DNA of 64,000 nucleotides, taken from the NCBI RefSeq assembly GCF_014639535.1, contig NZ_BMGA01000009.1:79387-143386 (forward strand). The letters run 5' to 3'. Each line of letters opens with the position of its first letter. Position 1 is the first letter of the stretch. A program made the translations under genes and the position numbers. Below are positions 1-64,000 of the stretch, piece by piece. Source of the stretch: Flavobacterium palustre. GTDB taxonomy: Bacteria > Bacteroidota > Bacteroidia > Flavobacteriales > Flavobacteriaceae. The notes beneath the pieces are model-generated. The model saw only the letters and a list, made by a program, of their open reading frames with translations, searched no databases and was not told the origin of the DNA.

Positions 1-2849
1 TCATTGTTTTTATTTCTGGAAATGTAATATATCGGGCTATCGTTTTGGTAAGCTATTGTAAGAATCAATTCTCCTTTTTGATTGTAGTAGGAATAGTCGC
101 CTTCTTTGTAATCGTTTATTTTGTTATGCTCAGAAAGTTTGGATTTATTGTGATAGTAATGCGTTATTTTTCCATTTTCAACACCATGAGTAGAGGTATA
201 TTCAGATCGGAGGTTTCCATACAAATCATAATTTTTAGATGTGCCATTAGTATATCCTAAGAAATAATTACTTTCATATTTTATAGTTCCCAATGGACCA
301 TAATATTTATAATTACCGTGTAAAAGACCGTTGGTATAGTTCGCATTTACAATAGTATTGCCTAATTTGTCTTTTTCAGTATAAGTGCCATTGAAAATAC
401 CATTTGCAAGTTGGAAACTACGAGTTATTGTACCATGAAATAAATTAGTGGTAAATATTCCAGTTTTGTTTTTATAGTCAAATTCATTTTCAAGTTCTCC
501 TTTTTCATTATGAATTTTAGTATTTGTAGCAATTCCGTCAATATAGATAGAATGTTTATATATGTTTCCGTTTTGCCAATATGATTTATAATCATAATTT
601 AAATTTCCATCAATATAGTAACCTTCTTCGTTTAAGGTGCCGTCAGGATGATTAGTTTGGTAAGGGCCATGTTTAATGTCATCTGTATAATAGTGAGTAG
701 AAGTTAATTTGCCATTTTCATAAACTTCATATTTTCCGTTAATTTTATCATTAGTAAAGTTTTTTATACTGTTAACACTTCCGTTTTTGTTAATGGTTTT
801 ACTAATACCATTTAGAACACTATTGGTATAATTTTCCTCTAACCTTTTTGTGCCTGAAGGATAGTAGTACAGCCAAAGGTCATTCTTTTTTCCATTGCTG
901 TAATTACCGGAAACCATTCTGGTTCCATTATAATCGGCCATATCGAATTTGTTATTCAACAAATTAGTTTCAATTGGTTTTGGAGTGTTTAATGAATATT
1001 GTGTACCTGAATTGATTTCTCCGGACTTAAATTTTTCGGTATAATACAAATTTCCTTCAATATCGTAGTAGTTATAATTTTCTAATTGCTCTTTGTCATT
1101 ATAAAAGGCCTGACTGGATTTTTTTCCATTAGAATAATAGTTCGTTAGATTTTTTAATTTCCCATCGATATAATTAAGTTCTTTTTCTAATAATGAATTA
1201 GCATAATAAGATTTATAAAAATCCTTTATTTTACCTTTATTATAGATTGCTTCAGATTTGATGGTTTTGTCGTTGTAATATTCTAAATATTCTCCATCAA
1301 GTATGTCGTTCTCATAATTCTCTATTGCAGTTAAATTGCCTAATTCATTAAAGGTTTTGAAAGCTCCATTTAGTTTTCCATTCAAATAACCTATTTCAGA
1401 TTTTAATTTACCATTTTCGAACAAACAAACATATTTTCCATTTCTTTCTCCATTTGTAAAGTTAACTTCACAACTTTTGCTTCCATTAGGGTAAAATGAA
1501 GTGCTGATGCCTTCTAAGATTCCATCTTGGTAATTTTCTATTATACTTACACCTCCATTTTGATAATAAGTAGTTCTCGTCCCATTTAATTTTCCATTTT
1601 TAAATGTTTTTTCTTCAGTTAGTTGGCCTTCATTATTATAATATTTTTGAAGTCCGTCTAATTCATTGTTCACAAAGTTTAATTCACCAATAAGAAGACC
1701 ATTTTTATTCAGGTATTTGTATTTTCCTTCGTATTTTCCGTCAATTACCTTCCCTACAAGATAAGGCTCGTTATCTTTTAAAAAAGTAATAACTTCTTCC
1801 TCTTTTCCAAATAAATCTTTTTTACGTTTTGCGAAAAAATACCAAAAATCCTTGCTGTAAAAATTCTCTTCAAAGTATGTTATTTTTTTCTTTTGCTTAT
1901 TTAATTCTTTTTCCAGTTTGTCTTGATAGGATAAAAGCATGTAATATGTAAATCCTTCAAAATAGTTTTTCTCAACCATTTCTTTAATCCATGGAATGTA
2001 AGTGGTTTCAAAAAAACCATCACCCATTTTATGTTCAAGAGTGTATTCGGATACTGCTTGTACTTGTCTGATGATTACATCATCAATTTCAGATTTTATT
2101 TTATAAGCTTTATTTAGAGGTAATTGGTTTCTTAAAATAGTTTCTATTTCTTCAAAATTATCTCCGGTTTTTGAAAAAACAAAATTGTTTTTAGTCAGAT
2201 AGTTTTCACCATATTTAGCATTTAATTGTAGAACTGCTTTTTCTGCAAATTTTCCATTTGGAGCCAGTATAAGGTAACTCATTAAGGCAAGAGTTCCTTC
2301 TGTTATTTTTCCATTTTCAAATGCAATCAGACCTAATAAATAATGTGCAGAAGCATAATTTGGATTGATAGTGATAACTTGCTTGAGTAAATCAATAGAT
2401 TTTTGATTTTCTTCTTTTCTGATGTGTAAAATCGCAAAATTGTATAAAAAAGAAGCAGAATTTGAAAGATATTGTTTTCCTTCAGTAAAGATTTTTTCCG
2501 ACAATTCGTATTCTTTGTTGTCACTTAAAAAAACACCATATAGCGTATAAAGTTCCGGACTTTTTTGCATCTGTTTGGTCAGATACAAATTTTCTAAAAA
2601 TAACTTAAGTTCGTCCTTTTTATTTAAAGCATTTAGGCATAAAGCTTTTTCGTATTGTGCTGTGAGATATTTAGGGTCGTTAGGAGTTATTTTGTTGTAC
2701 TCAACGATTGCATCGTCAAATTTTTCTAAATCATATAAATTGACTCCTTTTTTTATAATAGAATCATTATTGTATATGTCAGAAAAATTGTTCTGAGAAT
2801 GTGTTTTAGCAATAACGCTAATTAATACAATTAAGAAAAAATGTTTCAT
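1..2849 (-). CDS. Secreted TPR plus YwqK/MORN-like repeat protein, 3' end off the left edge
   Basis: An uninterrupted minus-strand reading frame runs from an ATG at 2849 to position 1 with no stop, giving at least 949 residues. The start MKHFFLIVLISVIAKTHSQN is a signal peptide, so the product enters the periplasm or outer membrane. Residues of about 25-230 look like tetratricopeptide repeats (for example NPNYASAHYLLGLIAFENGK). From about residue 365 onward there are roughly 25 repeats of about 23 residues of the form NGKLNGxxxxYYxNG, the YwqK/MORN-like motif. Such proteins in Bacteroidota have no settled function; repeat arrays suggest a structural or binding role. A -7 element TATATTTG lies on this strand at 2871-2878. 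The true C-terminus is not visible. Confidence 0.85.
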   Translation of the reverse strand, partial: MKHFFLIVLISVIAKTHSQNNFSDIYNNDSIIKKGVNLYDLEKFDDAIVEYNKITPNDPKYLTAQYEKALCLNALNKKDELKLFLENLYLTKQMQKSPELYTLYGVFLSDNKEYELSEKIFTEGKQYLSNSASFLYNFAILHIRKEENQKSIDLLKQVITINPNYASAHYLLGLIAFENGKITEGTLALMSYLILAPNGKFAEKAVLQLNAKYGENYLTKNNFVFSKTGDNFEEIETILRNQLPLNKAYKIKSEIDDVIIRQVQAVSEYTLEHKMGDGFFETTYIPWIKEMVEKNYFEGFTYYMLLSYQDKLEKELNKQKKKITYFEENFYSKDFWYFFAKRKKDLFGKEEEVITFLKDNEPYLVGKVIDGKYEGKYKYLNKNGLLIGELNFVNNELDGLQKYYNNEGQLTEEKTFKNGKLNGTRTTYYQNGGVSIIENYQDGILEGISTSFYPNGSKSCEVNFTNGERNGKYVCLFENGKLKSEIGYLNGKLNGAFKTFNELGNLTAIENYENDILDGEYLEYYNDKTIKSEAIYNKGKIKDFYKSYYANSLLEKELNYIDGKLKNLTNYYSNGKKSSQAFYNDKEQLENYNYYDIEGNLYYTEKFKSGEINSGTQYSLNTPKPIETNLLNNKFDMADYNGTRMVSGNYSNGKKNDLWLYYYPSGTKRLEENYTNSVLNGISKTINKNGSVNSIKNFTNDKINGKYEVYENGKLTSTHYYTDDIKHGPYQTNHPDGTLNEEGYYIDGNLNYDYKSYWQNGNIYKHSIYIDGIATNTKIHNEKGELENEFDYKNKTGIFTTNLFHGTITRSFQLANGIFNGTYTEKDKLGNTIVNANYTNGLLHGNYKYYGPLGTIKYESNYFLGYTNGTSKNYDLYGNLRSEYTSTHGVENGKITHYYHNKSKLSEHNKINDYKEGDYSYYNQKGELILTIAYQNDSPIYYISRNKNN

Positions 2850-2870
2850 TTTGAATTTATATTTATTTTT

Positions 2871-2878
2871 CAAATATA
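2871..2878 (-). promoter_or_regulatory. Bacteroidota -7 element for the repeat-protein gene
   Basis: The minus strand reads TATATTTG, matching TAnnTTTG, 22 nt upstream of the ATG at 2849. No clear -33 TTG was seen at the usual spacing, so this is only the -7 half of a promoter. Confidence 0.4.
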
Positions 2879-2914
2879 AATTTTTTTTCTCAGTTGTAAG
2901 AATATGGTTGTTTT

Positions 2915-3352
2915 TTAATTTTCAATATCCTTTATAAATTCATCGTATTCCAAATAAAAACGTTCCAGAGCATCCATTTTTTCATTGTAAAAATCAAAAA
3001 TGCTGTCCCAATGGCTGCGATTACTGAAACCTACACTTTGTTTTTCTACCCAAATGCGACTGATGGTTTTTCCGTTTTCCAAAACATAGTCTTTTTCAAA
3101 AATTAAATCAGCAATAAATTCTTCTTCTAAAATGTTTTTTAAAGCTTCCAGTTTTTCAAAATAAGCAATTCTCTTTTCGTTATTACGAGGCTCAATGTCT
3201 ATAAGAACTTGCGCTTTTTTATTGTCAACATAAAATTTAAAAGAGAAATCTTTAATCTTAGTGTCATACAACAGCCATTTTCGGGGATATTTTTCGGCAA
3301 ATGTCACCCAGAATTCACGTTTTAATTTTTGTGTTTCTTCTTTACTATACAT
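2915..3352 (-). CDS. DUF4268 domain-containing protein
   Basis: This is a 145-residue soluble protein without signal peptide or membrane segment. The order of motifs (KREFWVTFAEKYPRKWLLY near the N-terminus, then FKFYVDNKKAQVLIDIE, then a C-terminal WDSIFDFYNEKMDALERFY) matches the DUF4268 family, a small fold sometimes seen next to nuclease-like domains. Here it stands alone, so its biochemical role is unknown. It is transcribed divergently from the Nudix gene that starts at 3440, with 87 bp between the two starts. Length and motif order look complete. Confidence 0.82.
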   Translation of the reverse strand: MYSKEETQKLKREFWVTFAEKYPRKWLLYDTKIKDFSFKFYVDNKKAQVLIDIEPRNNEKRIAYFEKLEALKNILEEEFIADLIFEKDYVLENGKTISRIWVEKQSVGFSNRSHWDSIFDFYNEKMDALERFYLEYDEFIKDIEN

Positions 3353-3439
3353 TTTGGAGAGGCTTTGATTTTAGAAAATTTGTGCAAAAATGTTTTCTAA
3401 AGTATATTTATGTTTTATTTGCAAAAATAGACTTTGATT

Positions 3440-4090
3440 ATGGATTTTCAATATTTTTTAAATTTTATACCTGATTTAGTTCAAATGCAGTTGCCGGCTG
3501 CTATTTCTCATGAAAAGATGATGCCTTTTGAGCGTAAGGAGCTTTTGAAAAAAATCAATTTAAAAGAGAGAAATCCTAAAGAAGCAGCTGTTTTGATGTT
3601 GTTGTATCCTAAAAATGGGCAAACTCATTTGGTTCTTATTGTTCGAAATTCCTATCCGGGCGTTCATTCAGACCAAATTGCTTTTCCGGGAGGAAAATTC
3701 GAATCAAAAGATGCTGATTTTCAAACCACCGCTTTAAGAGAAACCGAAGAAGAAATAGGTATTAGTCCTGATAAAATTGAAATTCTAAAAGCCTTTAGTT
3801 CATTGTATATTCCCCCCAGCAATTTTATGGTATATCCGTTTTTAGGAATATGTAAGGAAGAAATTCAATTTGTTCCTGATCCTGCCGAAGTAGCCGGAAT
3901 TATTGAGTTGTCATTGGTTACTTTTAGGGATGACAGTATTGTAGCGGTCGAGAATTTATCAACTTCGTATGCCGTAAATATCGAAGTTCCTGCTTTTAAG
4001 ATTGACGGACATATTGTTTGGGGGGCTACAGCCATGATGTTAAGTGAATTAAGGGATGTTTTGAATGCTGTTTTGATTCGTGAAAGCTAA
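3440..4090 (+). CDS. CoA pyrophosphatase-type Nudix hydrolase
   Basis: The 216-residue cytoplasmic protein carries the signature of the NudL/YeaB branch of Nudix hydrolases. LIVRNSYPGVHSDQIAFPGG is followed by TALRETEEEIGI, which holds the glutamates that bind the catalytic magnesium. The branch cleaves CoA and CoA derivatives to 3',5'-ADP and 4'-phosphopantetheine. The frame extends upstream to a TTG at 3434, but I chose the ATG at 3440, six bases later. It is probably co-directional with the acyltransferase 68 bp downstream, though that gene has its own -7 element. Substrate is inferred from family only. Confidence 0.85.
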   Translation: MDFQYFLNFIPDLVQMQLPAAISHEKMMPFERKELLKKINLKERNPKEAAVLMLLYPKNGQTHLVLIVRNSYPGVHSDQIAFPGGKFESKDADFQTTALRETEEEIGISPDKIEILKAFSSLYIPPSNFMVYPFLGICKEEIQFVPDPAEVAGIIELSLVTFRDDSIVAVENLSTSYAVNIEVPAFKIDGHIVWGATAMMLSELRDVLNAVLIRES

Positions 4091-4119
4091 CAGAATCCGT
4101 ATTCTCCAATTATATTTTG

Positions 4120-4127
4120 TAAATTTG
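4120..4127 (+). promoter_or_regulatory. -7 promoter element for the acyltransferase gene
   Basis: TAAATTTG matches TAnnTTTG and lies 32 nt upstream of the ATG at 4159. A -33 TTG was not obvious, so support is moderate. Confidence 0.4.
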
Positions 4128-4158
4128 CAATCCAATTTTTAATGCCAAATCACAGTTT

Positions 4159-4980
4159 ATGGGACTTGTTAAAAGAAATCCTTTCGGACATATTTTATTT
4201 CTGAAAAAATGGCTTATCCGTTTTTTTGGAAGCTGTACTCATAGACGTTATCGGGGATTTAATGAATTACAAATTGAAGGTTCGGAAATCATTCGAAATC
4301 TGCCCGATACCAACGTACTTTTTATATCCAACCATCAAACTTATTTTGCCGATGTAGTGGCAATGTTCCATGTGTTTAATGCCAGTTTAAGCGGGCGGAT
4401 CGATTCGATTAAAAACATCGGATATCTGTGGCAACCTAAGATGAATATTTATTATGTGGCAGCCAAAGAAACCATGCGTTCCGGATTATTGCCTAAAATA
4501 TTGTCTTATGCCGGAGCAATTCCTGTTGAGCGAACCTGGCGTTCTGAAGGAGTAGATGTTGTTGAAAAAAGAGCAGTAAATCCGAATGATACCGAGAATA
4601 TTAAAATTGCGCTCAACGATGGTTGGGTAATTACTTTTCCCCAAGGGACAACCCGTTCTTTTAAACCGGTTCGAAAAGGAACCGCTCATATTATCAAGCA
4701 ACATCGTCCTGTTGTGGTGCCTATTGTGATTGATGGCTTTCGTCGTTCTTTTGACAGAAAGGGAATCCGAATGAAAAAGAAAGGAATTCTACAGTCTTTT
4801 ATCATCAAAGAACCGCTTCAGATTGATTATGATAATGATACCATTGATGAAATCGTAGAGAAAATAGAATATGCTATCGAGCAGCATCCTTCTTTTTTAA
4901 AGGTAATCCCGGTGGAGGAATTAGAAGAGCAAGAACAATTGAATAAATTGCGTCGATGGGATGTTAATGAAGAAAATTAA
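4159..4980 (+). CDS. PlsC-like phospholipid acyltransferase
   Basis: This 273-residue protein belongs to the lysophospholipid/1-acylglycerol-3-phosphate acyltransferase family, which transfers an acyl chain to a lysolipid at the inner membrane. Block I is SNHQTYFADV at residues 57-66, with candidate catalytic His59 and Asp65. Block III is ITFPQGTTRS. Both blocks deviate from the textbook forms: five residues rather than four separate His and Asp, and Q plus an extra T replace the FPEGTRS core. The rest of the fold, including the VVVPIVIDGFRRSF strand, is intact, so I read it as a functional lineage variant. Substrate could be a glycerophospholipid or an unusual Bacteroidota aminolipid. Confidence 0.82.
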   Translation: MGLVKRNPFGHILFLKKWLIRFFGSCTHRRYRGFNELQIEGSEIIRNLPDTNVLFISNHQTYFADVVAMFHVFNASLSGRIDSIKNIGYLWQPKMNIYYVAAKETMRSGLLPKILSYAGAIPVERTWRSEGVDVVEKRAVNPNDTENIKIALNDGWVITFPQGTTRSFKPVRKGTAHIIKQHRPVVVPIVIDGFRRSFDRKGIRMKKKGILQSFIIKEPLQIDYDNDTIDEIVEKIEYAIEQHPSFLKVIPVEELEEQEQLNKLRRWDVNEEN

Positions 4981-5102
4981 TTTATTTGTTAAAATTTTCT
5001 ATTAAAATTTAATTTTTCCTATTTAGTTTTTTTAACTTTATGGTATTCTAAAGATGTTTTTTGTCTAATTCATTTACTTAATAATTAGATTCTGATTGTG
5101 TT

Positions 5103-5172
5103 ATTCCTGAAATTATTCAGGAATTTGGGGGTGTATTGTTATTGAATTGCCCCAATGTAACAATACTTTTTT
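5103..5172 (+). terminator. Structured element in the 325-bp gap before the type III PKS (terminator-like)
   Basis: The gap 4981-5305 holds no ORF but folds strongly. ATTCCTGAA/TTCAGGAAT (5103-5111, 5116-5124) is a perfect 9-bp hairpin. GTATTGTTA (5133-5141) pairs with TAACAATAC (5158-5166), followed by six T, like an intrinsic terminator. TGGGG (5126-5130) can pair with CCCCA (5150-5154), and this helix crosses the previous one, so a pseudoknot or two alternative folds are possible. It may simply end the acyltransferase transcript 150 bp upstream, or it may act as a leader for the PKS. Further imperfect pairing exists between about 5191-5206 and 5251-5266. Confidence 0.4.
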
Positions 5173-5305
5173 GTCGGTTTGTTTTTTTGCGTATTTCTTT
5201 TAAATAATTAACGGCTATAGTTATAAAATTACTTCTTGCATTTACGATGCGTATTTAAAAGAATACCAATAAAACAGCTTCGTTGTTAATCAAAATTACA
5301 GATTA

Positions 5306-6514
5306 ATGAAAAGTACTGTTATTTTCAATTTTCATCCAATTGTTTTGGGGAAATTGATGGATCAATCAAAACTCAATCAATACACTAAATTTTTATATTA
5401 CCATTTTCAAAAGTTACATGCCGAATCTCTGGCCGGAGACAATCAATTGATGCAATTTGATGAAGTTTCGGAACAGGTAGATAAGTATAGCATACCTTCT
5501 GAGAATATTAGCAAGCGACAGATTTTGATTTTTGACGAAGTAGAACAATTTATTGAGACCAAAATGAATGGAATTCCATTCTCGGCTTATCCTTTGCCGT
5601 CGTGTTTAGAGGCGCATCCTAATGATGTATTCGGGCCTAAAATAGGTGTTAGGATGGAATGGTTTAAGAAATACATGGATCATGTGTTTGATGAATTTTA
5701 TCTAAAAAACGAAACACAGCCGGAACATCTTATCCACGTAACCTGTTCGGGATATTCCTCTCCCAGCGTTGCCCAGCATGCTGTAATTAAAAGAAATTGG
5801 GAAACTACTAAGGTTACTCATTCGTACCAAATGGGCTGTTATGGAGCCTTTCCGGCTATAAGAACAGGAAGTAGTTTGTTGCATGCGAGTCAGGATAAAG
5901 GAAGGGTAGATATTGTTCATACCGAATTGTTATCGGCACATTTGAATCTTACCGAATTTTCCGCAGCTAACACCATGATTTGTTCTCTTTTTGCCGATGG
6001 ATTTATTGGGTATTCCCTTTGTGATGAAGCGGTTTTGAAGAAGGATACTACTTTTGAGGACAAGCAGGGAATGCGAATTTTAGCTTCGCACGAAGTTATT
6101 ATTCCTGATACCTTAGAGGATATGTCCTGGGATTTAGGTGAATATAATTTTTTGATGACACTTTCTAAACGAGTGCCTGTTTTTATTAGAAAAAACATCA
6201 AATCTTTTTTAGAAACACTTTGTAAAAAAGTAGGTATTACTCTGGATGACGAAAAAGATAAAATGTGTTTTGCCATCCATCCCGGAGGACCTAAAATTAT
6301 TGATTATGTAGTAGAAGCAATAGGGATTTCAAAAGAGCAGGCCAGGTGGTCTTATGATATTTTATATCGTTATGGAAATATGTCCTCATCTACAATTCCT
6401 CATGTTTTAGACGAGATGGTTCATGATGACAAAATAGCGTCGGGAACCAGAGTATTAGCAATGGCTTTTGGTCCCGGACTCACTGCAACAGCTTTACTGC
6501 TGGAAAAAATCTGA
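5306..6514 (+). CDS. Type III polyketide synthase (chalcone/stilbene synthase family)
   Basis: The 402-residue protein shows the complete catalytic triad of type III polyketide synthases: Cys178 in YQMGCYGAFPAIR, His325 in AIHPGGPKIID and Asn358 in RYGNMSSSTI, plus the C-terminal AFGPGLTAT loop. These homodimeric thiolases extend an acyl starter with malonyl-CoA and cyclise the chain to resorcinols, pyrones or phloroglucinols. The product here is unknown; bacterial relatives make alkylresorcinols or alkylpyrones. No tailoring methyltransferase or oxidase lies beside it, only an acyltransferase 325 bp upstream and a convergent DUF3810 gene 9 bp downstream. The structured element at 5103-5172 may regulate it. 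Confidence 0.88.
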   Translation: MKSTVIFNFHPIVLGKLMDQSKLNQYTKFLYYHFQKLHAESLAGDNQLMQFDEVSEQVDKYSIPSENISKRQILIFDEVEQFIETKMNGIPFSAYPLPSCLEAHPNDVFGPKIGVRMEWFKKYMDHVFDEFYLKNETQPEHLIHVTCSGYSSPSVAQHAVIKRNWETTKVTHSYQMGCYGAFPAIRTGSSLLHASQDKGRVDIVHTELLSAHLNLTEFSAANTMICSLFADGFIGYSLCDEAVLKKDTTFEDKQGMRILASHEVIIPDTLEDMSWDLGEYNFLMTLSKRVPVFIRKNIKSFLETLCKKVGITLDDEKDKMCFAIHPGGPKIIDYVVEAIGISKEQARWSYDILYRYGNMSSSTIPHVLDEMVHDDKIASGTRVLAMAFGPGLTATALLLEKI

Positions 6515-6523
6515 TGTAAAATT

Positions 6524-7618
6524 TTAAAGTGCTTTTGTTTTGTAATAGTTTACCAGTAAATTAACAAATTTGCTATAGCTGTCTATTCCTTCTTTTTGCT
6601 GGTTTAATTTTAAATAATGGTCATAAAATAGATGGAAACCTTTTTCTATAGGAGTTTGGTATTGCATCCAGAAATCTTCGCTTTCCTGGTAATTTTTTAG
6701 AATTCCGGGATGAATAGTTTTTAATAATTGATTGAGGATTTTTTCGTTTCTAATTTGCCAATTTCCTAAACAATAGCGCAAGGCAAAACTATATCCTGAA
6801 TATTTAAAGTACAAATTATCGTTATTTACCGAAGCCAGAAAACCTATAAAATTGCATTCGCTTTCGCTGGCGTAACCCATTTGATGCGCCATTTCGTGGC
6901 AACTTGTTGTTGGGAAATTATACATTGGCATTAAATAATTGACTTGAGCCTCATTGGTAAAAGGATTCAGATATCCGCCAAACCCCATATAAGTAAGTGG
7001 TAGGCTGAACAGTGATTTTTTGATGCTGAGATTCGAATAAGTAAAAAAAGGATACTCAACGGATAGCTTTTTATAACCATCCAGATTTTTTGCAAAAGTA
7101 ATTGCTTTAGTGTAAGGGAAAACTACTTTAAGATTATCGTTTTTAGTAATTTGACCATGGACTTTGTTTGTTTTAGCAATTATTTTTTTTGTAAAATCCA
7201 ATAAATCGGCATCTGAATAATCACGTTCAATTTTCATTTTTTCAAAAAGAGGCATTCTGTAATAATTGGTTGCCCAAAGGAAATAGAAGAAAAAATGGAA
7301 TACTGAAATGATGCTTAAAATGGATAATAATTGATTTTTCCAATTGTATTTCCAATTTTTACGGCTGTTCCAAAACCATTTTACTGCCAATAGAATCAAA
7401 ATAAAATAGAACACATCGCCTATTGAAAAAGGAATCCATCCCAGTGTAATTCTGGAAATAGCAGCAATTTTTGGATACAAGCCATTACTGTAAAAATCCT
7501 CTATAAATTCTGGGAAAAACGGAATTATTTTTAAGGTAATAATTTGTAATAATAGAAAAAGAGGAAGTAAGTATTTTGATTTCAAAACCACATTTTTTAA
7601 GCGTAAATATAAATACAA
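6524..7618 (-). CDS. DUF3810 membrane protein with a zincin-like HExxH motif
   Basis: This 364-residue protein has three hydrophobic segments in the first 115 residues (around YLLPLFLLLQIITLKIIPFF, SIGDVFYFILILLAVKWFW and LLSILSIISVFHFFFYFLW), followed by a soluble domain. That domain carries SCHEMAHQMGYASESECNFIGF, where HEMAH and the downstream acidic residues resemble a zinc metallopeptidase centre. The family is DUF3810, conserved in Bacteroidota without proven activity. A membrane protease is inference from the motif. The gene is convergent with the type III PKS, with 9 bp between the stops. The start at 7618 gives a short basic N-terminus before the first membrane segment. Confidence 0.85.
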   Translation of the reverse strand: MYLYLRLKNVVLKSKYLLPLFLLLQIITLKIIPFFPEFIEDFYSNGLYPKIAAISRITLGWIPFSIGDVFYFILILLAVKWFWNSRKNWKYNWKNQLLSILSIISVFHFFFYFLWATNYYRMPLFEKMKIERDYSDADLLDFTKKIIAKTNKVHGQITKNDNLKVVFPYTKAITFAKNLDGYKKLSVEYPFFTYSNLSIKKSLFSLPLTYMGFGGYLNPFTNEAQVNYLMPMYNFPTTSCHEMAHQMGYASESECNFIGFLASVNNDNLYFKYSGYSFALRYCLGNWQIRNEKILNQLLKTIHPGILKNYQESEDFWMQYQTPIEKGFHLFYDHYLKLNQQKEGIDSYSKFVNLLVNYYKTKAL

Positions 7619-7656
7619 TAATCAATTATGATGCTATAAATGGATAGTAAACTTTG

Positions 7657-7664
7657 TAACTTTG
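7657..7664 (+). promoter_or_regulatory. -7 promoter element for pepD
   Basis: TAACTTTG matches TAnnTTTG, 33 nt upstream of the ATG at 7697. No convincing -33 box was seen. Confidence 0.4.
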
Positions 7665-7696
7665 AGTTTTTATAATCGAAAAATCAAATACAAGAT

Positions 7697-9160
7697 ATGA
7701 GTCAGGAGATACGCAATTTAGAACCTAAGGCATTGTGGAATAATTTTGCCAATTTGAATGCGGTGCCCCGACCTTCTAAAAAAGAAGGGCAGGTAGTGGC
7801 ATTTATAAAAGACTTTGGCAAAAGTTTAGGTCTGGAGGTTTTTGAAGATAAAATTCATAATGTGATTATTCGAAAGCCAGCCACAGCGGGCATGGAAAAT
7901 CGTAAACCAATCGTGTTGCAGGGACATTTGGATATGGTGCATCAAAAAAATGCCGATACGGTTTTTGATTTTGCTACCCAAGGTATTGAAATGTATGTTG
8001 ATGGCGATTGGGTTCGTGCTAAAGGAACGACTCTGGGTGCTGACAATGGTTTAGGTGTTGCAGCAATTATGTCTGTTTTAGAAAGTACCACCATTGCACA
8101 TCCGGCTATTGAAGCCTTGTTTACTGTTGATGAAGAAACGGGAATGACTGGTGCGATGAATTTAAAAGGAGGTTTGCTTAAAGGAGAAATCCTTTTGAAT
8201 TTGGATACCGAAGAAGATGATGAAATTGATATTGGTTGCGCAGGAGGAATAGATGTTACGGCTGTTGCTGAGTATGATGAAGAGGAAACTCCGGAACATT
8301 CTGTGGGTTATTCGATAACTGTAAAAGGGCTCAACGGAGGACATTCGGGGATTGATATTCATAAAGGTTTAGGGAATGCCAATAAAATCATGAACCGACT
8401 GTTGTTTGACGGTTTTGATAATTTTGGTATGCAAATTTCGGAAATACATGGAGGAAGTTTGCGCAATGCCATTCCGCGTGAAAGTGTGGCAAAGGTGATT
8501 ATTGCTTCGGTTTATGATGAGGCTTTTGTTTTTGATATGCAGCAAATTGTCAGCGAAATTAAAAATGAATTAAAAACCACTGAACCGAATTTAGAAATTG
8601 TTTTCGAAAAATTGAAAAAAGCACCAACTAAGGTAATGCCTCCGATGGCACAATACTACTTTGTACGTTCGATGGCAACGGCAGCAAATGGAGTTCATAG
8701 AATGAGTGCTGATTTTGACAATTTAGTGGAAACTTCGAATAATATTGCAAAAGTAACAGTTGGAAAAGGAAAATTATCAGTACAATGTTTGACGCGTTCT
8801 TCGGTTGAATCGGCTAAGTTTGATTTGGCTAACGATTTGCGTTCGGCTTTCGAATTAATGGGCTGTGAAGTAGAAATTTCAGGTTCTTATCCGGGTTGGA
8901 CACCAAATCCGGAATCGGAGATTTTAGCAACTTTAGTTCCGATTTACGAAAAATTAAATGGAGAAAAACCAAAGGTAGTAGCCTGTCACGCCGGTTTAGA
9001 ATGTGGAATTTTAGGAGCGAATTATCCTGATATGGATATGATTTCTTTTGGACCAACTATTCGTGGAGCGCATTCTCCTGACGAAAGAGCCAGTATCAGT
9101 TCATCTCAAAAATTCTGGAAGTTTTTAGTAGAGATTTTGGCTAATATTCCGGTAAAATAA
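7697..9160 (+). CDS. pepD: Aminoacyl-histidine dipeptidase (cytosol non-specific dipeptidase)
   Basis: The 487-residue M20-family zinc peptidase hydrolyses dipeptides such as Xaa-His in the cytoplasm. Metal and catalytic residues are visible in order: His77 and Asp79 in LQGHLDMVHQK, Asp116 in GADNGLG, the Glu pair 146-147 in VDEETGM, Asp170 in LNLDTEEDD, and a C-terminal His in GAHSPDE. Length matches E. coli PepD (about 485). The lid domain contains GGHSGIDIHKG. It stands alone between a divergent DUF3810 gene and a convergent secreted protein, with an inverted repeat at its 3' side. Confidence 0.94.
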   Translation: MSQEIRNLEPKALWNNFANLNAVPRPSKKEGQVVAFIKDFGKSLGLEVFEDKIHNVIIRKPATAGMENRKPIVLQGHLDMVHQKNADTVFDFATQGIEMYVDGDWVRAKGTTLGADNGLGVAAIMSVLESTTIAHPAIEALFTVDEETGMTGAMNLKGGLLKGEILLNLDTEEDDEIDIGCAGGIDVTAVAEYDEEETPEHSVGYSITVKGLNGGHSGIDIHKGLGNANKIMNRLLFDGFDNFGMQISEIHGGSLRNAIPRESVAKVIIASVYDEAFVFDMQQIVSEIKNELKTTEPNLEIVFEKLKKAPTKVMPPMAQYYFVRSMATAANGVHRMSADFDNLVETSNNIAKVTVGKGKLSVQCLTRSSVESAKFDLANDLRSAFELMGCEVEISGSYPGWTPNPESEILATLVPIYEKLNGEKPKVVACHAGLECGILGANYPDMDMISFGPTIRGAHSPDERASISSSQKFWKFLVEILANIPVK

Positions 9161-9169
9161 TAGTATTTA

Positions 9170-9222
9170 AGTGTTCAGCTTTTTGGTTTGCAGTTTTACT
9201 AATCACTAAAAAGCTGAACACT
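9170..9222. repeat. 15-bp inverted repeat between convergent genes
   Basis: AGTGTTCAGCTTTTT (9170-9184) is perfectly complementary to AAAAAGCTGAACACT (9208-9222), with a 23-nt loop. It sits between the 3' ends of pepD and the gene at 9235, so it could act as a bidirectional terminator. The GTGTTCAG/CTGAACAC core recurs near 20063-20210 and, in altered form, near 53641-53667. Confidence 0.7.
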
Positions 9223-9234
9223 GATTACTTGAAA

Positions 9235-10002
9235 TTATTTCTTTTTCAAAACTTTATATTGTTCGTAACAACCGCTAATAGCATCCATAATCTGCAGGTC
9301 GTTTGCGGTTTGAATAAAAGATTCCGAATAATTGCACCTTTGTAATATTTCAGGGATTTCCTTTTTATCGATACCTAATAAAACAGCCAGTGTTTCGCGG
9401 TCAAATTTAGATTCAAGAAGATTTCTAACGGTATCATCTTTTTTCATTTCCCGGAGTTTCTTCAATTCGGTTGACTTTTTACCAAAGAAATTATACAACA
9501 TATCAGCGGGATTGAAAATTGATCCTAATACTTTTCCGAAAGCTCCCGGGGAATATTCTCCTGCTTCATAGCCTGTATTTAGACCTGATATATTGTAACG
9601 GTAGTTTTGATTGATAGGGATTGTCTTGGAATCAACTTCCAGATAACCGGTTAGATTAAAAGGTCTGATAACTACTTCTTCTAATGCGATCGCTTTTTCG
9701 GTTAAGAAAATTTTAGCGACCTTATTTTTAATCCAGTCGTTAGTAACTTTTACTCTTAACGATTGAAATCCTAAAAACGAGAAATGTAAGGTATCTGTAG
9801 GGTGGACATCAATTTCAAAATAACCTTTTGAGTCAGTTATAGCACCTCTTACTTTGTTGATGTTTATGATATTAACTCCTGTTAGGGGTGTTTTAGTATT
9901 GTCGTTATAGATATAACCTGTTACCTTTTGAGAGGAAGTAGTAATTTGAGCAAAAGAGCTTGCAGATAGTACTAAAAAAAAGAAAACTACAAAATATTTC
10001 AT
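9235..10002 (-). CDS. Secreted carboxypeptidase-regulatory-like domain protein
   Basis: The 255-residue product begins with the signal peptide MKYFVVFFFLVLSASSFAQ. Residues of about 20-110 form a CarboxypepD_reg-like/CNA-B-type beta sandwich (VTGYIYNDNTKTPLTGVNIININKVRGAITDSKGYFEI), the same fold that opens SusC-type transporters. The C-terminal half is helical and without a recognisable domain. It probably works in the periplasm or at the outer membrane. No operon partner is evident: the neighbouring helicase gene on the same strand has its own promoter and ends 90 bp upstream. Specific function unknown. Confidence 0.8.
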   Translation of the reverse strand: MKYFVVFFFLVLSASSFAQITTSSQKVTGYIYNDNTKTPLTGVNIININKVRGAITDSKGYFEIDVHPTDTLHFSFLGFQSLRVKVTNDWIKNKVAKIFLTEKAIALEEVVIRPFNLTGYLEVDSKTIPINQNYRYNISGLNTGYEAGEYSPGAFGKVLGSIFNPADMLYNFFGKKSTELKKLREMKKDDTVRNLLESKFDRETLAVLLGIDKKEIPEILQRCNYSESFIQTANDLQIMDAISGCYEQYKVLKKK

Positions 10003-10091
10003 AGACTGGTTTAAAACTTTAAAAGTAATAAAACGGCTTTAAATATTTTGTAGTTTATTATTTTAATTATAAGAAAATTAACAGTGGGCTG

Positions 10092-11957
10092 TTAGTCTCT
10101 TCTTGGTCTTCTTGGTCTGGATGAATCACCAAAACTTTCAGAACGTCTAGGAGCTCTTTCAGATGAACCTTCTCTTCTTGAAGAGCTTCTTTCGCCTCTG
10201 AAACCACCTTCTCTAGGAGCTGCATTTCTGTCGCTTCTAAATCCGCCTTCTCTTCTTGGGGCAAAATTACCTTCACGTCTTCCGCCTTCGCGTCTTCCGC
10301 CGGAGTTTCTTCCGTTATGGTCACGTCTTCCGCCACCATCATTTTTAGAAATTTCTACATTAATACGACGTCCTTCTAATTGTACGTTGTTTAAAATATC
10401 CATTACTTTGTCAGTGTGTTCCGGGTCAGTGTTAAAGAAAGAGAAACCTTCTTTTACATCTACTTTGAAAACATCATCACGACCTAGGTCTAATGTTTCT
10501 TTCAGGTAATCTTTTAATGACATCCAATCGAAATTGTCTCTGGAACCAATGTTAACGAAATATCTGGTAGCACCACCATTGTTGTTTTCTCTTGGCGCGC
10601 GGTCATCACCTCCACGGTCACGTCTTTCAGAACCTGAAGCAGAAATATCTCTTGTTTTCTTGTAGTAGTTGATGAAACGGTTAAATTCAACAGAAACCAT
10701 TTTCTTAATCAATTCTTCTTTAGACAAACCTTCAAGAACGTCATTGATAGCCGGTAAGTAGTTGTCAATTTCGTGATCAACCTCAGTATCTTTGATTTTG
10801 TTCGCTAGGTGCAATAATTGAATTTCGCAAATTTCGATTCCGGAAGGAATTGTTTTTTCTTCAAATTTTTGTTTGATGATTCTTTCGATAGAAGAAATTT
10901 TGCGCAATTCACTTTTAGTTACAATCACGATAGAAGTACCTAATTTACCTGCACGACCTGTACGTCCTGAACGGTGGTTGTACGTTTCAATTTCGTCAGG
11001 TAATTGGTAGTTTACTACGTGAGTTACGTTGTCAACGTCAATTCCACGGGCAGCAACGTCAGTGGCAACAAGCATTTGGATTTGTCTTCCTCTGAAAGAT
11101 TTCATTACCCCGTCACGTTGTGCCTGAGATAAATCTCCGTGTAATGCAGCAGCGCTGTATCCGTCTTCGATTAATTTTTCAGCAATAGCTTGTGTATCAC
11201 GTTTTGTTCTACAAAAAACTACTGAGAAAATGTCCGGGTTAGCATCAGCTAAACGTTTCAATGCTTCGTAACGGTCACGGGCATTTACTAAATAAAATTC
11301 GTGAGAAACTGTTGCTGAACCTGAGTTTTTAGTTCCAACAGTGATTTCTTCCGGATTGCTCATGAATTGTTTTCCAATTCTGGCAACCTCTGCCGGCATA
11401 GTTGCAGAAAACAACCAAGTGTTTTTCTCGTCTGGGGTAGTTGAAAGGATGTTTACGATATCATCATAGAATCCCATGTTCAACATTTCGTCTGCTTCAT
11501 CAAGAATACAGTAATTAATCTGAGTGATGTTTACTAATCCTCTGTTAATCATGTCCTGCATTCTACCAGGAGTTGCCACAATAATTTGTGCACCTCTTTT
11601 AATGTCTCTGGCTTGTTCTGTAATACTAGCTCCTCCGTAAACTGCTACCACATTAATACCTTTTTCGTATTTAGAGTAGTTTTTAAGTTCGTTGGTAATC
11701 TGTAAGCAAAGCTCGCGCGTTGGAGATAAAATCAACGCCTGCGTATTTCTGTTGTCGGCATCAATTTTTTGGATAACTGGAAAACCAAAAGCTGCCGTTT
11801 TCCCTGTCCCAGTCTGAGCCAACGCAACTAAATCTGTATCTTTTTCCAATAATAGGGGAATCGCTTTCTCCTGTACTTCTGACGGATTCTCAAATCCTAG
11901 ATCAATAATCGCCTTCAGTAACGATTCGCTTAATCCTAATTGTTCAAATTTATTCAT
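10092..11957 (-). CDS. DEAD-box ATP-dependent RNA helicase (DeaD/CshA type)
   Basis: The 621-residue protein has all core helicase motifs: the Q-motif phenylalanine near the N-terminus, AQTGTGKT, PTRELCLQ, TPGRMQD, LDEADEML, SAT and HRSGRTGRAG. A DbpA/CsdA-like RNA-binding domain follows at about residues 480-550 (YFVNIGSRDNFDWMSLKDYLKE). The tail of about 70 residues is rich in Arg, Gly and Ser, a disordered RNA-binding extension. It unwinds structured RNA in ribosome assembly and mRNA decay. The frame opens upstream to 11981, but a -7 element covers 11979-11986, so translation must start later; I chose MNKFEQLG at 11957. Confidence 0.92.
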   Translation of the reverse strand: MNKFEQLGLSESLLKAIIDLGFENPSEVQEKAIPLLLEKDTDLVALAQTGTGKTAAFGFPVIQKIDADNRNTQALILSPTRELCLQITNELKNYSKYEKGINVVAVYGGASITEQARDIKRGAQIIVATPGRMQDMINRGLVNITQINYCILDEADEMLNMGFYDDIVNILSTTPDEKNTWLFSATMPAEVARIGKQFMSNPEEITVGTKNSGSATVSHEFYLVNARDRYEALKRLADANPDIFSVVFCRTKRDTQAIAEKLIEDGYSAAALHGDLSQAQRDGVMKSFRGRQIQMLVATDVAARGIDVDNVTHVVNYQLPDEIETYNHRSGRTGRAGKLGTSIVIVTKSELRKISSIERIIKQKFEEKTIPSGIEICEIQLLHLANKIKDTEVDHEIDNYLPAINDVLEGLSKEELIKKMVSVEFNRFINYYKKTRDISASGSERRDRGGDDRAPRENNNGGATRYFVNIGSRDNFDWMSLKDYLKETLDLGRDDVFKVDVKEGFSFFNTDPEHTDKVMDILNNVQLEGRRINVEISKNDGGGRRDHNGRNSGGRREGGRREGNFAPRREGGFRSDRNAAPREGGFRGERSSSRREGSSERAPRRSESFGDSSRPRRPRRD

Positions 11958-11978
11958 ATGTATTTTTAAAATAGGGTG

Positions 11979-11986
11979 CAAAATTA
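11979..11986 (-). promoter_or_regulatory. -7 element for the DEAD-box helicase gene
   Basis: The minus strand reads TAATTTTG, matching TAnnTTTG, 22 nt upstream of the chosen ATG at 11957. It argues against the longer start at 11981. Confidence 0.5.
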
Positions 11987-12373
11987 CTGTTAATAATCCA
12001 TATAAACTAATGCAAATCTAAGTTTTAGTGATTTAGTAGCTTTTGATTATCAGAAAGTTAGGTTTTGTAATTGAAATTGAGACTTTCTTTTTTCTGTTTT
12101 TTAGAGTATTTGTCGAGGGTCTTTATAATAAAAATGTAGAAAAATGTTCCATTTTAAACATTTTTTCAGTACTCTTAAAAGCTCAATTTTTGAGTTGTTT
12201 TTTCTTTAGAGTTGATTCGGTAAAGTTTTTTTAAAATTTTTTTGGTTTCGAAAATTAGAAATCGAATTGATAATTTTGATTTTTAACAGGAAAGATAAAA
12301 TAACCTGTATCTTCTTTTTCTGTATTCAAAAACAGAATGTTAAATATTGGTTAATGTGTTGTTTGTCAATGTG

Positions 12374-12399
12374 TTGATTGGTGTTTTTTTGTATCTTTA
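12374..12399 (+). promoter_or_regulatory. Promoter of candidate small RNA 1
   Basis: TTG at 12374-12376 and TATCTTTA at 12392-12399 resemble the Bacteroidota -33/-7 pair, although the spacer of 15 nt is short. The same -7 octamer (TATCTTTA) precedes the paralogous locus at 13308-13315, which strengthens the call. Confidence 0.5.
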
Positions 12400-12402
12400 C
12401 TA

Positions 12403-12544
12403 TGTGGTTTCGATTAATTACTTGAAAGTATTACTCTTCTACGCGAGATGAATATTTCAATAGTCAGCTATGCTGGTATATGTATAAGTTGATAATGATA
12501 AATCAAAACTACAAAGTGGGGGGCTTTAATAGCCCCCTTTTTTT
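12403..12544 (+). ncRNA. Candidate small RNA 1 (6S-like fold, paralogue of 13318-13459)
   Basis: This lies in the 647-bp gap between the helicase and rdgB, which otherwise holds only AT-rich sequence and a spurious short ORF. The predicted transcript of about 140 nt closes on itself: GTGGTTTCGATT (12404-12415) pairs with AATCAAAACTAC (12501-12512), one wobble and one mismatch. A strong intrinsic terminator follows at 12519-12544. The second copy at 13318-13459 shares the 5' arm, the 3' arm with its TATAAGTTGA lead-in, and the terminator loop, with a diverged middle. A long closing stem around a large loop plus terminator fits a 6S-type RNA; Flavobacteria have a described 6S-Flavo class. That identity is inference. 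Confidence 0.6.
12519..12544 (+). terminator. Intrinsic terminator of small RNA 1
   Basis: GGGGGCT (12519-12525) pairs with AGCCCCC (12531-12537) around a TTAAT loop, followed by seven T. This is a classical rho-independent terminator and has no upstream ORF on this strand. Confidence 0.85.
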
Positions 12545-12604
12545 ATGCTTAGAACCGATGTTTATACTTTTGTAAAAAAGAACGAAAAATTAAATTCACA
12601 ACGA

Positions 12605-13183
12605 TTACTTGGTTTCTTTTAAATAGGAAATCAATAATTGGGTTGCTTTTCCTCTGTGGCTAATTTGATTTTTAGTTTCCAATGCTAACTCGGCAAAGGT
12701 TTCGTTGTATCCTTCCGGTTGAAAAATAGGATCGTAACCAAATCCCTGACAGCCTGATTTTTCAGTAGTGATTTTTCCCTTGGCAATTCCTGTAAATAAT
12801 TGTTGCTTTCCATTAAGGTTTAAAGCAATAACGGTTTTGAATTGAGCATTCCGATTGGCTTTTTGGTTTAAGTTATCTAATAATAAATTCATATTGTCTT
12901 CGGCGTTGCGTTGTTCTCCGGCGTAGCGGGCGGAATATACTCCGGGTTCGCCGTTTAAGGCAGCTACTTCCAGACCGGTGTCATCGGCAAAACAGTCATA
13001 GCCGTATTTTTCAGTTACATAATTGGCTTTGAGTATGGCATTGCCTTCAATCGTATCGGCAGTTTCGGGAATTTCTTCATGACAACCAATAGCTTCCAGA
13101 CTTAGAATTTGAATTGAATCGGGAAGTAGTTGTTGGATTTCTTTGATTTTATTTTTGTTATTTGAAGCGAATACAAGTTTCAT
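12605..13183 (-). CDS. rdgB: RdgB/HAM1 non-canonical purine NTP pyrophosphatase
   Basis: The 192-residue cytoplasmic enzyme hydrolyses dITP, ITP and XTP to monophosphates and keeps them out of nucleic acids. Family motifs are present in order: [17 protein letters not shown] at the N-terminus, [25 protein letters not shown] with the catalytic Asp, [12 protein letters not shown], and the C-terminal [10 protein letters not shown]. Length matches the family. The gene lies between the two candidate small RNAs, which are on the opposite strand; its 5' region therefore faces the promoter of small RNA 2 and its 3' end faces the terminator of small RNA 1. Confidence 0.94.
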
Positions 13184-13286
13184 TTTTTTGATTTAGATAT
13201 GAATTGGGTTTTCTTTATTTGTTTAAAGTGTTTGTGTAAGTTGTTGTATTTTAGTTAATTATGTATTAATTTTTTGTTGTGACTTT

Positions 13287-13315
13287 TTTGTTTTTGATTA
13301 ATAGTTGTATCTTTA
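13287..13315 (+). promoter_or_regulatory. Promoter of candidate small RNA 2
   Basis: TTTG at 13287-13290, a 17-nt spacer and TATCTTTA at 13308-13315 match the Bacteroidota -33/-7 arrangement. It points away from rdgB toward the small RNA. Confidence 0.6.
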
Positions 13316-13317
13316 CA

Positions 13318-13459
13318 CTGTGGTTTTGATTCATTATGTGTGTATGTTAATTTGGGTAGAAAATGAAAGCACAATCAGCAGCAGAATTTAGTTAATTATA
13401 AGTTGAGAGATAGTAAATCAAAACCAATGTGGAGGGCTTTAATAGCCCTCCTTTTTTTT
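13318..13459 (+). ncRNA. Candidate small RNA 2 (6S-like fold, paralogue of 12403-12544)
   Basis: The predicted transcript is again about 140 nt. TGGTTTTGATT (13321-13331) and AATCAAAACCA (13416-13426) form a perfect 11-bp closing stem, and a strong terminator follows at 13431-13459. Relative to copy 1, the changes in the closing stem largely preserve pairing (CTAC to CCA opposite the same 5' arm), which supports a selected RNA structure. The internal sequence shares short blocks such as TCAGC and TATAAGTTGA. No ORF with a start is conserved between the copies. The 3' end overlaps the stop of the convergent GltB-like gene by two bases. Confidence 0.62.
13431..13459 (+). terminator. Intrinsic terminator of small RNA 2
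   Basis: GGAGGGCT (13431-13438) pairs with AGCCCTCC (13444-13451) around the same TTAAT loop as the first copy, followed by eight T. The stem differs from copy 1 by compensatory bases. Confidence 0.85.
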
Positions 13460-14966
13460 AATGTTTGGTAACATTACTTAAATTATCCGGAAAATACAAA
13501 TCAGACAAATGGGTAAATTCGTTGCCACGCATAAACAGAGAGACATCTACTTCTGCATAATTTGATTTTCCTGCGGCAGCCAGTAATTCGTTGGCGGCAT
13601 GAAGTGTATTTTTGTGAAAATGATACACTCTTTCAAATTTATCTTCAATAACCAGACCTTTTTCAAGCATTCGGTCCTGGGTGGCTATTCCTACAGGGCA
13701 TTTGTTAGTATTACACCGCAAAGCCTGAATGCAACCCAGTGAAAACATAAATCCTCTGGCGCTATTGCATAAGTCGGCACCTAAAGCAATAGCTTTTAGA
13801 ATGGCATGACCTGAAATGATTTTTCCACTGCAAATGATGCGTATTTTATCACGAATGTTCAATCGGATTAATGTTTTGTTTACAAAAATCAAGGCGGGTT
13901 CTAATGGCATACCTACACCATCTGAAAATTCCAAAGGAGCAGCACCTGTTCCGCCTTCCGCCCCATCGACAGTTATAAAATCAGGATAGCAGTTTTGTTC
14001 CATCATTTCCTGGCAAATAGCTTCAAATTCTGAAGTTTGACCAATGCAGAGCTTGAAACCAATAGGTTTTCCATTGGATAGCTCGCGTAATTGCGTAATA
14101 AACTCGATTAAGCCTTTAGGAGAATCAAAAGCAGAATGGCAGGGCGGAGAAAGAATTTCGGTATGTGGTTTTACACCTCTTATTTGCGCAATTTCTTCGG
14201 TGTTTTTAGCTGCGGGTAATACGCCACCGTGTCCCGGTTTGGCTCCCTGAGACAGTTTTATTTCAATCATTTTAACAAAAGGATGATTGGCTTTTTCTGC
14301 GAATTTTTCGGCATCAAAATTTCCTTCGTCATTGCGGCAGCCAAAATAACCGGTACCAATTTGCCAGGTAACATCACCGCCTTGTAAATGGTATTGAGTC
14401 AATCCGCCTTCGCCGGTATTGTGATAGAAACTTCCCTTTTGAGCGCCTTTGTTCAAAGCAATAATGGCATTTTCGCTTAACGAACCAAAACTCATTGCTG
14501 AAATGTTGAATAAAGAAGCCGAATAAGGCTGCTTGCAATCGGCACCTCCAATGGTTATGCGGGGTAGCTCGTGATTTACTTTTGCCGGAAAAATAGAATG
14601 TTTCAATCCTTCGTAAGAAGAAGTGTTAATATCCAGTTGGGTCCCAAAAGGGGTAGTGTCGCTAATGTTTTTAGCACGGCGATAAGCCAGTGAACGTTCG
14701 TTTCTGGAAAAAGGTTTGCCATCAGTGGTTCTCTCAATAAAATACTGTTGGATTTCAGGAGCTATTTCTTCAAACATGTATCTGAAATACCCTAAAACAG
14801 GGAAGTTTCTCAGGATGGAATGTTTGTGTTGTAAAGAGTTAAAAATGCCAATTATTAATAGGATGAAAATAGAAATGGCAATTAATAAGCTGGTTTTGAA
14901 CAAAAAGTGAGCAGCAAGACTAAGAATGAAAAGTCCTGTACCAATGATAAAAAAATCTTTTCTCAT
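13458..14966 (-). CDS. FMN-binding glutamate synthase family protein (GltB-like synthase domain)
   Basis: The 502-residue protein has two hydrophobic segments in the first 45 residues and then a glutamate-synthase central FMN barrel. Visible signatures are MSFGSLSENAIIALNKGA, GEGGLTQYHLQGGD, KPGHGGVLPA, DGAEGGTGAAPLEFSDGVG, and CIQALRCNTNKCPVGIATQ, whose cysteines would hold a 3Fe-4S cluster. It lacks the glutaminase domain of full GltB. Single-domain members are widespread, with unclear substrates; the membrane anchor is typical for this branch. Its stop overlaps the T-tract of the convergent small RNA 2 terminator, which could serve both directions. Confidence 0.85.
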   Translation of the reverse strand: MRKDFFIIGTGLFILSLAAHFLFKTSLLIAISIFILLIIGIFNSLQHKHSILRNFPVLGYFRYMFEEIAPEIQQYFIERTTDGKPFSRNERSLAYRRAKNISDTTPFGTQLDINTSSYEGLKHSIFPAKVNHELPRITIGGADCKQPYSASLFNISAMSFGSLSENAIIALNKGAQKGSFYHNTGEGGLTQYHLQGGDVTWQIGTGYFGCRNDEGNFDAEKFAEKANHPFVKMIEIKLSQGAKPGHGGVLPAAKNTEEIAQIRGVKPHTEILSPPCHSAFDSPKGLIEFITQLRELSNGKPIGFKLCIGQTSEFEAICQEMMEQNCYPDFITVDGAEGGTGAAPLEFSDGVGMPLEPALIFVNKTLIRLNIRDKIRIICSGKIISGHAILKAIALGADLCNSARGFMFSLGCIQALRCNTNKCPVGIATQDRMLEKGLVIEDKFERVYHFHKNTLHAANELLAAAGKSNYAEVDVSLFMRGNEFTHLSDLYFPDNLSNVTKH

Positions 14967-15041
14967 GATAAAAAATTTGGGTTAGCTACTAATTATAGAT
15001 AATCAAATAACTGAAGGCGAATTTACCGTTTGTTTAATTTT

Positions 15042-15839
15042 TTAGCTGAATAATAGTCGAACATAAACATGCTTAATTCCTTTTTTGTCTGAATCTCTTT
15101 CGTCGATTTCAAGAATATCCGTAAGTGATTTGAGCATCGGGGTTAATTTTGAAAAACCATAATTTCTAGGGTCGAATTCGGGTTTTTTCTTGACAATCAG
15201 GTTTCCTACATCGCCCAGAAATGCCCAACCATCATCATCGGCAAGATCCTCAATGGTAGATTCTATGAGTTCTATAGTAGGTTCGTCAATTTTATTAAGC
15301 GGTTTTTGTGTCGTTTTTTCCGGGGTTTTAACAACTGTTCTTTCTGTTGGTTTCTTAGTGTCGATATTAATTTTAGGTACTTTTTTCTTGATGGCTCCGT
15401 CTAAAACTTCCAAGAAAATAAAACGGTCGCAAGCGCTGATAAAAGGTTTTGGTGTTTTTTGCTCTCCAATTCCAATGACTTTCATGCCTGATTCCCGCAA
15501 TCGAATGGCCAAACGCGTAAAATCAGAATCGCTGGAAACAATGCAAAAGCCGTCCAGTTTTCCGGAATACAGCAAGTCCATAGCATCAATAATCAAGGCA
15601 GAATCTGATGAGTTTTTGCCTGTGGTGTAGCTGTATTGCTGGATGGGAGTGATGGCGTGTTCCAGTAAAACTGCTTTCCAACCGTTGGCATTGGGTTTAG
15701 TCCAGTCGGCGTAAATGCGTTTGGTGGTGGGAGTGCCGAATTTTGTAATTTCTTCCATCATTCCTTTTACATTGCTGTAAGGAACATTATCGGCATCTAT
15801 CAGCACGGCAAGTTTTAGCTCTTTTGGGTTGTTTGACAT
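15042..15839 (-). CDS. NYN-domain ribonuclease-like protein with C-terminal OST-HTH/LOTUS domain
   Basis: The 265-residue cytoplasmic protein opens with a NYN (PIN-like) nuclease domain: acidic residues in AVLIDADNVPYSN, DSALIIDAMDLLYSG and CIVSSDSDFTRLAIRLRE are the expected metal ligands. A Thr/Lys-rich linker (residues about 150-185) leads to an OST-HTH/LOTUS domain with GDVGNLIVKKKPEFDPRNYGFSKLTPMLKS, a proposed RNA-binding module. This architecture (MARF1/LabA-like) suggests RNA cleavage or sequestration; the bacterial substrate is unknown. It marks the left border of the repeat-rich accessory patch. Confidence 0.87.
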   Translation of the reverse strand: MSNNPKELKLAVLIDADNVPYSNVKGMMEEITKFGTPTTKRIYADWTKPNANGWKAVLLEHAITPIQQYSYTTGKNSSDSALIIDAMDLLYSGKLDGFCIVSSDSDFTRLAIRLRESGMKVIGIGEQKTPKPFISACDRFIFLEVLDGAIKKKVPKINIDTKKPTERTVVKTPEKTTQKPLNKIDEPTIELIESTIEDLADDDGWAFLGDVGNLIVKKKPEFDPRNYGFSKLTPMLKSLTDILEIDERDSDKKGIKHVYVRLLFS

Positions 15840-16157
15840 AGCAATTTCATTTGAAAGCTAAAGATAGTAATTCTAAAGTGTGAAAATGCCTTGTGCTGTT
15901 TTTAAAGTTTTGTTAATAGTGGGCTAGTTGTTTCGCAGAGATGCGCAAAGAAAACACAAAGCTTCACAAAGGATTATTTATAAAGTAACTTCATGAGCCG
16001 AGTCATTGCTTCGTTCCGATAGCTATCGGAACGAAGCAATCACATTTGCTAAGTTATTTAGCGGTACATGAGTCGCGTTGCAAACGCTTTATTTTGTTCT
16101 AATAAGTAAGTAGGTACTCGTTGCAAACGAGCACCAGACGGGGACTAGCCATAAGTT
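15840..16157. repeat. Gene-free, repeat-rich spacer left of the accessory patch
   Basis: No ORF is supported here. At 15941-15970 it carries a segment of the kind common between Flavobacterium genes (TTTCGCAGAGATGCGCAAAG and following). A 36-bp perfect palindrome lies at 16005-16040. GCGTTGCAAACGC (16075-16087) and CTCGTTGCAAACGAG (16117-16131) are two short palindromes sharing the centre TTGCAAA. A third with the same centre, CGGATTGCAAATCCG, is at 49160-49174. Confidence 0.7.
16005..16040. repeat. 36-bp perfect palindrome with CCGATAGCTATCGG core
   Basis: The half-site ATTGCTTCGTTCCGATAG (16005-16022) is exactly complementary to CTATCGGAACGAAGCAAT (16023-16040), with no loop. The inner 18 bases, TTCCGATAGCTATCGGAA, recur at 20072-20089. 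A perfect palindrome can form a cruciform or bind a symmetric protein; function unknown. Confidence 0.85.
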
Positions 16158-16583
16158 TTATGCGCTGTTAGCGGCTGGACTGTTGAGAAATATTATTGTC
16201 AAACATGTAATAATCATTATAAAGATATAAAGAGGCCATATTGATTTTGAAAACATGGAACTTAACAAGGTGCATTTACCAGAATTATATATATTGGCAT
16301 TCATTCTAAAATCTATTGAATTTTCATTTTCAGTCCTAACCTTATTGTAAAGTTCTCTAAATCGTCTTTCATGCATTAGAAAAAAGCCATTCATATACCA
16401 AAAAATAGGGATGGCTAAATAGATTATGAGAGCGAATAGTATATTGGATTCTTTTGCTGCAAGGGCAAATAGAGCAGATGTTAATGTTACCGCCCATCCT
16501 TTGATGAGGAATGAATTAGTACTCATTCGGTTTATTGTTGAATGAATAAATTCAAGATGTTTTAATTTGTTCTCAGACATCAT
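16158..16583 (-). CDS. Small multi-pass membrane protein, partner of the TIR-like gene
   Basis: This 141-residue protein has two adjacent membrane segments (about residues 24-62: GWAVTLTSALFALAAKESN, then ILFALIIYLAIPIFWYMNGF). A charged stretch ERRFRELYNKVRTEN follows, and a third hydrophobic segment near the C-terminus (WPLYIFIMIITCLTIIFL). The N-terminal HLEFIHSTINRMSTNSFLIKG followed by a helical pair resembles small membrane effectors of the SLATT/2TM kind found in bacterial conflict systems, but I cannot assign the exact family. Its start overlaps the 3' end of the TIR-like gene by four bases (16580-16583), so the two are translationally coupled. Pore formation or membrane anchoring is inference. 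Confidence 0.75.
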   Translation of the reverse strand: MMSENKLKHLEFIHSTINRMSTNSFLIKGWAVTLTSALFALAAKESNILFALIIYLAIPIFWYMNGFFLMHERRFRELYNKVRTENENSIDFRMNANIYNSGKCTLLSSMFSKSIWPLYIFIMIITCLTIIFLNSPAANSA

Positions 16584-17365
16584 AATAGGAATTTTGTATT
16601 AATTGATTTTTGCTCATATAAATTATCTAATGCATCTTCAGGTGAGGAAGCATGAGTATTTATCCACTTTAAAAATTCGGCCGAATTTAAGTCTGTAAGA
16701 TGTGAAAGTTCTAGCTCATATTCTACACTTAGTTGTGTTCTCAAACTTTCGTTCATTTCAGTTGCTGAAAATGATTTTGTTAGTCTTCTCAATCTTTTTG
16801 GAGTTTGTTTTCTAATTATTTGAGAAGTTGCTATTTCTGAGAAAATCCAAGGTGAATTAGTTTTTTGACTTATTTCATTTTTGGTAGAAATTGAATTTGG
16901 AGTATTTAAGAAAAATAAGCATTCACTTGAGTCAATCATTTTGTTTAGTGAAGATGATAGCATTAGATGTACATGAGCGGTTGAATAGTTTCTTTTTTCG
17001 TAGTTATAACTATTTTCATTTTCATTTTTGCAGTAGTCGTTGTCAATTTTCTTAAGTAATTCGTTGCAATGCATCCATACAACAGAATCAATAAATGTTA
17101 TGATTTTAAATTTATTGTAAAGCATTCCCGAAATAGTAATAGCCTGCTTAAAATCATTTCTAGAGTGAGAAAGAAATACGTGGCATGGTAAATTAGGAAA
17201 CCATTTTTCCATTAATTTATTTCCATCTAGAGAACTATTTTCCAATAAAAATGAATCTAGAGCTTCTTCTGCCTTTTCTTTTGTATGTTCAAATAATCTC
17301 CATCCTACAACTAAATCTTCATCAGTAAATTTTTCTTGAATTTTAAGATTAAAACCTCTATACAT
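16580..17365 (-). CDS. TIR-like domain protein, candidate NAD-cleaving defence effector
   Basis: The 261-residue protein shows a TIR-type fold. Box 1 is CHVFLSHSRND (residues 61-71), followed by a FIDSVVW strand at 91-97, LFFLNTPNS at 150-158, and SPWIFSEIATSQ at 171-182. In the last, W173-xxx-E177 aligns by eye with the WxxxE that carries the catalytic glutamate of NADase TIR domains such as SARM1. An N-terminal helical region (1-60) and a C-terminal region ending in a WINTHASSPEDALDNLYEQ segment flank it. No membrane segment is present. The overlapping small membrane protein and flanking inverted repeats fit a mobile two-gene defence unit. Enzyme activity is inferred, not shown. Confidence 0.75.
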   Translation of the reverse strand: MYRGFNLKIQEKFTDEDLVVGWRLFEHTKEKAEEALDSFLLENSSLDGNKLMEKWFPNLPCHVFLSHSRNDFKQAITISGMLYNKFKIITFIDSVVWMHCNELLKKIDNDYCKNENENSYNYEKRNYSTAHVHLMLSSSLNKMIDSSECLFFLNTPNSISTKNEISQKTNSPWIFSEIATSQIIRKQTPKRLRRLTKSFSATEMNESLRTQLSVEYELELSHLTDLNSAEFLKWINTHASSPEDALDNLYEQKSINTKFLL

Positions 17366-17399
17366 GATTTTGTTTATTATGGTTGATAAGTCTTGCCGC

Positions 17400-17630
17400 T
17401 AACGTCAGTCTGTGAAAAAACCAAAAATGATCCTCTGAGAATCGGCTGTATGAATTTTTTCTCAGACAGGTATCCGAATAGTTTCTCTTTTTGACTTAGT
17501 TTTTTCACAGCCTGACGTTTTGCCGCTACCCGAAGGTGGCGATTTCGAAGCACTTCACTGACAACCAAGCAGAAGCTTTGATTTAACCACTGAACCGCCA
17601 CTTTTGGGTAGGTGCTGTTGTGTGACGTTA
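17400..17630. repeat. 231-bp nested inverted-repeat spacer between two accessory genes (attC-like)
   Basis: The spacer is bounded by TAACGTCA (17400-17407) and TGACGTTA (17623-17630), which are inverted copies. Inside, GTCAGTCTGTGAAAAAAC (17404-17421) pairs with GTTTTTTCACAGCCTGAC (17499-17516) with one mismatch. A second imperfect pair is GCTACCCGAAGGTGGCG (17525-17541) with CGCCACTTTTGGGTAGG (17596-17612). The arrangement of GTTA/TAAC boxes around foldable arms resembles integron attC sites, but it is longer than usual and no integrase is in view. A 74-residue ORF on the minus strand across the spacer is a by-product of these repeats. Confidence 0.65.
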
Positions 17631-17646
17631 TTTAGTTTAAATGAAT

Positions 17647-18486
17647 CTAATAAGATAAAACATTTTGGTGATATTTATTTTCTTGTTCGGTTTTGATAAA
17701 CGAATTTTCAGTTGATTTTTTATGCCTTTTTGGTTTTAAGTCATAAATTATTTTTGCTACGTCAACTCCACCTGAAACCACAAAATAAGATGGGAATCCT
17801 TGTTCAGGTACCTTATTAGTGTAAGCCGCAACAGCACTAAAATATTTCCAAACGAAAACCGTAGAAATATTTCCAACAATTTTACTTTTCATATCTGAAT
17901 CACCTCTCACACCAACACCAGGTTTTATTATTAACATAAGTTCTTTTGCAATAGGTGTAATGTATTTTATTCCAATTATTCCCAAAGATGAAATCGGTGC
18001 ATTGGTTCTGTATTCGTTTTGAGGATTGTTGAAAGTTTGTGAAACTCCATTTAAATAGAGTGACCAAATGTTTTTTGCTTTATCAGGTTTGCTTAATGAG
18101 TATGAAAAATTTAATTCATATCCGATAGATGATGGATTGTATAAAGCACCAAAAGAAATATCTGTCCATAATTTATTAGAGTTAGAAAATTTAATTCTAC
18201 CTTGAGGCAATATTTTTGGTTTAGTTGGTTCTCCACCGCCATTGGGAAAAAAGACAGATGAAGAAGCATCAAATCCAATAAATTTATCTTTCTCTAATTG
18301 AAATGTCAATCCTCCTTTAATACCTAAAATACTTCCAATTCTAACAAAATTATTGTCTTTTTGAAATGGATTCGTATAGGACAAATCAAGGTGATATTGA
18401 GTTTTTGAAGTCGAGTTATCCTGACCAATTGCTGTTTCTACAAAAAATAGACTTAATAGGATTAAACATAAAGATTTTGTTTTCAT
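17647..18486 (-). CDS. Hypothetical outer-membrane beta-barrel-like protein
   Basis: The 279-residue product has a cleavable signal peptide (MKTKSLCLILLSLFFVETAIGQ) and then alternating beta-strand-like segments with aromatic residues, such as YHLDLSYTNPF, IGYELNFSYSL and VFVWKYFSAVAAYTN, consistent with a small outer-membrane barrel. No named family was recognised. The last 30 residues are polar and lysine-rich, unlike a classical barrel end, so a periplasmic protein is also possible. The gene is enclosed by inverted repeats GTTGTGTGACGTTA (17617-17630) and TAATGTCACACAAC (18510-18523), 13 of 14 matching, which suggests it moved as a single-gene unit. Confidence 0.65.
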   Translation of the reverse strand: MKTKSLCLILLSLFFVETAIGQDNSTSKTQYHLDLSYTNPFQKDNNFVRIGSILGIKGGLTFQLEKDKFIGFDASSSVFFPNGGGEPTKPKILPQGRIKFSNSNKLWTDISFGALYNPSSIGYELNFSYSLSKPDKAKNIWSLYLNGVSQTFNNPQNEYRTNAPISSLGIIGIKYITPIAKELMLIIKPGVGVRGDSDMKSKIVGNISTVFVWKYFSAVAAYTNKVPEQGFPSYFVVSGGVDVAKIIYDLKPKRHKKSTENSFIKTEQENKYHQNVLSY

Positions 18487-18509
18487 AATTTTTCGTTATT
18501 AGTTTTTTA

Positions 18510-18593
18510 TAATGTCACACAACTTGTGTATAGGCGAAACAAACTTTCGTATATACACCTAAAATTGGGTAGATTGGCGAAAGTTTGTTTCGC
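18510..18593. repeat. Inverted repeats upstream of the orphan gene
   Basis: GCGAAACAAACTTTCG (18534-18549) and CGAAAGTTTGTTTCGC (18578-18593) are perfectly complementary over 16 bases with a 28-nt loop. The adjacent TAATGTCACACAAC (18510-18523) is the inverted partner of 17617-17630 on the other side of the orphan gene. The whole forms the right border of the accessory patch. Confidence 0.75.
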
Positions 18594-18717
18594 TTTATTT
18601 TTTTTCAAATATATTTATTTTTTCTTACAAATAACTCTATGCTTTTTTCATTATAATTTTTCATTGTAGAGAATAAAGCCCAAAGAGGCTATCGCTCCTG
18701 AAAATAATTGTACTTAG

Positions 18718-18750
18718 AAGACCTTTATAAAATTTAAATAATTATTTTTG
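18718..18750 (+). promoter_or_regulatory. Promoter for the alpha-oxoamine synthase gene
   Basis: TTG (18718-18720), a 22-nt spacer and TATTTTTG (18743-18750) match the Bacteroidota -33/-7 pattern. The -7 box covers the upstream alternative start at 18748, so the ATG at 18787 is the real start. Confidence 0.65.
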
Positions 18751-18786
18751 CAACCTCTTAAAATTAAAATTATTACTGGATATATT

Positions 18787-20049
18787 ATGGTAAAAGATTT
18801 ATTCGAAAGGATTCAAAGCAATAAAGGACCGTTAGGAAAATGGGCATCGCAGGCAGAGGGATATTTTGTGTTTCCAAAATTAGAAGGAGAATTAGGGCCT
18901 AGAATGAAGTTTGGCGGAAAAGATATTTTGAACTGGAGTTTGAATGATTATTTAGGTTTAGCCAATCATCCTGAAGTTCGTAAAGCAGATACGGATGCTG
19001 CGATTCAGTTTGGAGCTGCTTACCCAATGGGAGCCCGTATGATGAGTGGTCACACTACTTATCATGAGCAATTAGAAAATGAATTGGCTGAGTTCGTTAT
19101 GAAAGAATCAGCTTATTTATTGAATTTTGGATACCAGGGAATGGTGTCTATCATTGATGCTTTGGTAACTAAGAATGATATTATTGTGTATGATGTGGAT
19201 TCGCACGCCTGTATTATTGATGGTGTTCGTTTGCACATGGGTAAGCGTTTTACTTACAAGCACAATGATTTAGAAAGCATGGAGAAAAACCTGCAACGTG
19301 CTACTAAAATGGCTAAAGAAACCGGAGGAGGTATTTTATTCATTACCGAAGGTGTTTTTGGAATGCGTGGTCAACAAGGAAAGTTAAAAGAAATTGTAGC
19401 TATGAAAGAAAAGTACAATTTCCGTCTTTTAGTGGATGATGCACACGGTTTTGGTACACTTGGAAAAACAGGTGCCGGAGCAGGTGAGGAGCAAGGTTGT
19501 CAGGACGGAATTGATGTTTACTTTTCGACTTTTGCAAAATCGATGGCTAATATCGGAGCTTTCGTAGCGGCTGATAAAGATGTGATTGATTATTTAAAAT
19601 ACAACTTACGTTCGCAAATGTTTGCTAAAGCATTGCCAATGATTCAGACAATTGGTTCATTGAAGCGTTTGGAATTGTTGCGTCAGTCTTCTGAAATTAA
19701 AGATAAACTTTGGGTAAATGTTAATGCGTTGCAAAACGGATTAAAAGAAAAAGGATTCAACATTGGAGATACTAATACTTGTATTACTCCGGTATATCTT
19801 GAAGGATCTATCCCGGAAGCAATGGTAATGGTAAATGACCTGAGAGAGAATTATGGTATTTTCTTGTCGATTGTAGTTTATCCGGTTATTCCAAAAGGAA
19901 TTATCCTGTTGAGAATGATTCCAACTGCTTCACACACTATTGAAGATATTAATGAAACACTAACTGCTTTTGAAGCAATCCGTGAGAAATTAGTAAATGG
20001 TACTTACAAGGCCATTGCTGAGAAAACTACGGTTGATATGGAGGCTTAG
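18787..20049 (+). CDS. PLP-dependent alpha-oxoamine synthase (serine palmitoyltransferase/KBL/CapL-like)
   Basis: The 420-residue enzyme belongs to the alpha-oxoamine synthase family, which condenses an amino acid with an acyl thioester and releases CO2. The PLP lysine is Lys251 in FSTFAKSMANIG; His140 (DSHAC) stacks on the ring and DDAH (217-220) holds the cofactor nitrogen. In Bacteroidota this type makes 3-ketosphinganine or, from cysteate, the base of capnine sulfonolipids; 2-amino-3-ketobutyrate CoA ligase is another relative. The residues visible do not decide between these. A GNAT-family protein lies convergent behind a shared terminator. Start chosen at 18787 because a -7 box covers the longer start. 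Confidence 0.82.
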   Translation: MVKDLFERIQSNKGPLGKWASQAEGYFVFPKLEGELGPRMKFGGKDILNWSLNDYLGLANHPEVRKADTDAAIQFGAAYPMGARMMSGHTTYHEQLENELAEFVMKESAYLLNFGYQGMVSIIDALVTKNDIIVYDVDSHACIIDGVRLHMGKRFTYKHNDLESMEKNLQRATKMAKETGGGILFITEGVFGMRGQQGKLKEIVAMKEKYNFRLLVDDAHGFGTLGKTGAGAGEEQGCQDGIDVYFSTFAKSMANIGAFVAADKDVIDYLKYNLRSQMFAKALPMIQTIGSLKRLELLRQSSEIKDKLWVNVNALQNGLKEKGFNIGDTNTCITPVYLEGSIPEAMVMVNDLRENYGIFLSIVVYPVIPKGIILLRMIPTASHTIEDINETLTAFEAIREKLVNGTYKAIAEKTTVDMEA

Positions 20050-20062
20050 GCTTTTAGTAGTC

Positions 20063-20210
20063 AGTGTTCAGTTCCGATAGCTATCGGAATTAGTGTTCAG
20101 TCACTGTAAATTATAAAACAAAAAATCCATTCGTTTTGCGAATGGATTTTTTTATGGATTTAAATTAGTTAAATCTTTAACTGAATACTTATTAACTGAA
20201 CACTGAACAC
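20063..20210. repeat. GTGTTCAG/CTGAACAC repeat cluster around a palindrome
   Basis: CAGTGTTCAGT-type copies lie on both sides of the palindrome TTCCGATAGCTATCGGAA (20072-20089). ACTGAACACTGAACAC at 20195-20210 gives inverted copies at the other end. The convergent genes on either side end at 20049 and 20215. The same core occurs at 9170-9222, so this is a dispersed intergenic repeat family. Confidence 0.7.
20120..20153. terminator. Bidirectional intrinsic terminator
   Basis: AAAAATCCATTCG (20121-20133) pairs with CGAATGGATTTTT (20139-20151), with A and T tracts on the two sides. It can end transcripts of both convergent genes, the alpha-oxoamine synthase and the GNAT protein. Confidence 0.85.
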
Positions 20211-20214
20211 TTTT

Positions 20215-21333
20215 CTAAAGGTCTTTTCGGAACGTTTTTCTGCGGCAGTGTACTTTTGGATCAAAGTGTTTCCATAGGTTGTGGATGGCTACGTTGTCAG
20301 CGAGTTCCGGAGTTCTAAAGCAATTTTCGATGCCTTTTGCTTTAAAAGTTTCGTAATATTCATTGAAAATTACAGCGGTTACCGCTTTGTTTTGGTATTC
20401 GGGATGTACTCCAATTAAGTAGAAAAGTACGTCTTTGCTGTGTTTCTTTGCTTTTAGCAAATGAAATAATCCAAAAGGAAATAATTTTCCGTTGGCTTTT
20501 TGCAAAGCTCTCGAAAAAGAAGGCATTACAATACTGAAAGCAATGATGTTTTGGTCTTTGTCTTCCACAAACTTGATGTATTCCGGATTGATGAAGCTGA
20601 TGTATTTCTTTTTGAAATATTCTTTTTGTACATCGGAAATAGCTACAAATGAGGATAAATTCGCGTAAGAAGTATTGAATAAGTCAAACATCTTGTCCAC
20701 ATAAGGCATAATTTCCTTGGTTGATTTAAAGTTTAAAGCTTTTAATTGGTATCTTTTTTTGACCAATTCGTTGGCTTTTTGGAAAAACTCAGGTTGCACG
20801 TTTGAAAAAGGGAATTTACTCTCGATGTATTCTTTTTCAACCACATAACCCAGTTGTTCAAAATGAGAAGCATAGTACGGATGATTGTACCAGGTAATCA
20901 TAGTCCCCAATTGGTCAAAGCCTTCGGTTAAAACCCCAACTTTGTCAAGGTTAGAAAATCCCATTGGACCTTCAACGTATTCTAAGTTGTTTTTTCGGCC
21001 TAATTCATATACTTTTTCCAGTAAAGCTTCGGTTACATTGATGTCGTTTATTACATCAAACCAGCCAAAACGCACTTTTTTCTTTTGTTGTCCGTTTACT
21101 TCTGCCCAATTGATAATGGCGGTAATGCGTCCGGCAATTTCGTTGTTTTTGTAGGCAATGTAAAAATAAGCTTCGGCATTTTCAAAAGCCGGATTTTTAG
21201 TTTTATCGAAAGTTTCCAGTTCGTCAGCAATCAATGGCGGAACCCAGAATTCATTGTCTTTGTATAACGAGAAAGGGAACTTAATATATTCGGTTAGTTC
21301 TTTTTTTGTTGTAACTTCTTTTACTGTAATCAT
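20215..21333 (-). CDS. GNAT family N-acetyltransferase-like protein
   Basis: This 372-residue soluble protein has a GNAT-type fold. The N-terminal part runs FYIAYKNNEIAGRITAIINWAEV, and the C-terminal part carries VLFYLIGVHPEYQNKAVTAVIFNEYYETFKAKGIE, which resembles the acetyl-CoA-binding strand-helix of GNAT enzymes. The protein is about twice the size of a single GNAT domain, so a degenerate second copy is likely. Its substrate is unknown. Its convergent neighbour, the alpha-oxoamine synthase, makes a role in unusual lipid synthesis conceivable but unproven. The outer-membrane protein gene at 21349 lies just upstream on the same strand (15 bp), so the two are probably co-transcribed. Confidence 0.78.
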   Translation of the reverse strand: MITVKEVTTKKELTEYIKFPFSLYKDNEFWVPPLIADELETFDKTKNPAFENAEAYFYIAYKNNEIAGRITAIINWAEVNGQQKKKVRFGWFDVINDINVTEALLEKVYELGRKNNLEYVEGPMGFSNLDKVGVLTEGFDQLGTMITWYNHPYYASHFEQLGYVVEKEYIESKFPFSNVQPEFFQKANELVKKRYQLKALNFKSTKEIMPYVDKMFDLFNTSYANLSSFVAISDVQKEYFKKKYISFINPEYIKFVEDKDQNIIAFSIVMPSFSRALQKANGKLFPFGLFHLLKAKKHSKDVLFYLIGVHPEYQNKAVTAVIFNEYYETFKAKGIENCFRTPELADNVAIHNLWKHFDPKVHCRRKTFRKDL

Positions 21334-21348
21334 TGTTGTGTTTCTTTT

Positions 21349-22302
21349 CTATTGTATTGCGTCTTTTCGTTTTTGGTCTCTTTTGGCTGCCTTTCGAACC
21401 GATCTTGGTTGAGAAGGAGCATCGTTCAGGTCGATTCGGACTTCTTTGTAATTGGTGTCATAGCGCCAGGAAAAACCCACTCCTCCATAGAAAATAGTAG
21501 GAGTGTCTTTTAGATTATGACTTATAGAAGCGTCTATTTGCATGTTCTTGTTTAGTAGAAAAGCCGCTCCGCCACGTACTATAGCATCGCTGTAAAAATC
21601 ACTTTTAAATCCCTGGTTTTCTACAAATCCCGACCATTTTCGGCTAATTCCTTTGGTTAAGGTGATGATGTAGCCGTAGCTGGGATAATCGGTTCCAATG
21701 TAATCGGCAATAATATTGGTAACAAAAACCCAGGAACCGTCTCCTAAGTGATTTTGTGTAATTAACATGGCTTTTGGAGAAATCATGGCATCAGGCGAAA
21801 AGGCATACGGATTATTTTTTAAGGTGAAATTACCACCTGCAAAAACAGAAACAGCAGGAATTAATTGTCGCCAGTTAAAAGCGTGATTGGCTTTCCAACT
21901 GTAAACGTTAATTTTCTTTTCGTAATTTTTATAAGGGTCATAAATCAGGTATTTAGCTCCTAAAACGGTTTGTTTTAGGTTGGATTTGTTGTATTGGTCA
22001 AAGCCATTTACAAAATCCTGATTTTGGTATTGAATATCGGCAATTACTTCCAGTTTTTCCATCAAAAAGCCGTAACGCAATGTCAGGTCGGCTCCATAGC
22101 CGTTGGCATCATAACCCAGCAGTCGATGGTTTTCCTGAATACCATAGATGCCTGTTTCGACCTGGATTACTGATTTTCCGACAGCATAAGCCGACATGGT
22201 TTCTCCGGGCCTGTTGGAATTAATCTCGTCGGTGTGCTGAGCGTAGTTGTAATTTGCTAAGAGACAAATGGCTGTAACTAATAAAATTTTGATTTTCGAC
22301 AT
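21349..22302 (-). CDS. Outer-membrane transporter-like protein (phenol MetA-degradation type)
   Basis: The 317-residue protein has a signal peptide (MSKIKILLVTAICLLANYNYAQ), then NSNRPGETMSAYAVGKSVIQVETGIYG, the characteristic start of the barrel family grouped under Pfam's Phenol_MetA_deg. Amphipathic strands follow to a C-terminal FSWRYDTNYKEVRIDLND and a basic tail. Members are predicted outer-membrane barrels without proven cargo. It is followed 15 bp later by the GNAT gene, suggesting an operon. Confidence 0.8.
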   Translation of the reverse strand: MSKIKILLVTAICLLANYNYAQHTDEINSNRPGETMSAYAVGKSVIQVETGIYGIQENHRLLGYDANGYGADLTLRYGFLMEKLEVIADIQYQNQDFVNGFDQYNKSNLKQTVLGAKYLIYDPYKNYEKKINVYSWKANHAFNWRQLIPAVSVFAGGNFTLKNNPYAFSPDAMISPKAMLITQNHLGDGSWVFVTNIIADYIGTDYPSYGYIITLTKGISRKWSGFVENQGFKSDFYSDAIVRGGAAFLLNKNMQIDASISHNLKDTPTIFYGGVGFSWRYDTNYKEVRIDLNDAPSQPRSVRKAAKRDQKRKDAIQ

Positions 22303-22383
22303 GATGTTTGGGATTTTAAAAGTATTAAGCTTTCCAAAAGTACTATATTTTATTATTTATTTAAGAATGATATTCTAATTTTG

Positions 22384-22399
22384 TCCCGAACTTTCGGGA
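22384..22399. repeat. TCCCGA/TCGGGA hairpin upstream of the DUF4834 gene
   Basis: TCCCGAA (22384-22390) and TTCGGGA (22393-22399) form a tight hairpin. A similar CTCCCGA/TCGGGAG hairpin lies at 59862-59879 in the tgt leader. A -7-like TAATTTTG follows at 22409-22416, so this hairpin is probably upstream of the transcript. Confidence 0.5.
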
Positions 22400-22428
22400 T
22401 TGATTTATTAATTTTGCTAAAAATTATT

Positions 22429-22713
22429 ATGGTTATGCAAGAAGCATCATTTACAGGGTTTATAAAAACGTTATTTTATATTGTCGCATTCTATTATATT
22501 TTTAGATTTCTGGCTAAGTTGTTTTTGCCGTTATTAATTAAAAAAGTAGTGGAAAAAGCAGGCGAGAATATGCAACAGCAACAACGTCAGTATCAGGATT
22601 TCCAGCAAAATACCAGAGAAGGAGAAACCTCTGTTTATACTACTCAAAACGTAAAACAAAGCAGAGAGACCAAAAAAGTAGGAGATTATGTGGATTACGA
22701 AGAAATAGATTAA
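22429..22713 (+). CDS. DUF4834 family small membrane protein
   Basis: This 94-residue protein has one membrane segment near the N-terminus (FIKTLFYIVAFYYIFRFLAKLFLPLLI) followed by a Gln-rich and polar tail (MQQQQRQYQDFQQN) that ends in GDYVDYEEID. The pattern fits DUF4834, a Bacteroidota-restricted family of unknown function. A TTG-initiated extension starts at 22381 but runs through a hairpin and a -7 element, so I use the ATG at 22429 (22435 is an alternative). It lies 44 bp upstream of the YfhO gene and is probably the first gene of that operon. Confidence 0.8.
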   Translation: MVMQEASFTGFIKTLFYIVAFYYIFRFLAKLFLPLLIKKVVEKAGENMQQQQRQYQDFQQNTREGETSVYTTQNVKQSRETKKVGDYVDYEEID

Positions 22714-22757
22714 ATTTGCCTCACAAGTAATCCAAATTTTAATAAAATTCCCGAAAA

Positions 22758-25190
22758 TTGAAAATAATAAATAGGTTATATCCGCACGCTATTGCCATTC
22801 TTGGTTTTGTATTAGTTTCACTAATTTATTTTTACCCGGTTCTTCAAAGAAAACAAATTTTTCAATCAGATATTGCCCAATATACGGGTATGGCGAAAGA
22901 ACAAAACGATTTTAGAGCCGCCGAAAAAACAGAGCCTTATTGGACTAATTCGGCTTTTGGAGGAATGCCTACCTATCAGTTAGGGGCTAAATATCCGAAT
23001 GATTTTATCGGAGCCATAGACGATGTTTTACGGTTTTTACCCCGTCCTGCCGATTATTTATTTCTGTACTTTTTAGGCTTTTACGGATTATTGTTAGTCC
23101 TAAAAACAGATCCTTTAAAAGCTTTTTTTGGAGCCGTTGCCTTTGGTTTTTCGACTTATCTGATTATCATTTTAGGAGTTGGTCATAATGCCAAAGCACA
23201 TGCTATAGCCTATATGCCATTGGTAATAGCCGGTTTTATATTGGTTTTTAGAAAAAAATATGTTGTTGGAGGTCTGCTCACAATGTTAGCTACAGCATTA
23301 GAAATTAATGCTAATCACTTCCAGATGACCTATTATTTGCTGATTTTTCTGTTGCTTCTTTCAGCTTATTTTACATTTAATTTTATAAAAGAAAAAGAAT
23401 ATAAATCGTTTTTAACGGCCACAGGAGTTTTATTAGTAGCAGGGATTTTTGCCTTAGGTGCCAATGCTACTAATTTGTTGGCTACAGCCGAATATGCTGA
23501 TTTTAGTACGCGTGGAAAAAGCGAACTGACTTTTAATCCTGACGGTTCTAAAAATACAGATACCAGTGCTATGACCCGTGATTATATTACGGAGTATAGT
23601 TACGGAATTATGGAAAGTTTCAACTTGATTGCGCCAAGACTTTTTGGTGGTTCTAATAGCGAAAGTTTAGGAACCGACAGCAGCATGTATGATTTTATGG
23701 TAGGTCAGGGAGTTCCTGCTCCACAAGCAGCCGATTTTGTAACTGCTATGCCTACTTATTGGGGAGATCAGCCTATTGTTGCTGCGCCCGCTTATATAGG
23801 TGCGGTGGTTTTCTTTTTAGGAATTTTAGCTTTAATTATAGACGAGAGAAAGATAAAATATGTTTTTCTTTCAGGAGCAGTTGTAGCTTTGTTGCTTTCC
23901 TGGGGTAAAAATTTCCCGGCTTTAACAGATTTCTTTATTGATAATGTCCCAATGTACAATAAGTTCAGGGCTGTTTCCTCTATTCAGGTCATTTTAGAGT
24001 TATGTTTTCCTGTTTTAGCCATAATGGGATTGCAGTCTTTTTCTAAGGCTGATAAAATCGAACAATGGCAAGCTTTGTGGCAGTCAACGGCTATTGTGAT
24101 TGGAACTATCGTAATTTTGTTTTTAAGCAAAGGGATGTTCAGTTTTTCAGGAGCCAGTGATAGTTATTTTACTGAAAGTTATGGTCCCGGTTTTGTTGAT
24201 GCGCTGAAAAGCGACAGAAAGACGATGTTTAGTGCCGATTTGTTGCGCTCTGCTTTTCTGATTGTTTTAGCAGCCGGCGTTTTGTGGATGCTTATTAAAA
24301 ATAAGTTGGCACAGAATACGGCTATTATTTTGGTTGGTTTATTGATGATTTCCGATTTGTTTTTTGTAGATAAAAAATATGTTTCGGCTAAGGATTTTGT
24401 CAGCGGAAGAGAAGTAGCTGTTCCTTTTCAGGAAACTGCTGCCGATACTCAAATATTAAAAGATTCTTCTCATTACCGTGTTTTTGAGATAAACGGCAAT
24501 TTCTCCAGTGCCAGAGCATCGTATTTTCATAAATCCATTGGTGGTTACAGTGCTGTGAAACCTCGCAGAATGCAGCAATTATTTGATTATCAGATTGCCA
24601 AAAATAATTTGGAAATCTTGAATATGCTGAATGTAAAATATGTCATTCAAACTGATAAAGAAGGAAAAGAATTTCCTGTTTATAATCCTGATGCCAACGG
24701 AAACGCCTGGTTTGTAAGCGATGTTAAATTGGTTAACAGTGCTAATGCCGAAATGAAAGCATTGGAGCATTTGAATACTAAAAAAGTGGCTGTTTTCAAT
24801 ATGCAATTGCATCGGGATAAGTTTAGAAACGCCCGTTTAAAACGCAATATGGACACTACAGGGAAAATTCAGTTGCGGGAGTATAAGCCTAATTATATTA
24901 AATATATTTCAGAAAGTAAGAATGAAGGATTAGCCGTTTTTTCGGAGATTTATTATGAAAAAGGCTGGAATGCCTATGTGAATGGTGAAAAGACTAATCA
25001 TTTTCCTGTGAATTATGTTTTAAGAGGAATGATGCTTCCTGAAGGAGTTCATACGGTAGAATTCAAATTTGAACCCGAAGTAATTAAAACAGGAAGTACC
25101 ATCACGCTTATTAGCGGAGTTGGAATGCTACTGTTGTTAATAGGAGGAGTTTATTATGAAAGAAAAAAAGGATCAAAGATTGTTAGTTAA
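22758..25190 (+). CDS. YfhO family polytopic membrane protein
   Basis: The 810-residue protein has about a dozen membrane segments through residue 540, then a soluble region and a final membrane segment (ITLISGVGMLLLLIGGVYYE). QSDIAQYTGMAKEQNDF followed by YWTNSAFGGMPTYQL is the signature of the YfhO family, GT-C-like proteins tied to glycosylation of cell-wall polymers or glycolipids in Firmicutes. The start codon is TTG at 22758; there is no nearby ATG and the N-terminal segment is complete, so this non-ATG start is well supported. It precedes a glycosyltransferase and a flippase, which points to surface glycan assembly. Confidence 0.87.
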   Translation: MKIINRLYPHAIAILGFVLVSLIYFYPVLQRKQIFQSDIAQYTGMAKEQNDFRAAEKTEPYWTNSAFGGMPTYQLGAKYPNDFIGAIDDVLRFLPRPADYLFLYFLGFYGLLLVLKTDPLKAFFGAVAFGFSTYLIIILGVGHNAKAHAIAYMPLVIAGFILVFRKKYVVGGLLTMLATALEINANHFQMTYYLLIFLLLLSAYFTFNFIKEKEYKSFLTATGVLLVAGIFALGANATNLLATAEYADFSTRGKSELTFNPDGSKNTDTSAMTRDYITEYSYGIMESFNLIAPRLFGGSNSESLGTDSSMYDFMVGQGVPAPQAADFVTAMPTYWGDQPIVAAPAYIGAVVFFLGILALIIDERKIKYVFLSGAVVALLLSWGKNFPALTDFFIDNVPMYNKFRAVSSIQVILELCFPVLAIMGLQSFSKADKIEQWQALWQSTAIVIGTIVILFLSKGMFSFSGASDSYFTESYGPGFVDALKSDRKTMFSADLLRSAFLIVLAAGVLWMLIKNKLAQNTAIILVGLLMISDLFFVDKKYVSAKDFVSGREVAVPFQETAADTQILKDSSHYRVFEINGNFSSARASYFHKSIGGYSAVKPRRMQQLFDYQIAKNNLEILNMLNVKYVIQTDKEGKEFPVYNPDANGNAWFVSDVKLVNSANAEMKALEHLNTKKVAVFNMQLHRDKFRNARLKRNMDTTGKIQLREYKPNYIKYISESKNEGLAVFSEIYYEKGWNAYVNGEKTNHFPVNYVLRGMMLPEGVHTVEFKFEPEVIKTGSTITLISGVGMLLLLIGGVYYERKKGSKIVS

Positions 25191-25236
25191 CGATTTTTGA
25201 TTTGAATTAGTAAATTAAACTTAATTCCTTAAAGCT

Positions 25237-26523
25237 TTGGAACCAAAAAAAGTCCTTGTAATCACTTATTATTGGCCACCGGCAGGAGGTCCTGGTGTAC
25301 AACGCTGGTTGAAATTTGTAAAATATTTACCGGATTTTGGCGTACAGCCTATTGTATATATCCCTGAAAATCCCACTTATCCTATTGTTGATGAAAATTT
25401 AGTCAATGAAGTTTCGGATAAGGCTGTTATTTTGAAACAAAAAATATTCGAACCCTATCAATTGGCTTCTTTTTTGTCCAAGAACAAAACAAAAAAGATG
25501 AACTCGGGAATTATCCCCAATCAAAAGAAACAATCTTTTTTAGATAAAGTGTTACTGTGGATTCGTGGGAATTTGTTTATTCCCGATGCCCGTTTTTTTT
25601 GGGTAAAACCTTCGGTTGCTTATTTGGAAAAATATATTGCTGAGCATAATATTGATACCATTGTTACTTCTGGACCACCACATAGTTTACACCTTATTGG
25701 ATTGGAATTAAAACAGAGACTAAATGTAAAATGGTTTGCCGATTTCAGAGATCCCTGGACTACTATTGGTTATCATAAATCCTTGCGATTGTCGGGTTAT
25801 GCAGCTAAAAAGCACAAAAAAATGGAGTCGGTTGTTTTGAATACGGCAGATACTATTATTGTAACGAGTAAAACGACAAAAACCGAATTTGAAGCTTTGA
25901 CCTCTAAACCTATTTCGGTAATTACGAATGGTTTTGATGTGGAAAAAGTAGAGCGACAAACTTTGGATTCAAAATTTTCTCTGGCACACATTGGCTCGTT
26001 TCTTTCGGCAAGAAATCCAAAGTTATTGTGGGAATCTTTAGTGGAGTTAATAGCTGAAATTCCCGATTTTAAATCGCATTTGGAAATTAAATTGATTGGT
26101 GCAGTTAGTCAGGAAGTTCTGGAGACTATCAGTCAATTTGGACTGAATGAGTATGTAAAGAATTTGGGATATGTTTCACATGAAGAAGCGATAGCACACC
26201 AGCGTAAGTCGCAAGTGTTGTTGCTTATTGAAATTGATTCGGAAGAAACAAAGAGCATTATTCCGGGGAAATTATTCGAATATATGGTGTCTAACCGTCC
26301 TATTATAGCCATCGGTCCTAATGGATCTGATTTTGCCGAAATTATTAGCAATACAAATACGGGAGTATTTTTTGATTATTCTGAAAAAGTAAAGTTAAAA
26401 AAGTTAATTTTGGACTTTTATAATCAATTTCTTGAAGGCAAATTGCAATCTCATGCCATAGGTTTGCAACAATATTCCAGAAAAAATTTGACTAAGGAAT
26501 TGGTACAACTTTTAACTTCTTAA
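25237..26523 (+). CDS. GT4-type glycosyltransferase
   Basis: The 428-residue protein has a GT-B fold. The N-terminal KVLVITYYWPPAGGPGVQRWLKFVKYL loop binds the acceptor side, and SIIPGKLFEYMVSNRPIIAIGP with the ExFE-like acidic motif lies in the donor half. It probably adds a sugar to a surface polysaccharide or lipid-linked glycan. The start codon is TTG at 25237, directly followed by the conserved EPKKVLVITYYWPP strand. It lies 46 bp after the YfhO gene and 8 bp before the flippase gene, giving a clear operon. Donor sugar unknown. Confidence 0.88.
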   Translation: MEPKKVLVITYYWPPAGGPGVQRWLKFVKYLPDFGVQPIVYIPENPTYPIVDENLVNEVSDKAVILKQKIFEPYQLASFLSKNKTKKMNSGIIPNQKKQSFLDKVLLWIRGNLFIPDARFFWVKPSVAYLEKYIAEHNIDTIVTSGPPHSLHLIGLELKQRLNVKWFADFRDPWTTIGYHKSLRLSGYAAKKHKKMESVVLNTADTIIVTSKTTKTEFEALTSKPISVITNGFDVEKVERQTLDSKFSLAHIGSFLSARNPKLLWESLVELIAEIPDFKSHLEIKLIGAVSQEVLETISQFGLNEYVKNLGYVSHEEAIAHQRKSQVLLLIEIDSEETKSIIPGKLFEYMVSNRPIIAIGPNGSDFAEIISNTNTGVFFDYSEKVKLKKLILDFYNQFLEGKLQSHAIGLQQYSRKNLTKELVQLLTS

Positions 26524-26531
26524 TTTCATAA

Positions 26532-28001
26532 ATGGGAATCGTATTAAATCAGTCCTTAAAAAATACTATAATTACCTATATCGGTTTTGCGATTGGAGGA
26601 ATTAACACTATTTATTTGTATCCTGTTTTTTTAGGTGCTACTTATTACGCTTTGACAAATTATATTTTGTCATCTGCTAATGTTATCATGCCTTTATTTG
26701 CCATTGGAATGCAAAATACGCTGGTAAAATTTTATTCGCAGTGTGAAACTAATGAGGAAAAATCACGGTTTTTATCGTTTACGGTGCTGTTTCCTTTGTT
26801 GTTAATAGTTCCCTTATGTTTAATTGGTTTTGTCTTTTTTGATGAAATATTGTATTTTTTATCCAAGAAAAATATTATTGTTAAAAACTACATTTGGCTG
26901 ATCCCATTTATAGGGATTTGCATGGCTTATTTCGAAATTTTTTATGCCTGGTTACGGGTGCACATGCACTCGGTTTTTGGGAATTTTATAAAAGAAGTAG
27001 CCTTACGACTGGCTTCGTTGTTTTTATTGGTAGGGGTGTATTATAATTGGATAACTGTAGAAGGCTTTGTCTATGCTACAGCGGTTGTTTATCTTTTGGC
27101 ACTTTTAATAACCATGTTTTATGCTTTTAGTATTCAAAAACCCGAATTTCAATTTACCATTCCGGCTAATACAAAGGATATTTTAGTTTATACGTTTTAC
27201 ATTATTTTGTCGGGGAGTGTTGCTAATTTATTGCTGGACGGTGACAAAATGATATTGAATCAATATATGAATATTGAAAATATTGCCTACTATTCGGTGG
27301 CTACATATATTGCTTTGGTTATTTCAGTTCCCAGTCGGGCGATGCACCAAATTGTGTATCCTATCACAGCCAGATTAATGCACGAAAATAACCATGACGA
27401 AATGGATATTTTGTATAAAAAGACATCAATCAATTTACAGGTAGTGGGAGGTTTTGTAATGCTGGGTATTTTTGTCAATATCAAAATGCTTTATCAGTTA
27501 GTTCCGCCTGAATATGCCGGTGGAATAGCTGTAGTTTTTATGATTGGTTTGTCTAAGTATTTTGATTTGATTTTGGGGAATAATAATGCGATTATTTTCA
27601 ATACTAAATATTACCGTGCCGTATTGTTTTTAGGTGTTCTTTTGGTGGTTTTAACTGTAGGACTGAATATGATTTTTATTCCAATTTATGGAATCATGGG
27701 CTCGGCATTTGCTACTTTATTATCCATTACGTTGTATAGTTTGGCAAAATTAATGTTTGTTGTAAAACGATTGCATTTGTATCCCTTTACAAAACAAACA
27801 TTGTATTCGTTATATCTTACTGCTGTTTTGTTTTTAGGTTTTTATTTTTGGGACTTTTCTATGAGTCCAATTATTGCCATTATTTTAAAATCCATCTTAG
27901 TGACAATAGCTTATGTCTATCTGAATTATAAGTTTGTTATTTCTATCGAAATCAATCAGGTAATCGATGGTTTATTGAAAAAACTTAAAATTGTAAGATA
28001 A
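26532..28001 (+). CDS. Polysaccharide flippase (Wzx/MOP family)
   Basis: The 489-residue protein has about 12-14 hydrophobic segments spread over its full length, beginning with TIITYIGFAIGGINTIYLYPVFLG, a typical opening of lipopolysaccharide and O-unit flippases. Such proteins move lipid-linked oligosaccharides across the inner membrane. The pairing with a glycosyltransferase 8 bp upstream supports this. An internal GDKMILNQYMNIENIAYYSVATY segment is a common MOP feature. The sugar unit is not deducible. Confidence 0.87.
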   Translation: MGIVLNQSLKNTIITYIGFAIGGINTIYLYPVFLGATYYALTNYILSSANVIMPLFAIGMQNTLVKFYSQCETNEEKSRFLSFTVLFPLLLIVPLCLIGFVFFDEILYFLSKKNIIVKNYIWLIPFIGICMAYFEIFYAWLRVHMHSVFGNFIKEVALRLASLFLLVGVYYNWITVEGFVYATAVVYLLALLITMFYAFSIQKPEFQFTIPANTKDILVYTFYIILSGSVANLLLDGDKMILNQYMNIENIAYYSVATYIALVISVPSRAMHQIVYPITARLMHENNHDEMDILYKKTSINLQVVGGFVMLGIFVNIKMLYQLVPPEYAGGIAVVFMIGLSKYFDLILGNNNAIIFNTKYYRAVLFLGVLLVVLTVGLNMIFIPIYGIMGSAFATLLSITLYSLAKLMFVVKRLHLYPFTKQTLYSLYLTAVLFLGFYFWDFSMSPIIAIILKSILVTIAYVYLNYKFVISIEINQVIDGLLKKLKIVR

Positions 28002-28050
28002 GATTCTCTTTTTGTCCTTTTTTGATAGTGTTAATCACTAAAAGTGGGTA

Positions 28051-28081
28051 TTGAAAAAGTTAATTTGTGGTATTAAATTTG
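28051..28081 (+). promoter_or_regulatory. Promoter for the small orphan gene at 28135
   Basis: TTG (28051-28053), a 20-nt spacer and TAAATTTG (28074-28081) form one of the best Bacteroidota promoters in the window. Confidence 0.65.
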
Positions 28082-28134
28082 TTGCATGCTTATTATCGTT
28101 TAATAAACATTAATCTATTGATATCCCTCAAATC

Positions 28135-28428
28135 ATGGAAAATACTTTAATTGTTAAGAATCAGAATTTAAAATTAGCTACAGTTTTAGCCCAAAAGATT
28201 AAAAAGGGTTTTGTAGTGGAAGAGGTTAATAATAAATTACCTTTTGTAGTTTTGTCTAAAAGACCCGGAAAGGTCAATCATCGTTTGAATTTTTTGATTT
28301 CCTGTGCTACTTTCGGATTGTGGTCAATTCCCTGGGCATATAAATCTTTTGAAGCTAAAAAAGAAAAGAAAATCATTATTGCCCTTGATGAAGATGGAAT
28401 CCCCTTTGAAGAAAAATGCTATAGTTAG
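28135..28428 (+). CDS. Small hypothetical protein with one hydrophobic segment
   Basis: The 97-residue protein has a basic N-terminal half, a hydrophobic segment with prolines and tryptophans (LNFLISCATFGLWSIPWAYKSF) and a charged tail (KKEKKIIIALDEDGIPFEEKCYS). I do not recognise the family. It has its own good promoter, a leader of about 50 nt, and a strong hairpin after its stop, so it is a complete single-gene unit. A small inner-membrane protein is the simplest reading. Confidence 0.72.
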   Translation: MENTLIVKNQNLKLATVLAQKIKKGFVVEEVNNKLPFVVLSKRPGKVNHRLNFLISCATFGLWSIPWAYKSFEAKKEKKIIIALDEDGIPFEEKCYS

Positions 28429-28460
28429 TTTCTGAGTCAGGATAAAAACCGGATAATTTT

Positions 28461-28506
28461 AACCGCAGATTTGCAGATTTATATTTTAATCTGCAAATCT
28501 GCGGTT
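28461..28506. terminator. Perfect 19-bp inverted repeat between convergent genes
   Basis: AACCGCAGATTTGCAGATT (28461-28479) is exactly complementary to AATCTGCAAATCTGCGGTT (28488-28506) around an 8-nt loop. It lies between the small orphan gene and the convergent uvrA and can end both transcripts. No long T-tract follows on the plus strand, so it may instead be a dispersed palindromic repeat. Confidence 0.65.
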
Positions 28507-28522
28507 CTTATTTTAGAGGTAT

Positions 28523-31309
28523 TCAAAGTTTTTCTTTAAGATATTGAGCGGTAATCGATTTGTTGTTTTTTACAATTTCTTCCGGAGTACCAACAGCTAA
28601 CAGTTGTCCTCCGTTTTCACCGCCTTCAGGTCCTAAATCGATAATCCAGTCGGCACATTTAATCAGATCGAGATTGTGTTCGATGACTAACAATGAATGT
28701 CCTTTTTCGATTAAAGCATCAAAAGAAGCCAGTAGTTTTTTAATGTCATGAAAATGCAAACCTGTTGTAGGTTCGTCAAATACAAATAAGGCTTTTTCTT
28801 TAGTAGCTCCTTTTACCAGGAAAGAAGCCAGTTTAATACGTTGTGCTTCTCCACCGGAAAGTGTAGAGGAAGATTGTCCTAATTGTACATAACCTAAACC
28901 AACATCCTGCAATGGTTTTAATTTTTGTGTAATTTTATTTTGCTTGTGCGTTTCAAAAAACTGTACCGCATCATCAATGGTCATGGTTAAAATATCGTTG
29001 ATGTTTTTGCCTTCAAAAGCCACTTCCAGTACTTCCTTTTTAAATCTCTTTCCATTGCAGGTTTCACAAGGCAATTGTACATCGGCCATGAAAACCATTT
29101 CTACATTAATTGTCCCTTCACCGCTGCAGGTTTCACAACGTCCTCCGTCAACATTAAAAGAGAAATGTTTGGCCTGATAACCTCTTAATTTGGATAGTTT
29201 TTCTTTGGCAAATAATTCTCTGATGTCGTCGTAAGCTTTGATGTAAGTCACCGGATTAGAACGCGAACTTCTGCCGATTGGGTTTTGATCGACATATTCG
29301 ATGTGTTTGATGTGAGAAAACGAACCGGATATTTCGCTAAATTGTCCTGCTTTTTCTCCTGCATGCTCCAGTTTTTTTTGTAAAGCAGGGAACAGGATTT
29401 TTTTTACCAATGTACTTTTTCCACTTCCTGAAACTCCGGTAATTACTGAAAGTACATCCAATGGAAAAGTAACGTCAATATTTTGAAGATTGTTTTCTCT
29501 GGCACCTTTTATTTCGATATGATTTTTAAACGGACGGCGTTTTTTGGGAACGGCTATTTCCAAATCTCCGTTTAGGTATTTTGCCGTTAGCGAAGTCGAT
29601 TTTAAAATTTCATTAAAATTACCCTGAGCCACTAAATTCCCTCCAAAAGTCCCTGCCTCAGGCCCAATGTCGATAATCATATCGGCAGCTTTCATAATGT
29701 CTTCGTCGTGTTCTACTACAATCACCGTATTGCCTAAATCGCGTAAAGACAATAAAACTTTTATCAGACGTTCACTGTCTTTTGGGTGTAAACCAATACT
29801 GGGTTCGTCCAAAATATACATTGATCCAACCAAACTGCTGCCCAGTGAAGTTGCTAAATTAATTCTTTGTGATTCTCCTCCGGAAAGTGTAGCCGAATTT
29901 CGGTTCAATGTCAGGTAATCCAAACCAACATTGCTTAGAAAAGATAGACGGTTATTGATTTCGACCAATAATCTTTTAGCAATTTGCTTTTCGTATTCGT
30001 TTAATTCTAAATTTTTAAAGAAATCCACCAAATGTTTAATTGGTAAATCCACCAAATCTGAAACTGTTTTACCATTTATTTTAATGTACGAAGCTTCAGT
30101 ACGTAAGCGTTTTCCTTTACAGCTCTGGCATTTGGTTTTTCCTCTGTAACGTGACAACATTACACGATTTTGAATTTTATAGTTTTTCTCTTCCAGTTCT
30201 GCGAAGAAATCGTTCAAGCCCTGAAAATAAGAATTTCCGGTCCAGATTAATTCTTTTTGTTCTTCGGTAAGTTGGAAATACGGCTTGTGAATAGGAAAAT
30301 CAAATTTATAAGCACTATTCACTAATTGATCCCGATACCAACTCATGCTTTCACCACGCCACGGAAAAATTGCATTTTCGTAAATAGATAAACTGGTGTT
30401 CGGAATAACTAATTCGGCATCAATCCCAATGATGTTTCCGTAACCTTCACAGCTTGGGCAGGCTCCGTAAGGATTGTTGAAACTGAATAAATGCACATTA
30501 GGTTCTAAAAAGGTGATTCCGTCCAATTCGAAATTGTTGGAATAATCCAATCGTTTATCCGTATTTAGTTCCTGTAAATAGCAAATCCCTTTTCCCTCAT
30601 AAAAAGCCGTTTGTACCGCATCGGCAAGACGGTTGAAGAATTCTTCTTCCTCTTTAACTACAATTCGGTCAATGATTAAAGTAATGTCTTTGTTGTCTAA
30701 TGAATGTTGGTCAATTTCATCCAAACGAACAGTTTCTTTATCAACTAAAATTCTCGAAAAACCCTGCTGAAGCAATACTTTTAATTTGTCTTCGAGTTGT
30801 CTTCCTTCTTCCAGATGAATGGGAGCAAGAAGCAACCATTTGCTGTTAATTTCAAAATTTTTTACATCATTGATGACATCCGAAACCGTATTTTTTTTGA
30901 CTTCACGGCCGGAAATTGGCGAAAAAGTTCTTCCTATTCGGGCATATAATAATTTGATGTAATCGTAAATCTCTGTAGAAGTTCCTACAGTTGAGCGCGC
31001 ATTGGTGGTGTTTACTTTTTGTTCAATGGCAATGGCAGGAGCAATTCCTTTGATGTATTCTACTTTGGGTTTGTCTAATCTTCCAAGGAATTGTCGTGCA
31101 TAAGAAGACAAACTTTCTACATAACGACGTTGTCCTTCGGCATACAAAGTGTCGAATGCTAAACTGGATTTCCCTGAACCGGAAAGTCCTGTAATTACAA
31201 CTAATTTGTTGCGGGGAATGACAACATCAAGGTTTTTTAAATTGTGAACCTGAGCTCCTTTGATTATTATATTTTTCTTTGGATCTATTTTAGAAAAGTC
31301 AACTTGCAT
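28523..31309 (-). CDS. uvrA: Excinuclease ABC subunit A
   Basis: The 928-residue ATPase recognises DNA lesions with UvrB in nucleotide excision repair. Two ABC cassettes are complete: Walker [10 protein letters not shown] and GVSGSGKST, signatures [13 protein letters not shown] and [13 protein letters not shown], and Walker B VDILDEP-type strands ending in DEPSIGLHP and DEPTTGLHF. Zinc modules are visible as [14 protein letters not shown] and CETCSGEG with CETCNGKR. The frame opens 20 codons further, but a -7 box at 31329-31336 lies inside that extension, so I start at [10 protein letters not shown]. Confidence 0.96.
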
Positions 31310-31328
31310 AAAAAATATTGGATTTTTA

Positions 31329-31336
31329 CAAAAGTA
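31329..31336 (-). promoter_or_regulatory. -7 element for uvrA
   Basis: The minus strand reads TACTTTTG, matching TAnnTTTG, 20 nt upstream of the chosen start at 31309. No LexA-like site was recognised nearby. Confidence 0.45.
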
Positions 31337-31506
31337 ATCATTTTTATGCCGGGAAACAGGGATGAACAAATCCTAAATTTAGTTAAAATAAGGAGCTTTT
31401 GTATGGAGTTGAGTAAATTAGAGTTGTAGAATTATTATGCGTTTATTTTTCAACAACCAATTGGATTTAGTTTTAAATTTACAATAGACCAAAAAAAGAC
31501 TTAGCC

Positions 31507-34308
31507 TTGAAAACAAAAATTACTCTTTTATTTTTTATTTTTTCTATTGCAGTTTTCTCACAAGATTTACCACCTATTGTGAAATATGCTCCTGATTTTT
31601 ATGGAGCAGGAAATCAAAACTGGATGATTTCTCAGGATCAAAATCAATTTGTGTTTTTTGCCAATAATGAAGGCTTATTGGAGTTTAACGGTTCTTATTG
31701 GAAATTATACCCTTCTCCTAATGAAACAATTCTTCGTTCGGTAAAAGTAATTGGTGACCGCATTTATACGGGAAGTTATATGGAATTTGGTTTTTGGAAA
31801 CGAAAATCAGACGGTTTGTTAGAATACAAGTCTTTAAGCAGCTCTATAAAAGCTAAAATTTTAGACGATGAACAATTTTGGAATATACTAAGTTATGATT
31901 ACTGGGTTATTTTTCAATCTTTAAACCGAATTTATATTTACGACACACAAAATAACCGTTTTAAAATTATTGCGCCCAGTGCTAATATTATCAAGGCTTT
32001 TAAAACCAAGAATGCGATTTATTATCAGACCAATAATCAGGGATTATTCGAAATCGAAGGAGGGAAGAGTAAGTTAGTTTCGGCACATCCTGATTTGAAA
32101 AAAAATCGAATTGTTAATGTTTTTGAAAAAGTAGATGAACTGTTGATTTTAACACAGGGAGCCGGTTTTTACAGCCTTTTGGGAAAAGAAGTCAAGAAAT
32201 TCCCAACCGAGATTGATACCCACTTTGCCGATGAAAGTGTGTACAGTTGTGAATCATTGTCCGATGGCGGTTTTGTTATAGGAACGGTTTCGAACGGTAT
32301 TTTTATCATGACCAAAGACGGAAAAAAGAAATACCATATTTCTCAAAAGAAAGGTTTGAGTAATAATACGGCTTTGTCTTTGTTTGAGGATAAAGAAAAA
32401 AATCTTTGGATAGGTCTGGATAATGGGATTAACTGCATCAATCTGAATTCGCCGATACAAAGCTATGTTGATGATTCGGGTGTTTTAGGGACTGTTTATA
32501 CATCACAATTATACAATGGAAAATTATATGTAGGTACCAATCAAGGCTTGTTTTATAAGGATTATCAAAGTAATGATGAGTTCAGGTTTATTAGCGGCAC
32601 GAAAGGACAGGTTTGGTCATTGTATGTGTATAATGGTACTTTGTTTTGCGGGCATGATACAGGAACTTTTGTGATTGATAATGAGAAAGCAAAGAATATT
32701 TTTTCCAAATCAGGAACCTGGAATTTTGTTAAAGTTCCCGGAGCTAAAAATCTCTTGTTGCAAGGAAACTATTATGGCGTTTCGGTTTTAGAGAAAAAGG
32801 GTAACGAATGGTTTTTTCGAAATAAAATCAAGGGATTTGATTATTCTTCTAAGTATTTTGAAATCACCAAAGGGTTTGAAATCTATGTGAGTCATGAATA
32901 CAAAGGTGTTTTTAGATTGGAAACCGATGCTAAACTTCAGGAATTTAGAGCCAATTTTGCCTATAAAAATCCTAAAAAAGGAAAAAATGCCAGTTTGGTT
33001 CAGTTTAATAATGCTATTTATTATGCCAATCGGGAGGGTGTTTTTAAATTAAATAATGCTACAAAGGAGTTTCGTAAAGATCCTGTTCTGAGTTCTGTTT
33101 TTGAAAAAGACGAATACACTTCGGGAAAAATGATTGTAGATCATTCTAATAAAATATGGCTGTTTTCTAAAAATTATATCAGCTATTATACTTCCAGTAA
33201 GTTAATTAATAAGTTGAAAAGGAACAGCATTCCTATTCCGGCTTCTTTGACTAATTCGATGTTGGGGTATGAAAACATTACTCAGTTATCACCATCTACT
33301 TATTTTTTTGGAACCACTGATGGTTATTATACCATGAATATTAACGAACTGGCTTTTGAAAACTATAAAGTTTCCATTTCAAATATTAGTACCAATACAC
33401 TTAATGGTCCTGTGCGTACCAATCCAATTCTTGAAGAAGGTAGTTTTCCGCATGATGAAAACAATCTTACTTTCTCATATACAGTTGCGGAGTACAATAA
33501 ATATATTAATGTGGAGTACCAATATATTTTGGAAGGTTTTCAGGATCAATGGAGTGATTGGAATGCAAGACCTTCGGTTAATTTTAAGAATTTACCATCG
33601 GGGGATTATGTTTTTAAAGTAAAGGCAAAACTGGCTAATTCCGATTTAGAAAATACCGTAACCTATAGTTTTACCATTTTAAAGCCCTGGTATGCGACTA
33701 ATTTGGCTATCCTTATTTATGTTATTCTGGGATTTTTTAGCATTCGGTTAATTCATAAAGAGTACAATAAATATTATCAGCGTCAAAAAGAAAAGCTTAT
33801 TGAGGAAAACAACCTATTATTAGAAATAAAAGAGTTGGAAAATGAACAGCAATTGATGCGCTTAAAAAATGAACAGCTGTCTCAGAATGTTGATGAAATC
33901 AATAAAGAACTTGCTGCTTCGACTATGAGTTTACATAGTAAAAATGAATTATTGGCATTTATCCAGAAAGATTTAAAAAGTAATGAAGAAAGTGATAGCC
34001 GAAGCATTAAAACAGTTATTTCTACTATCAATAAGAATATTACAGGAAAAGATTCCTGGAGTATTTTTCAGGAAGCCTTTAATAAAACGGATAAGGATTT
34101 CCTAAAAAAAATGAAAGAAGCACATCCTTCCTTAACGGCAAATGATTTGCGGTTGTGTGCTTACTTACGACTCAATTTGTCTTCAAAAGAAATAGCTCCG
34201 TTGTTAAATATATCGGTACGAAGTGTTGAGATAAAAAGATACCGTTTGCGTAAAAAAATGGATTTATCGCATGAACAAGGCTTAGTTGAGTATATTTTGA
34301 CTGTATAG
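31507..34308 (+). CDS. Membrane-bound PUL regulator: beta-propeller, Y_Y_Y and C-terminal LuxR-type HTH
   Basis: The 933-residue protein has an N-terminal signal segment (TLLFFIFSIAVFSQ). A sensor of two-component-regulator propeller repeats follows (motifs such as NLWIGLDNGINCINL), then a Y_Y_Y domain near residues 640-725, one membrane segment near 730-748 and a coiled coil to about 830. The C-terminal helix-turn-helix is LSSKEIAPLLNISVRSVEIKRYRLRKKM. There is no histidine kinase: the periplasmic sensor is joined to a cytoplasmic DNA-binding domain. Its position directly before SusC/SusD suggests it senses a beta-glucan oligosaccharide and activates the locus. Start codon is TTG, supported by the signal segment. 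Confidence 0.88.
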   Translation: MKTKITLLFFIFSIAVFSQDLPPIVKYAPDFYGAGNQNWMISQDQNQFVFFANNEGLLEFNGSYWKLYPSPNETILRSVKVIGDRIYTGSYMEFGFWKRKSDGLLEYKSLSSSIKAKILDDEQFWNILSYDYWVIFQSLNRIYIYDTQNNRFKIIAPSANIIKAFKTKNAIYYQTNNQGLFEIEGGKSKLVSAHPDLKKNRIVNVFEKVDELLILTQGAGFYSLLGKEVKKFPTEIDTHFADESVYSCESLSDGGFVIGTVSNGIFIMTKDGKKKYHISQKKGLSNNTALSLFEDKEKNLWIGLDNGINCINLNSPIQSYVDDSGVLGTVYTSQLYNGKLYVGTNQGLFYKDYQSNDEFRFISGTKGQVWSLYVYNGTLFCGHDTGTFVIDNEKAKNIFSKSGTWNFVKVPGAKNLLLQGNYYGVSVLEKKGNEWFFRNKIKGFDYSSKYFEITKGFEIYVSHEYKGVFRLETDAKLQEFRANFAYKNPKKGKNASLVQFNNAIYYANREGVFKLNNATKEFRKDPVLSSVFEKDEYTSGKMIVDHSNKIWLFSKNYISYYTSSKLINKLKRNSIPIPASLTNSMLGYENITQLSPSTYFFGTTDGYYTMNINELAFENYKVSISNISTNTLNGPVRTNPILEEGSFPHDENNLTFSYTVAEYNKYINVEYQYILEGFQDQWSDWNARPSVNFKNLPSGDYVFKVKAKLANSDLENTVTYSFTILKPWYATNLAILIYVILGFFSIRLIHKEYNKYYQRQKEKLIEENNLLLEIKELENEQQLMRLKNEQLSQNVDEINKELAASTMSLHSKNELLAFIQKDLKSNEESDSRSIKTVISTINKNITGKDSWSIFQEAFNKTDKDFLKKMKEAHPSLTANDLRLCAYLRLNLSSKEIAPLLNISVRSVEIKRYRLRKKMDLSHEQGLVEYILTV

Positions 34309-34342
34309 CTACACTCTACAAAGAGCGTAAAAACTATACATT

Positions 34343-34375
34343 ACCACAACATTGGCTAAATATTGTGGTTTTTTT
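34343..34375 (+). terminator. Intrinsic terminator after the PUL regulator
   Basis: ACCACAA (34343-34349) pairs with TTGTGGT (34363-34369), with partial pairing inside, followed by a run of T to 34375. It separates the regulator transcript from the SusC operon, which therefore needs its own promoter in 34376-34552. Confidence 0.8.
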
Positions 34376-34552
34376 ATGTTTTTTAATAAAAAATTAAGGT
34401 TTCGGTATTTCTTGTTTTTTCGCATTTTTATTGAATTATTTGTAAATAAAAGTGTTTTTATTTTTATTGTATGTTTTTTGTAGGGGTTGTTTTTGATGAA
34501 TCAGCGTTTTAAGGTTATAATTTTATAATTAACAATAAAAAACACAAACCAT

Positions 34553-37500
34553 ATGAAATCAAATTATCTATTAATTGTTTTTCTGATGTTTTCTACTTTG
34601 AGTTTTTCGCAAAGTTTTGACATTGGAGGAATTGTAAAAGAAAACAACTCCGGCTTATCTATACCGGGAGTTAACATTCAAATTAAAAATGACACTAAAG
34701 GTACCACTACCGATTTTGACGGGAAGTTTACTTTAAAAGGAGTTCCCTCCGGATCAGTTGTGGTTTTTACTTTTATAGGTTATAAAACATTTGAATATAA
34801 AGTGACGGGATCTAATACCGCTATGAGTGTTACTCTTATGGAGGATGCAAAAGTGCTGGACGAAGTAGTTGTTATAGGTTACGGAAGTCAGAAAAAGCGC
34901 GAAGTAACAGGAGCGGTAGCTGTTGTAGATAGTAAAACACTTGAAGTTCTAAAACCGGTCAAAATTGAGCAAGCTTTACAAGGAACCGTTTCGGGGGTTA
35001 ATGTAACTACTCAATCAGGTTCTCCCGGAGCAGCTTTGGATATTAGAATCCGTGGTATAGCTACCAATGGAGAAAACCGTCCTACAACCATTATTGATGG
35101 ATATGTGGGAGAATTAGGCTTGTTGAATCCAAATGACATTGAATCCATTACTGTGCTGAAAGATGCTCAGGCAGCCATTTACGGAACAATTGGAGCTAAC
35201 GGTGTGATTTTAGTAACTACAAAATCAGGAAAAAAGAATTCTAAATCCAAGGTTGCTTACAATACCTATGCAGGATTTCAGGAAGCATCTAAAAAACTGA
35301 ATTTACTCAATGCTACTGAATACGCTTTGTTATTGAACGAAAGCTATGCCAATGGAGGAAGAGCCTTGCCCTATCCTAATGTAAGCGGATTAGGGAAAGG
35401 CACAAAATGGCAGGATGAGGTAATGAGTACCGGAGTTCCTATTATCAATCACGATTTGTCTATTTCAGGCGGAAGCGATAAAATATCTTATGCAGTAAGC
35501 GGATCTCACATCGATCAGGAAGGTATTGTGGGTCAAAAGAAATCAGGGTTTTTAAGAAACACCGCCCGTGTGGCTTTAAATGCGGATGTAACTGATAATT
35601 TGAAGTTAAAAACCAATGTGATTTATACTTATTTTAATCGTAAATCCTTAAACGAAAACGGCTTAGGTTCGGTGTTGTTCAATGCTTTAAATGTGCCTTC
35701 TACTTTAAGTCCTTATGATAATGACGGTAACTTTACTTTAGTACCCAATACTGCTGGTTTAGGAAATGAAATTATCAATCCGTTGGCACAAATAGCCAAT
35801 ACGTATAACGATTATAGTTTCAAGAAAATTAATGGAAATTTTGGATTGGAATACAAATTATTTGATGGTTTTGTAATGTCCAGTTCCATGGGATTCAATA
35901 CTTCGAACAGTAAATCAAAAGATTTTGCCAAACAAATCAGTTATGGAGGAAAAGTATTTGATGTCAACAGAAGTTCGGTAAATCAGGGAGCCGTAAACGA
36001 CAATAACTATTCTTTTGACCTTTTTGCCACTTATACTAAAAAAATCCAGGATCATAATTTTGTGGCCACATTAGGAAATACCATTTTCAAAGAATGGGGA
36101 AATGGTATTTTTGCTACTGGATATGATGTGCCTAATAATTCCTGGGAATTTGCGGATATTTCATTGACCACAGGAATTTTAGAAGCAAAAACGAATAGCT
36201 CTTACAATTATGACGAAAGACGACTTTCTTATTTTGGAAGAATGCAATACGATTACAAAGGAAAGTATTTGTTATCCGCTATGTTACGACGTGATGCTTC
36301 AACCAAATTTGGTCCGGGAAATAAAGTAGGTTATTTTCCTTCTTTTACCGGAGGTTGGGTAATTTCTGACGAAGGCTTTTTTGGTGAAGACAAAAAAATC
36401 AATTTCCTGAAGTTAAGAGCCAGTTACGGTACACTGGGAAATGACCAGATTCCAAATAATGGTTATGTGAGTTTGTTAACCGGTGAAGCAACTTATGTTT
36501 TTGATGGTGTATTAGCTAACGGAAGAGCCATAGGTCAAATTGCCAATCCTAATTTGAAATGGGAGGAAGCCAGAAAATTTGATGTAGGTATGGATATGAA
36601 ATTATTCTCTAATAAAGTTTCCATTGTAGCTGACTATTTTATTGATACCCGCAAAGATTTATTAATTCCAAATATTCCGGTTTCGGGAGTTACTGGAAAT
36701 AATGCACCGGGTTCTTCTGCACCAACAGTCAATGCAGGAACAGTACGCAATTCAGGACTGGAGTTTGCGGTTGATTATAAAAATCAATTCTCTGACGACT
36801 TCGATATGAGTGTGGGTTACAATGTTACTTTTTTGAAAAACAAAGTTTTAGAAGTTAATAATGGAACCGGATTTATTGAAGGAGGAGCTTTTGGTGTAGG
36901 ACAACCTGCTCCGTCAAGAATGCAGGTAGGCTTGCCAATAGGTTATTTTTATGGTTATAAAACAGACGGTGTTTTCCAAAATCAAACTGAAATAGAGGCA
37001 CATCCTTCCCAAATTGCCTTAGGTGCTAATGCAGCTCCGGGAGACATTCGTTTTGTGGATGTAAATAACGATGGAGTTATCAATACTGATGACAGAACCA
37101 ATATTGGAAATCCAATCCCTAATGCAACCATGGGATTCAATTTACAGCTGAATTATAAAAATCTCGATTTTGCACTGTACACCTTTGCTTCTGTAGGCAA
37201 TGATATGGTAAGAAATTACGAAAGAACCTTATCAGATGCCAATCGTTTGAATTATGTTTTAGACCGATGGACAGGAGAGGGAACAAGTAATAGTGTTCCA
37301 AGAGTCACTACGGGAGCTACTGCAAACAATGTTTTCTCTGATTATTTTGTAGAAGATGCTTCTTATTTGAGAATTCAAAATATTCAATTAGGATATACCT
37401 TAAATCCTAAAATAGCCGAAAAAGCTTTTATGAGCAAAGTACGTTTGTATGCCGGAGTCAATAACCTTTACACCTTTACTAAATATAAAGGATTTGATCC

Positions 37501-37597
37501 CGGAGCATCCAACGGAGCTCCAATTGGAGGAGGAATCGATTATGGTTTTTACCCAATTCCAAGAACCTATTTATTAGGGCTAAATATTAATTTTTAA
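34553..37597 (+). CDS. SusC/RagA-type TonB-dependent outer-membrane transporter
   Basis: The 1014-residue protein has a signal peptide (MKSNYLLIVFLMFSTLSFSQ), a CarboxypepD_reg-like domain (about 22-105), the TonB-box/plug region with VVVIGYGSQKKREVTGAV and RIRGIATNGENRP, and a large beta-barrel ending in LLGLNINF with a terminal phenylalanine. It imports oligosaccharides across the outer membrane using TonB energy and is closed by the SusD lid encoded 11 bp downstream. Adjacent GH16 and GH3 enzymes indicate beta-1,3-glucan (laminarin-type) substrates. Confidence 0.95.
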   Translation: MKSNYLLIVFLMFSTLSFSQSFDIGGIVKENNSGLSIPGVNIQIKNDTKGTTTDFDGKFTLKGVPSGSVVVFTFIGYKTFEYKVTGSNTAMSVTLMEDAKVLDEVVVIGYGSQKKREVTGAVAVVDSKTLEVLKPVKIEQALQGTVSGVNVTTQSGSPGAALDIRIRGIATNGENRPTTIIDGYVGELGLLNPNDIESITVLKDAQAAIYGTIGANGVILVTTKSGKKNSKSKVAYNTYAGFQEASKKLNLLNATEYALLLNESYANGGRALPYPNVSGLGKGTKWQDEVMSTGVPIINHDLSISGGSDKISYAVSGSHIDQEGIVGQKKSGFLRNTARVALNADVTDNLKLKTNVIYTYFNRKSLNENGLGSVLFNALNVPSTLSPYDNDGNFTLVPNTAGLGNEIINPLAQIANTYNDYSFKKINGNFGLEYKLFDGFVMSSSMGFNTSNSKSKDFAKQISYGGKVFDVNRSSVNQGAVNDNNYSFDLFATYTKKIQDHNFVATLGNTIFKEWGNGIFATGYDVPNNSWEFADISLTTGILEAKTNSSYNYDERRLSYFGRMQYDYKGKYLLSAMLRRDASTKFGPGNKVGYFPSFTGGWVISDEGFFGEDKKINFLKLRASYGTLGNDQIPNNGYVSLLTGEATYVFDGVLANGRAIGQIANPNLKWEEARKFDVGMDMKLFSNKVSIVADYFIDTRKDLLIPNIPVSGVTGNNAPGSSAPTVNAGTVRNSGLEFAVDYKNQFSDDFDMSVGYNVTFLKNKVLEVNNGTGFIEGGAFGVGQPAPSRMQVGLPIGYFYGYKTDGVFQNQTEIEAHPSQIALGANAAPGDIRFVDVNNDGVINTDDRTNIGNPIPNATMGFNLQLNYKNLDFALYTFASVGNDMVRNYERTLSDANRLNYVLDRWTGEGTSNSVPRVTTGATANNVFSDYFVEDASYLRIQNIQLGYTLNPKIAEKAFMSKVRLYAGVNNLYTFTKYKGFDPGASNGAPIGGGIDYGFYPIPRTYLLGLNINF

Positions 37598-37608
37598 TTC
37601 CAATTAAG

Positions 37609-39099
37609 ATGAAAAATCACATTTATATAGTAGTTGCTACAGTAGCTCTTTTTTCCATGCTTACTGTTTCGTGCAGCGATGAATTTGTCGATAGAGATCC
37701 GGTGTATTCCATTGATTCTGAAAATTATTTCAATTCAAAAACCGATTATGAAAACGCCTTAATCGCAGCTTATGATCCTTTACAGTCTTCTTATGTCAAC
37801 GTAATTTTGGGCGAAATTGCCTCTGATAATACCCTTGCCGGGGGAGAAAGCCAAACGGATGTGATTGGTTTTCAGCAAATCGATGATATGATTCATACTC
37901 CTGTAAACAGCAATTTGAGAGATGTTTGGAATTGGATGTTTGCCGGAGTTAGCAGAGCGAATTATATTTTAGAATTCCAAAACAAAACCGATTTTGAAGG
38001 CAAATCACAAATTATTGCCGAAGCTCGTTTCTTAAGAGCTTATTACCATTTTGAATTGGTAAAATGGTTTGGAGCCATTCCTTTAAAAGGAGATGCGCGT
38101 TTTAAAATTGGCGACGAAAAAGTGATTCCCCGTTCTCCGGTTACAGAGGTGTACGCCAGTATTGAAGCCGATTTAATTTATGCTGCCGCAAATTTAAATG
38201 CTACCGCTTCTCAGACAGGAAGAGCAACCAAGGGAGCAGCCTTGGCTTTATTAGGGAAAGCTTATTTGTATCAAAATAAATTTTCAGATGCAGCCACAAC
38301 TTTAGAAGCCCTTATTGGAATGAATAAGTATTCATTGGTAGCGGACTATAATTCTATTTTTGAAGCCGAAGGAGAGAATGGTTCTGAATCTGTTTTTGAA
38401 ATTCAATATACAGATGTTGAAGGAGCCGGATTTGGTTGTTTGCAATGTAGTGAAGGAAACGTAGCGGTAGGTTTTAATGGTCCCAGAAATTATTCAGGTA
38501 CTCTATTTACTTCCGGATTTAGTTTTAATGTTCCTACTGCTAAAATTGCTAATGCTTTCGAAGTGGGAGACAAACGCAAGGAGGTTGCTATTTTAGACAT
38601 TGAAGACTGGGCTTTAAAAACAGGAGCCACTTATGATGAAGGATATGAGCATACCGGTTATTATAATCGAAAATACATTCCAAGAAAAAGAAGTACTTCG
38701 GCAGCAGGAGATTTGAATTTGACGAATCCTAATAATTACAGAGCCATTCGTTATGCTGATGTATTATTAATGGCAGCAGAGGCTTTTAACAGAAGAACAG
38801 AAGGAGCTGATGATGCCAAAGCCAGAGGATATCTAAATGAAGTACGTCGTCGTGCCTTTGGTGATAACAACCATGATATTACAGCATCGGGAGCAGCATT
38901 GACTGATTTTATCTGGGCAGAAAGAAGAGTGGAATTAGTAGGAGAGGGACATCGTTTCTTTGATTTGGTTCGAACAGGAAAAGCAGCTCAGGAAATTCCG
39001 GGATTTACGGCTAATAAAAACGAATTATTTCCTATTCCAATTGAAGAGATTCAATTTGCCGCCGGAAACTGGCAGCAAAATCCTAACTATAATAATTAG
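37609..39099 (+). CDS. SusD/RagB-type surface glycan-binding lipoprotein
   Basis: The 496-residue lipoprotein has a lipobox ending in TVSCSDEF; the acidic residues right after the lipidated cysteine fit the surface-export signal of Bacteroidota lipoproteins. TPR-like helices (ARFLRAYYHFELVKWFGAIPL, the SusD hallmark) and the C-terminal ELVGEGHRFFDLVRTGKA-type segment are intact. It acts as the lid of the SusC channel and captures glucan chains. The next gene starts 4 bp after its stop. Confidence 0.94.
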   Translation: MKNHIYIVVATVALFSMLTVSCSDEFVDRDPVYSIDSENYFNSKTDYENALIAAYDPLQSSYVNVILGEIASDNTLAGGESQTDVIGFQQIDDMIHTPVNSNLRDVWNWMFAGVSRANYILEFQNKTDFEGKSQIIAEARFLRAYYHFELVKWFGAIPLKGDARFKIGDEKVIPRSPVTEVYASIEADLIYAAANLNATASQTGRATKGAALALLGKAYLYQNKFSDAATTLEALIGMNKYSLVADYNSIFEAEGENGSESVFEIQYTDVEGAGFGCLQCSEGNVAVGFNGPRNYSGTLFTSGFSFNVPTAKIANAFEVGDKRKEVAILDIEDWALKTGATYDEGYEHTGYYNRKYIPRKRSTSAAGDLNLTNPNNYRAIRYADVLLMAAEAFNRRTEGADDAKARGYLNEVRRRAFGDNNHDITASGAALTDFIWAERRVELVGEGHRFFDLVRTGKAAQEIPGFTANKNELFPIPIEEIQFAAGNWQQNPNYNN

Positions 39100-39103
39100 T
39101 ACA

Positions 39104-40729
39104 ATGAAAAAGATAATATATATAACAAGTCTTATTGTGGCAGCTATACTTTTTAGCTGTTCAACGGAGAATGATCTGGTAGATTTGGATGCTCTTGGTG
39201 CTCCAACCAATATTTCAGCATTAACTACTGTAACGCAGGATAATACAGGGAAAGTGACTTTCTTGCCTAAAGGTGAAGGAGTAACTTTATACGAAATATA
39301 TTTTGGCGATGGAACCACAGCTCCGGCTTATGTAAATCCAGGTGAAACAGTGGATCATGTTTACAGAGAGGGAATTTACAACGCTAAAATTGTGGGAACA
39401 ACTTTAAACGGGAAAAAAACGGAAGTAACTCAGCAAGTCGTAGTTTCTTTTAAAGCACCACAAAATTTAGTTGTTAGTATTGAAAATGATTTGCAGGTTT
39501 CTAAAAAAGTGAATGTGACGGCAACAGCTGATTATGCACTATTTTATGATGTTTATTTTGGCGAAGCAGGAAAACCGGATCCGGTATCAGCAAATAACGG
39601 TGATGCAGTTTCTTATACCTATCAAAATCCGGGAGTTTATACCATAAGAGTGGTTTCTAAAAGTGCAGCGATTCAAACTACTGAATTCACACAAGAGTTT
39701 ACGGTAACCGTTGTTAATAAGCCTTTTACTTCGGCTCCAACTCCGCCTAACAGACAAGCGGCTGATGTAATTTCTATTTATGGTTCAAAATATACCAATG
39801 TTGCAGGAACTAATTATTTCCCGGATTGGGGGCAAGGAAGTCAGGGAAGCAGCTGGACGGAGTTTGACTTAAACGGCGATAAAATGCTCAACTATATTAA
39901 ATTGAGTTATCAGGGAATTGCATTGGCTGACGGAACAACTATTGATGTTTCCGGAATGGAATTCATTCACATGGATGTTTGGACTGCTGATTTGCAAAAA
40001 ATAGAAACTTCTTTAATCAGTAAAACCAATGGTGAAAAACCGGTTGTAAGGGATTTAACGGCAAACCAATGGACAAGCATCGATATTCCAATTTCAGCTT
40101 TCACAAGTCAGGGATTAACGGTAGCGGATATTTTTCAGTTAAAATTTGTAGGTACACCATGGGCGGGAGGAAGTGTTTTTATTGATAATATTTATTTCTA
40201 TAAAACTCCTTCTGCATTAATCGAAATGCCTATTGATTTTGAATCTACAACACTTACGTATCCATGGGCAGGTTTTGGAGCAGCTGATTTTGGAGCAATT
40301 CCGGCATCGGTTATTATTAATCCTGATAAATCGGGTAATAATTTATCCAATAAAGTAGTGAAAATTGAGAAACCTTCAGGTGCACAAGTTTGGGCTGGAG
40401 CCAGTTTGAATTTGGATACTAAGGTTGATTTTACAAAAGGGACTAAGGTAAAAGTGAATGTTTGGTCGCCAAAAGTAGGAGCAAAGATTTTATTCAAAAT
40501 GGAAGTGTCAACCTCTCCAAAAGACGGAAATGGTAATCCAACGGTTTTTGTTGAGGTAGAAGCTACAACAACCGTGGCTAATTCATGGCAGGTACTTACG
40601 TTTGATTTGACTACTGCCGCAGCATTCAATACTGTTAATGCTTATGACAGGGTTATTTTATTTCCTGATTTTGGTGTAAACGGGACTGGAACGACCTATT
40701 ATTTTGATGACATCAAACAATCTAACTAA
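39104..40729 (+). CDS. Surface glycan-binding lipoprotein with PKD and CBM-like domains
   Basis: The 541-residue lipoprotein starts MKKIIYITSLIVAAILFSC, with STEND after the cysteine as a surface-export signal. Two PKD-like sandwiches follow (YEIYFGDGTTAPAYVNPG with VDHVYREGIYNAKI near 50-110, and YDVYFGEAGKPDPVS with YTYQNPGVYTIRV near 135-210). Two jelly-roll, CBM-like domains come next, each ending in a conserved strand (VFIDNIYFYK, YYFDDIKQSN). No catalytic motif was seen, so it is the SusE/F-like binding protein of the locus. A longer frame opens inside susD at 38960, but the lipoprotein signal fixes the start at 39104. Confidence 0.85.
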   Translation: MKKIIYITSLIVAAILFSCSTENDLVDLDALGAPTNISALTTVTQDNTGKVTFLPKGEGVTLYEIYFGDGTTAPAYVNPGETVDHVYREGIYNAKIVGTTLNGKKTEVTQQVVVSFKAPQNLVVSIENDLQVSKKVNVTATADYALFYDVYFGEAGKPDPVSANNGDAVSYTYQNPGVYTIRVVSKSAAIQTTEFTQEFTVTVVNKPFTSAPTPPNRQAADVISIYGSKYTNVAGTNYFPDWGQGSQGSSWTEFDLNGDKMLNYIKLSYQGIALADGTTIDVSGMEFIHMDVWTADLQKIETSLISKTNGEKPVVRDLTANQWTSIDIPISAFTSQGLTVADIFQLKFVGTPWAGGSVFIDNIYFYKTPSALIEMPIDFESTTLTYPWAGFGAADFGAIPASVIINPDKSGNNLSNKVVKIEKPSGAQVWAGASLNLDTKVDFTKGTKVKVNVWSPKVGAKILFKMEVSTSPKDGNGNPTVFVEVEATTTVANSWQVLTFDLTTAAAFNTVNAYDRVILFPDFGVNGTGTTYYFDDIKQSN

Positions 40730-40740
40730 AAACACAAGTG

Positions 40741-42387
40741 ATGAAAAATATATTAAGAAGCACAATTGCCATTTTTACCTTGTTACTGATGGTCAATTGC
40801 TCCAAAGACGATTATGCTTTTGGTGCATTAGAAAGTCCTACAAACATAGAGATAGAGTATGAAATAATAGGAAAAACGAATGCTGAACCTTATGGCGATG
40901 GAAGCGGAAAAGTAAAATTTATGGTGAAAGCAGATGATGCTATTTCGTATAAGTTTGTATTTAACGATGGAACTTCGCAAAATGCGCCAAACGGTATTTA
41001 CGAAAAACGTTTTACTAAAACCGGAATTAATACTTATACCGTTACTGTAATTGCATCCGGTAAAGGAGGTGTTGCAACCAATACAACAGTAGATGTTGAG
41101 GTGTTAAGTACTTTCAGTGACGATGAAGCGGTAGCTTTATTAACAGGCGGAAGTTCTAAAAAATGGTATTTCTCAGCTTCTGAAGTTGGACATTTAGGAG
41201 TAGGACCTAATAGTACCGATGCTACTCAAAATTATTATGGATTTTGGTATCAGGCAGCAGCATTTGAAAAAGCAGGTTCGGCTAATAGTAGTTGTTTGTA
41301 TGATAATGTACTGACTTTTTCTTTAGATGGAGATCAGTTGAAATTCAGTTTGGATAACGGAGGCAGAACATTTTTTAATGCGGCTTTCTTAAATGTTGCC
41401 GGTGGTTCAGGAAGTGAAGATTTATGTTTGAATTATGCTGCTACTGGAACAAAAACAGTTTCGTTAAGTCCGTCTGAGTCGGTAATATTAAATAATCCAA
41501 ATGCGGCTACGCAAACCCGAGGGACTCAAATGACTATTTCTGATGGAGGCTTTATGGGCTATTATATTGGACAAAGTACTTATGAAATTTTGTCAATTAC
41601 TGCAAATAGAATGGTGGTGAGAGCTATTATGGGTGGAAATCCGGCAATAGCCTGGTACCATACTTTTGTGACGACTAAGCCAACACAAGCAGTTGCAGAT
41701 TATACCAATTTAGTTTGGTCAGATGAATTCAATACTGATGGTGCTCCTGATGCCACTAAATGGACTTACGATTTAGGAACCGGTACTGATGGCTGGGGTA
41801 ATAATGAAGCACAAAGCTATACTAATGCATCCGACAACGTAATTGTTGCTGGTGGAAATTTAAAAATTACCGCTAAAAAAGTAGGTTCAGGCTACACTTC
41901 TGCCAGATTAAAATCCGAAGGTAAATTTGATTTTACTTATGGAAAAGTTGAGGTTAGAGCTAAATTACCTATTGGTGGCGGAACCTGGCCGGCTATCTGG
42001 ATGTTGGGTGCTGATTATGCAACCAATGTCTGGCCCGCTTGTGGTGAAATCGACATAATGGAACATAAAGGAAATGAACCGAATGTAATTCACGGGACTT
42101 TACATTATCCGGGACGTTCTGGTGGTAATGCGAATACAAATACCACAACAATTACTAATGCTTCTTCAGAATTTCATGTTTACAAAGCAATTTGGAGTCC
42201 GGCATCGGTAAAAATATATGTGGACGATGTTCTTTTTCATACGGTCAATAATGACGGTAGTTTGCCTTTCAATAAAGACTTTTTTATGATTTTGAATGTG
42301 GCTATGGGAGGAAATTTCGGAGGAACCATTGATTCCACATTTATCCAGTCGTCTATGGAAGTGGATTATGTAAGAGTGTACCAATAA
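40741..42387 (+). CDS. GH16 endo-beta-1,3-glucanase lipoprotein with PKD domain
   Basis: The 548-residue lipoprotein begins MKNILRSTIAIFTLLLMVNC followed by SKDD, a surface-export signal. A PKD-like domain (about 25-120) and an unassigned middle domain (about 125-310) precede the GH16 jelly roll (about 318-548). Its active-site strand is CGEIDIMEH, with Glu436 as nucleophile, Asp438 and Glu441 as acid/base. This laminarinase-type enzyme probably makes the first cuts in beta-1,3-glucan at the cell surface. A GTG lies one codon earlier at 40738; the ATG is preferred. Confidence 0.9.
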   Translation: MKNILRSTIAIFTLLLMVNCSKDDYAFGALESPTNIEIEYEIIGKTNAEPYGDGSGKVKFMVKADDAISYKFVFNDGTSQNAPNGIYEKRFTKTGINTYTVTVIASGKGGVATNTTVDVEVLSTFSDDEAVALLTGGSSKKWYFSASEVGHLGVGPNSTDATQNYYGFWYQAAAFEKAGSANSSCLYDNVLTFSLDGDQLKFSLDNGGRTFFNAAFLNVAGGSGSEDLCLNYAATGTKTVSLSPSESVILNNPNAATQTRGTQMTISDGGFMGYYIGQSTYEILSITANRMVVRAIMGGNPAIAWYHTFVTTKPTQAVADYTNLVWSDEFNTDGAPDATKWTYDLGTGTDGWGNNEAQSYTNASDNVIVAGGNLKITAKKVGSGYTSARLKSEGKFDFTYGKVEVRAKLPIGGGTWPAIWMLGADYATNVWPACGEIDIMEHKGNEPNVIHGTLHYPGRSGGNANTNTTTITNASSEFHVYKAIWSPASVKIYVDDVLFHTVNNDGSLPFNKDFFMILNVAMGGNFGGTIDSTFIQSSMEVDYVRVYQ

Positions 42388-42402
42388 TGAAATTAGAAAT
42401 AC

Positions 42403-42436
42403 AATTAAAAGGTCGGTTTCATTCGGCCTTTTAATT
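42403..42436 (+). terminator. Intra-operon hairpin between GH16 and bglX
   Basis: AATTAAAAGG (42403-42412) pairs with CCTTTTAATT (42427-42436), with an additional CG/CG pair inside after one mismatch. It sits 15 bp after the GH16 stop and 15 bp before bglX. A partial terminator or an RNA-processing site that lowers bglX expression is likely. Confidence 0.6.
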
Positions 42437-42451
42437 CAAAATATACAGAAA

Positions 42452-44749
42452 ATGAGCGTAATAAAAACAATGTCATTTGTTTTCATTACCATTGCAATAT
42501 GGAGTTGTAGTTCCAAAATAATCCAGCCTAAAGTAGCTTTTGTTTCAAAGAATCAATTGGAAATCAGAGTCGATTCTGTTTTGAAATTGATGACTTTAGA
42601 GGAGAAAATTGGACAACTCAATCAATACAATGGTTTTTGGGAAATTACAGGGCCTACGCCCAAAGAAGGTCAGGCAGCTAAGAAATATGCCGATTTAAAA
42701 AATGGTTTGGTGGGTTCGATGCTGAACGTAAAAGGTGTAAAAGACGTAAGAGCTTTACAGAAAATTGCAGTCGAAGAAACCCGATTAGGCATTCCGTTAA
42801 TTTTTGGATTTGATGTTATTCATGGTTATAAAACCATCAGTCCTATTCCGTTAGCCGAAGCCGCCAGTTGGGATTTAAAAGAAATAAAAAAATCAGCTGC
42901 TATTGCTGCGGAAGAAGCGGCTTCCGTTGGACTCAACTGGACATTTGCCCCTATGGTAGATGTTTCCCGTGATGCCCGCTGGGGACGCGTAATGGAAGGT
43001 GCCGGAGAAGATCCTTATTTAGGAAGTCAAATTGCAATTGCCCGTGTGCAAGGTTTTCAAGGGGACGATTTAAAAGCCAGAAATACTATTTTGGCTTGTG
43101 CCAAACATTTTGCCGGTTATGCTTTTGCCGAATCAGGAAGAGATTATAATACGGTTGATATTGGCGAATCTACTTTGCAAAATATCGTTTTTCCTCCATT
43201 TAAAGCAGCTGCTGATGCCGGCGTGCGTACTTTTATGAATTCTTTCAATGAACTGAATGGGATTCCGGCTACTGGAAATGCCTATTTGCAAAGAAAAATC
43301 CTGAAATCCGATTGGAATTTTGATGGTTTTGTGGTTTCTGACTGGGGTTCGATTAACGAAATGATTCCTCATGGTTTTGCCAAAGACAGCAAGCAGGCTG
43401 CCGAAATTGCAATTAATGCAGGTTCGGATATGGATATGGAATCCAGTGCTTATGTGGCGCATTTAGCGGCTTTGGTAAAAGAAGGAAAAGTTCAGGAAAG
43501 TACCATTGATGATGCTGCCCGACGCATATTGAAAGTCAAATTTGAGTTGGGTTTATTCGACAATCCATATTTGTATTGTGATGAAAATTACGAGAAAGAA
43601 ACAGTAGGCAAAGCTGCTTTTCAGGAAGGAGTTCTGGAAATGGCCAAAAAGTCAATTGTTCTTTTGAAAAATGAAAAAGAATTATTGCCGCTTAAAAAAT
43701 CAGGACAAAAAATTGTGGTGATAGGTGCTTTGGCAAACGATAAAACCAGTCCGTTGGGAAGTTGGCGCATTGCAGCCGATGATAATTCGGCGGTTTCTTT
43801 GTTAGAAGGATTGCAAAAGTACAAAGGCAACCAATTGACTTATGCAAAAGGCGCAGATGTAACTGTGGGCAGAACCCAATTTATTTGGGAAACAAAAATC
43901 AATACTACCGACAAAAGCGGATTTTCTGAAGCCATAGCTGCTGCTAAAACGGCTGATGTAGTGATTATGTCCTTAGGTGAACACGGCTTGCAATCAGGAG
44001 AGGGAAGAAGCAGAACCGATATTGGATTGCCGGGAGTGCAGCAGGAGTTGTTAGAAGAAGTATATAAAGTGAATCCGAATATAGTTTTGGTGTTGAATAA
44101 TGGACGACCATTGGCAATTCCTTGGGCAGATGAAAAAATTCCGGCTATTGTGGAAGCCTGGCATCTGGGAACACAAAGCGGAAATGCTATTGCTCAGGTT
44201 TTGTATGGCGATTACAATCCGAGTGGAAAATTACCGATGACTTTTCCAAGAAATGTGGGGCAGGTACCTATTTATTACAATTATAAAAACACAGGCCGAC
44301 CTGTGATGACAGAACCCGATAGCGTTTTTTGGTCCCATTATATTGATGAAAAAAATACGCCTTTGTATCCTTTTGGTTATGGTTTGAGTTACACTCAATT
44401 TGAATATTCTGATTTAAGTTTAAGTCAGAATACTTTTTCCGGTGATGGTCAGATTGAAGTGAGTGTTACCGTGAAAAATACGGGTAAATATACAGGAAAA
44501 GAGGTGGTGCAATTGTATATCCGGGATTTGATTGCTTCTGTAACCCGTCCGGTAAAAGAATTGAAAGGATTTGAAATGATTGAATTACAGCCCGGTGCGT
44601 CTCAAAGAGTAAATTTTACAATCAATAAAAAAACAATTGAATTCTTTACTGCCCAATCCAAGTGGGAAGCAGAGCCGGGAGATTTTAAAGTTTTTGTGGG
44701 AGGAAATTCAGTGCAAACTTTAGAGAATGATTTCCAATATTTAAAATAA
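42452..44749 (+). CDS. bglX: GH3 beta-glucosidase (BglX type)
   Basis: The 765-residue enzyme has the three-domain GH3 layout: TIM barrel with RWGRVMEGAGEDPYL and the nucleophile Asp297 in GFVVSDWGS, an alpha/beta domain with SGEGRSRTDIGLPGVQ, and a fibronectin-III-like end (YPFGYGLSYTQFEYSDL). It releases glucose from beta-linked oligosaccharides. The lipobox IAIWSCSSKII lacks the acidic residues seen in SusD, the binding protein and GH16, so I infer a periplasmic rather than surface location. The name rests on overall similarity to BglX. Confidence 0.92.
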   Translation: MSVIKTMSFVFITIAIWSCSSKIIQPKVAFVSKNQLEIRVDSVLKLMTLEEKIGQLNQYNGFWEITGPTPKEGQAAKKYADLKNGLVGSMLNVKGVKDVRALQKIAVEETRLGIPLIFGFDVIHGYKTISPIPLAEAASWDLKEIKKSAAIAAEEAASVGLNWTFAPMVDVSRDARWGRVMEGAGEDPYLGSQIAIARVQGFQGDDLKARNTILACAKHFAGYAFAESGRDYNTVDIGESTLQNIVFPPFKAAADAGVRTFMNSFNELNGIPATGNAYLQRKILKSDWNFDGFVVSDWGSINEMIPHGFAKDSKQAAEIAINAGSDMDMESSAYVAHLAALVKEGKVQESTIDDAARRILKVKFELGLFDNPYLYCDENYEKETVGKAAFQEGVLEMAKKSIVLLKNEKELLPLKKSGQKIVVIGALANDKTSPLGSWRIAADDNSAVSLLEGLQKYKGNQLTYAKGADVTVGRTQFIWETKINTTDKSGFSEAIAAAKTADVVIMSLGEHGLQSGEGRSRTDIGLPGVQQELLEEVYKVNPNIVLVLNNGRPLAIPWADEKIPAIVEAWHLGTQSGNAIAQVLYGDYNPSGKLPMTFPRNVGQVPIYYNYKNTGRPVMTEPDSVFWSHYIDEKNTPLYPFGYGLSYTQFEYSDLSLSQNTFSGDGQIEVSVTVKNTGKYTGKEVVQLYIRDLIASVTRPVKELKGFEMIELQPGASQRVNFTINKKTIEFFTAQSKWEAEPGDFKVFVGGNSVQTLENDFQYLK

Positions 44750-44755
44750 GAAGAC

Positions 44756-45511
44756 ATGAATAAATTTTTAATACTACTCTTCGTTAGTACGTTTGTTTTG
44801 GCTCAGCCAAAAGGGAAAAAATTAGTGTGGCAAGAACAGTTTGAATCTAAAGAATTGGATTTGGTTAATTGGAATGTTGAATTAGGTGATGGTTGCCCCA
44901 ACTGCGGTTGGGGCAATAACGAACGGCAACTTTATGCTAAAGAAAACCAACAATTAAAGGACGGATTTTTAGTAATCACAGCTAAAAAAGACGGCGAAAA
45001 ATATACCTCCGCCAGAATTACAACTAAGGGGAAAAAGGAATTTAAGTACGGTTATTTTGAAGCCAAAGCTAAATTGCCTGTTGGTTCCGGAATTTGGCCG
45101 GCTTTTTGGATGCTTGGGGCTAATATTGATAAGGTGGGCTGGCCTAAATGTGGGGAAATTGATATTCTGGAATATGTAGGCAAAGAACCGAATACCGTTT
45201 TCACATCGCTGCATACTCAGGACAGTCACGGCAATACAATTAATACAAAGAAAACTAAAATAGAAACGATTGAAGAAGGATTTCATTTGTATGCCATAGA
45301 TTGGAATTCGGATAAAATTGATTTTTATGTGGATAATCAATTGGTTTATAGTTTTAATCCGGAGCATAAAACAGAAGCGGTTTGGCCTTATAATCAGCCT
45401 TTTTATTTTTTAGTTAATGTGGCTATAGGAGGGAATTTTGGCGGTCCGGAAGTAGATGATGCTATTTTTCCACAAGAGTTTAAAATAGATTACATCAGGG
45501 TTTATCAGTAA
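44756..45511 (+). CDS. Single-domain GH16 beta-glucanase
   Basis: The 251-residue protein is a bare GH16 domain behind a cleavable signal peptide (MNKFLILLFVSTFVLAQ, no lipobox). The catalytic strand CGEIDILEY gives Glu134, Asp136 and Glu139, and GSGIWPAFWMLG and IGGNFGGP are conserved. It is probably a beta-1,3-(1,4)-glucanase secreted to periplasm or medium, 6 bp downstream of bglX and last in the locus. Compared with the larger GH16 it lacks the PKD and middle domains, which suggests work on shorter chains or released product. Confidence 0.92.
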   Translation: MNKFLILLFVSTFVLAQPKGKKLVWQEQFESKELDLVNWNVELGDGCPNCGWGNNERQLYAKENQQLKDGFLVITAKKDGEKYTSARITTKGKKEFKYGYFEAKAKLPVGSGIWPAFWMLGANIDKVGWPKCGEIDILEYVGKEPNTVFTSLHTQDSHGNTINTKKTKIETIEEGFHLYAIDWNSDKIDFYVDNQLVYSFNPEHKTEAVWPYNQPFYFLVNVAIGGNFGGPEVDDAIFPQEFKIDYIRVYQ

Positions 45512-45766
45512 AAAAAAAATGGTGAGTAAAAGCAGTAAGGTTTCGGTTTTTTAAAATTTAAGTTGAAATGTTGTAAAAGAAAAATAATATTCTATAAAAT
45601 ATTGTAAAACTTTATTTTTGGTTTAATTTTTGTGAAATTTATTTACCAAGCAAGACAATTATTTGTTAAATTTGAAGAATTAATCACCTCAAAAATAGAA
45701 GCGCCTATAGTATAAAATTACTTTTTAGAAAATACCCCAATTTAACTCATACTAAAAAGTATTACT

Positions 45767-46354
45767 ATGATAGCTAATATTCAAATTCCCGATGCCTTGT
45801 TGGTACAGGATTATGTGGCAGGTAACGAAGAGGCCTTAGCTACTTTAATCAAAAGACACGAATCTAAAATTTATGGTTTTATATATTCAAAAGTATCCGA
45901 TAGAGATGTTGCTAATGATATTTTTCAGGACACTTTTATCAAAGTCATTAAAACCTTAAAGTCTAATTCGTATAACGAAGAAGGAAAGTTTCTTCCCTGG
46001 GTGATGCGTATAGCGCACAATCTGATTATTGATTATTTTAGAAAGAACAAAAAAATGCCATTGTATCGTGAAACCGAGGAGTTTTCGGTTTTTTCCATCA
46101 TGACCGATGATGCGCTAACTATCGAGAATCAGTTAATTGCTAATCAGGTTGAAATGGATTTGCAAAAATTAATCGAAGAACTTCCTGAAGATCAAAAAGA
46201 AGTTTTGGTAATGCGAATGTACAAAGACATGAGCTTTAAAGAAATTTCAGAAATTACAGGAGTAAGTATCAATACATCTCTGGGTAGAATGCGTTATGCA
46301 CTAATGAATTTGCGAAAAGTAATTGATAAACATCAAATTATTTTAACCAACTAA
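45767..46354 (+). CDS. ECF-type RNA polymerase sigma factor
   Basis: The 195-residue protein has sigma region 2 (about residues 25-95: SKIYGFIYSKVSDRDVANDIFQDTFIKVIKTL, FLPWVMRIAHNLIIDYFRKNKK) and region 4 (about 140-190: LPEDQKEVLVMRMYKDMSFKEISEITGVSINTSLGRMRYALMNLRK). No anti-sigma gene follows; instead a 47-residue ORF lies 55 bp downstream and then a terminator. This organisation is typical of a flavobacterial sigma factor acting without an adjacent anti-sigma. Regulon unknown. It is not obviously part of the glucan locus, from which it is separated by 255 bp that hold only AT-rich sequence with -7-like boxes at 45613-45620 and 45667-45674. Confidence 0.92.
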   Translation: MIANIQIPDALLVQDYVAGNEEALATLIKRHESKIYGFIYSKVSDRDVANDIFQDTFIKVIKTLKSNSYNEEGKFLPWVMRIAHNLIIDYFRKNKKMPLYRETEEFSVFSIMTDDALTIENQLIANQVEMDLQKLIEELPEDQKEVLVMRMYKDMSFKEISEITGVSINTSLGRMRYALMNLRKVIDKHQIILTN

Positions 46355-46409
46355 ACAATATTTCAATAGTAGCTGCGTTGTATTCTAACCAATTAATAAA
46401 AAGTACAGC

Positions 46410-46553
46410 ATGGCAAAAATTTACTCTAAAAAAAATCAACTTATTACACAAATGAAACCTAAAAAAGAAGTGATTACTTTTCTTTTGAATTACTCAAAAG
46501 CGCTTCACATGATAAAACTAGCGGATAATAGTTTTGAAATTATTGCAAATTAA
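46410..46553 (+). CDS. 47-residue basic protein downstream of the sigma factor
   Basis: An ATG at 46410 opens 47 codons ending at TAA 46551-46553. The product is strongly basic at the N-terminus (MAKIYSKKNQLITQMKPKKE) and then has VITFLLNYSKALHMIKLADN. It sits between the sigma factor gene (55 bp away) and a strong terminator at 46576, so the pair forms one transcript. Codon choice looks ordinary. A small companion or regulator of the sigma factor is a guess; no known family was recognised. Confidence 0.68.
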   Translation: MAKIYSKKNQLITQMKPKKEVITFLLNYSKALHMIKLADNSFEIIAN

Positions 46554-46575
46554 TTAAGCCGGTTTGGCTGTTTGG

Positions 46576-46615
46576 TAAATCTCACTAATGTTTAGCGTTA
46601 GTGAGATTTATTTTT
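46576..46615 (+). terminator. Intrinsic terminator of the sigma factor transcript
   Basis: TAAATCTCACTAA (46576-46588) is perfectly complementary to TTAGTGAGATTTA (46598-46610), followed by five T. Confidence 0.88.
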
Positions 46616-46808
46616 ATGACTATCCGCTTTACAGTCCAAGCTCCATTTTCAGCCACGAATTCACGAATTGCTCTTTTATAAATTATTCTTAGATTACACT
46701 AATATTGACAAATTCAATTAGAATTTGTGAAATTTCAGAACATTTAATTCAGCCACAATTAGTGAATTCGTGGCTAAAAAGAGATTAGTACAAATAGCGG
46801 ACAGTCAT
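46616..46808. repeat. 193-bp MITE-like element with nested inverted repeats
   Basis: The ends ATGACTATCCGCT (46616-46628) and AGCGGACAGTCAT (46796-46808) are inverted, 12 of 13 matching. Inside, AGCCACGAATTCAC (46651-46664) is perfectly complementary to GTGAATTCGTGGCT (46762-46775). There is no ORF. The inner motif recurs at 59611-59785. The structure fits a non-autonomous palindromic element; no target duplication was recognised. Confidence 0.6.
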
Positions 46809-46810
46809 AT

Positions 46811-47458
46811 TTATTTTTTATAACCGTCTAAGGCCGTTTTTCGTCCAATAGTTCTTGTAATGACATCTTTTTCTAAATCCCAACCACGAGCAGGCGAATA
46901 TTCGCGACCGTACCATATCATTTGTAAATGCAAATCGTTCCAGCATTCTTCAGGGAAAAGGCGTTTAGCATCTTTTTCGGTTTGAACCACACTTTTTCCG
47001 TTGGATAAATTCCAGCGGTACATCAATCGGTGAATATGCGTGTCAACCGGAAAAGCCGGAACGCCAAAAGCCTGTGACATTACCACACTGGCGGTTTTGT
47101 GTCCTACAGCAGGTAGTTCTTCCAAAGCTTCAAAACTCTGAGGTACTTTACCATCGTGTTTTTCAATCAGAATTTGTGACAAACCGTAAATCCCTTTTGA
47201 TTTCATAGGGGATAATCCACAAGGACGAATAATTTCCTTAATTTCTTCCACCGACATTTTTACCATATCATACGGATTGTCGGCTTTGGCAAATAGCAAA
47301 GGTGTAATTTGGTTGACTCGTACATCCGTGCATTGTGCCGAAAGTAAAACAGCAATTAGCAGTGTATAAGGATCTTTATGGTCTAACGGAATCGGGATAG
47401 TAGGATAGAATTCTTTTAACGTATTTATAACAAATGTTACCCGTTCTTGTTTGGTCAT
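46811..47458 (-). CDS. nth: Endonuclease III family DNA glycosylase lacking iron-sulphur cysteines
   Basis: The 215-residue protein has the helix-hairpin-helix of base-excision glycosylases, LEELPAVGHKTASVVM with catalytic Lys121, and Asp139 in AFPVDTHIHR. It should remove oxidised pyrimidines and nick abasic sites. The usual C-terminal C-x6-C-x2-C-x5-C cluster of E. coli Nth is absent: the corresponding stretch reads YGREYSPARGWDLEKDVI and contains no cysteine. I take this as a cluster-less variant rather than a broken gene, because length and the remaining core are intact. Confidence 0.9.
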   Translation of the reverse strand: MTKQERVTFVINTLKEFYPTIPIPLDHKDPYTLLIAVLLSAQCTDVRVNQITPLLFAKADNPYDMVKMSVEEIKEIIRPCGLSPMKSKGIYGLSQILIEKHDGKVPQSFEALEELPAVGHKTASVVMSQAFGVPAFPVDTHIHRLMYRWNLSNGKSVVQTEKDAKRLFPEECWNDLHLQMIWYGREYSPARGWDLEKDVITRTIGRKTALDGYKK

Positions 47459-47597
47459 TTTAGTTTAATTTTGAATGGTAAAGTAAAGAAATTTCAATGG
47501 CAATGGCAAAAAATCAATAGCAATGACAATTTCAAATAATTAATTTTTACAACAGACAACCCATAACCTATAACTCATAACATCTAACTTACAAAAA

Positions 47598-48050
47598 ATG
47601 ATAACATTAAAAAAAGGCGATAAGGCTCCCGATTTTTTTGGCGTTGACCAGGACGGAAAGCCACATCAATTAGAAGATTATAAAGGAAAAAAATTAGTCG
47701 TTTTCTTTTATCCAAAAGCCAGTACGCCGGGTTGTACCGCTGAAGCCTGTGATTTAAGAGATAATTACGAGCGTTTTCAGGCTAATAATTATGCTTTATT
47801 GGGTGTAAGTGCCGATTCAGCAAAAGCACAAGCTAAATTCAAAGAGAAATACGAATTCCCTTTTCCGTTACTGGCTGACGAAGAAAAAGAAGTGATTAAT
47901 GCTTTTGGAGTTTGGGGACCTAAAAAATTCATGGGACGCGAATACGATGGAATTCACCGAACGACTTTTGTAATTGATGAAAACGGAATCATCGATGAGG
48001 TCATTGAAAATGTCAAAACCAAAGAGCACGCCGCTCAGATTTTGAAGTAA
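47598..48050 (+). CDS. bcp: Thioredoxin-dependent thiol peroxidase (bacterioferritin comigratory protein)
   Basis: The 150-residue peroxiredoxin reduces hydroperoxides with electrons from thioredoxin. The peroxidatic Cys46 and resolving Cys51 lie in ASTPGCTAEACDLRD, the atypical 2-Cys pattern of Bcp. The fold is complete from the N-terminal KKGDKAPDFFGVDQDG to the end. A second, 5'-truncated copy of bases 47651 onward lies at 49208-49607 in the same orientation, with no indels. A leader segment of TAAC-rich repeats (about 47547-47590) precedes this intact copy. Confidence 0.94.
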   Translation: MITLKKGDKAPDFFGVDQDGKPHQLEDYKGKKLVVFFYPKASTPGCTAEACDLRDNYERFQANNYALLGVSADSAKAQAKFKEKYEFPFPLLADEEKEVINAFGVWGPKKFMGREYDGIHRTTFVIDENGIIDEVIENVKTKEHAAQILK

Positions 48051-48056
48051 ACTACA

Positions 48057-48088
48057 AACGCCACAAGAGATTTTTTTGTGGCGTTTTT
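48057..48088 (+). terminator. Intrinsic terminator of bcp
   Basis: AACGCCACAA (48057-48066) pairs with TTGTGGCGTT (48076-48085), followed by T to 48088. The same arms occur after the truncated copy at 49614-49623 and 49635-49644, but there the T-tract is lost. Confidence 0.85.
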
Positions 48089-48149
48089 GATATTTGTATA
48101 AACTTTAAGTGTTACAGAATCGAAAAATTAAGGTTTTAAACCTAGCTTT

Positions 48150-48458
48150 TTATGCTGCGTTATGGGTTGCTGGTTTGATGTTTTCAAAATCCTTTTTCTT
48201 GGCAATATTTTCTTCCTCTAAGTCATAATCATCCTGAAGACCTAGCCAGAATTTTGCAGTTGTACCAAAATATTTTGATAATCGTAAAGCCGTATCGGCA
48301 GTTATTCTGCGATTCCCTTTCAGTATCTCTCCAACTCTTGTTTGTGGAATAAAAGTTTCCTTTGCTAATCGGTAAGCTGTAATACCTAATGGTTCAAGAA
48401 ATTCTTCTTTTAAAATTTCTCCCGGATGTATGTTTCTTAATGTTTCCATAATTTGCAT
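48150..48458 (-). CDS. higA: HigA-family antitoxin
   Basis: The 102-residue protein is an XRE-type helix-turn-helix antitoxin of the HigA/VapI branch: HPGEILKEEFLEPLGITAYRLAKE, then QTRVGEILKGNRRITADTALRLSKYFG. HigA binds and neutralises the toxin and represses the operon. It starts 2 bp after the toxin stop, the toxin-first order typical of HigBA. The ATG at 48458 and the one at 48449 (METLRN) are both possible starts. Confidence 0.9.
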   Translation of the reverse strand: MQIMETLRNIHPGEILKEEFLEPLGITAYRLAKETFIPQTRVGEILKGNRRITADTALRLSKYFGTTAKFWLGLQDDYDLEEENIAKKKDFENIKPATHNAA

Positions 48459-48460
48459 TT

Positions 48461-48742
48461 TTAATGATAATCTACTATCTGAACTTCAGAAGCGTTATCA
48501 TTTTCCCAGTTAAAAATAATTCGCCATTGATTGTTTATTCTGATGCTATAAAACCCAGATAAATTTCCACTTAGTTTTTCCAGATGATTGGCTGGTGGAA
48601 TCCTGAGGTCATTTATATTTTGAGCATTATTAATCATTCTTAGTTTACGTCTTGCTACGTTTTGAATTTCAGAAGGTAATTTTCTGGATTGAATTCCATT
48701 CCAAATTTTCTCAGTTTCTTTGTCTCCGAAATTTTGTATCAC
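48461..48742 (-). CDS. higB: HigB/RelE-family toxin
   Basis: The 93-residue protein matches RelE-superfamily HigB toxins, which cut mRNA at the ribosome: MIQNFGDKETEKIWNG, IQNVARRKLRMINNA, NHLEKLSGNLSGFYSIRINNQWRIIFNWENDNASEVQIVDYH. The start codon is GTG at 48742. It forms an operon with the antitoxin downstream. The pair lies between the intact bcp and its truncated copy, the position expected if the module arrived with the duplication. Confidence 0.9.
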   Translation of the reverse strand: MIQNFGDKETEKIWNGIQSRKLPSEIQNVARRKLRMINNAQNINDLRIPPANHLEKLSGNLSGFYSIRINNQWRIIFNWENDNASEVQIVDYH

Positions 48743-48946
48743 ACAAACTAAATTTTAATACTAACGTCAAAGGTATGTAAAAATTTTTAAGTTGCCAAAT
48801 ATGTAAGGTTTTGAATTATAGTGTGATATATTATTTTAGGCTTTAGGGTAAAAACAGAATTTTACTCTGTTACAGCAGTTGTAATGTTTGAGTTGAGGAT
48901 AATTACGCCCAATTTTGTCATTCCGAAGAATGAGGACACGAGTGAT

Positions 48947-49080
48947 CAATGTCATTAAGTTAAGGAAGACTCACCTTGTTTTGTCATTCCGAAGAATGAG
49001 GAATCACACAAGTTGTTCACGTTATGTGATTTCTCCCTCTGGTCGAAATGATACAAAATACGCTTAACTTAATGACATTG
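48947..49080. repeat. 134-bp palindromic element right of HigBA
   Basis: CAATGTCATTAAGTTAAG (48947-48964) and CTTAACTTAATGACATTG (49063-49080) are perfect 18-bp inverted ends. Two direct copies of TTTGTCATTCCGAAGAATGAGG lie at about 48914-48935 and 48980-49001, the second inside the element, and a diverged inverted copy at about 49031-49058 can fold against them. The rest of the gap 48743-49207 holds no ORF; a palindrome CGGATTGCAAATCCG is at 49160-49174. Confidence 0.7.
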
Positions 49081-49207
49081 CATGATCGATAGCGAACTGG
49101 CGAAGCAATCTCATCAAGTAGCTCTATAAAGTGTTTCGATTTGCTCACTGTTGTGGGCACGGATTGCAAATCCGCGCTAACTTTGTGTTGATATATCTGA
49201 GCGATCG

Positions 49208-49607
49208 GGACGGAAAGCCGCACCAATTAGAAGATTATAAAGGCAAAAAATTAGTCGTTTTCTTTTACCCAAAAGCCAGTACGCCGGGTTGTACCGCTGA
49301 AGCCTGTGATTTAAGAGATAATTTTGAACGCTTTCAGGCTAATAATTATGCGCTTTTAGGTGTTAGTGCCGATTCGGCAAAAGCGCAAGCCAAATTCAAA
49401 GAGAAATACGAATTTCCTTTTCCTTTATTGGCAGATGAAGATAAAGAGGTTATTAATGTCTTTGGTGTTTGGGGACCTAAAAAATTCATGGGACGCGAAT
49501 ACGACGGCATTCACCGAACGACTTTTGTAATTGATGAAAACGGAATCATCGATGAGGTCATTGAAAATGTCAAAACCAAAGAGCACGCCGCTCAGATTTT
49601 GAAGTAA
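49208..49607 (+). pseudogene. bcp: 5'-truncated second copy of bcp
   Basis: From 49208 to beyond the stop at 49607 the sequence follows 47651 onward of the intact bcp without indels. Only three amino-acid changes are visible (DNYERF to DNFERF, ADEEKE to ADEDKE, VINAFG to VINVFG). The first 17 codons, including the start and the strand KKGDKAPDFF, are replaced by unrelated repeat sequence. Both redox cysteines remain. The frame is open upstream to an ATG at 49131, giving a 158-residue fusion, but that N-terminus comes from intergenic repeats and lacks the fold's first strand, so I treat it as a remnant. Few changes imply a recent event or remaining selection. Confidence 0.8.
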
Positions 49608-49664
49608 ACTAGAAACGCCACAAATAGCAACTACTTGTGGCGTTAGTTATAAAATCAATATCTT

Positions 49665-51119
49665 TTATTCCGCTAAAGTCTTATTTGGGTCGTAACCAAA
49701 AAGGTGTTTCTCTTTGATGATTTCAGAAACTCCTTCTGGCAGCATCGATTCCCAACCCGGTATTCCGTTGTTAATCATTTTAAGGACTTCACGGGAGAAT
49801 ATTTTAAGGTTTTCAGGGTTGTAATCTTCCACATCAATTACTTTTCCGTTGAATTTAAAGAATTTGTATAATTCTTTCATTCGTGGATGTACTTTTAGAT
49901 TTTCAGAAGTTGTGATTTCTCCATTTTCGTCTATCATTGGATACAATAATACCTTCATGTCTCTAAAGAACAATTTACCAAAAGCTTCCAGAATTCCTCC
50001 GCTTAGATGGCGATAGTATTTTTCGTCAAAAATATCTACTAAGTTGTTGACACCCATGGCAAGTCCCATTCGGGCTTTGGTGTAATTAGCAAAATATTCT
50101 ACTACTTTGTAATATTCCTGGAAGTTCGAAATCATTACCGTTTGACCTAATGAGCAAAGTAATTCGGCACGATCCATGAAATCTCTTTCGTCGATTTCTC
50201 CATCCGAACGTAAGTTGGACAAGGTGATTTCAAAAATAACCAAGGTATTTTCTTTATCTACTTTATTTTCTTCGAGAAACATACGCATCGATTTCTCGTA
50301 CATATCCATATTTACTTTCGTAACCGGACGGAAACTTCCTCTAATAGCTAAGATATTTTTTTTGTATAAAACCGAGGCAGGGAGAATGTTTTTTCCTTTT
50401 GGGTTGAACATTACGGCGTCGGTCATTCCGTTCTTTACTAATTGTAAACTGATTAAACGGTTGTCCACATCGGCAAATCGGGGACCGGAGAAATTGATAG
50501 TGTCAATCTCCAATTGGTCTTTGTCGAGATGATCGTATAAATAGCGTAATAATTTTTTAGGGTCGTCGTATTTGTAAAAAGCACCGTAGATTAGGTTTAC
50601 CCCGAGAATTCCTAGTGTTTCCTGTTGAAGTTTGGCATCCGTTTCTTTAAAACGAATATGAAGTATGATGTCGTTGTAATCTTCGTTAGGGTCAATTTGG
50701 TAACTGATACCTACCCATCCGTGTCCTTTAAATTGTTTGGCAAAGTCGATTGTGGCTACCGTATTGGCATAGCTGAAAAACATTTTGTTGGGATGCTTAT
50801 CTCTGTTCAGTCGTTTTTCAATTAAATCCACTTCATGAGAGAGCATCTTCTTCAGTCGGTTTTCGGTAACATAGCGACCGTCTTTTTCAACACCATAAAC
50901 AGCATCACTAAAGTCTTTATCGTATGCGGACATGGCTTTTGCGATAGTTCCGGAAGAACCTCCTGCTCTAAAGAAATGTCTTACTGTTTCCTGTCCTGCG
51001 CCAATTTCGGCAAATGTTCCATAAATATTTTCATTTAAATTGATACGTAGTGCCTTGTCTTTTATCGAAGGGACCTGAGCAATGACTCTGTCTCCTTTTA
51101 GTTTTATTTCGCTACCCAT
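49665..51119 (-). CDS. Conserved Bacteroidota protein of unknown function
   Basis: The 484-residue protein is soluble, with no signal peptide or membrane segment. Distinct blocks are NENIYGTFAEIGAGQETVRHFFRAGGSSGTIAKAMSAYDKDFSDAVYG near the N-terminus, INFSGPRFADVDNRLISLQLVKNGMTDAVMFNP in the middle, and a C-terminal NNGIPGWESMLPEGVSEIIKEKHLFGYD. Homologues are commonly mislabelled as TonB-dependent receptor or as a nucleotidyltransferase; neither barrel nor HxGH-type motif is present, so I do not accept those names. High conservation style and standalone position suggest a housekeeping role. Confidence 0.72.
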   Translation of the reverse strand: MGSEIKLKGDRVIAQVPSIKDKALRINLNENIYGTFAEIGAGQETVRHFFRAGGSSGTIAKAMSAYDKDFSDAVYGVEKDGRYVTENRLKKMLSHEVDLIEKRLNRDKHPNKMFFSYANTVATIDFAKQFKGHGWVGISYQIDPNEDYNDIILHIRFKETDAKLQQETLGILGVNLIYGAFYKYDDPKKLLRYLYDHLDKDQLEIDTINFSGPRFADVDNRLISLQLVKNGMTDAVMFNPKGKNILPASVLYKKNILAIRGSFRPVTKVNMDMYEKSMRMFLEENKVDKENTLVIFEITLSNLRSDGEIDERDFMDRAELLCSLGQTVMISNFQEYYKVVEYFANYTKARMGLAMGVNNLVDIFDEKYYRHLSGGILEAFGKLFFRDMKVLLYPMIDENGEITTSENLKVHPRMKELYKFFKFNGKVIDVEDYNPENLKIFSREVLKMINNGIPGWESMLPEGVSEIIKEKHLFGYDPNKTLAE

Positions 51120-51197
51120 TTTTTAGTTTAATTTTATGTATTTGCCTGATGTCACAAAGTTAATTAAATAGCTAGGGGAATAAAAGAGAAATAATCC

Positions 51198-51205
51198 TAT
51201 TTTTG
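51198..51205 (+). promoter_or_regulatory. -7 element for the metallo-hydrolase gene
   Basis: TATTTTTG matches TAnnTTTG and lies 15 nt upstream of the TTG start at 51221, implying a very short leader. Confidence 0.5.
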
Positions 51206-51220
51206 TGAAAAAAATAAGAT

Positions 51221-51985
51221 TTGAAGGTATATTTTTTAGGCACAGGTACTTCTCAGGGAATTCCGGTTATAGGAAGTGAACATCCTGTATGTAAAAGTTT
51301 GGACAGTAAGGATAAAAGACTGCGTGTTTCAGTGTTAATTCGTTGGGATGATTATTCGTTTGTAATTGATTGTGGCCCTGATTTTAGACAACAAATGCTG
51401 ACTTCAAATTGTCATAAAGTAGATGGGATTGTTTTTACTCACGAGCATGCGGATCATACAGCCGGTTTGGATGATATCAGACCTTTTAATTTCCGACAAG
51501 GGGAAATGCCTATTTATGCCCATCAGCGTGTTATAGAAAACATGAAAATGCGTTTCGATTATGTTTTTGAAACAGTCAATAAATATCCGGGTGCACCCTC
51601 AGTAAAGATAATTGAAGTAGAAAATAACAAATCTTTTGCCATTGGCAATAAATTAGCTATTCCGGTTAATGTCTCACATGGAGGTCTTCAGGTTTTTGGG
51701 TATCGTATAGATGATTTTGCTTATTTGACCGATGTAAAGACCATTGAGGAGGATGAAATTGAAAAATTGAAAAATCTGAAAGTTCTGGTTGTAAATGCTT
51801 TGCGCGAAGAACCCCATTTTTCGCATTTTAATTTAGAAGAAGCTTTGGAATTTATTGCTCTGGTAAAACCCGAAAAAGCATATTTAACACACATAAGTCA
51901 TGTGATGGGATTTCATGAAGAAGTGCAACAAAAACTTCCTGAAAATGTATTCCTTGCCTACGATAATTTAGAAATCACACTATAA
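51221..51985 (+). CDS. Metallo-beta-lactamase-fold hydrolase (PhnP-like phosphodiesterase)
   Basis: The 254-residue protein opens KVYFLGTGTSQGIPVIGS and has the zinc motif THEHADHTAGLDD, a DCGPDFRQQM strand, and later ligands in VNVSHGGLQVFGY, LTDVKTIEE and LTHISHVMG. This matches the PhnP/cyclic phosphodiesterase branch of the fold. Substrate unknown; a housekeeping nucleotide phosphodiesterase is plausible. The start codon is TTG, fixed by the conserved first strand and the nearby -7 box. The hypothetical gene at 51996 starts 10 bp after its stop. Confidence 0.87.
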   Translation: MKVYFLGTGTSQGIPVIGSEHPVCKSLDSKDKRLRVSVLIRWDDYSFVIDCGPDFRQQMLTSNCHKVDGIVFTHEHADHTAGLDDIRPFNFRQGEMPIYAHQRVIENMKMRFDYVFETVNKYPGAPSVKIIEVENNKSFAIGNKLAIPVNVSHGGLQVFGYRIDDFAYLTDVKTIEEDEIEKLKNLKVLVVNALREEPHFSHFNLEEALEFIALVKPEKAYLTHISHVMGFHEEVQQKLPENVFLAYDNLEITL

Positions 51986-51995
51986 TAATTTTACA

Positions 51996-52496
51996 ATGAA
52001 AAAATCATTTCTGCTCTACGCTTTTATTTTATTGGTATTGATTAATGTTTTTACCTATTCTTTTTTAAGTAATGAAGTGAAGTTTGAACAAAACAGATAC
52101 GAAAAAACAACAAAAAAGTTGAGAGACAGCCTAACATTGATGACTACTCAACTAAGCGATGCTAATTATTTTTCATTAGAAAAAAATGAAAATGCGCAGA
52201 ATTATTTTGATTCGGCTGTAGCCAATAAAACAATAGCTTACGAAAAACTAATTCCTGTAATAAAAGAAAAATTGATGGATTTGAATGCGAATCCAAAAGG
52301 AAATCCTTATACAGGGCAGGATCAGATAGGAGCAAATAAGTTTGTAATTAATAAAGTAAAAGTTCTAAATCACCGTTGGATTATTGCTGATTACAGTGAT
52401 GGTAAAATGTGGGGTGAGGTCTTGTTGAAATATTTTGTAAATGAAGACGAAAGTGTTTCTTTTGAAGTGATGCAGTCTTTGCTTTATGCTCAATAA
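51996..52496 (+). CDS. Hypothetical exported or membrane-anchored protein
   Basis: The 166-residue protein begins with a membrane anchor (FLLYAFILLVLINVFTYSFL), followed by a coiled-coil-like charged helix (KFEQNRYEKTTKKLRDSLTLMTTQL) and a mixed C-terminal domain with HRWIIADYSDGKMWGEVLLKYFV. No family was recognised. It follows the metallo-hydrolase by 10 bp and ends before a terminator, so the two form an operon. Confidence 0.72.
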   Translation: MKKSFLLYAFILLVLINVFTYSFLSNEVKFEQNRYEKTTKKLRDSLTLMTTQLSDANYFSLEKNENAQNYFDSAVANKTIAYEKLIPVIKEKLMDLNANPKGNPYTGQDQIGANKFVINKVKVLNHRWIIADYSDGKMWGEVLLKYFVNEDESVSFEVMQSLLYAQ

Positions 52497-52602
52497 TTTT
52501 TTAAACATATAAGTCATGTAAGCTTGAGTCAAAAACTGATATTCTTATATGTTAAAAAAAAAGAAATTATTTCATTTCGATTAATGAAGATATTATAAAA
52601 CA

Positions 52603-52634
52603 AAAAATCCCGTCTCTTACGAAACGGGATTTTT
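52603..52634. terminator. Intrinsic terminator between convergent genes
   Basis: AAAAATCCCGT (52603-52613) pairs with ACGGGATTTTT (52624-52634). A- and T-tracts on both sides let it end the metallo-hydrolase operon and the transketolase genes. Confidence 0.85.
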
Positions 52635-52654
52635 AATATATTTCAGAAATTGAA

Positions 52655-53608
52655 TTATTTTCTTTTGATAACTCTTTCTACAGCTTCAACAATCGCCTGA
52701 TTGTTTAATTTGTATTTTTCCATCAATTGCTCAGGAGTTCCAGACTCACCAAAACTATCTTTAACTGCAACAAATTCTTGTGGAGTAGGATTGTTTAAAG
52801 CTAATACACCTGCAATGCTTTCCCCAAGACCACCAAGGTAGTTGTGCTCTTCAGCAGTAACGATACATTTAGTTTTAGCTACAGATTTCAAAATAGCTTC
52901 TTCGTCTAATGGTTTAATCGTGTGGATGTTGATTACTTCAGCAGAAATTCCTTTTTCTTCTAATTTCTCAGCAGCAATTAAAGCTTCCCAAACTAAGTGA
53001 CCTGTAGCTACGATAGTTACATCAGTTCCTTCGTTTAACATGATAGCTTTTCCAATTACGAAAGGTTCGTCAGCAGGAGTAAAGTTAGGTACAACCGGAC
53101 GTCCAAAACGCAAGTAAGCAGGACCATGGTGATCAGCAAGCGCGATAGTAGCCGCTTTTGTTTGGTTGTGGTCACAAGTGTTGATAACTGTCATTCCCGG
53201 TAACATTTTCATCAAACCGATATCTTCAAGGATTTGGTGTGTAGCTCCGTCTTCTCCTAAAGTTAATCCGGCGTGAGAAGCACAGATTTTTACGTTTTTA
53301 TCAGAGTAAGCAACTGATTGACGAATTTGGTCATAAACTCTTCCTGTAGAGAAGTTAGCGAAAGTTCCTGTGAAAGGAATTTTTCCACCAATAGTTAAAC
53401 CTGCAGCAATCCCAATCATGTTTGCCTCAGCAATTCCGATTTGGAAAAAACGCTCCGGGTGGTTTTTCTTGAAATCATCAAATTTTAATGATCCAATTAA
53501 ATCCGCACAAAGTGCTACTACATTTTCATTTTTCTGACCTAGTTCAGTCATTCCCACTCCAAAACCTGAACGGGTATCTTTACTTCCTGTATTTATATAT
53601 TTTTTCAT
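52655..53608 (-). CDS. Transketolase C-terminal subunit
   Basis: The 317-residue protein holds the pyrimidine-binding and C-terminal domains of transketolase: GFGVGMTELGQKNENVVALCADL, RFFQIGIAEANMIGIAAGLTIGG with the TPP-activating glutamate, and SHAGLTLGEDGATHQILEDI. Together with the N-terminal half encoded 63 bp upstream it transfers two-carbon units in the pentose phosphate pathway. Split transketolases occur in many Bacteroidota and archaea. Gap 53609-53671 carries ACTGAATACT-type repeats. Confidence 0.93.
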   Translation of the reverse strand: MKKYINTGSKDTRSGFGVGMTELGQKNENVVALCADLIGSLKFDDFKKNHPERFFQIGIAEANMIGIAAGLTIGGKIPFTGTFANFSTGRVYDQIRQSVAYSDKNVKICASHAGLTLGEDGATHQILEDIGLMKMLPGMTVINTCDHNQTKAATIALADHHGPAYLRFGRPVVPNFTPADEPFVIGKAIMLNEGTDVTIVATGHLVWEALIAAEKLEEKGISAEVINIHTIKPLDEEAILKSVAKTKCIVTAEEHNYLGGLGESIAGVLALNNPTPQEFVAVKDSFGESGTPEQLMEKYKLNNQAIVEAVERVIKRK

Positions 53609-53640
53609 TTCTTAATTTAGATTTTTGCAAGTATCCTAAC

Positions 53641-53667
53641 TGAATACTAATTACTGAATACTGAACA
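53641..53667. repeat. ACTGAATACT-type tandem repeats between the transketolase halves
   Basis: TGAATACTAA and ACTGAATACTGAACAA run in tandem here, diverged members of the CTGAACAC family seen at 9170 and 20063-20210. They interrupt an otherwise co-directional gene pair. Confidence 0.5.
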
Positions 53668-53671
53668 ATTA

Positions 53672-54526
53672 TTAATAATCTGAATTGCCTCCAGTGTTAT
53701 AATTTTGTCCTAAAGCATTTTCAAGTTGTGCATCATTTGGTGCTTTACCATGCCAAGCATGACTGTACATCATATAATCTACACCGTTACCCATTTCAGT
53801 ATGCAATAATACACAAACCGGTTTTCCTTTTCCTGTTCTTGCTTTTGCTTCAGCCATTCCTCCAATGATAGCTTCAACATCATTTCCTTTAGTGATTTCA
53901 ACCACTTCCCAGTCAAAAGCTTCAAATTTAGCACGAAGACTTCCCATTGCTAAAACTTCGTCAGTTGTTCCGTCGATTTGTTTTCCGTTAAGGTCAACAG
54001 TTGCAATTAAGTTGTCAACAGCTTTTGCAGAAGCATACATGATAGCTTCCCAGTTTTGACCTTCCTGTAACTCACCATCACCGTGAAGTGTATAAACGAT
54101 ATGTTTGTCGTTGTTTAATTTTTTAGCTTGTGCAGCTCCAATTGCTACTGATAATCCCTGACCAAGAGAACCAGATGCAATACGTACTCCCGGTAAGTTA
54201 TCGTGAGTAGTTGGGTGTCCTTGTAGTCTTGAATTTAACAAACGGAAAGTTGCTAATTCAGAAACAGGGAAATAGCCACTACGTGCTAAAACGCTATAGA
54301 ATACAGGAGAGATGTGACCGTTTGATAAGAAGAATAAATCTTCTCCAACTCCGTCCATGTCCCAACCTTCTTTGCGGTCCATTATATTTTGATACAAGGC
54401 TACCAAAAATTCGGTACAACCTAGAGAACCTCCCGGGTGACCTGAATTAACAGCGTGTACCATTCGAAGGATGTCTCTTCTTACTTGGATAATTAAATCG
54501 TTTAATTGTTGAGTGTTAGGTTTCAT
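53672..54526 (-). CDS. Transketolase N-terminal subunit
   Basis: The 284-residue protein is the TPP diphosphate-binding half: AVNSGHPGGSLGCTEFLVALY, FFLSNGHISPVFYSVLARSGY, and TLHGDGELQEGQNWEAIMYA with the magnesium-binding GDG. It works only with the C-terminal subunit encoded just downstream. The frame opens to 54619, but a good promoter at 54552-54583 lies within that extension, so the start is MKPNTQQLND at 54526. Confidence 0.93.
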   Translation of the reverse strand: MKPNTQQLNDLIIQVRRDILRMVHAVNSGHPGGSLGCTEFLVALYQNIMDRKEGWDMDGVGEDLFFLSNGHISPVFYSVLARSGYFPVSELATFRLLNSRLQGHPTTHDNLPGVRIASGSLGQGLSVAIGAAQAKKLNNDKHIVYTLHGDGELQEGQNWEAIMYASAKAVDNLIATVDLNGKQIDGTTDEVLAMGSLRAKFEAFDWEVVEITKGNDVEAIIGGMAEAKARTGKGKPVCVLLHTEMGNGVDYMMYSHAWHGKAPNDAQLENALGQNYNTGGNSDY

Positions 54527-54551
54527 TTTGATCGTAAAAGTTAAACTGCTG

Positions 54552-54583
54552 CAAATGTAATTTTTATTTTCCCGTAAGACAAA
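54552..54583 (-). promoter_or_regulatory. Promoter for the transketolase genes
   Basis: On the minus strand TTTG (complement of 54580-54583), a 20-nt spacer and TACATTTG (complement of 54552-54559) form a canonical Bacteroidota promoter 26 nt before the start. Confidence 0.7.
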
Positions 54584-54933
54584 TGATTTTCGGAATTGTT
54601 TGGTAGTAATTGCAACCAATGATTATTGTTCTAAGTACACTTTTGATTCTATTTTAAACAAAGTAGATGGTTTTATAAATGTAAATTACACACTAATTGT
54701 TTTGATCGAATACATTTAGAGTCATTGCTATTATTGATTTGATTAAATCTGAAGGTTAAATTGATATCCTTTAAAATTTTAAGTGTTTTTGTTTTTTTGT
54801 AATTCATTTTCAGAATTATTTTTAAGAGGTGATTTTTTTTAGAAAAAGATATTTCGTAACAATTTTGTTGCAGATTGTTGTAAAACAACTTTTTGCTGGT
54901 TTGTTATCAAACGTTGTAGTGCAATAGCAGAAG
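54584..54933. other. AT-rich gene-free stretch upstream of the transketolase genes
   Basis: About 350 bp without a convincing gene. A 71-codon minus-strand frame (54673-54888) is AT-driven and Asn/Lys-rich and is not supported. No further promoter or RNA fold stood out. Confidence 0.6.
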
Positions 54934-54962
54934 CAAAAAAAGCCCTGAATGAGGGCTTTTTT
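54934..54962. terminator. Intrinsic terminator after the flotillin operon
   Basis: An A-rich run with AGCCCT (to 54946) pairs with AGGGCT plus T-tract (54952-54962) around GAATG. On the minus strand it lies 40 bp after the flotillin stop, and it has T-tracts in both directions. Confidence 0.85.
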
Positions 54963-55001
54963 GGGGTAGTAAACGTCTTAAATTTGAAAAATAAAGCGAT
55001 T

Positions 55002-56519
55002 TTATTCTTCGTTTTCATTAGTTGTTTGATGATTTGAAATAGGGGCGTCAGGTTGATTTTCTCCTTTTAAATAATTTGGTAAATTAAGTCCTGCCATGTT
55101 AAATAAATCATTTAATGGAGGAACTGTTTTCATCATTCCGGATACAAAATTAGCGGTTGAGCCATTTCCATCGGTATTGTTTCCTGAATCCCAAACCGTG
55201 ATTTTATCAATTTTAATATTTTTAACGGCTTCCACTTGTGTTTTTACTAATTCAGGTAATTTTTCAATTAATAATAGTTGGAAGGCCTGACTCGGATCAC
55301 CACCTGCTGCTTCCACTACTTGTTTGTAACCTTCGGCTTGTTTGGTTAATATTTCGTAAAGTCCTTTTGCTTCTGCTTCCATTTTTGCATATATAGCATC
55401 CGCTTCTCCTTTAGCATTTTCTCTGATTCTTTCAGCATCTGCTTGGGCTTCGATAATAGCACGTTGTTTGGCAATTTCGGCAGGAATAACAACGTTGGCA
55501 ATTTGAGTAGAACGTTCTCTTTCTGAACGTGCTGTTTCTGCTTTTTGTTCTGCAATATAGGATTCTTCTAAAGCTTTTGCTTGTTGTACTTTTTCAGCAG
55601 CTATTGCAATACGCAAGGATTCTGCTTCTTTTTCTCTACGCAAAGCTTCCGAATTAGCAATGGCAATTTTAGCTTCGTTTTCTCCCTGAATCGCAATTGC
55701 ATTCGCTTCAGAAGTTTTTACTCTGGTATCTCTTTCTGCTTCGGCTTTTCCAATTGCTTCGTCTTTTGTGGCTGATGCAATACTAATTTCACGGTCTTTT
55801 TGTGTGATAGCAATTTTTACATCTCTGTCTCGGTGAGTTTCGGCAATTTGAGTATCTTTTTCTCTGTCTGCCAAAGCTTTCCCGGTTTCACCAATTTTTT
55901 CTTGTTCGGCAACAGAAATTTTAGCTTCGTTGATGGCTTTTGCGGCAGCTTCTTTTCCTAAAGCTTCGATATATCCTGATTCGTCTTTGATGTCGGTTAC
56001 GTTTACGTTGATTAGTTTTAAACCAATTTTACGCAATTCGCTATCTACGTTTTTAGAGATATTATCTAAAAATTTATCTCTGTCTGAGTTAATTTCTTCA
56101 ATAGTCATCGTAGCGATTACCAAACGCAACTGACCAAATAAAATATCTTTAGCCAATTCCTGGATTTGTTCGGAAGTTAATCCTAATAATCTTTCTGCAG
56201 CAGTATTCATGCTTTCTATTTCGGTCGAAATAGCAATCGTAAAACGACATGGAACATCCACACGAATATTTTGTCTACTCAACGCATTAGTCAAATTTGC
56301 CTCAATAGATAAAGGTTTTAAGTCCAAAAAAGCATAATCCTGAATTACGGGCCAAATAAAAGAGCCACCACCGTGAACACATTTTGCAGAAGTTCCTCCT
56401 GTTCTTCCATAGATTACTAATATTTTGTCTGAAGGACATCTTTTGTATCTTGAAATTAAGGCTGAGATACTTACAAAAAAGACAATTGCGGCTACTACAA
56501 TAATAATTACTGGTGTCAT
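55002..56519 (-). CDS. Flotillin-like SPFH protein
   Basis: The 505-residue protein has an N-terminal membrane segment (IIIVVAAIVFFVSISALISRY), an SPFH domain (about 25-190, with KILVIYGRTGGTSAKCVHGGGSFIWPVIQDY and DVTDIKDESGYIEALG), and a long Ala/Glu-rich coiled coil (about 195-400) with repeated RE/KD-type heptads. It forms membrane microdomain scaffolds. The NfeD-like partner gene lies 9 bp upstream, the YuaF-YuaG type of pairing. A Gln/Asn-rich tail follows residue 440. Confidence 0.93.
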   Translation of the reverse strand: MTPVIIIVVAAIVFFVSISALISRYKRCPSDKILVIYGRTGGTSAKCVHGGGSFIWPVIQDYAFLDLKPLSIEANLTNALSRQNIRVDVPCRFTIAISTEIESMNTAAERLLGLTSEQIQELAKDILFGQLRLVIATMTIEEINSDRDKFLDNISKNVDSELRKIGLKLINVNVTDIKDESGYIEALGKEAAAKAINEAKISVAEQEKIGETGKALADREKDTQIAETHRDRDVKIAITQKDREISIASATKDEAIGKAEAERDTRVKTSEANAIAIQGENEAKIAIANSEALRREKEAESLRIAIAAEKVQQAKALEESYIAEQKAETARSERERSTQIANVVIPAEIAKQRAIIEAQADAERIRENAKGEADAIYAKMEAEAKGLYEILTKQAEGYKQVVEAAGGDPSQAFQLLLIEKLPELVKTQVEAVKNIKIDKITVWDSGNNTDGNGSTANFVSGMMKTVPPLNDLFNMAGLNLPNYLKGENQPDAPISNHQTTNENEE

Positions 56520-56528
56520 GGATTGGGT

Positions 56529-57098
56529 TTAAATGGGTTGTACGATGATGATATTGTTGTTTTCTATTTTTACGACTTTTACAACGCTACCGGAATTAAT
56601 TTTTTCAGCATGTTCGGTCATGGCTTCCAGTTCATGAAAAGCTCCATTGATACTAATCATAATTTTCCCTTTTCCAGTTTTATTTTCAGGAATTGTTAAA
56701 TAAACTTCAGCGGATTTGTTTAGTGTGTTCTGAATTTTAAAAGAATTGTCTTCTTCCAGTTTTTGAACTTGTTTGATAATGATAAAAAACAAATACACAA
56801 ACAGGCAGCCAACTACTACCGAAATTATAATTAATAAAGTAGGATTGTTAATTGTATTGTAGAATGAGATTCCTGTCCAGCTAAAACCTAATAAAAAATT
56901 GATAAGATTTCTTAATGAGAATAACTGGAAAGTGGTGTCGCCGCTTTCAAGATTGCTGTCAAAATCGGCTTGAAGTCCATCTGATGAATCGACACCTAAA
57001 AAAGTCATTATTGCCTGTACAGTAAAAATCAGTGTAGTAGGAATGGCAATGTACCAAAATGTTTTGAGTAAAGGTTCGAGGTTTTCTAATATTTCCAT
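56529..57098 (-). CDS. NfeD/YuaF-like membrane protein, flotillin partner
   Basis: The 189-residue protein has membrane segments near residues 15-35 and 65-110 (LINFLLGFSWTGISFY, LLIIISVVVGCLFVYLFFIII) and a C-terminal OB-like domain of about 60 residues (GKGKIMISINGAFHELEAMTEHAEKINSGSVVKVVKIENNNIIIVQ). This fits the short NfeD class that is encoded with flotillins and modulates their assembly. It is first in the two-gene operon. Confidence 0.86.
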   Translation of the reverse strand: MEILENLEPLLKTFWYIAIPTTLIFTVQAIMTFLGVDSSDGLQADFDSNLESGDTTFQLFSLRNLINFLLGFSWTGISFYNTINNPTLLIIISVVVGCLFVYLFFIIIKQVQKLEEDNSFKIQNTLNKSAEVYLTIPENKTGKGKIMISINGAFHELEAMTEHAEKINSGSVVKVVKIENNNIIIVQPI

Positions 57099-57194
57099 AC
57101 GTATAACTTTAAAAGGATATTTTTTACAAGTTATACAAACATAATGAAATTAGATTCTAAATCACAAGAAAAGTCTGTAGTTTTTTACAGCGAC

Positions 57195-57752
57195 TTATTT
57201 TTTGTTTTTAGTAATAAGTTGTAGCAAAGTTTGTAATATTTCCTGTCCTTCTTCCCAAAGTCCTAATTGGGAAGCCAAGTTGAGGTGTCCCTTTGGCCCT
57301 ACATTGTAGAATTGACTTCCCCATTTTTGGGCTAAAAATTCAGCTCTTTCAACCGAAATATATGGATCATTAGAACTGGTAATTACGATAGAAGGATAGT
57401 TTAATTTTGATAATGGAATAGGAGCAAAGTTCCAGGTTTCTTCCGGAGTATGTTCAGCCGATTCTACATCTGCGGGAGCTACGAGTAAAGCACCAATAAT
57501 TTTTTCGGTATCATTTTGTTGTGACCAATGTGCTATCAATGAAACCGCCAGACTATGCGCCACAATAACGATAGGAGTTTCAATAGATTTTATTGTAGTG
57601 TCTAAGTTTTTTAACCAATTTTGTAATTGTGGTTGGTTCCAGTTATCCTGAACTACTTTCGTTGCATTTGGAAAATGTTGTAACCAATTGTCCTGCCAAT
57701 GTCCTGCGGTTGAATCGCCTAATCCGGGAACTATTAATAAGGTATGTTGCAT
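57195..57752 (-). CDS. RBBP9/YdeN-type alpha/beta hydrolase
   Basis: The 185-residue serine hydrolase has the nucleophile Ser67 in IVIVAHSLAVSLIAHW, an acid in ITSSNDPYISVERA, and His in GPKGHLNLASQLG. The first strand is TLLIVPGLGDSTAGHWQDNW. Length and motif spacing match the RBBP9/YdeN family, whose natural substrates are uncertain. A -7 element TACATTTG is present on this strand at 57778-57785. Confidence 0.9.
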   Translation of the reverse strand: MQHTLLIVPGLGDSTAGHWQDNWLQHFPNATKVVQDNWNQPQLQNWLKNLDTTIKSIETPIVIVAHSLAVSLIAHWSQQNDTEKIIGALLVAPADVESAEHTPEETWNFAPIPLSKLNYPSIVITSSNDPYISVERAEFLAQKWGSQFYNVGPKGHLNLASQLGLWEEGQEILQTLLQLITKNKK

Positions 57753-57777
57753 GTTTTATTTCTTTGTGAGAATGTTA

Positions 57778-57785
57778 CAAATGTA
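57778..57785 (-). promoter_or_regulatory. -7 element for the RBBP9-like hydrolase gene
   Basis: The minus strand reads TACATTTG, matching TAnnTTTG, 26 nt before the start at 57752. The -33 box is not clear. Confidence 0.45.
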
Positions 57786-57911
57786 TGTAATTATATGGAT
57801 TTAATAGGATATGATGATTTGAAATTTGATAAAACCAAAAGAAACTTTTTGAAAGGTTACTTTTGTTTGGAGTATTCTTTAAAATCAAAGAAATAAAAAT
57901 ATCGGAATAAC

Positions 57912-59474
57912 CTAAGAGCTACACGAAAGCATAGAACATCCTACTTTATTTCTGGCCCAGTCGGGGCGTTTAGCAAACCATTTTTCCATATTTTCCTGTT
58001 CAGAGTATGGATTTTTAAGCAAATTGAAAAGTTCGTCAATTAAATTATATTCTCCTTTGTCGGCAGCATCAATGGCCAGTTGCGCCATATAATTACGGAG
58101 TACATATTTGGGATTGATGGCGTTCATTTTTTCAGCACGATCAGCATCTGTCTCCTTTTCTAATTGCAATCTTTGGCTGTAATTTTCAAACCATTTTTCC
58201 CAGGCTTCAATTAATTCAAGCGATTGTTCGTTTGTGTTGTAGAAAGCATCTTGTATGGTTTTGAATCCGGATTCCACATTTCCTTTTGTAAAACGACTTA
58301 GATTTCTAAAGAAAATAGTCATATCAGTTTCAGTCAAATGCAGATTGTTTTCTAATTCCTGGATGAGTTTTTGATCGTTTTCATTTTCGGAGAAAAGCCC
58401 AATTTTAGAACGCATCATGTTTAGGTATTTACTTTCGAAAGCAGTTCCAAAATCGGCTAAAACAGCTTCCAGACCTTCAGTTTCTCTAATTAATGGATAT
58501 AAGGCATTAGCCAATTGGTACAAATTCCAAAGCACAATATTGGGTTGGTTTCCATAGCGGTAGCGTTTGTGTTGGGAATCGGTGGTGTTAGGAGTCCAAT
58601 CATAATCATAGCCTTCGAGCCAGCCATAAGGACCGTAATCAATCGTTAATCCCAGGATTGACATGTTATCGGTATTCATAACCCCATGAACAAAACCCAC
58701 ACGTTGCCAATGAATGACCATTTCAAGGCTGTTTTCGGCTACTTTTCTAAAAAATTGAAGATATGTTTCTTTCGAAGGTGCTCCTAATTCAGTATAAAAA
58801 TGTTTAATTGTATAATCAACTAAGGTTTTGAGTGTTGGAACATCATTGCGGACTGCCAGAATTTGATAGTTTCCAAAACGCAAAAAGCTGGGTGCTATTC
58901 GGCTTACAATGGCTCCTTTTTCGTAAGCAGGATTTCCGTTGTACAACATGTCTCTTAAAACGGGATCACCTGATAAAGCGAGTGATAAAGCGCGGGTAGT
59001 AGGAACGCCAAGATGAAACATGGCTTCGCTGCATAAATATTCGCGAATGGAAGAACGTAAAACAGCCAGTCCGTCGGCAGTCCTGGAATAAGGTGTTTTT
59101 CCGGAGCCTTTGAGTTGGATAGCCCAACGCTGGTTATTATGAACGATTTCTGTTAAATTTATCGCGCGGCCATCGCCCAGTTGTCCTGCCCAGTTGCCAA
59201 ATTGGTGTCCGCCATAACACATGGCATAAGGCTGGGTATTGGTCAAAACTTCGTTTCCTGTAAACACATTTTTGAATTCTTCTGTTTGCGAATCGTCTTT
59301 GGATAATCCTAAGTTTTCGAGCATTTCCGGCGAAACATGAAGTATTTGAGGGTTAGCAGTTTTTGTAGGAGTTACAAATGAAAAACAAGCATTTTCAACC
59401 TGTCTGACGTAGTTTGCTGTAATTGGGTCGGCTGGTAATTCTTTGTTGAAAGTATCCTGAATGTTGAGTTTCAT
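57912..59474 (-). CDS. selO: SelO protein adenylyltransferase (YdiU/UPF0061)
   Basis: The 520-residue pseudokinase-fold enzyme transfers AMP from ATP to hydroxyl side chains and is linked to redox stress. Signatures are YGGHQFGNWAGQLGDGRA, IQLKGSGKTPYSR, and the metal- and base-containing MNTDNMSILGLTIDYGPYG. The last residues are CSMLSCSS, with cysteines at 513 and 518 where many SelO proteins have Cys or Sec, so the redox tail is retained as Cys. Length matches the family. A -7 box (TAACTTTG) lies on this strand at 59505-59512. Confidence 0.93.
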   Translation of the reverse strand: MKLNIQDTFNKELPADPITANYVRQVENACFSFVTPTKTANPQILHVSPEMLENLGLSKDDSQTEEFKNVFTGNEVLTNTQPYAMCYGGHQFGNWAGQLGDGRAINLTEIVHNNQRWAIQLKGSGKTPYSRTADGLAVLRSSIREYLCSEAMFHLGVPTTRALSLALSGDPVLRDMLYNGNPAYEKGAIVSRIAPSFLRFGNYQILAVRNDVPTLKTLVDYTIKHFYTELGAPSKETYLQFFRKVAENSLEMVIHWQRVGFVHGVMNTDNMSILGLTIDYGPYGWLEGYDYDWTPNTTDSQHKRYRYGNQPNIVLWNLYQLANALYPLIRETEGLEAVLADFGTAFESKYLNMMRSKIGLFSENENDQKLIQELENNLHLTETDMTIFFRNLSRFTKGNVESGFKTIQDAFYNTNEQSLELIEAWEKWFENYSQRLQLEKETDADRAEKMNAINPKYVLRNYMAQLAIDAADKGEYNLIDELFNLLKNPYSEQENMEKWFAKRPDWARNKVGCSMLSCSS

Positions 59475-59610
59475 CGTTTTTTTGAAGTATAATCATTGGT
59501 AATACAAAGTTACGAATATTAAAACCACTTTAAATCTTAAACTTTACCATTAAGAAATTAAGGGAATTTATATTAATGATTCTTAATTTTTTAATGGTTT
59601 GTGCAAAAAT

Positions 59611-59785
59611 CAGCCACGAATTCACTAATTTTTTAATATTATCAAATTTTAAATGGAATTGCACAAATAGAATTCGTATCGAATACCATGCTGTTATTAA
59701 TTGTCAGGTTAAAAATAAGTTTAGCGAAGAATTTGTGTAATTACAAACGGTTAGTAATTTGTGTTTATTGGTGTAATTCGTGGTG
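59611..59785. repeat. CCACGAATTCAC palindromic element upstream of tgt
   Basis: CAGCCACGAATTCACTAATTTT starts the element and GGTGTAATTCGTGG ends it, an imperfect inverted pair. The inner motif is shared with the MITE-like element at 46616-46808. It fills most of the 428-bp gap between selO and tgt, which holds no ORF. Confidence 0.55.
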
Positions 59786-59851
59786 GGAACTTTTAAAAAG
59801 GAGGGCTCTTATTTTGCTGTTAAAAGATGTAGCTTTTTTCTAAATTAAACT

Positions 59852-59879
59852 ATCTTTGCGCTCCCGAATAGTCGGGAGA
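59852..59879 (+). promoter_or_regulatory. -7 element and leader hairpin of tgt
   Basis: TATCTTTG (59852-59859) is a perfect TAnnTTTG, followed by the hairpin CTCCCGA/TCGGGAG (59862-59868, 59873-59879) at or just after the expected transcription start. The ATG is at 59903. Confidence 0.55.
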
Positions 59880-59902
59880 ACAATTGGGAGAAAAACCTTA
59901 GT

Positions 59903-61033
59903 ATGAAGTTTGATTTATTACAAAAAGACCCACTTTCTAAAGCCAGAGCGGGAAGTATTACCACTGATCACGGTGTGATTGAAACGCCAATTTTTATGCC
60001 GGTAGGTACCGTTGCCTCGGTAAAAGGGGTGCATCAAAGAGAGTTAAGAGAAGAAATTAATCCTGATATTATTCTTGGAAATACCTATCATTTGTATTTG
60101 CGTCCGCAAACTAAAATTTTAGAAGCAGCGGGTGGTTTGCATAAATTCATGAATTGGGATCGTAATATTTTGACTGATTCAGGAGGTTATCAGGTATATT
60201 CGCTTTCGAATAGCCGAAAAATTAAGGAAGAAGGAGTGAAGTTCAAATCGCATATTGATGGATCGTACCATACTTTTACTCCGGAAAATGTAATGGAAAT
60301 TCAACGTACTATCGGAGCTGATATTATTATGGCTTTTGACGAATGTACACCTTATCCTTGTGATTATAATTATGCCAAGCGTTCGATGCACATGACGCAC
60401 CGTTGGTTGGATCGTTGTATCAATCATTTGGATAAAGTACCGGTGAAATATGGTTACAACCAGGCATTTTTTCCAATTGTTCAGGGAAGTACTTATAAAG
60501 ATTTGCGACGTCAGTCGGCTGAATATATTGCTAATTCCGGTCAGGTAGGAAATGCTATTGGAGGGCTTTCAGTTGGAGAACCAGCTGAAGAAATGTATGC
60601 GATGACCGAGGTGGTTACCGAAATTTTGCCGGAAGATAAACCGAGATATTTGATGGGAGTAGGAACTCCAATTAATATTTTGGAAAATATTGCCTTAGGG
60701 ATTGATATGTTTGATTGTGTGATGCCAACCCGTAATGCCCGAAACGGAATGTTGTTTACGGCTAACGGTACCATAAATATCAAGAATAAAAAATGGGAAG
60801 CTGATTTTTCGCCAATTGACGAAATGGGAATCACCTTTGTGGATACAGAATATTCGAAGGCGTATTTACGTCATCTTTTTGCTGCCAATGAATATCTTGG
60901 AAAACAAATTGCTACGATTCATAATTTAGGTTTTTATATGTGGCTGGTTCGTGAGGCCAGAAAGCATATTTTAGCCGGCGATTTCAGACCATGGAAAGAA
61001 ATGATGGTGAAAAATATGAGTCAACGGTTGTAA
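59903..61033 (+). CDS. tgt: Queuine/preQ1 tRNA-guanine transglycosylase, zinc-cysteine variant
   Basis: The 376-residue enzyme exchanges guanine 34 of GUN-anticodon tRNAs for preQ1. Catalytic residues are present: Asp92 in ILTDSGGYQVYSLS, GGLSVGEP near 220, and nucleophile Asp271 in MFDCVMPTRNARNG. The zinc site is unusual: where bacterial Tgt normally has C-x-C-x2-C, this protein reads ADFSPIDEMGITFVDTEYSK (300-319) without any cysteine, though His324 in AYLRHLF remains. Everything else is full length, so I read this as a zinc-free lineage variant. It is separated from the LptF/G gene by 92 bp of TAACTTC repeats. Confidence 0.93.
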   Translation: MKFDLLQKDPLSKARAGSITTDHGVIETPIFMPVGTVASVKGVHQRELREEINPDIILGNTYHLYLRPQTKILEAAGGLHKFMNWDRNILTDSGGYQVYSLSNSRKIKEEGVKFKSHIDGSYHTFTPENVMEIQRTIGADIIMAFDECTPYPCDYNYAKRSMHMTHRWLDRCINHLDKVPVKYGYNQAFFPIVQGSTYKDLRRQSAEYIANSGQVGNAIGGLSVGEPAEEMYAMTEVVTEILPEDKPRYLMGVGTPINILENIALGIDMFDCVMPTRNARNGMLFTANGTINIKNKKWEADFSPIDEMGITFVDTEYSKAYLRHLFAANEYLGKQIATIHNLGFYMWLVREARKHILAGDFRPWKEMMVKNMSQRL

Positions 61034-61125
61034 AAAAAGATGGAACTTAGAAGTTAATATTTTGAAGCTAAAAACTTCCAGTTCCCGACTTCTAACTGCC
61101 GACTTCTAACTTCTAACCTTAAAGT

Positions 61126-62214
61126 ATGTTAACAATACTAGATAAATACATTCTGAAAAGATATTTAGCCACTTTTGTGACTATGTTGCTGATGTTTATT
61201 CCTATCGGGATTATCATTGACGTTTCGGAAAAGATTAATAAAATGATTGAAAACAAAGTTCCATTTATGGACGTTGTTGTCTATTATTGTAATTTTACTA
61301 TCTATTTTGCCAATGCTTTATTTCCGATATTTTTATTTTTATCGATTATTTGGTTTACTTCAAAATTGGCTAATAATACTGAGATTATAGCGATATTGAG
61401 TTCAGGGATTTCATTTACCCGTTTTTTAAGACCATTTATTATTGGTGCGACCATCGTTTCTGTTGGAGTTTTATTAATGGGATTTTATGTAGTTCCAAAA
61501 GCTAGTGAAGGATTCAATAATTTCCGTTACATGTACCTGAGATCGGGTGGTAGGGAACAAATGGTTGGCGACAATACTGATGTTTACCGTCAACTGAACA
61601 ACAAAGAATTTCTGTATGTGAGTAATTTTAATAGCTCTTCTAAGATGGCTTTTAACTTTGTTTTAGAGAAATTTGAAAAAGAAAAAATGGTTTCTAAAAT
61701 TACTGCCAGCAGGATTAAATGGAATGAAAAAGACAGTACTTATACTTTATACGATTATACCCAAAGAACAGTAGGAGCGTTAGGGGATAAAATCGAAGTT
61801 TTACCTGAAAAAAACATGAAGTTTAAGTTTGAATTGGAAGATTTAACTCCTGTTGTTTATATAGCAGAAACCCTGAGGTTGGGCGAATTGATTGATTTTA
61901 TTGACAAGGAAAAGACTAGAGGTTCTTCTAATATCAAGGTTTATTTGGTTGTTTTGTATAAGAAATTCAGTGTTCCGATTTCGGCATTTATCCTTACCAT
62001 TATTGCTGTTGCAGTTTCTTCAATGAAAAGGCGAGGAGGAATGGGAATGAATTTGACTATAGGAATTGCTGTGGCTTTTGGTTTTGTGTTTTTCGATAAA
62101 ATTTTTGGGGTTTTGGCAGAGAAATCTACTTTTCCTCCTATGTTAGCAGTTTGGTTTTCAAATATTATTTTTGGAATTCTGGCTGTATATTTACTGCGTA
62201 ATGCCAAACGATAG
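61126..62214 (+). CDS. LptF/LptG family permease
   Basis: The 362-residue protein has three membrane segments at the N-terminus (LDKYILKRYLATFVTMLLMFIP opening), a periplasmic beta-jellyroll-like domain (about 125-245) and three more segments at the C-terminus. This layout is that of the LptF/LptG permeases, which extract lipopolysaccharide from the inner membrane with LptB. Which of the two it is cannot be settled from sequence alone. Its 3' end overlaps the EamA gene by 14 bp, so the pair is translationally linked. Confidence 0.9.
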   Translation: MLTILDKYILKRYLATFVTMLLMFIPIGIIIDVSEKINKMIENKVPFMDVVVYYCNFTIYFANALFPIFLFLSIIWFTSKLANNTEIIAILSSGISFTRFLRPFIIGATIVSVGVLLMGFYVVPKASEGFNNFRYMYLRSGGREQMVGDNTDVYRQLNNKEFLYVSNFNSSSKMAFNFVLEKFEKEKMVSKITASRIKWNEKDSTYTLYDYTQRTVGALGDKIEVLPEKNMKFKFELEDLTPVVYIAETLRLGELIDFIDKEKTRGSSNIKVYLVVLYKKFSVPISAFILTIIAVAVSSMKRRGGMGMNLTIGIAVAFGFVFFDKIFGVLAEKSTFPPMLAVWFSNIIFGILAVYLLRNAKR

Positions 62215-63082
62215 ACTTAAAAGTTATCTCAATCTTCACCTCATAGTATTTATTTGGGGGTTTACTGCCATTCTTGGTGCTTTGATTACCATGGATGCCG
62301 ATGTTATTGTTTGGTATCGAATGCTTTTGGCATCTTTGTTTTTAGGTTCCTATATATTCTTTTCAAAGAAATCATTTCAAATAGCATGGGACGCATTACT
62401 AAAGTTGACTTTGGTAGGTTTGCTGATAGCACTGCACTGGATTTTCTTTTTTCATGCTATTCATGTTTCAAATGTATCGATTACCTTGTCGGTATTTTCA
62501 TTGGGAGCTTTTTTAGCTTCGTTGTTGGAACCGTTGTTTTATGGGCGAAAAATACTTTGGTACGAAGTTTTTTTTGGTTTGATAATTATTGCTGCATTGT
62601 CTGTAATCATGCAGGTTGAAATGGCTTATTTTGAAGGTATGTTGTTTGCTTTGATTTCGATTACTCTGGGTGTTTTATTTACTTTGTTTAATGGTAAATT
62701 AATTCAAAAGCACGATTCAGCGGTGATTACATTTTATGAATTTCTGGCAGGAATATTTTTTATTAGCGGCTATTTTATATGGGAAAATAAATTTACGGTC
62801 GCTTTTTTTGATGTCTCTTTTAATAATTGGGTACTGTTATTGGTTTTGTCCAGTGTTTGTACGGCTTATGCTTTTACAGCATCGGTAAAGGTAATGAAGC
62901 AATTAAGTCCTTATACGGTAATGCTAACGACTAATTTAGAGCCTGTTTACGGAATTGTTTTAGCTTATTTTATTATTGGTGAAAAAGAAAAAATGAGTGT
63001 TTTGTTTTATGCAGGTGCAGTTATTATTATCGTGACGGTTATATTAAATGGCATTTTAAAGCATCGAAGAAGATTAAAATAA
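62201..63082 (+). CDS. EamA-family (DMT) transporter
   Basis: The 293-residue protein has ten hydrophobic segments in two EamA repeats, starting LNLHLIVFIWGFTAILGALI, typical of small-molecule exporters of the drug/metabolite transporter superfamily. Substrate unknown. A longer frame begins at 62171 inside the upstream gene; the ATG at 62201 gives the standard N-terminus and a 14-bp overlap with the LptF/G gene. Confidence 0.9.
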   Translation: MPNDRLKSYLNLHLIVFIWGFTAILGALITMDADVIVWYRMLLASLFLGSYIFFSKKSFQIAWDALLKLTLVGLLIALHWIFFFHAIHVSNVSITLSVFSLGAFLASLLEPLFYGRKILWYEVFFGLIIIAALSVIMQVEMAYFEGMLFALISITLGVLFTLFNGKLIQKHDSAVITFYEFLAGIFFISGYFIWENKFTVAFFDVSFNNWVLLLVLSSVCTAYAFTASVKVMKQLSPYTVMLTTNLEPVYGIVLAYFIIGEKEKMSVLFYAGAVIIIVTVILNGILKHRRRLK

Positions 63083-63259
63083 ATTGCGAATTCATTATAG
63101 CGGAATTGGTTGTGATTAAAAAAGGACTCTTTGTTTTTTGTATTGAAAATCAGTTGATAGAGACTTGAATAAGGCGTTTTTAAAACAGTATAAATCCGGA
63201 ATTTAGGTAGGCTAACTCACTAAAATAAAAAATAAGCGGGTGTAAATGATTTAATATTT

Positions 63260-63267
63260 TATATTTG
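63260..63267 (+). promoter_or_regulatory. -7 element for accA
   Basis: TATATTTG matches TAnnTTTG and lies 33 nt before the ATG at 63301. The -33 box is weak. Confidence 0.5.
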
Positions 63268-63300
63268 CACTTCCAAATAAAATAATAACGCACAAATCCT

Positions 63301-64000
63301 ATGGAATATTTAGATTTTGAGCTTCCCATTAAAGAACTTGAAGATCAGTTAGAAAAATGTCAGGTTATCGGGCAAGAATCAGATGTTGATGTTACTGCTA
63401 CATGCAATCAAATCAATGATAAACTGATTGAAACTAAGAAAAATATCTATGAAAACCTTACTGCCTGGCAACGTGTGCAATTATCAAGGCATCCAAGCAG
63501 ACCTTATACTCTGGACCACGTTAGAGGACTTTGTGGAGATACGTTTTTAGAACTTCATGGCGACAGAGGATTTAAAGATGACAAAGCCATGATAGGCGGT
63601 TTAGGAAAAATAGGAGGTCAGTCTTTTATGATTATTGGTCAGCAAAAAGGCTATAATACTAAAACACGTCAGTACAGAAACTTTGGGATGGCAAATCCGG
63701 AAGGTTACCGCAAAGCTTTGCGATTGATGAAAATGGCTGAAAAGTTTGGAATTCCTGTAGTTACTTTAATCGATACTCCGGGAGCTTATCCTGGTTTAGA
63801 AGCTGAAGAGCGCGGACAAGGTGAAGCTATTGCCAGAAATATTTATGAAATGGTTTTGCTTAAGGTGCCTATTATTACCATCATCGTTGGTGAAGGTGCT
63901 TCTGGTGGAGCTTTAGGAATTGGGGTTGGAGATCGCGTATACATGCTTGAAAATACTTGGTATTCTGTAATTTCTCCTGAATCATGTTCTTCTATTTTAT
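63301..64000 (+). CDS. accA: Acetyl-CoA carboxylase carboxyltransferase subunit alpha, 3' end off the right edge
   Basis: The first 233 residues are visible. AccA signatures are present: [59 protein letters not shown], and [31 protein letters not shown], followed by [34 protein letters not shown]. With AccD it carboxylates acetyl-CoA to malonyl-CoA, which also feeds the type III polyketide synthase of this window. The gene lies 218 bp after the EamA gene and has its own -7 element. Confidence 0.95.

Follow-up and report, generated by a model that had tools for sequence, protein, structure and literature searches.

A ThsB-class TIR protein and a small membrane protein form a candidate Thoeris-like anti-phage pair in Flavobacterium palustre

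Two overlapping genes in Flavobacterium palustre encode a TIR protein of the Thoeris ThsB class (TIR1) and a 141-residue membrane protein (M50A). On balance, we lean towards the view that they form a minimal Thoeris-like anti-phage module, in which a signal made by the TIR protein would activate M50A; a phage would be the trigger, NAD the substrate, the signal a diffusible one and membrane damage the outcome. The parts of this view that have direct support are the family of the TIR protein, the conservation of its active site, the linkage of the two genes, the varied TIR classes found by M50A, the other effectors found by TIR1, and mobility. The genes lie in a stretch of 64,000 nucleotides (positions 79,387 to 143,386 of contig NZ_BMGA01000009.1), hereafter the window, to which all coordinates in Table 1 refer. 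A previous sequence-only reading had placed the two open reading frames and their 4-bp overlap correctly and had proposed that the TIR protein is an effector coupled to a membrane partner. The GC content of the two genes is 0.286 and 0.312, compared with 0.35 for the window.

Table 1. Features of the TIR1–M50A locus
Feature	Position in window	Strand	Basis
TIR1, TIR-like protein of the ThsB class, 261 aa	16580..17365	-	ORF, PADLOC, fold, PHROGs
M50A, small membrane protein of the PDC-M50A family, 141 aa; long two-helix hairpin and third helix	16158..16583	-	ORF, PADLOC, model, PHROGs, conservation
4-bp gene overlap, end of the TIR1 gene and start of the M50A gene	16580..16583	-	ORF coordinates
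Insertion of ~2.85 kb holding the pair and the gene at 17647-18486	15848..18700 (borders approximate)		Synteny with relatives G017 and G010

TIR1 is a ThsB-class TIR protein

By sequence comparison, TIR1 is a member of the PADLOC ThsB (Thoeris) family, matching models PDLC00430 (E 1.6e-75) and PDLC00435 (E 1.9e-38). It also matches PHROGs phrog_33368 (E 9.5e-57), a family of phage proteins of unknown function. Searches with TIR1 against Pfam returned no family at E up to 1, hhalign against the PF08937 set gave no match, and Foldseek found nothing significant (best E 0.42). We regard the best NCBIfam matches (E 0.011 for TIR1, 0.1 for M50A) as chance similarities. In structure comparison the predicted structure of TIR1 has a TIR fold, with middling Z scores and a uniform list of matches, so that the TIR assignment made from the letters was borne out.

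The motifs of the window protein are FLSHSRND at residues 64-71, D93-S94, W97 and a WxxxE that reads exactly W173-IFS-E177. Both W173 and E177 are invariant in all 45 TIR1 relatives, and in a profile–profile comparison with the TIR_2 set (E 5.3e-7) E177 aligns with the WxxxE of the TIR_2 proteins that partner M50A elsewhere. The sequence-only reading had picked out the FLSHSRND box, which indeed starts at residue 64, and had proposed that W173-xxx-E177 is a WxxxE of the catalytic type, a view that this alignment and conservation uphold; loss of the glutamate in homologues was looked for and occurs in none of the 45.

M50A is a small helical membrane protein

The 141-residue partner matches four PADLOC PDC-M50A models, the best being PDLC04686 (E 5e-47); we take 'PDC' to stand for 'phage defence candidate'. 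At E up to 1 these are its only matches in PADLOC, and no ThsA model is among them. Taken together with the family of TIR1, this gives an answer where the sequence-only reading could not match the module to a named system. In PHROGs, M50A falls into phrog_19896 (E 1.7e-40), again a phage-protein family of unknown function. We found no PDB sequence match, no clear fold match and no recognisable ligand-binding domain. The window M50A reaches no Pfam cut-off, and the 18 family members searched gave two weak matches, in one member each; DUF3278 (E 0.0035, below the Pfam cut-off, in 1 of the 18) was dismissed as chance. At the level of sequence profiles, no Pfam SLATT model appeared among the matches of the 18 members at E up to 0.01.

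An AlphaFold2 model built from 18 sequences (pLDDT 90.7, pTM 0.79) has helices at residues 4-45, 48-84 and 116-134. The hydropathy maxima, which are the predicted membrane segments, lie at approximately 25-43, 46-70 and 115-133, and the charged stretch, HERRFRELYNKVR, comes after the second of them; the helix pair, charged stretch and third helix noticed earlier are thus all present. Some 24 residues at the N terminus, and another 14 or so following the second segment, would lie outside the membrane, and their positive charge would place them in the cytosol by the positive-inside rule. Several polar residues are strongly conserved, namely R19 (62/62), K28 (61/63), E72 (62/64) and R76 (59/64), as are Y79 (62/65), N23 (54/62) and S24 (56/62). 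Judging from the helix map, the hairpin turn at about residues 46-47 may bring R19 near residues 72-76, so that polar residues gather at the edge of the membrane.

The two genes are linked across genera and phyla

We collected 67 loci picked by TIR1 or M50A, near-identical ones included, which contain 45 TIR1 genes. M50A lies within 300 bp of 36 of them and within 1.2 kb of five more, and four have no M50A; the resulting 41 of 45, spread over chromosomes, plasmids and predicted viral contigs, is a descriptive figure for loci picked in this way rather than one from a random sample. Both the co-occurrence of homologues and the mobile distribution anticipated by the sequence-only reading are therefore observed. 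The 4-bp overlap is seen in 7 of the 45 TIR1 genes, that of the window included. Among the 36 close pairs, 35 are encoded on the same strand; the TIR gene comes first in 22 and M50A in 14 (13 of these on the same strand). Across 36 pairs (40 less near-duplicates), the distances between TIR1 proteins rise with those between their M50A partners (Mantel r 0.595), host relatedness contributing to r; none of 5,000 permutations was as high, the best reaching 0.307.

In a sample of the genus, TIR1 is present in 4 of 199 genomes and M50A in 5; the four are among the five, and the genes adjoin in all four. In a sample of the phylum, PDLC00430 scores in 20 of 345 genomes, with full-length matches in 7 (8 genes, E 5.7e-69 or better); in the other 13 the matches are short, partial and no better than E 6e-6. 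M50A scores in 18 of the 345, strongly in 16 (E 1.5e-24 or better). All 7 genomes with full-length TIR1 are among these 16, at a P of 1e-10 that ignores kinship, five of the seven belonging to one genus. Neither PDLC00430 nor the M50A model has a match in 14 control genomes. Its recurrence in further genera and phyla makes the pair more than a chance neighbourhood.

A clear TIR domain (TIR1, PF08937, TIR_2, SEFIR or CAP12/TIR-STING) is encoded in the cluster at 12 of the 16 strong M50A loci, with one gene between TIR and M50A at L057 and L067. At L058 and L060 the TIR_2 score falls under the Pfam cut-off (4.3e-5 and 3.3e-5, respectively); PADLOC gave no match for the L060 partner, and the likeness of L062 and L065 to L060 was judged by visual inspection alone. 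The two weak M50A matches are in genomes G525 and G522; the locus fetched, that of G525 (L075), holds a short M50A fragment and no TIR detectable there by HMM. Some of these clusters have unusual neighbors. In L067 (5997-8463), M50A is followed by a cytidine-deaminase-like protein and then by a TIR-STING protein, and in L058 (6553-9263) a gene for a protein that fuses a ParA/CbiA-like domain to a glycosyl-hydrolase-25 domain lies between the TIR_2 gene and M50A.

The pair is frequent on mobile DNA. On IMG/VR contigs picked by TIR1, M50A adjoins it or is one gene away in 17 of 21 cases, in settings that by our reading include inovirus-like Zot genes and Mu-like baseplate genes; three more IMG/VR loci, picked by M50A, each have a ThsB-type TIR. 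In a PM2-like Vibrio phage, the one examined of three near-identical phage records, the pair neighbours an integrase-like gene and again overlaps by 4 bp, and the record bears the depositor's note 'Thoeris__ThsB_Global'. M50A has matches in 121 plasmid records. In 20 of the 122 plasmid places, taken from the 40 matches listed and in part near-identical, a TIR is near M50A in 19, in one of them detected by HMM only, the hosts including Klebsiella, E. coli, Priestia, Lactiplantibacillus, Streptomyces, Rhodococcus and haloarchaea; on the Priestia plasmid pBMG8 (L099, M50A at 4998-5402) there is no annotated or modelled TIR nearby. Complete E. coli genomes contain one variant of the pair, whole or partial, in 10 of 5,426 cases, on plasmids only.

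This distribution bears on whether the pair might have a housekeeping or stress-signalling function and no role in defence. Such a function is very improbable in view of the patchy occurrence (TIR1 in 4/199 and full-length in 7/345 genomes), the presence of the pair on plasmids and phages, and its membership in PADLOC families.

TIRs visible to Pfam are otherwise rare in the F. palustre genome: apart from the pair there is one other such locus, found by both PF13676 and PF08937, models that divergent TIRs such as TIR1 would escape. On contig C8 (L153:1399-2562), a 387-residue protein combines leucine-rich repeats with a TIR_2 domain in a Toll-like arrangement.

The locus is an insertion at a variable site

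In two relatives (G017 and G010), an NYN gene directly adjoins the gene found at 18748 in the window, with no open reading frame of 80 residues between them. In stretches of ~6.3 kb from eight relatives the NYN gene was found in four, adjoining the 18748 gene in two and separated from it by genes in two, and tblastn with TIR1 and M50A had no match at the site in any of the eight. In the close relative G005 the 18748 gene is 98% identical and other genes occupy the site; they include an Abi_2-like fragment (L145:3022-3645; E 3.5e-5, narrowly missing the cut-off), which hints that defence genes may gather here. The protein at 17647-18486 (279 residues), inside the same insertion, has a sub-threshold match to DUF6268.

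It is synteny with G017 and G010, and not repeats, that identifies the locus as an insertion relative to these two. The sequence-only reading had taken inverted repeats around the genes as a mark of a mobile element. The repeats do exist: the left spacer (15880-16157) contains small palindromic and other repeats. As evidence for a mobile element they were rejected, since they are dispersed through the genome, the left spacer having 22 matches there, the locus included. The right spacer (17366-17646) has no match in this genome other than itself and a single stretch of 40 bases.

M50A rather than the TIR protein appears to be the effector

M50A is found with more than one kind of TIR. Several TIRs occur per M50A locus at L056, L057, L059, L061, L063, L072 and L073, and the PADLOC classes of the partners include PDLC00422/423/436 and PDLC00428. 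Identity to the window M50A is 41% for that of L056, which accompanies a PF08937-type TIR, and 26% for that of L070, which accompanies TIR1. An M50A with a PF08937-type TIR can thus be closer than one with TIR1, and partners have therefore been exchanged.

The four TIR1 genes without M50A are equally informative. One sits with a SIR2-SLOG ThsA (E 9e-201) and a second ThsB (L089), and another with two TM-macro ThsA proteins (E 1.4e-97 and 5.1e-53; L090). The third, on a predicted viral contig (L088, 3488-9365), has beside it several ThsB-class TIRs and a patatin phospholipase that carries a SLOG cluster-2 domain; here a phospholipase appears to be the effector of a Thoeris-type system. The fourth (L082) ends near a contig edge. 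With ThsA or a SLOG-phospholipase beside TIR1 relatives that lack M50A, M50A seems to stand in the place of ThsA as the effector of a Thoeris-like system. Since TIR classes vary around M50A and ThsA replaces it, a TIR that makes the signal and an M50A that acts as membrane effector fit better than the TIR effector of the sequence-only reading, a proposal that we did not find supported.

The opposite arrangement, in which the TIR kills by depleting NAD+ and M50A is a membrane sensor or anchor for phage entry or membrane stress, is unlikely. It would draw on intact catalytic-type residues in 45/45 relatives, on a long M50A hairpin that would extend into the cytosol and on TIRs that can be terminal NADases (PMC12847820). 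Different TIRs sharing one M50A speak against it, because sensors are expected to vary and effectors to be shared, as do TIR1 relatives beside ThsA effectors, which respond to a TIR signal. Nor is a diffusible signal strictly required: a TIR assembly triggered by phage could bind and open M50A by direct contact, which would suit a protein without a ligand domain and the correlated TIR1 and M50A distances (Mantel r 0.595). Shared descent also yields co-divergence, however, and one contact surface common to very different TIR classes is improbable, so that we consider this mode of activation quite doubtful.

Damaged and solitary copies are instructive as well. In L108 an insertion sequence truncates M50A beside a full-length TIR gene, and in L074 (genome G026) a stop codon interrupts the M50A frame beside an open TIR frame. 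Together with L099, where M50A has no TIR near it, they suggest that neither gene needs the other for cell survival. A small partner gene that overlaps the TIR gene on the same strand could be expected of an antitoxin or inhibitor of a toxic TIR; the broken or lone copies argue against a toxin–antitoxin pair, as does the position of M50A as first gene in 14 of 36 close pairs, and we regard this role as very unlikely.

For loci with two TIRs, a staphylococcal Thoeris may provide a model by analogy: there, ThsB1 binds a phage capsid protein and recruits the signal-making ThsB2 (PMC12578639). The window has one TIR.

Relation to known systems

The closest listed system is the PADLOC candidate PDC-M50, composed of M50A and M50B and assumed here to require both, whose M50A family is that of the window protein (E 5e-47). 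Two proteins recognised by the M50B model PDLC04688 are hit by ThsB models PDLC00431/00433 as well, and therefore the combination of a ThsB-like TIR with M50A was already listed as a candidate in PADLOC-DB 2023. Similar TIR and membrane pairs are thus not new as candidates. The window differs in that its TIR is of ThsB class PDLC00430; M50B has no match among the four window proteins at 15042-18486 at E up to 1. Our literature search found no publication that names PDC-M50.

Thoeris type II, with TM-macro ThsA and ThsB, likewise has a TIR enzyme and a membrane effector in one operon, and a TIR1 relative is found with two TM-macro ThsA proteins in L090. Its signal makes TM-macro ThsA oligomerise, which is believed to disturb the membrane (PMC11204291, PMC12847820) through the formation of lesions (PMC11204291). 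In contrast, the 141 residues of M50A make up a helical hairpin and one helix, with no room for a macro domain. The TM-macro ThsA model had no match in the F. palustre genome, a result of little weight since the same search matched nowhere. Thoeris type I (SIR2-SLOG ThsA and ThsB) is linked to the family by the TIR1 relative in L089 and by the BcThsB-like second TIR at some M50A loci, but no SIR2-SLOG protein lies beside the window pair. A 508-residue SIR2_2 protein on contig C2 (L155:691-2217) partially matches the SIR2-type ThsA model and is probably another defence gene.

Set against the features of Thoeris, the pair has a ThsB TIR with a predicted catalytic glutamate and lacks a ThsA of a described type. 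The pair would work like Thoeris, but we do not file it there because ThsA was looked for and not found. With regard to CBASS and Pycsar, one protein was scanned on each side of the pair (17647-18486 and 15042-15839), and neither matches a PADLOC model. Type IV caspase-like and type VI Thoeris likewise use TIR-made ADPR signals and co-encoded effectors; type IV differs in that the window pair has no protease. A 2025 preprint by Yirmiya et al. reportedly surveys TIR systems and is credited with type VI Thoeris, and the M50A type may already be among the systems it covers. Wang et al. reportedly described 12 E. coli TIR systems (cited in PMC12847820).

Proposed mechanism and implications

In the Thoeris-like module that we favor, phage infection would be sensed by TIR1, a ThsB-class sensor and enzyme, which would convert NAD+ into a nucleotide signal at an active site containing E177. 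The target of the signal would be M50A, which is encoded alongside, would lie in the inner membrane and takes the position of ThsA; once activated, M50A would oligomerise or open and damage the membrane, so that the infected cell dies or stalls ahead of phage release. More tentatively, M50A could be a stand-alone signal-gated effector, in which R19, N23, S24 and K28 together with E72, R76 and Y79 make up a site at the membrane edge where an ADPR-type signal binds and causes M50A to open. HIT-domain genes lie beside M50A and TIR genes on actinobacterial and haloarchaeal plasmids (L107, L109, L156 and L159); their products could degrade a nucleotide signal.

A signal-gated M50A would be remarkably small for a Thoeris-class effector and would serve several TIR classes as a plug-in, in bacteria as well as haloarchaea. 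If M50A is the effector, the different TIR classes at M50A loci should share one signal, and the unnamed family, carried by phages and by many plasmids, would have an explanation. A very small membrane protein lacking any known signal-binding domain could then be the end point of TIR signalling in bacteria, and the pair would offer a simple system for studying how a nucleotide signal opens a membrane.
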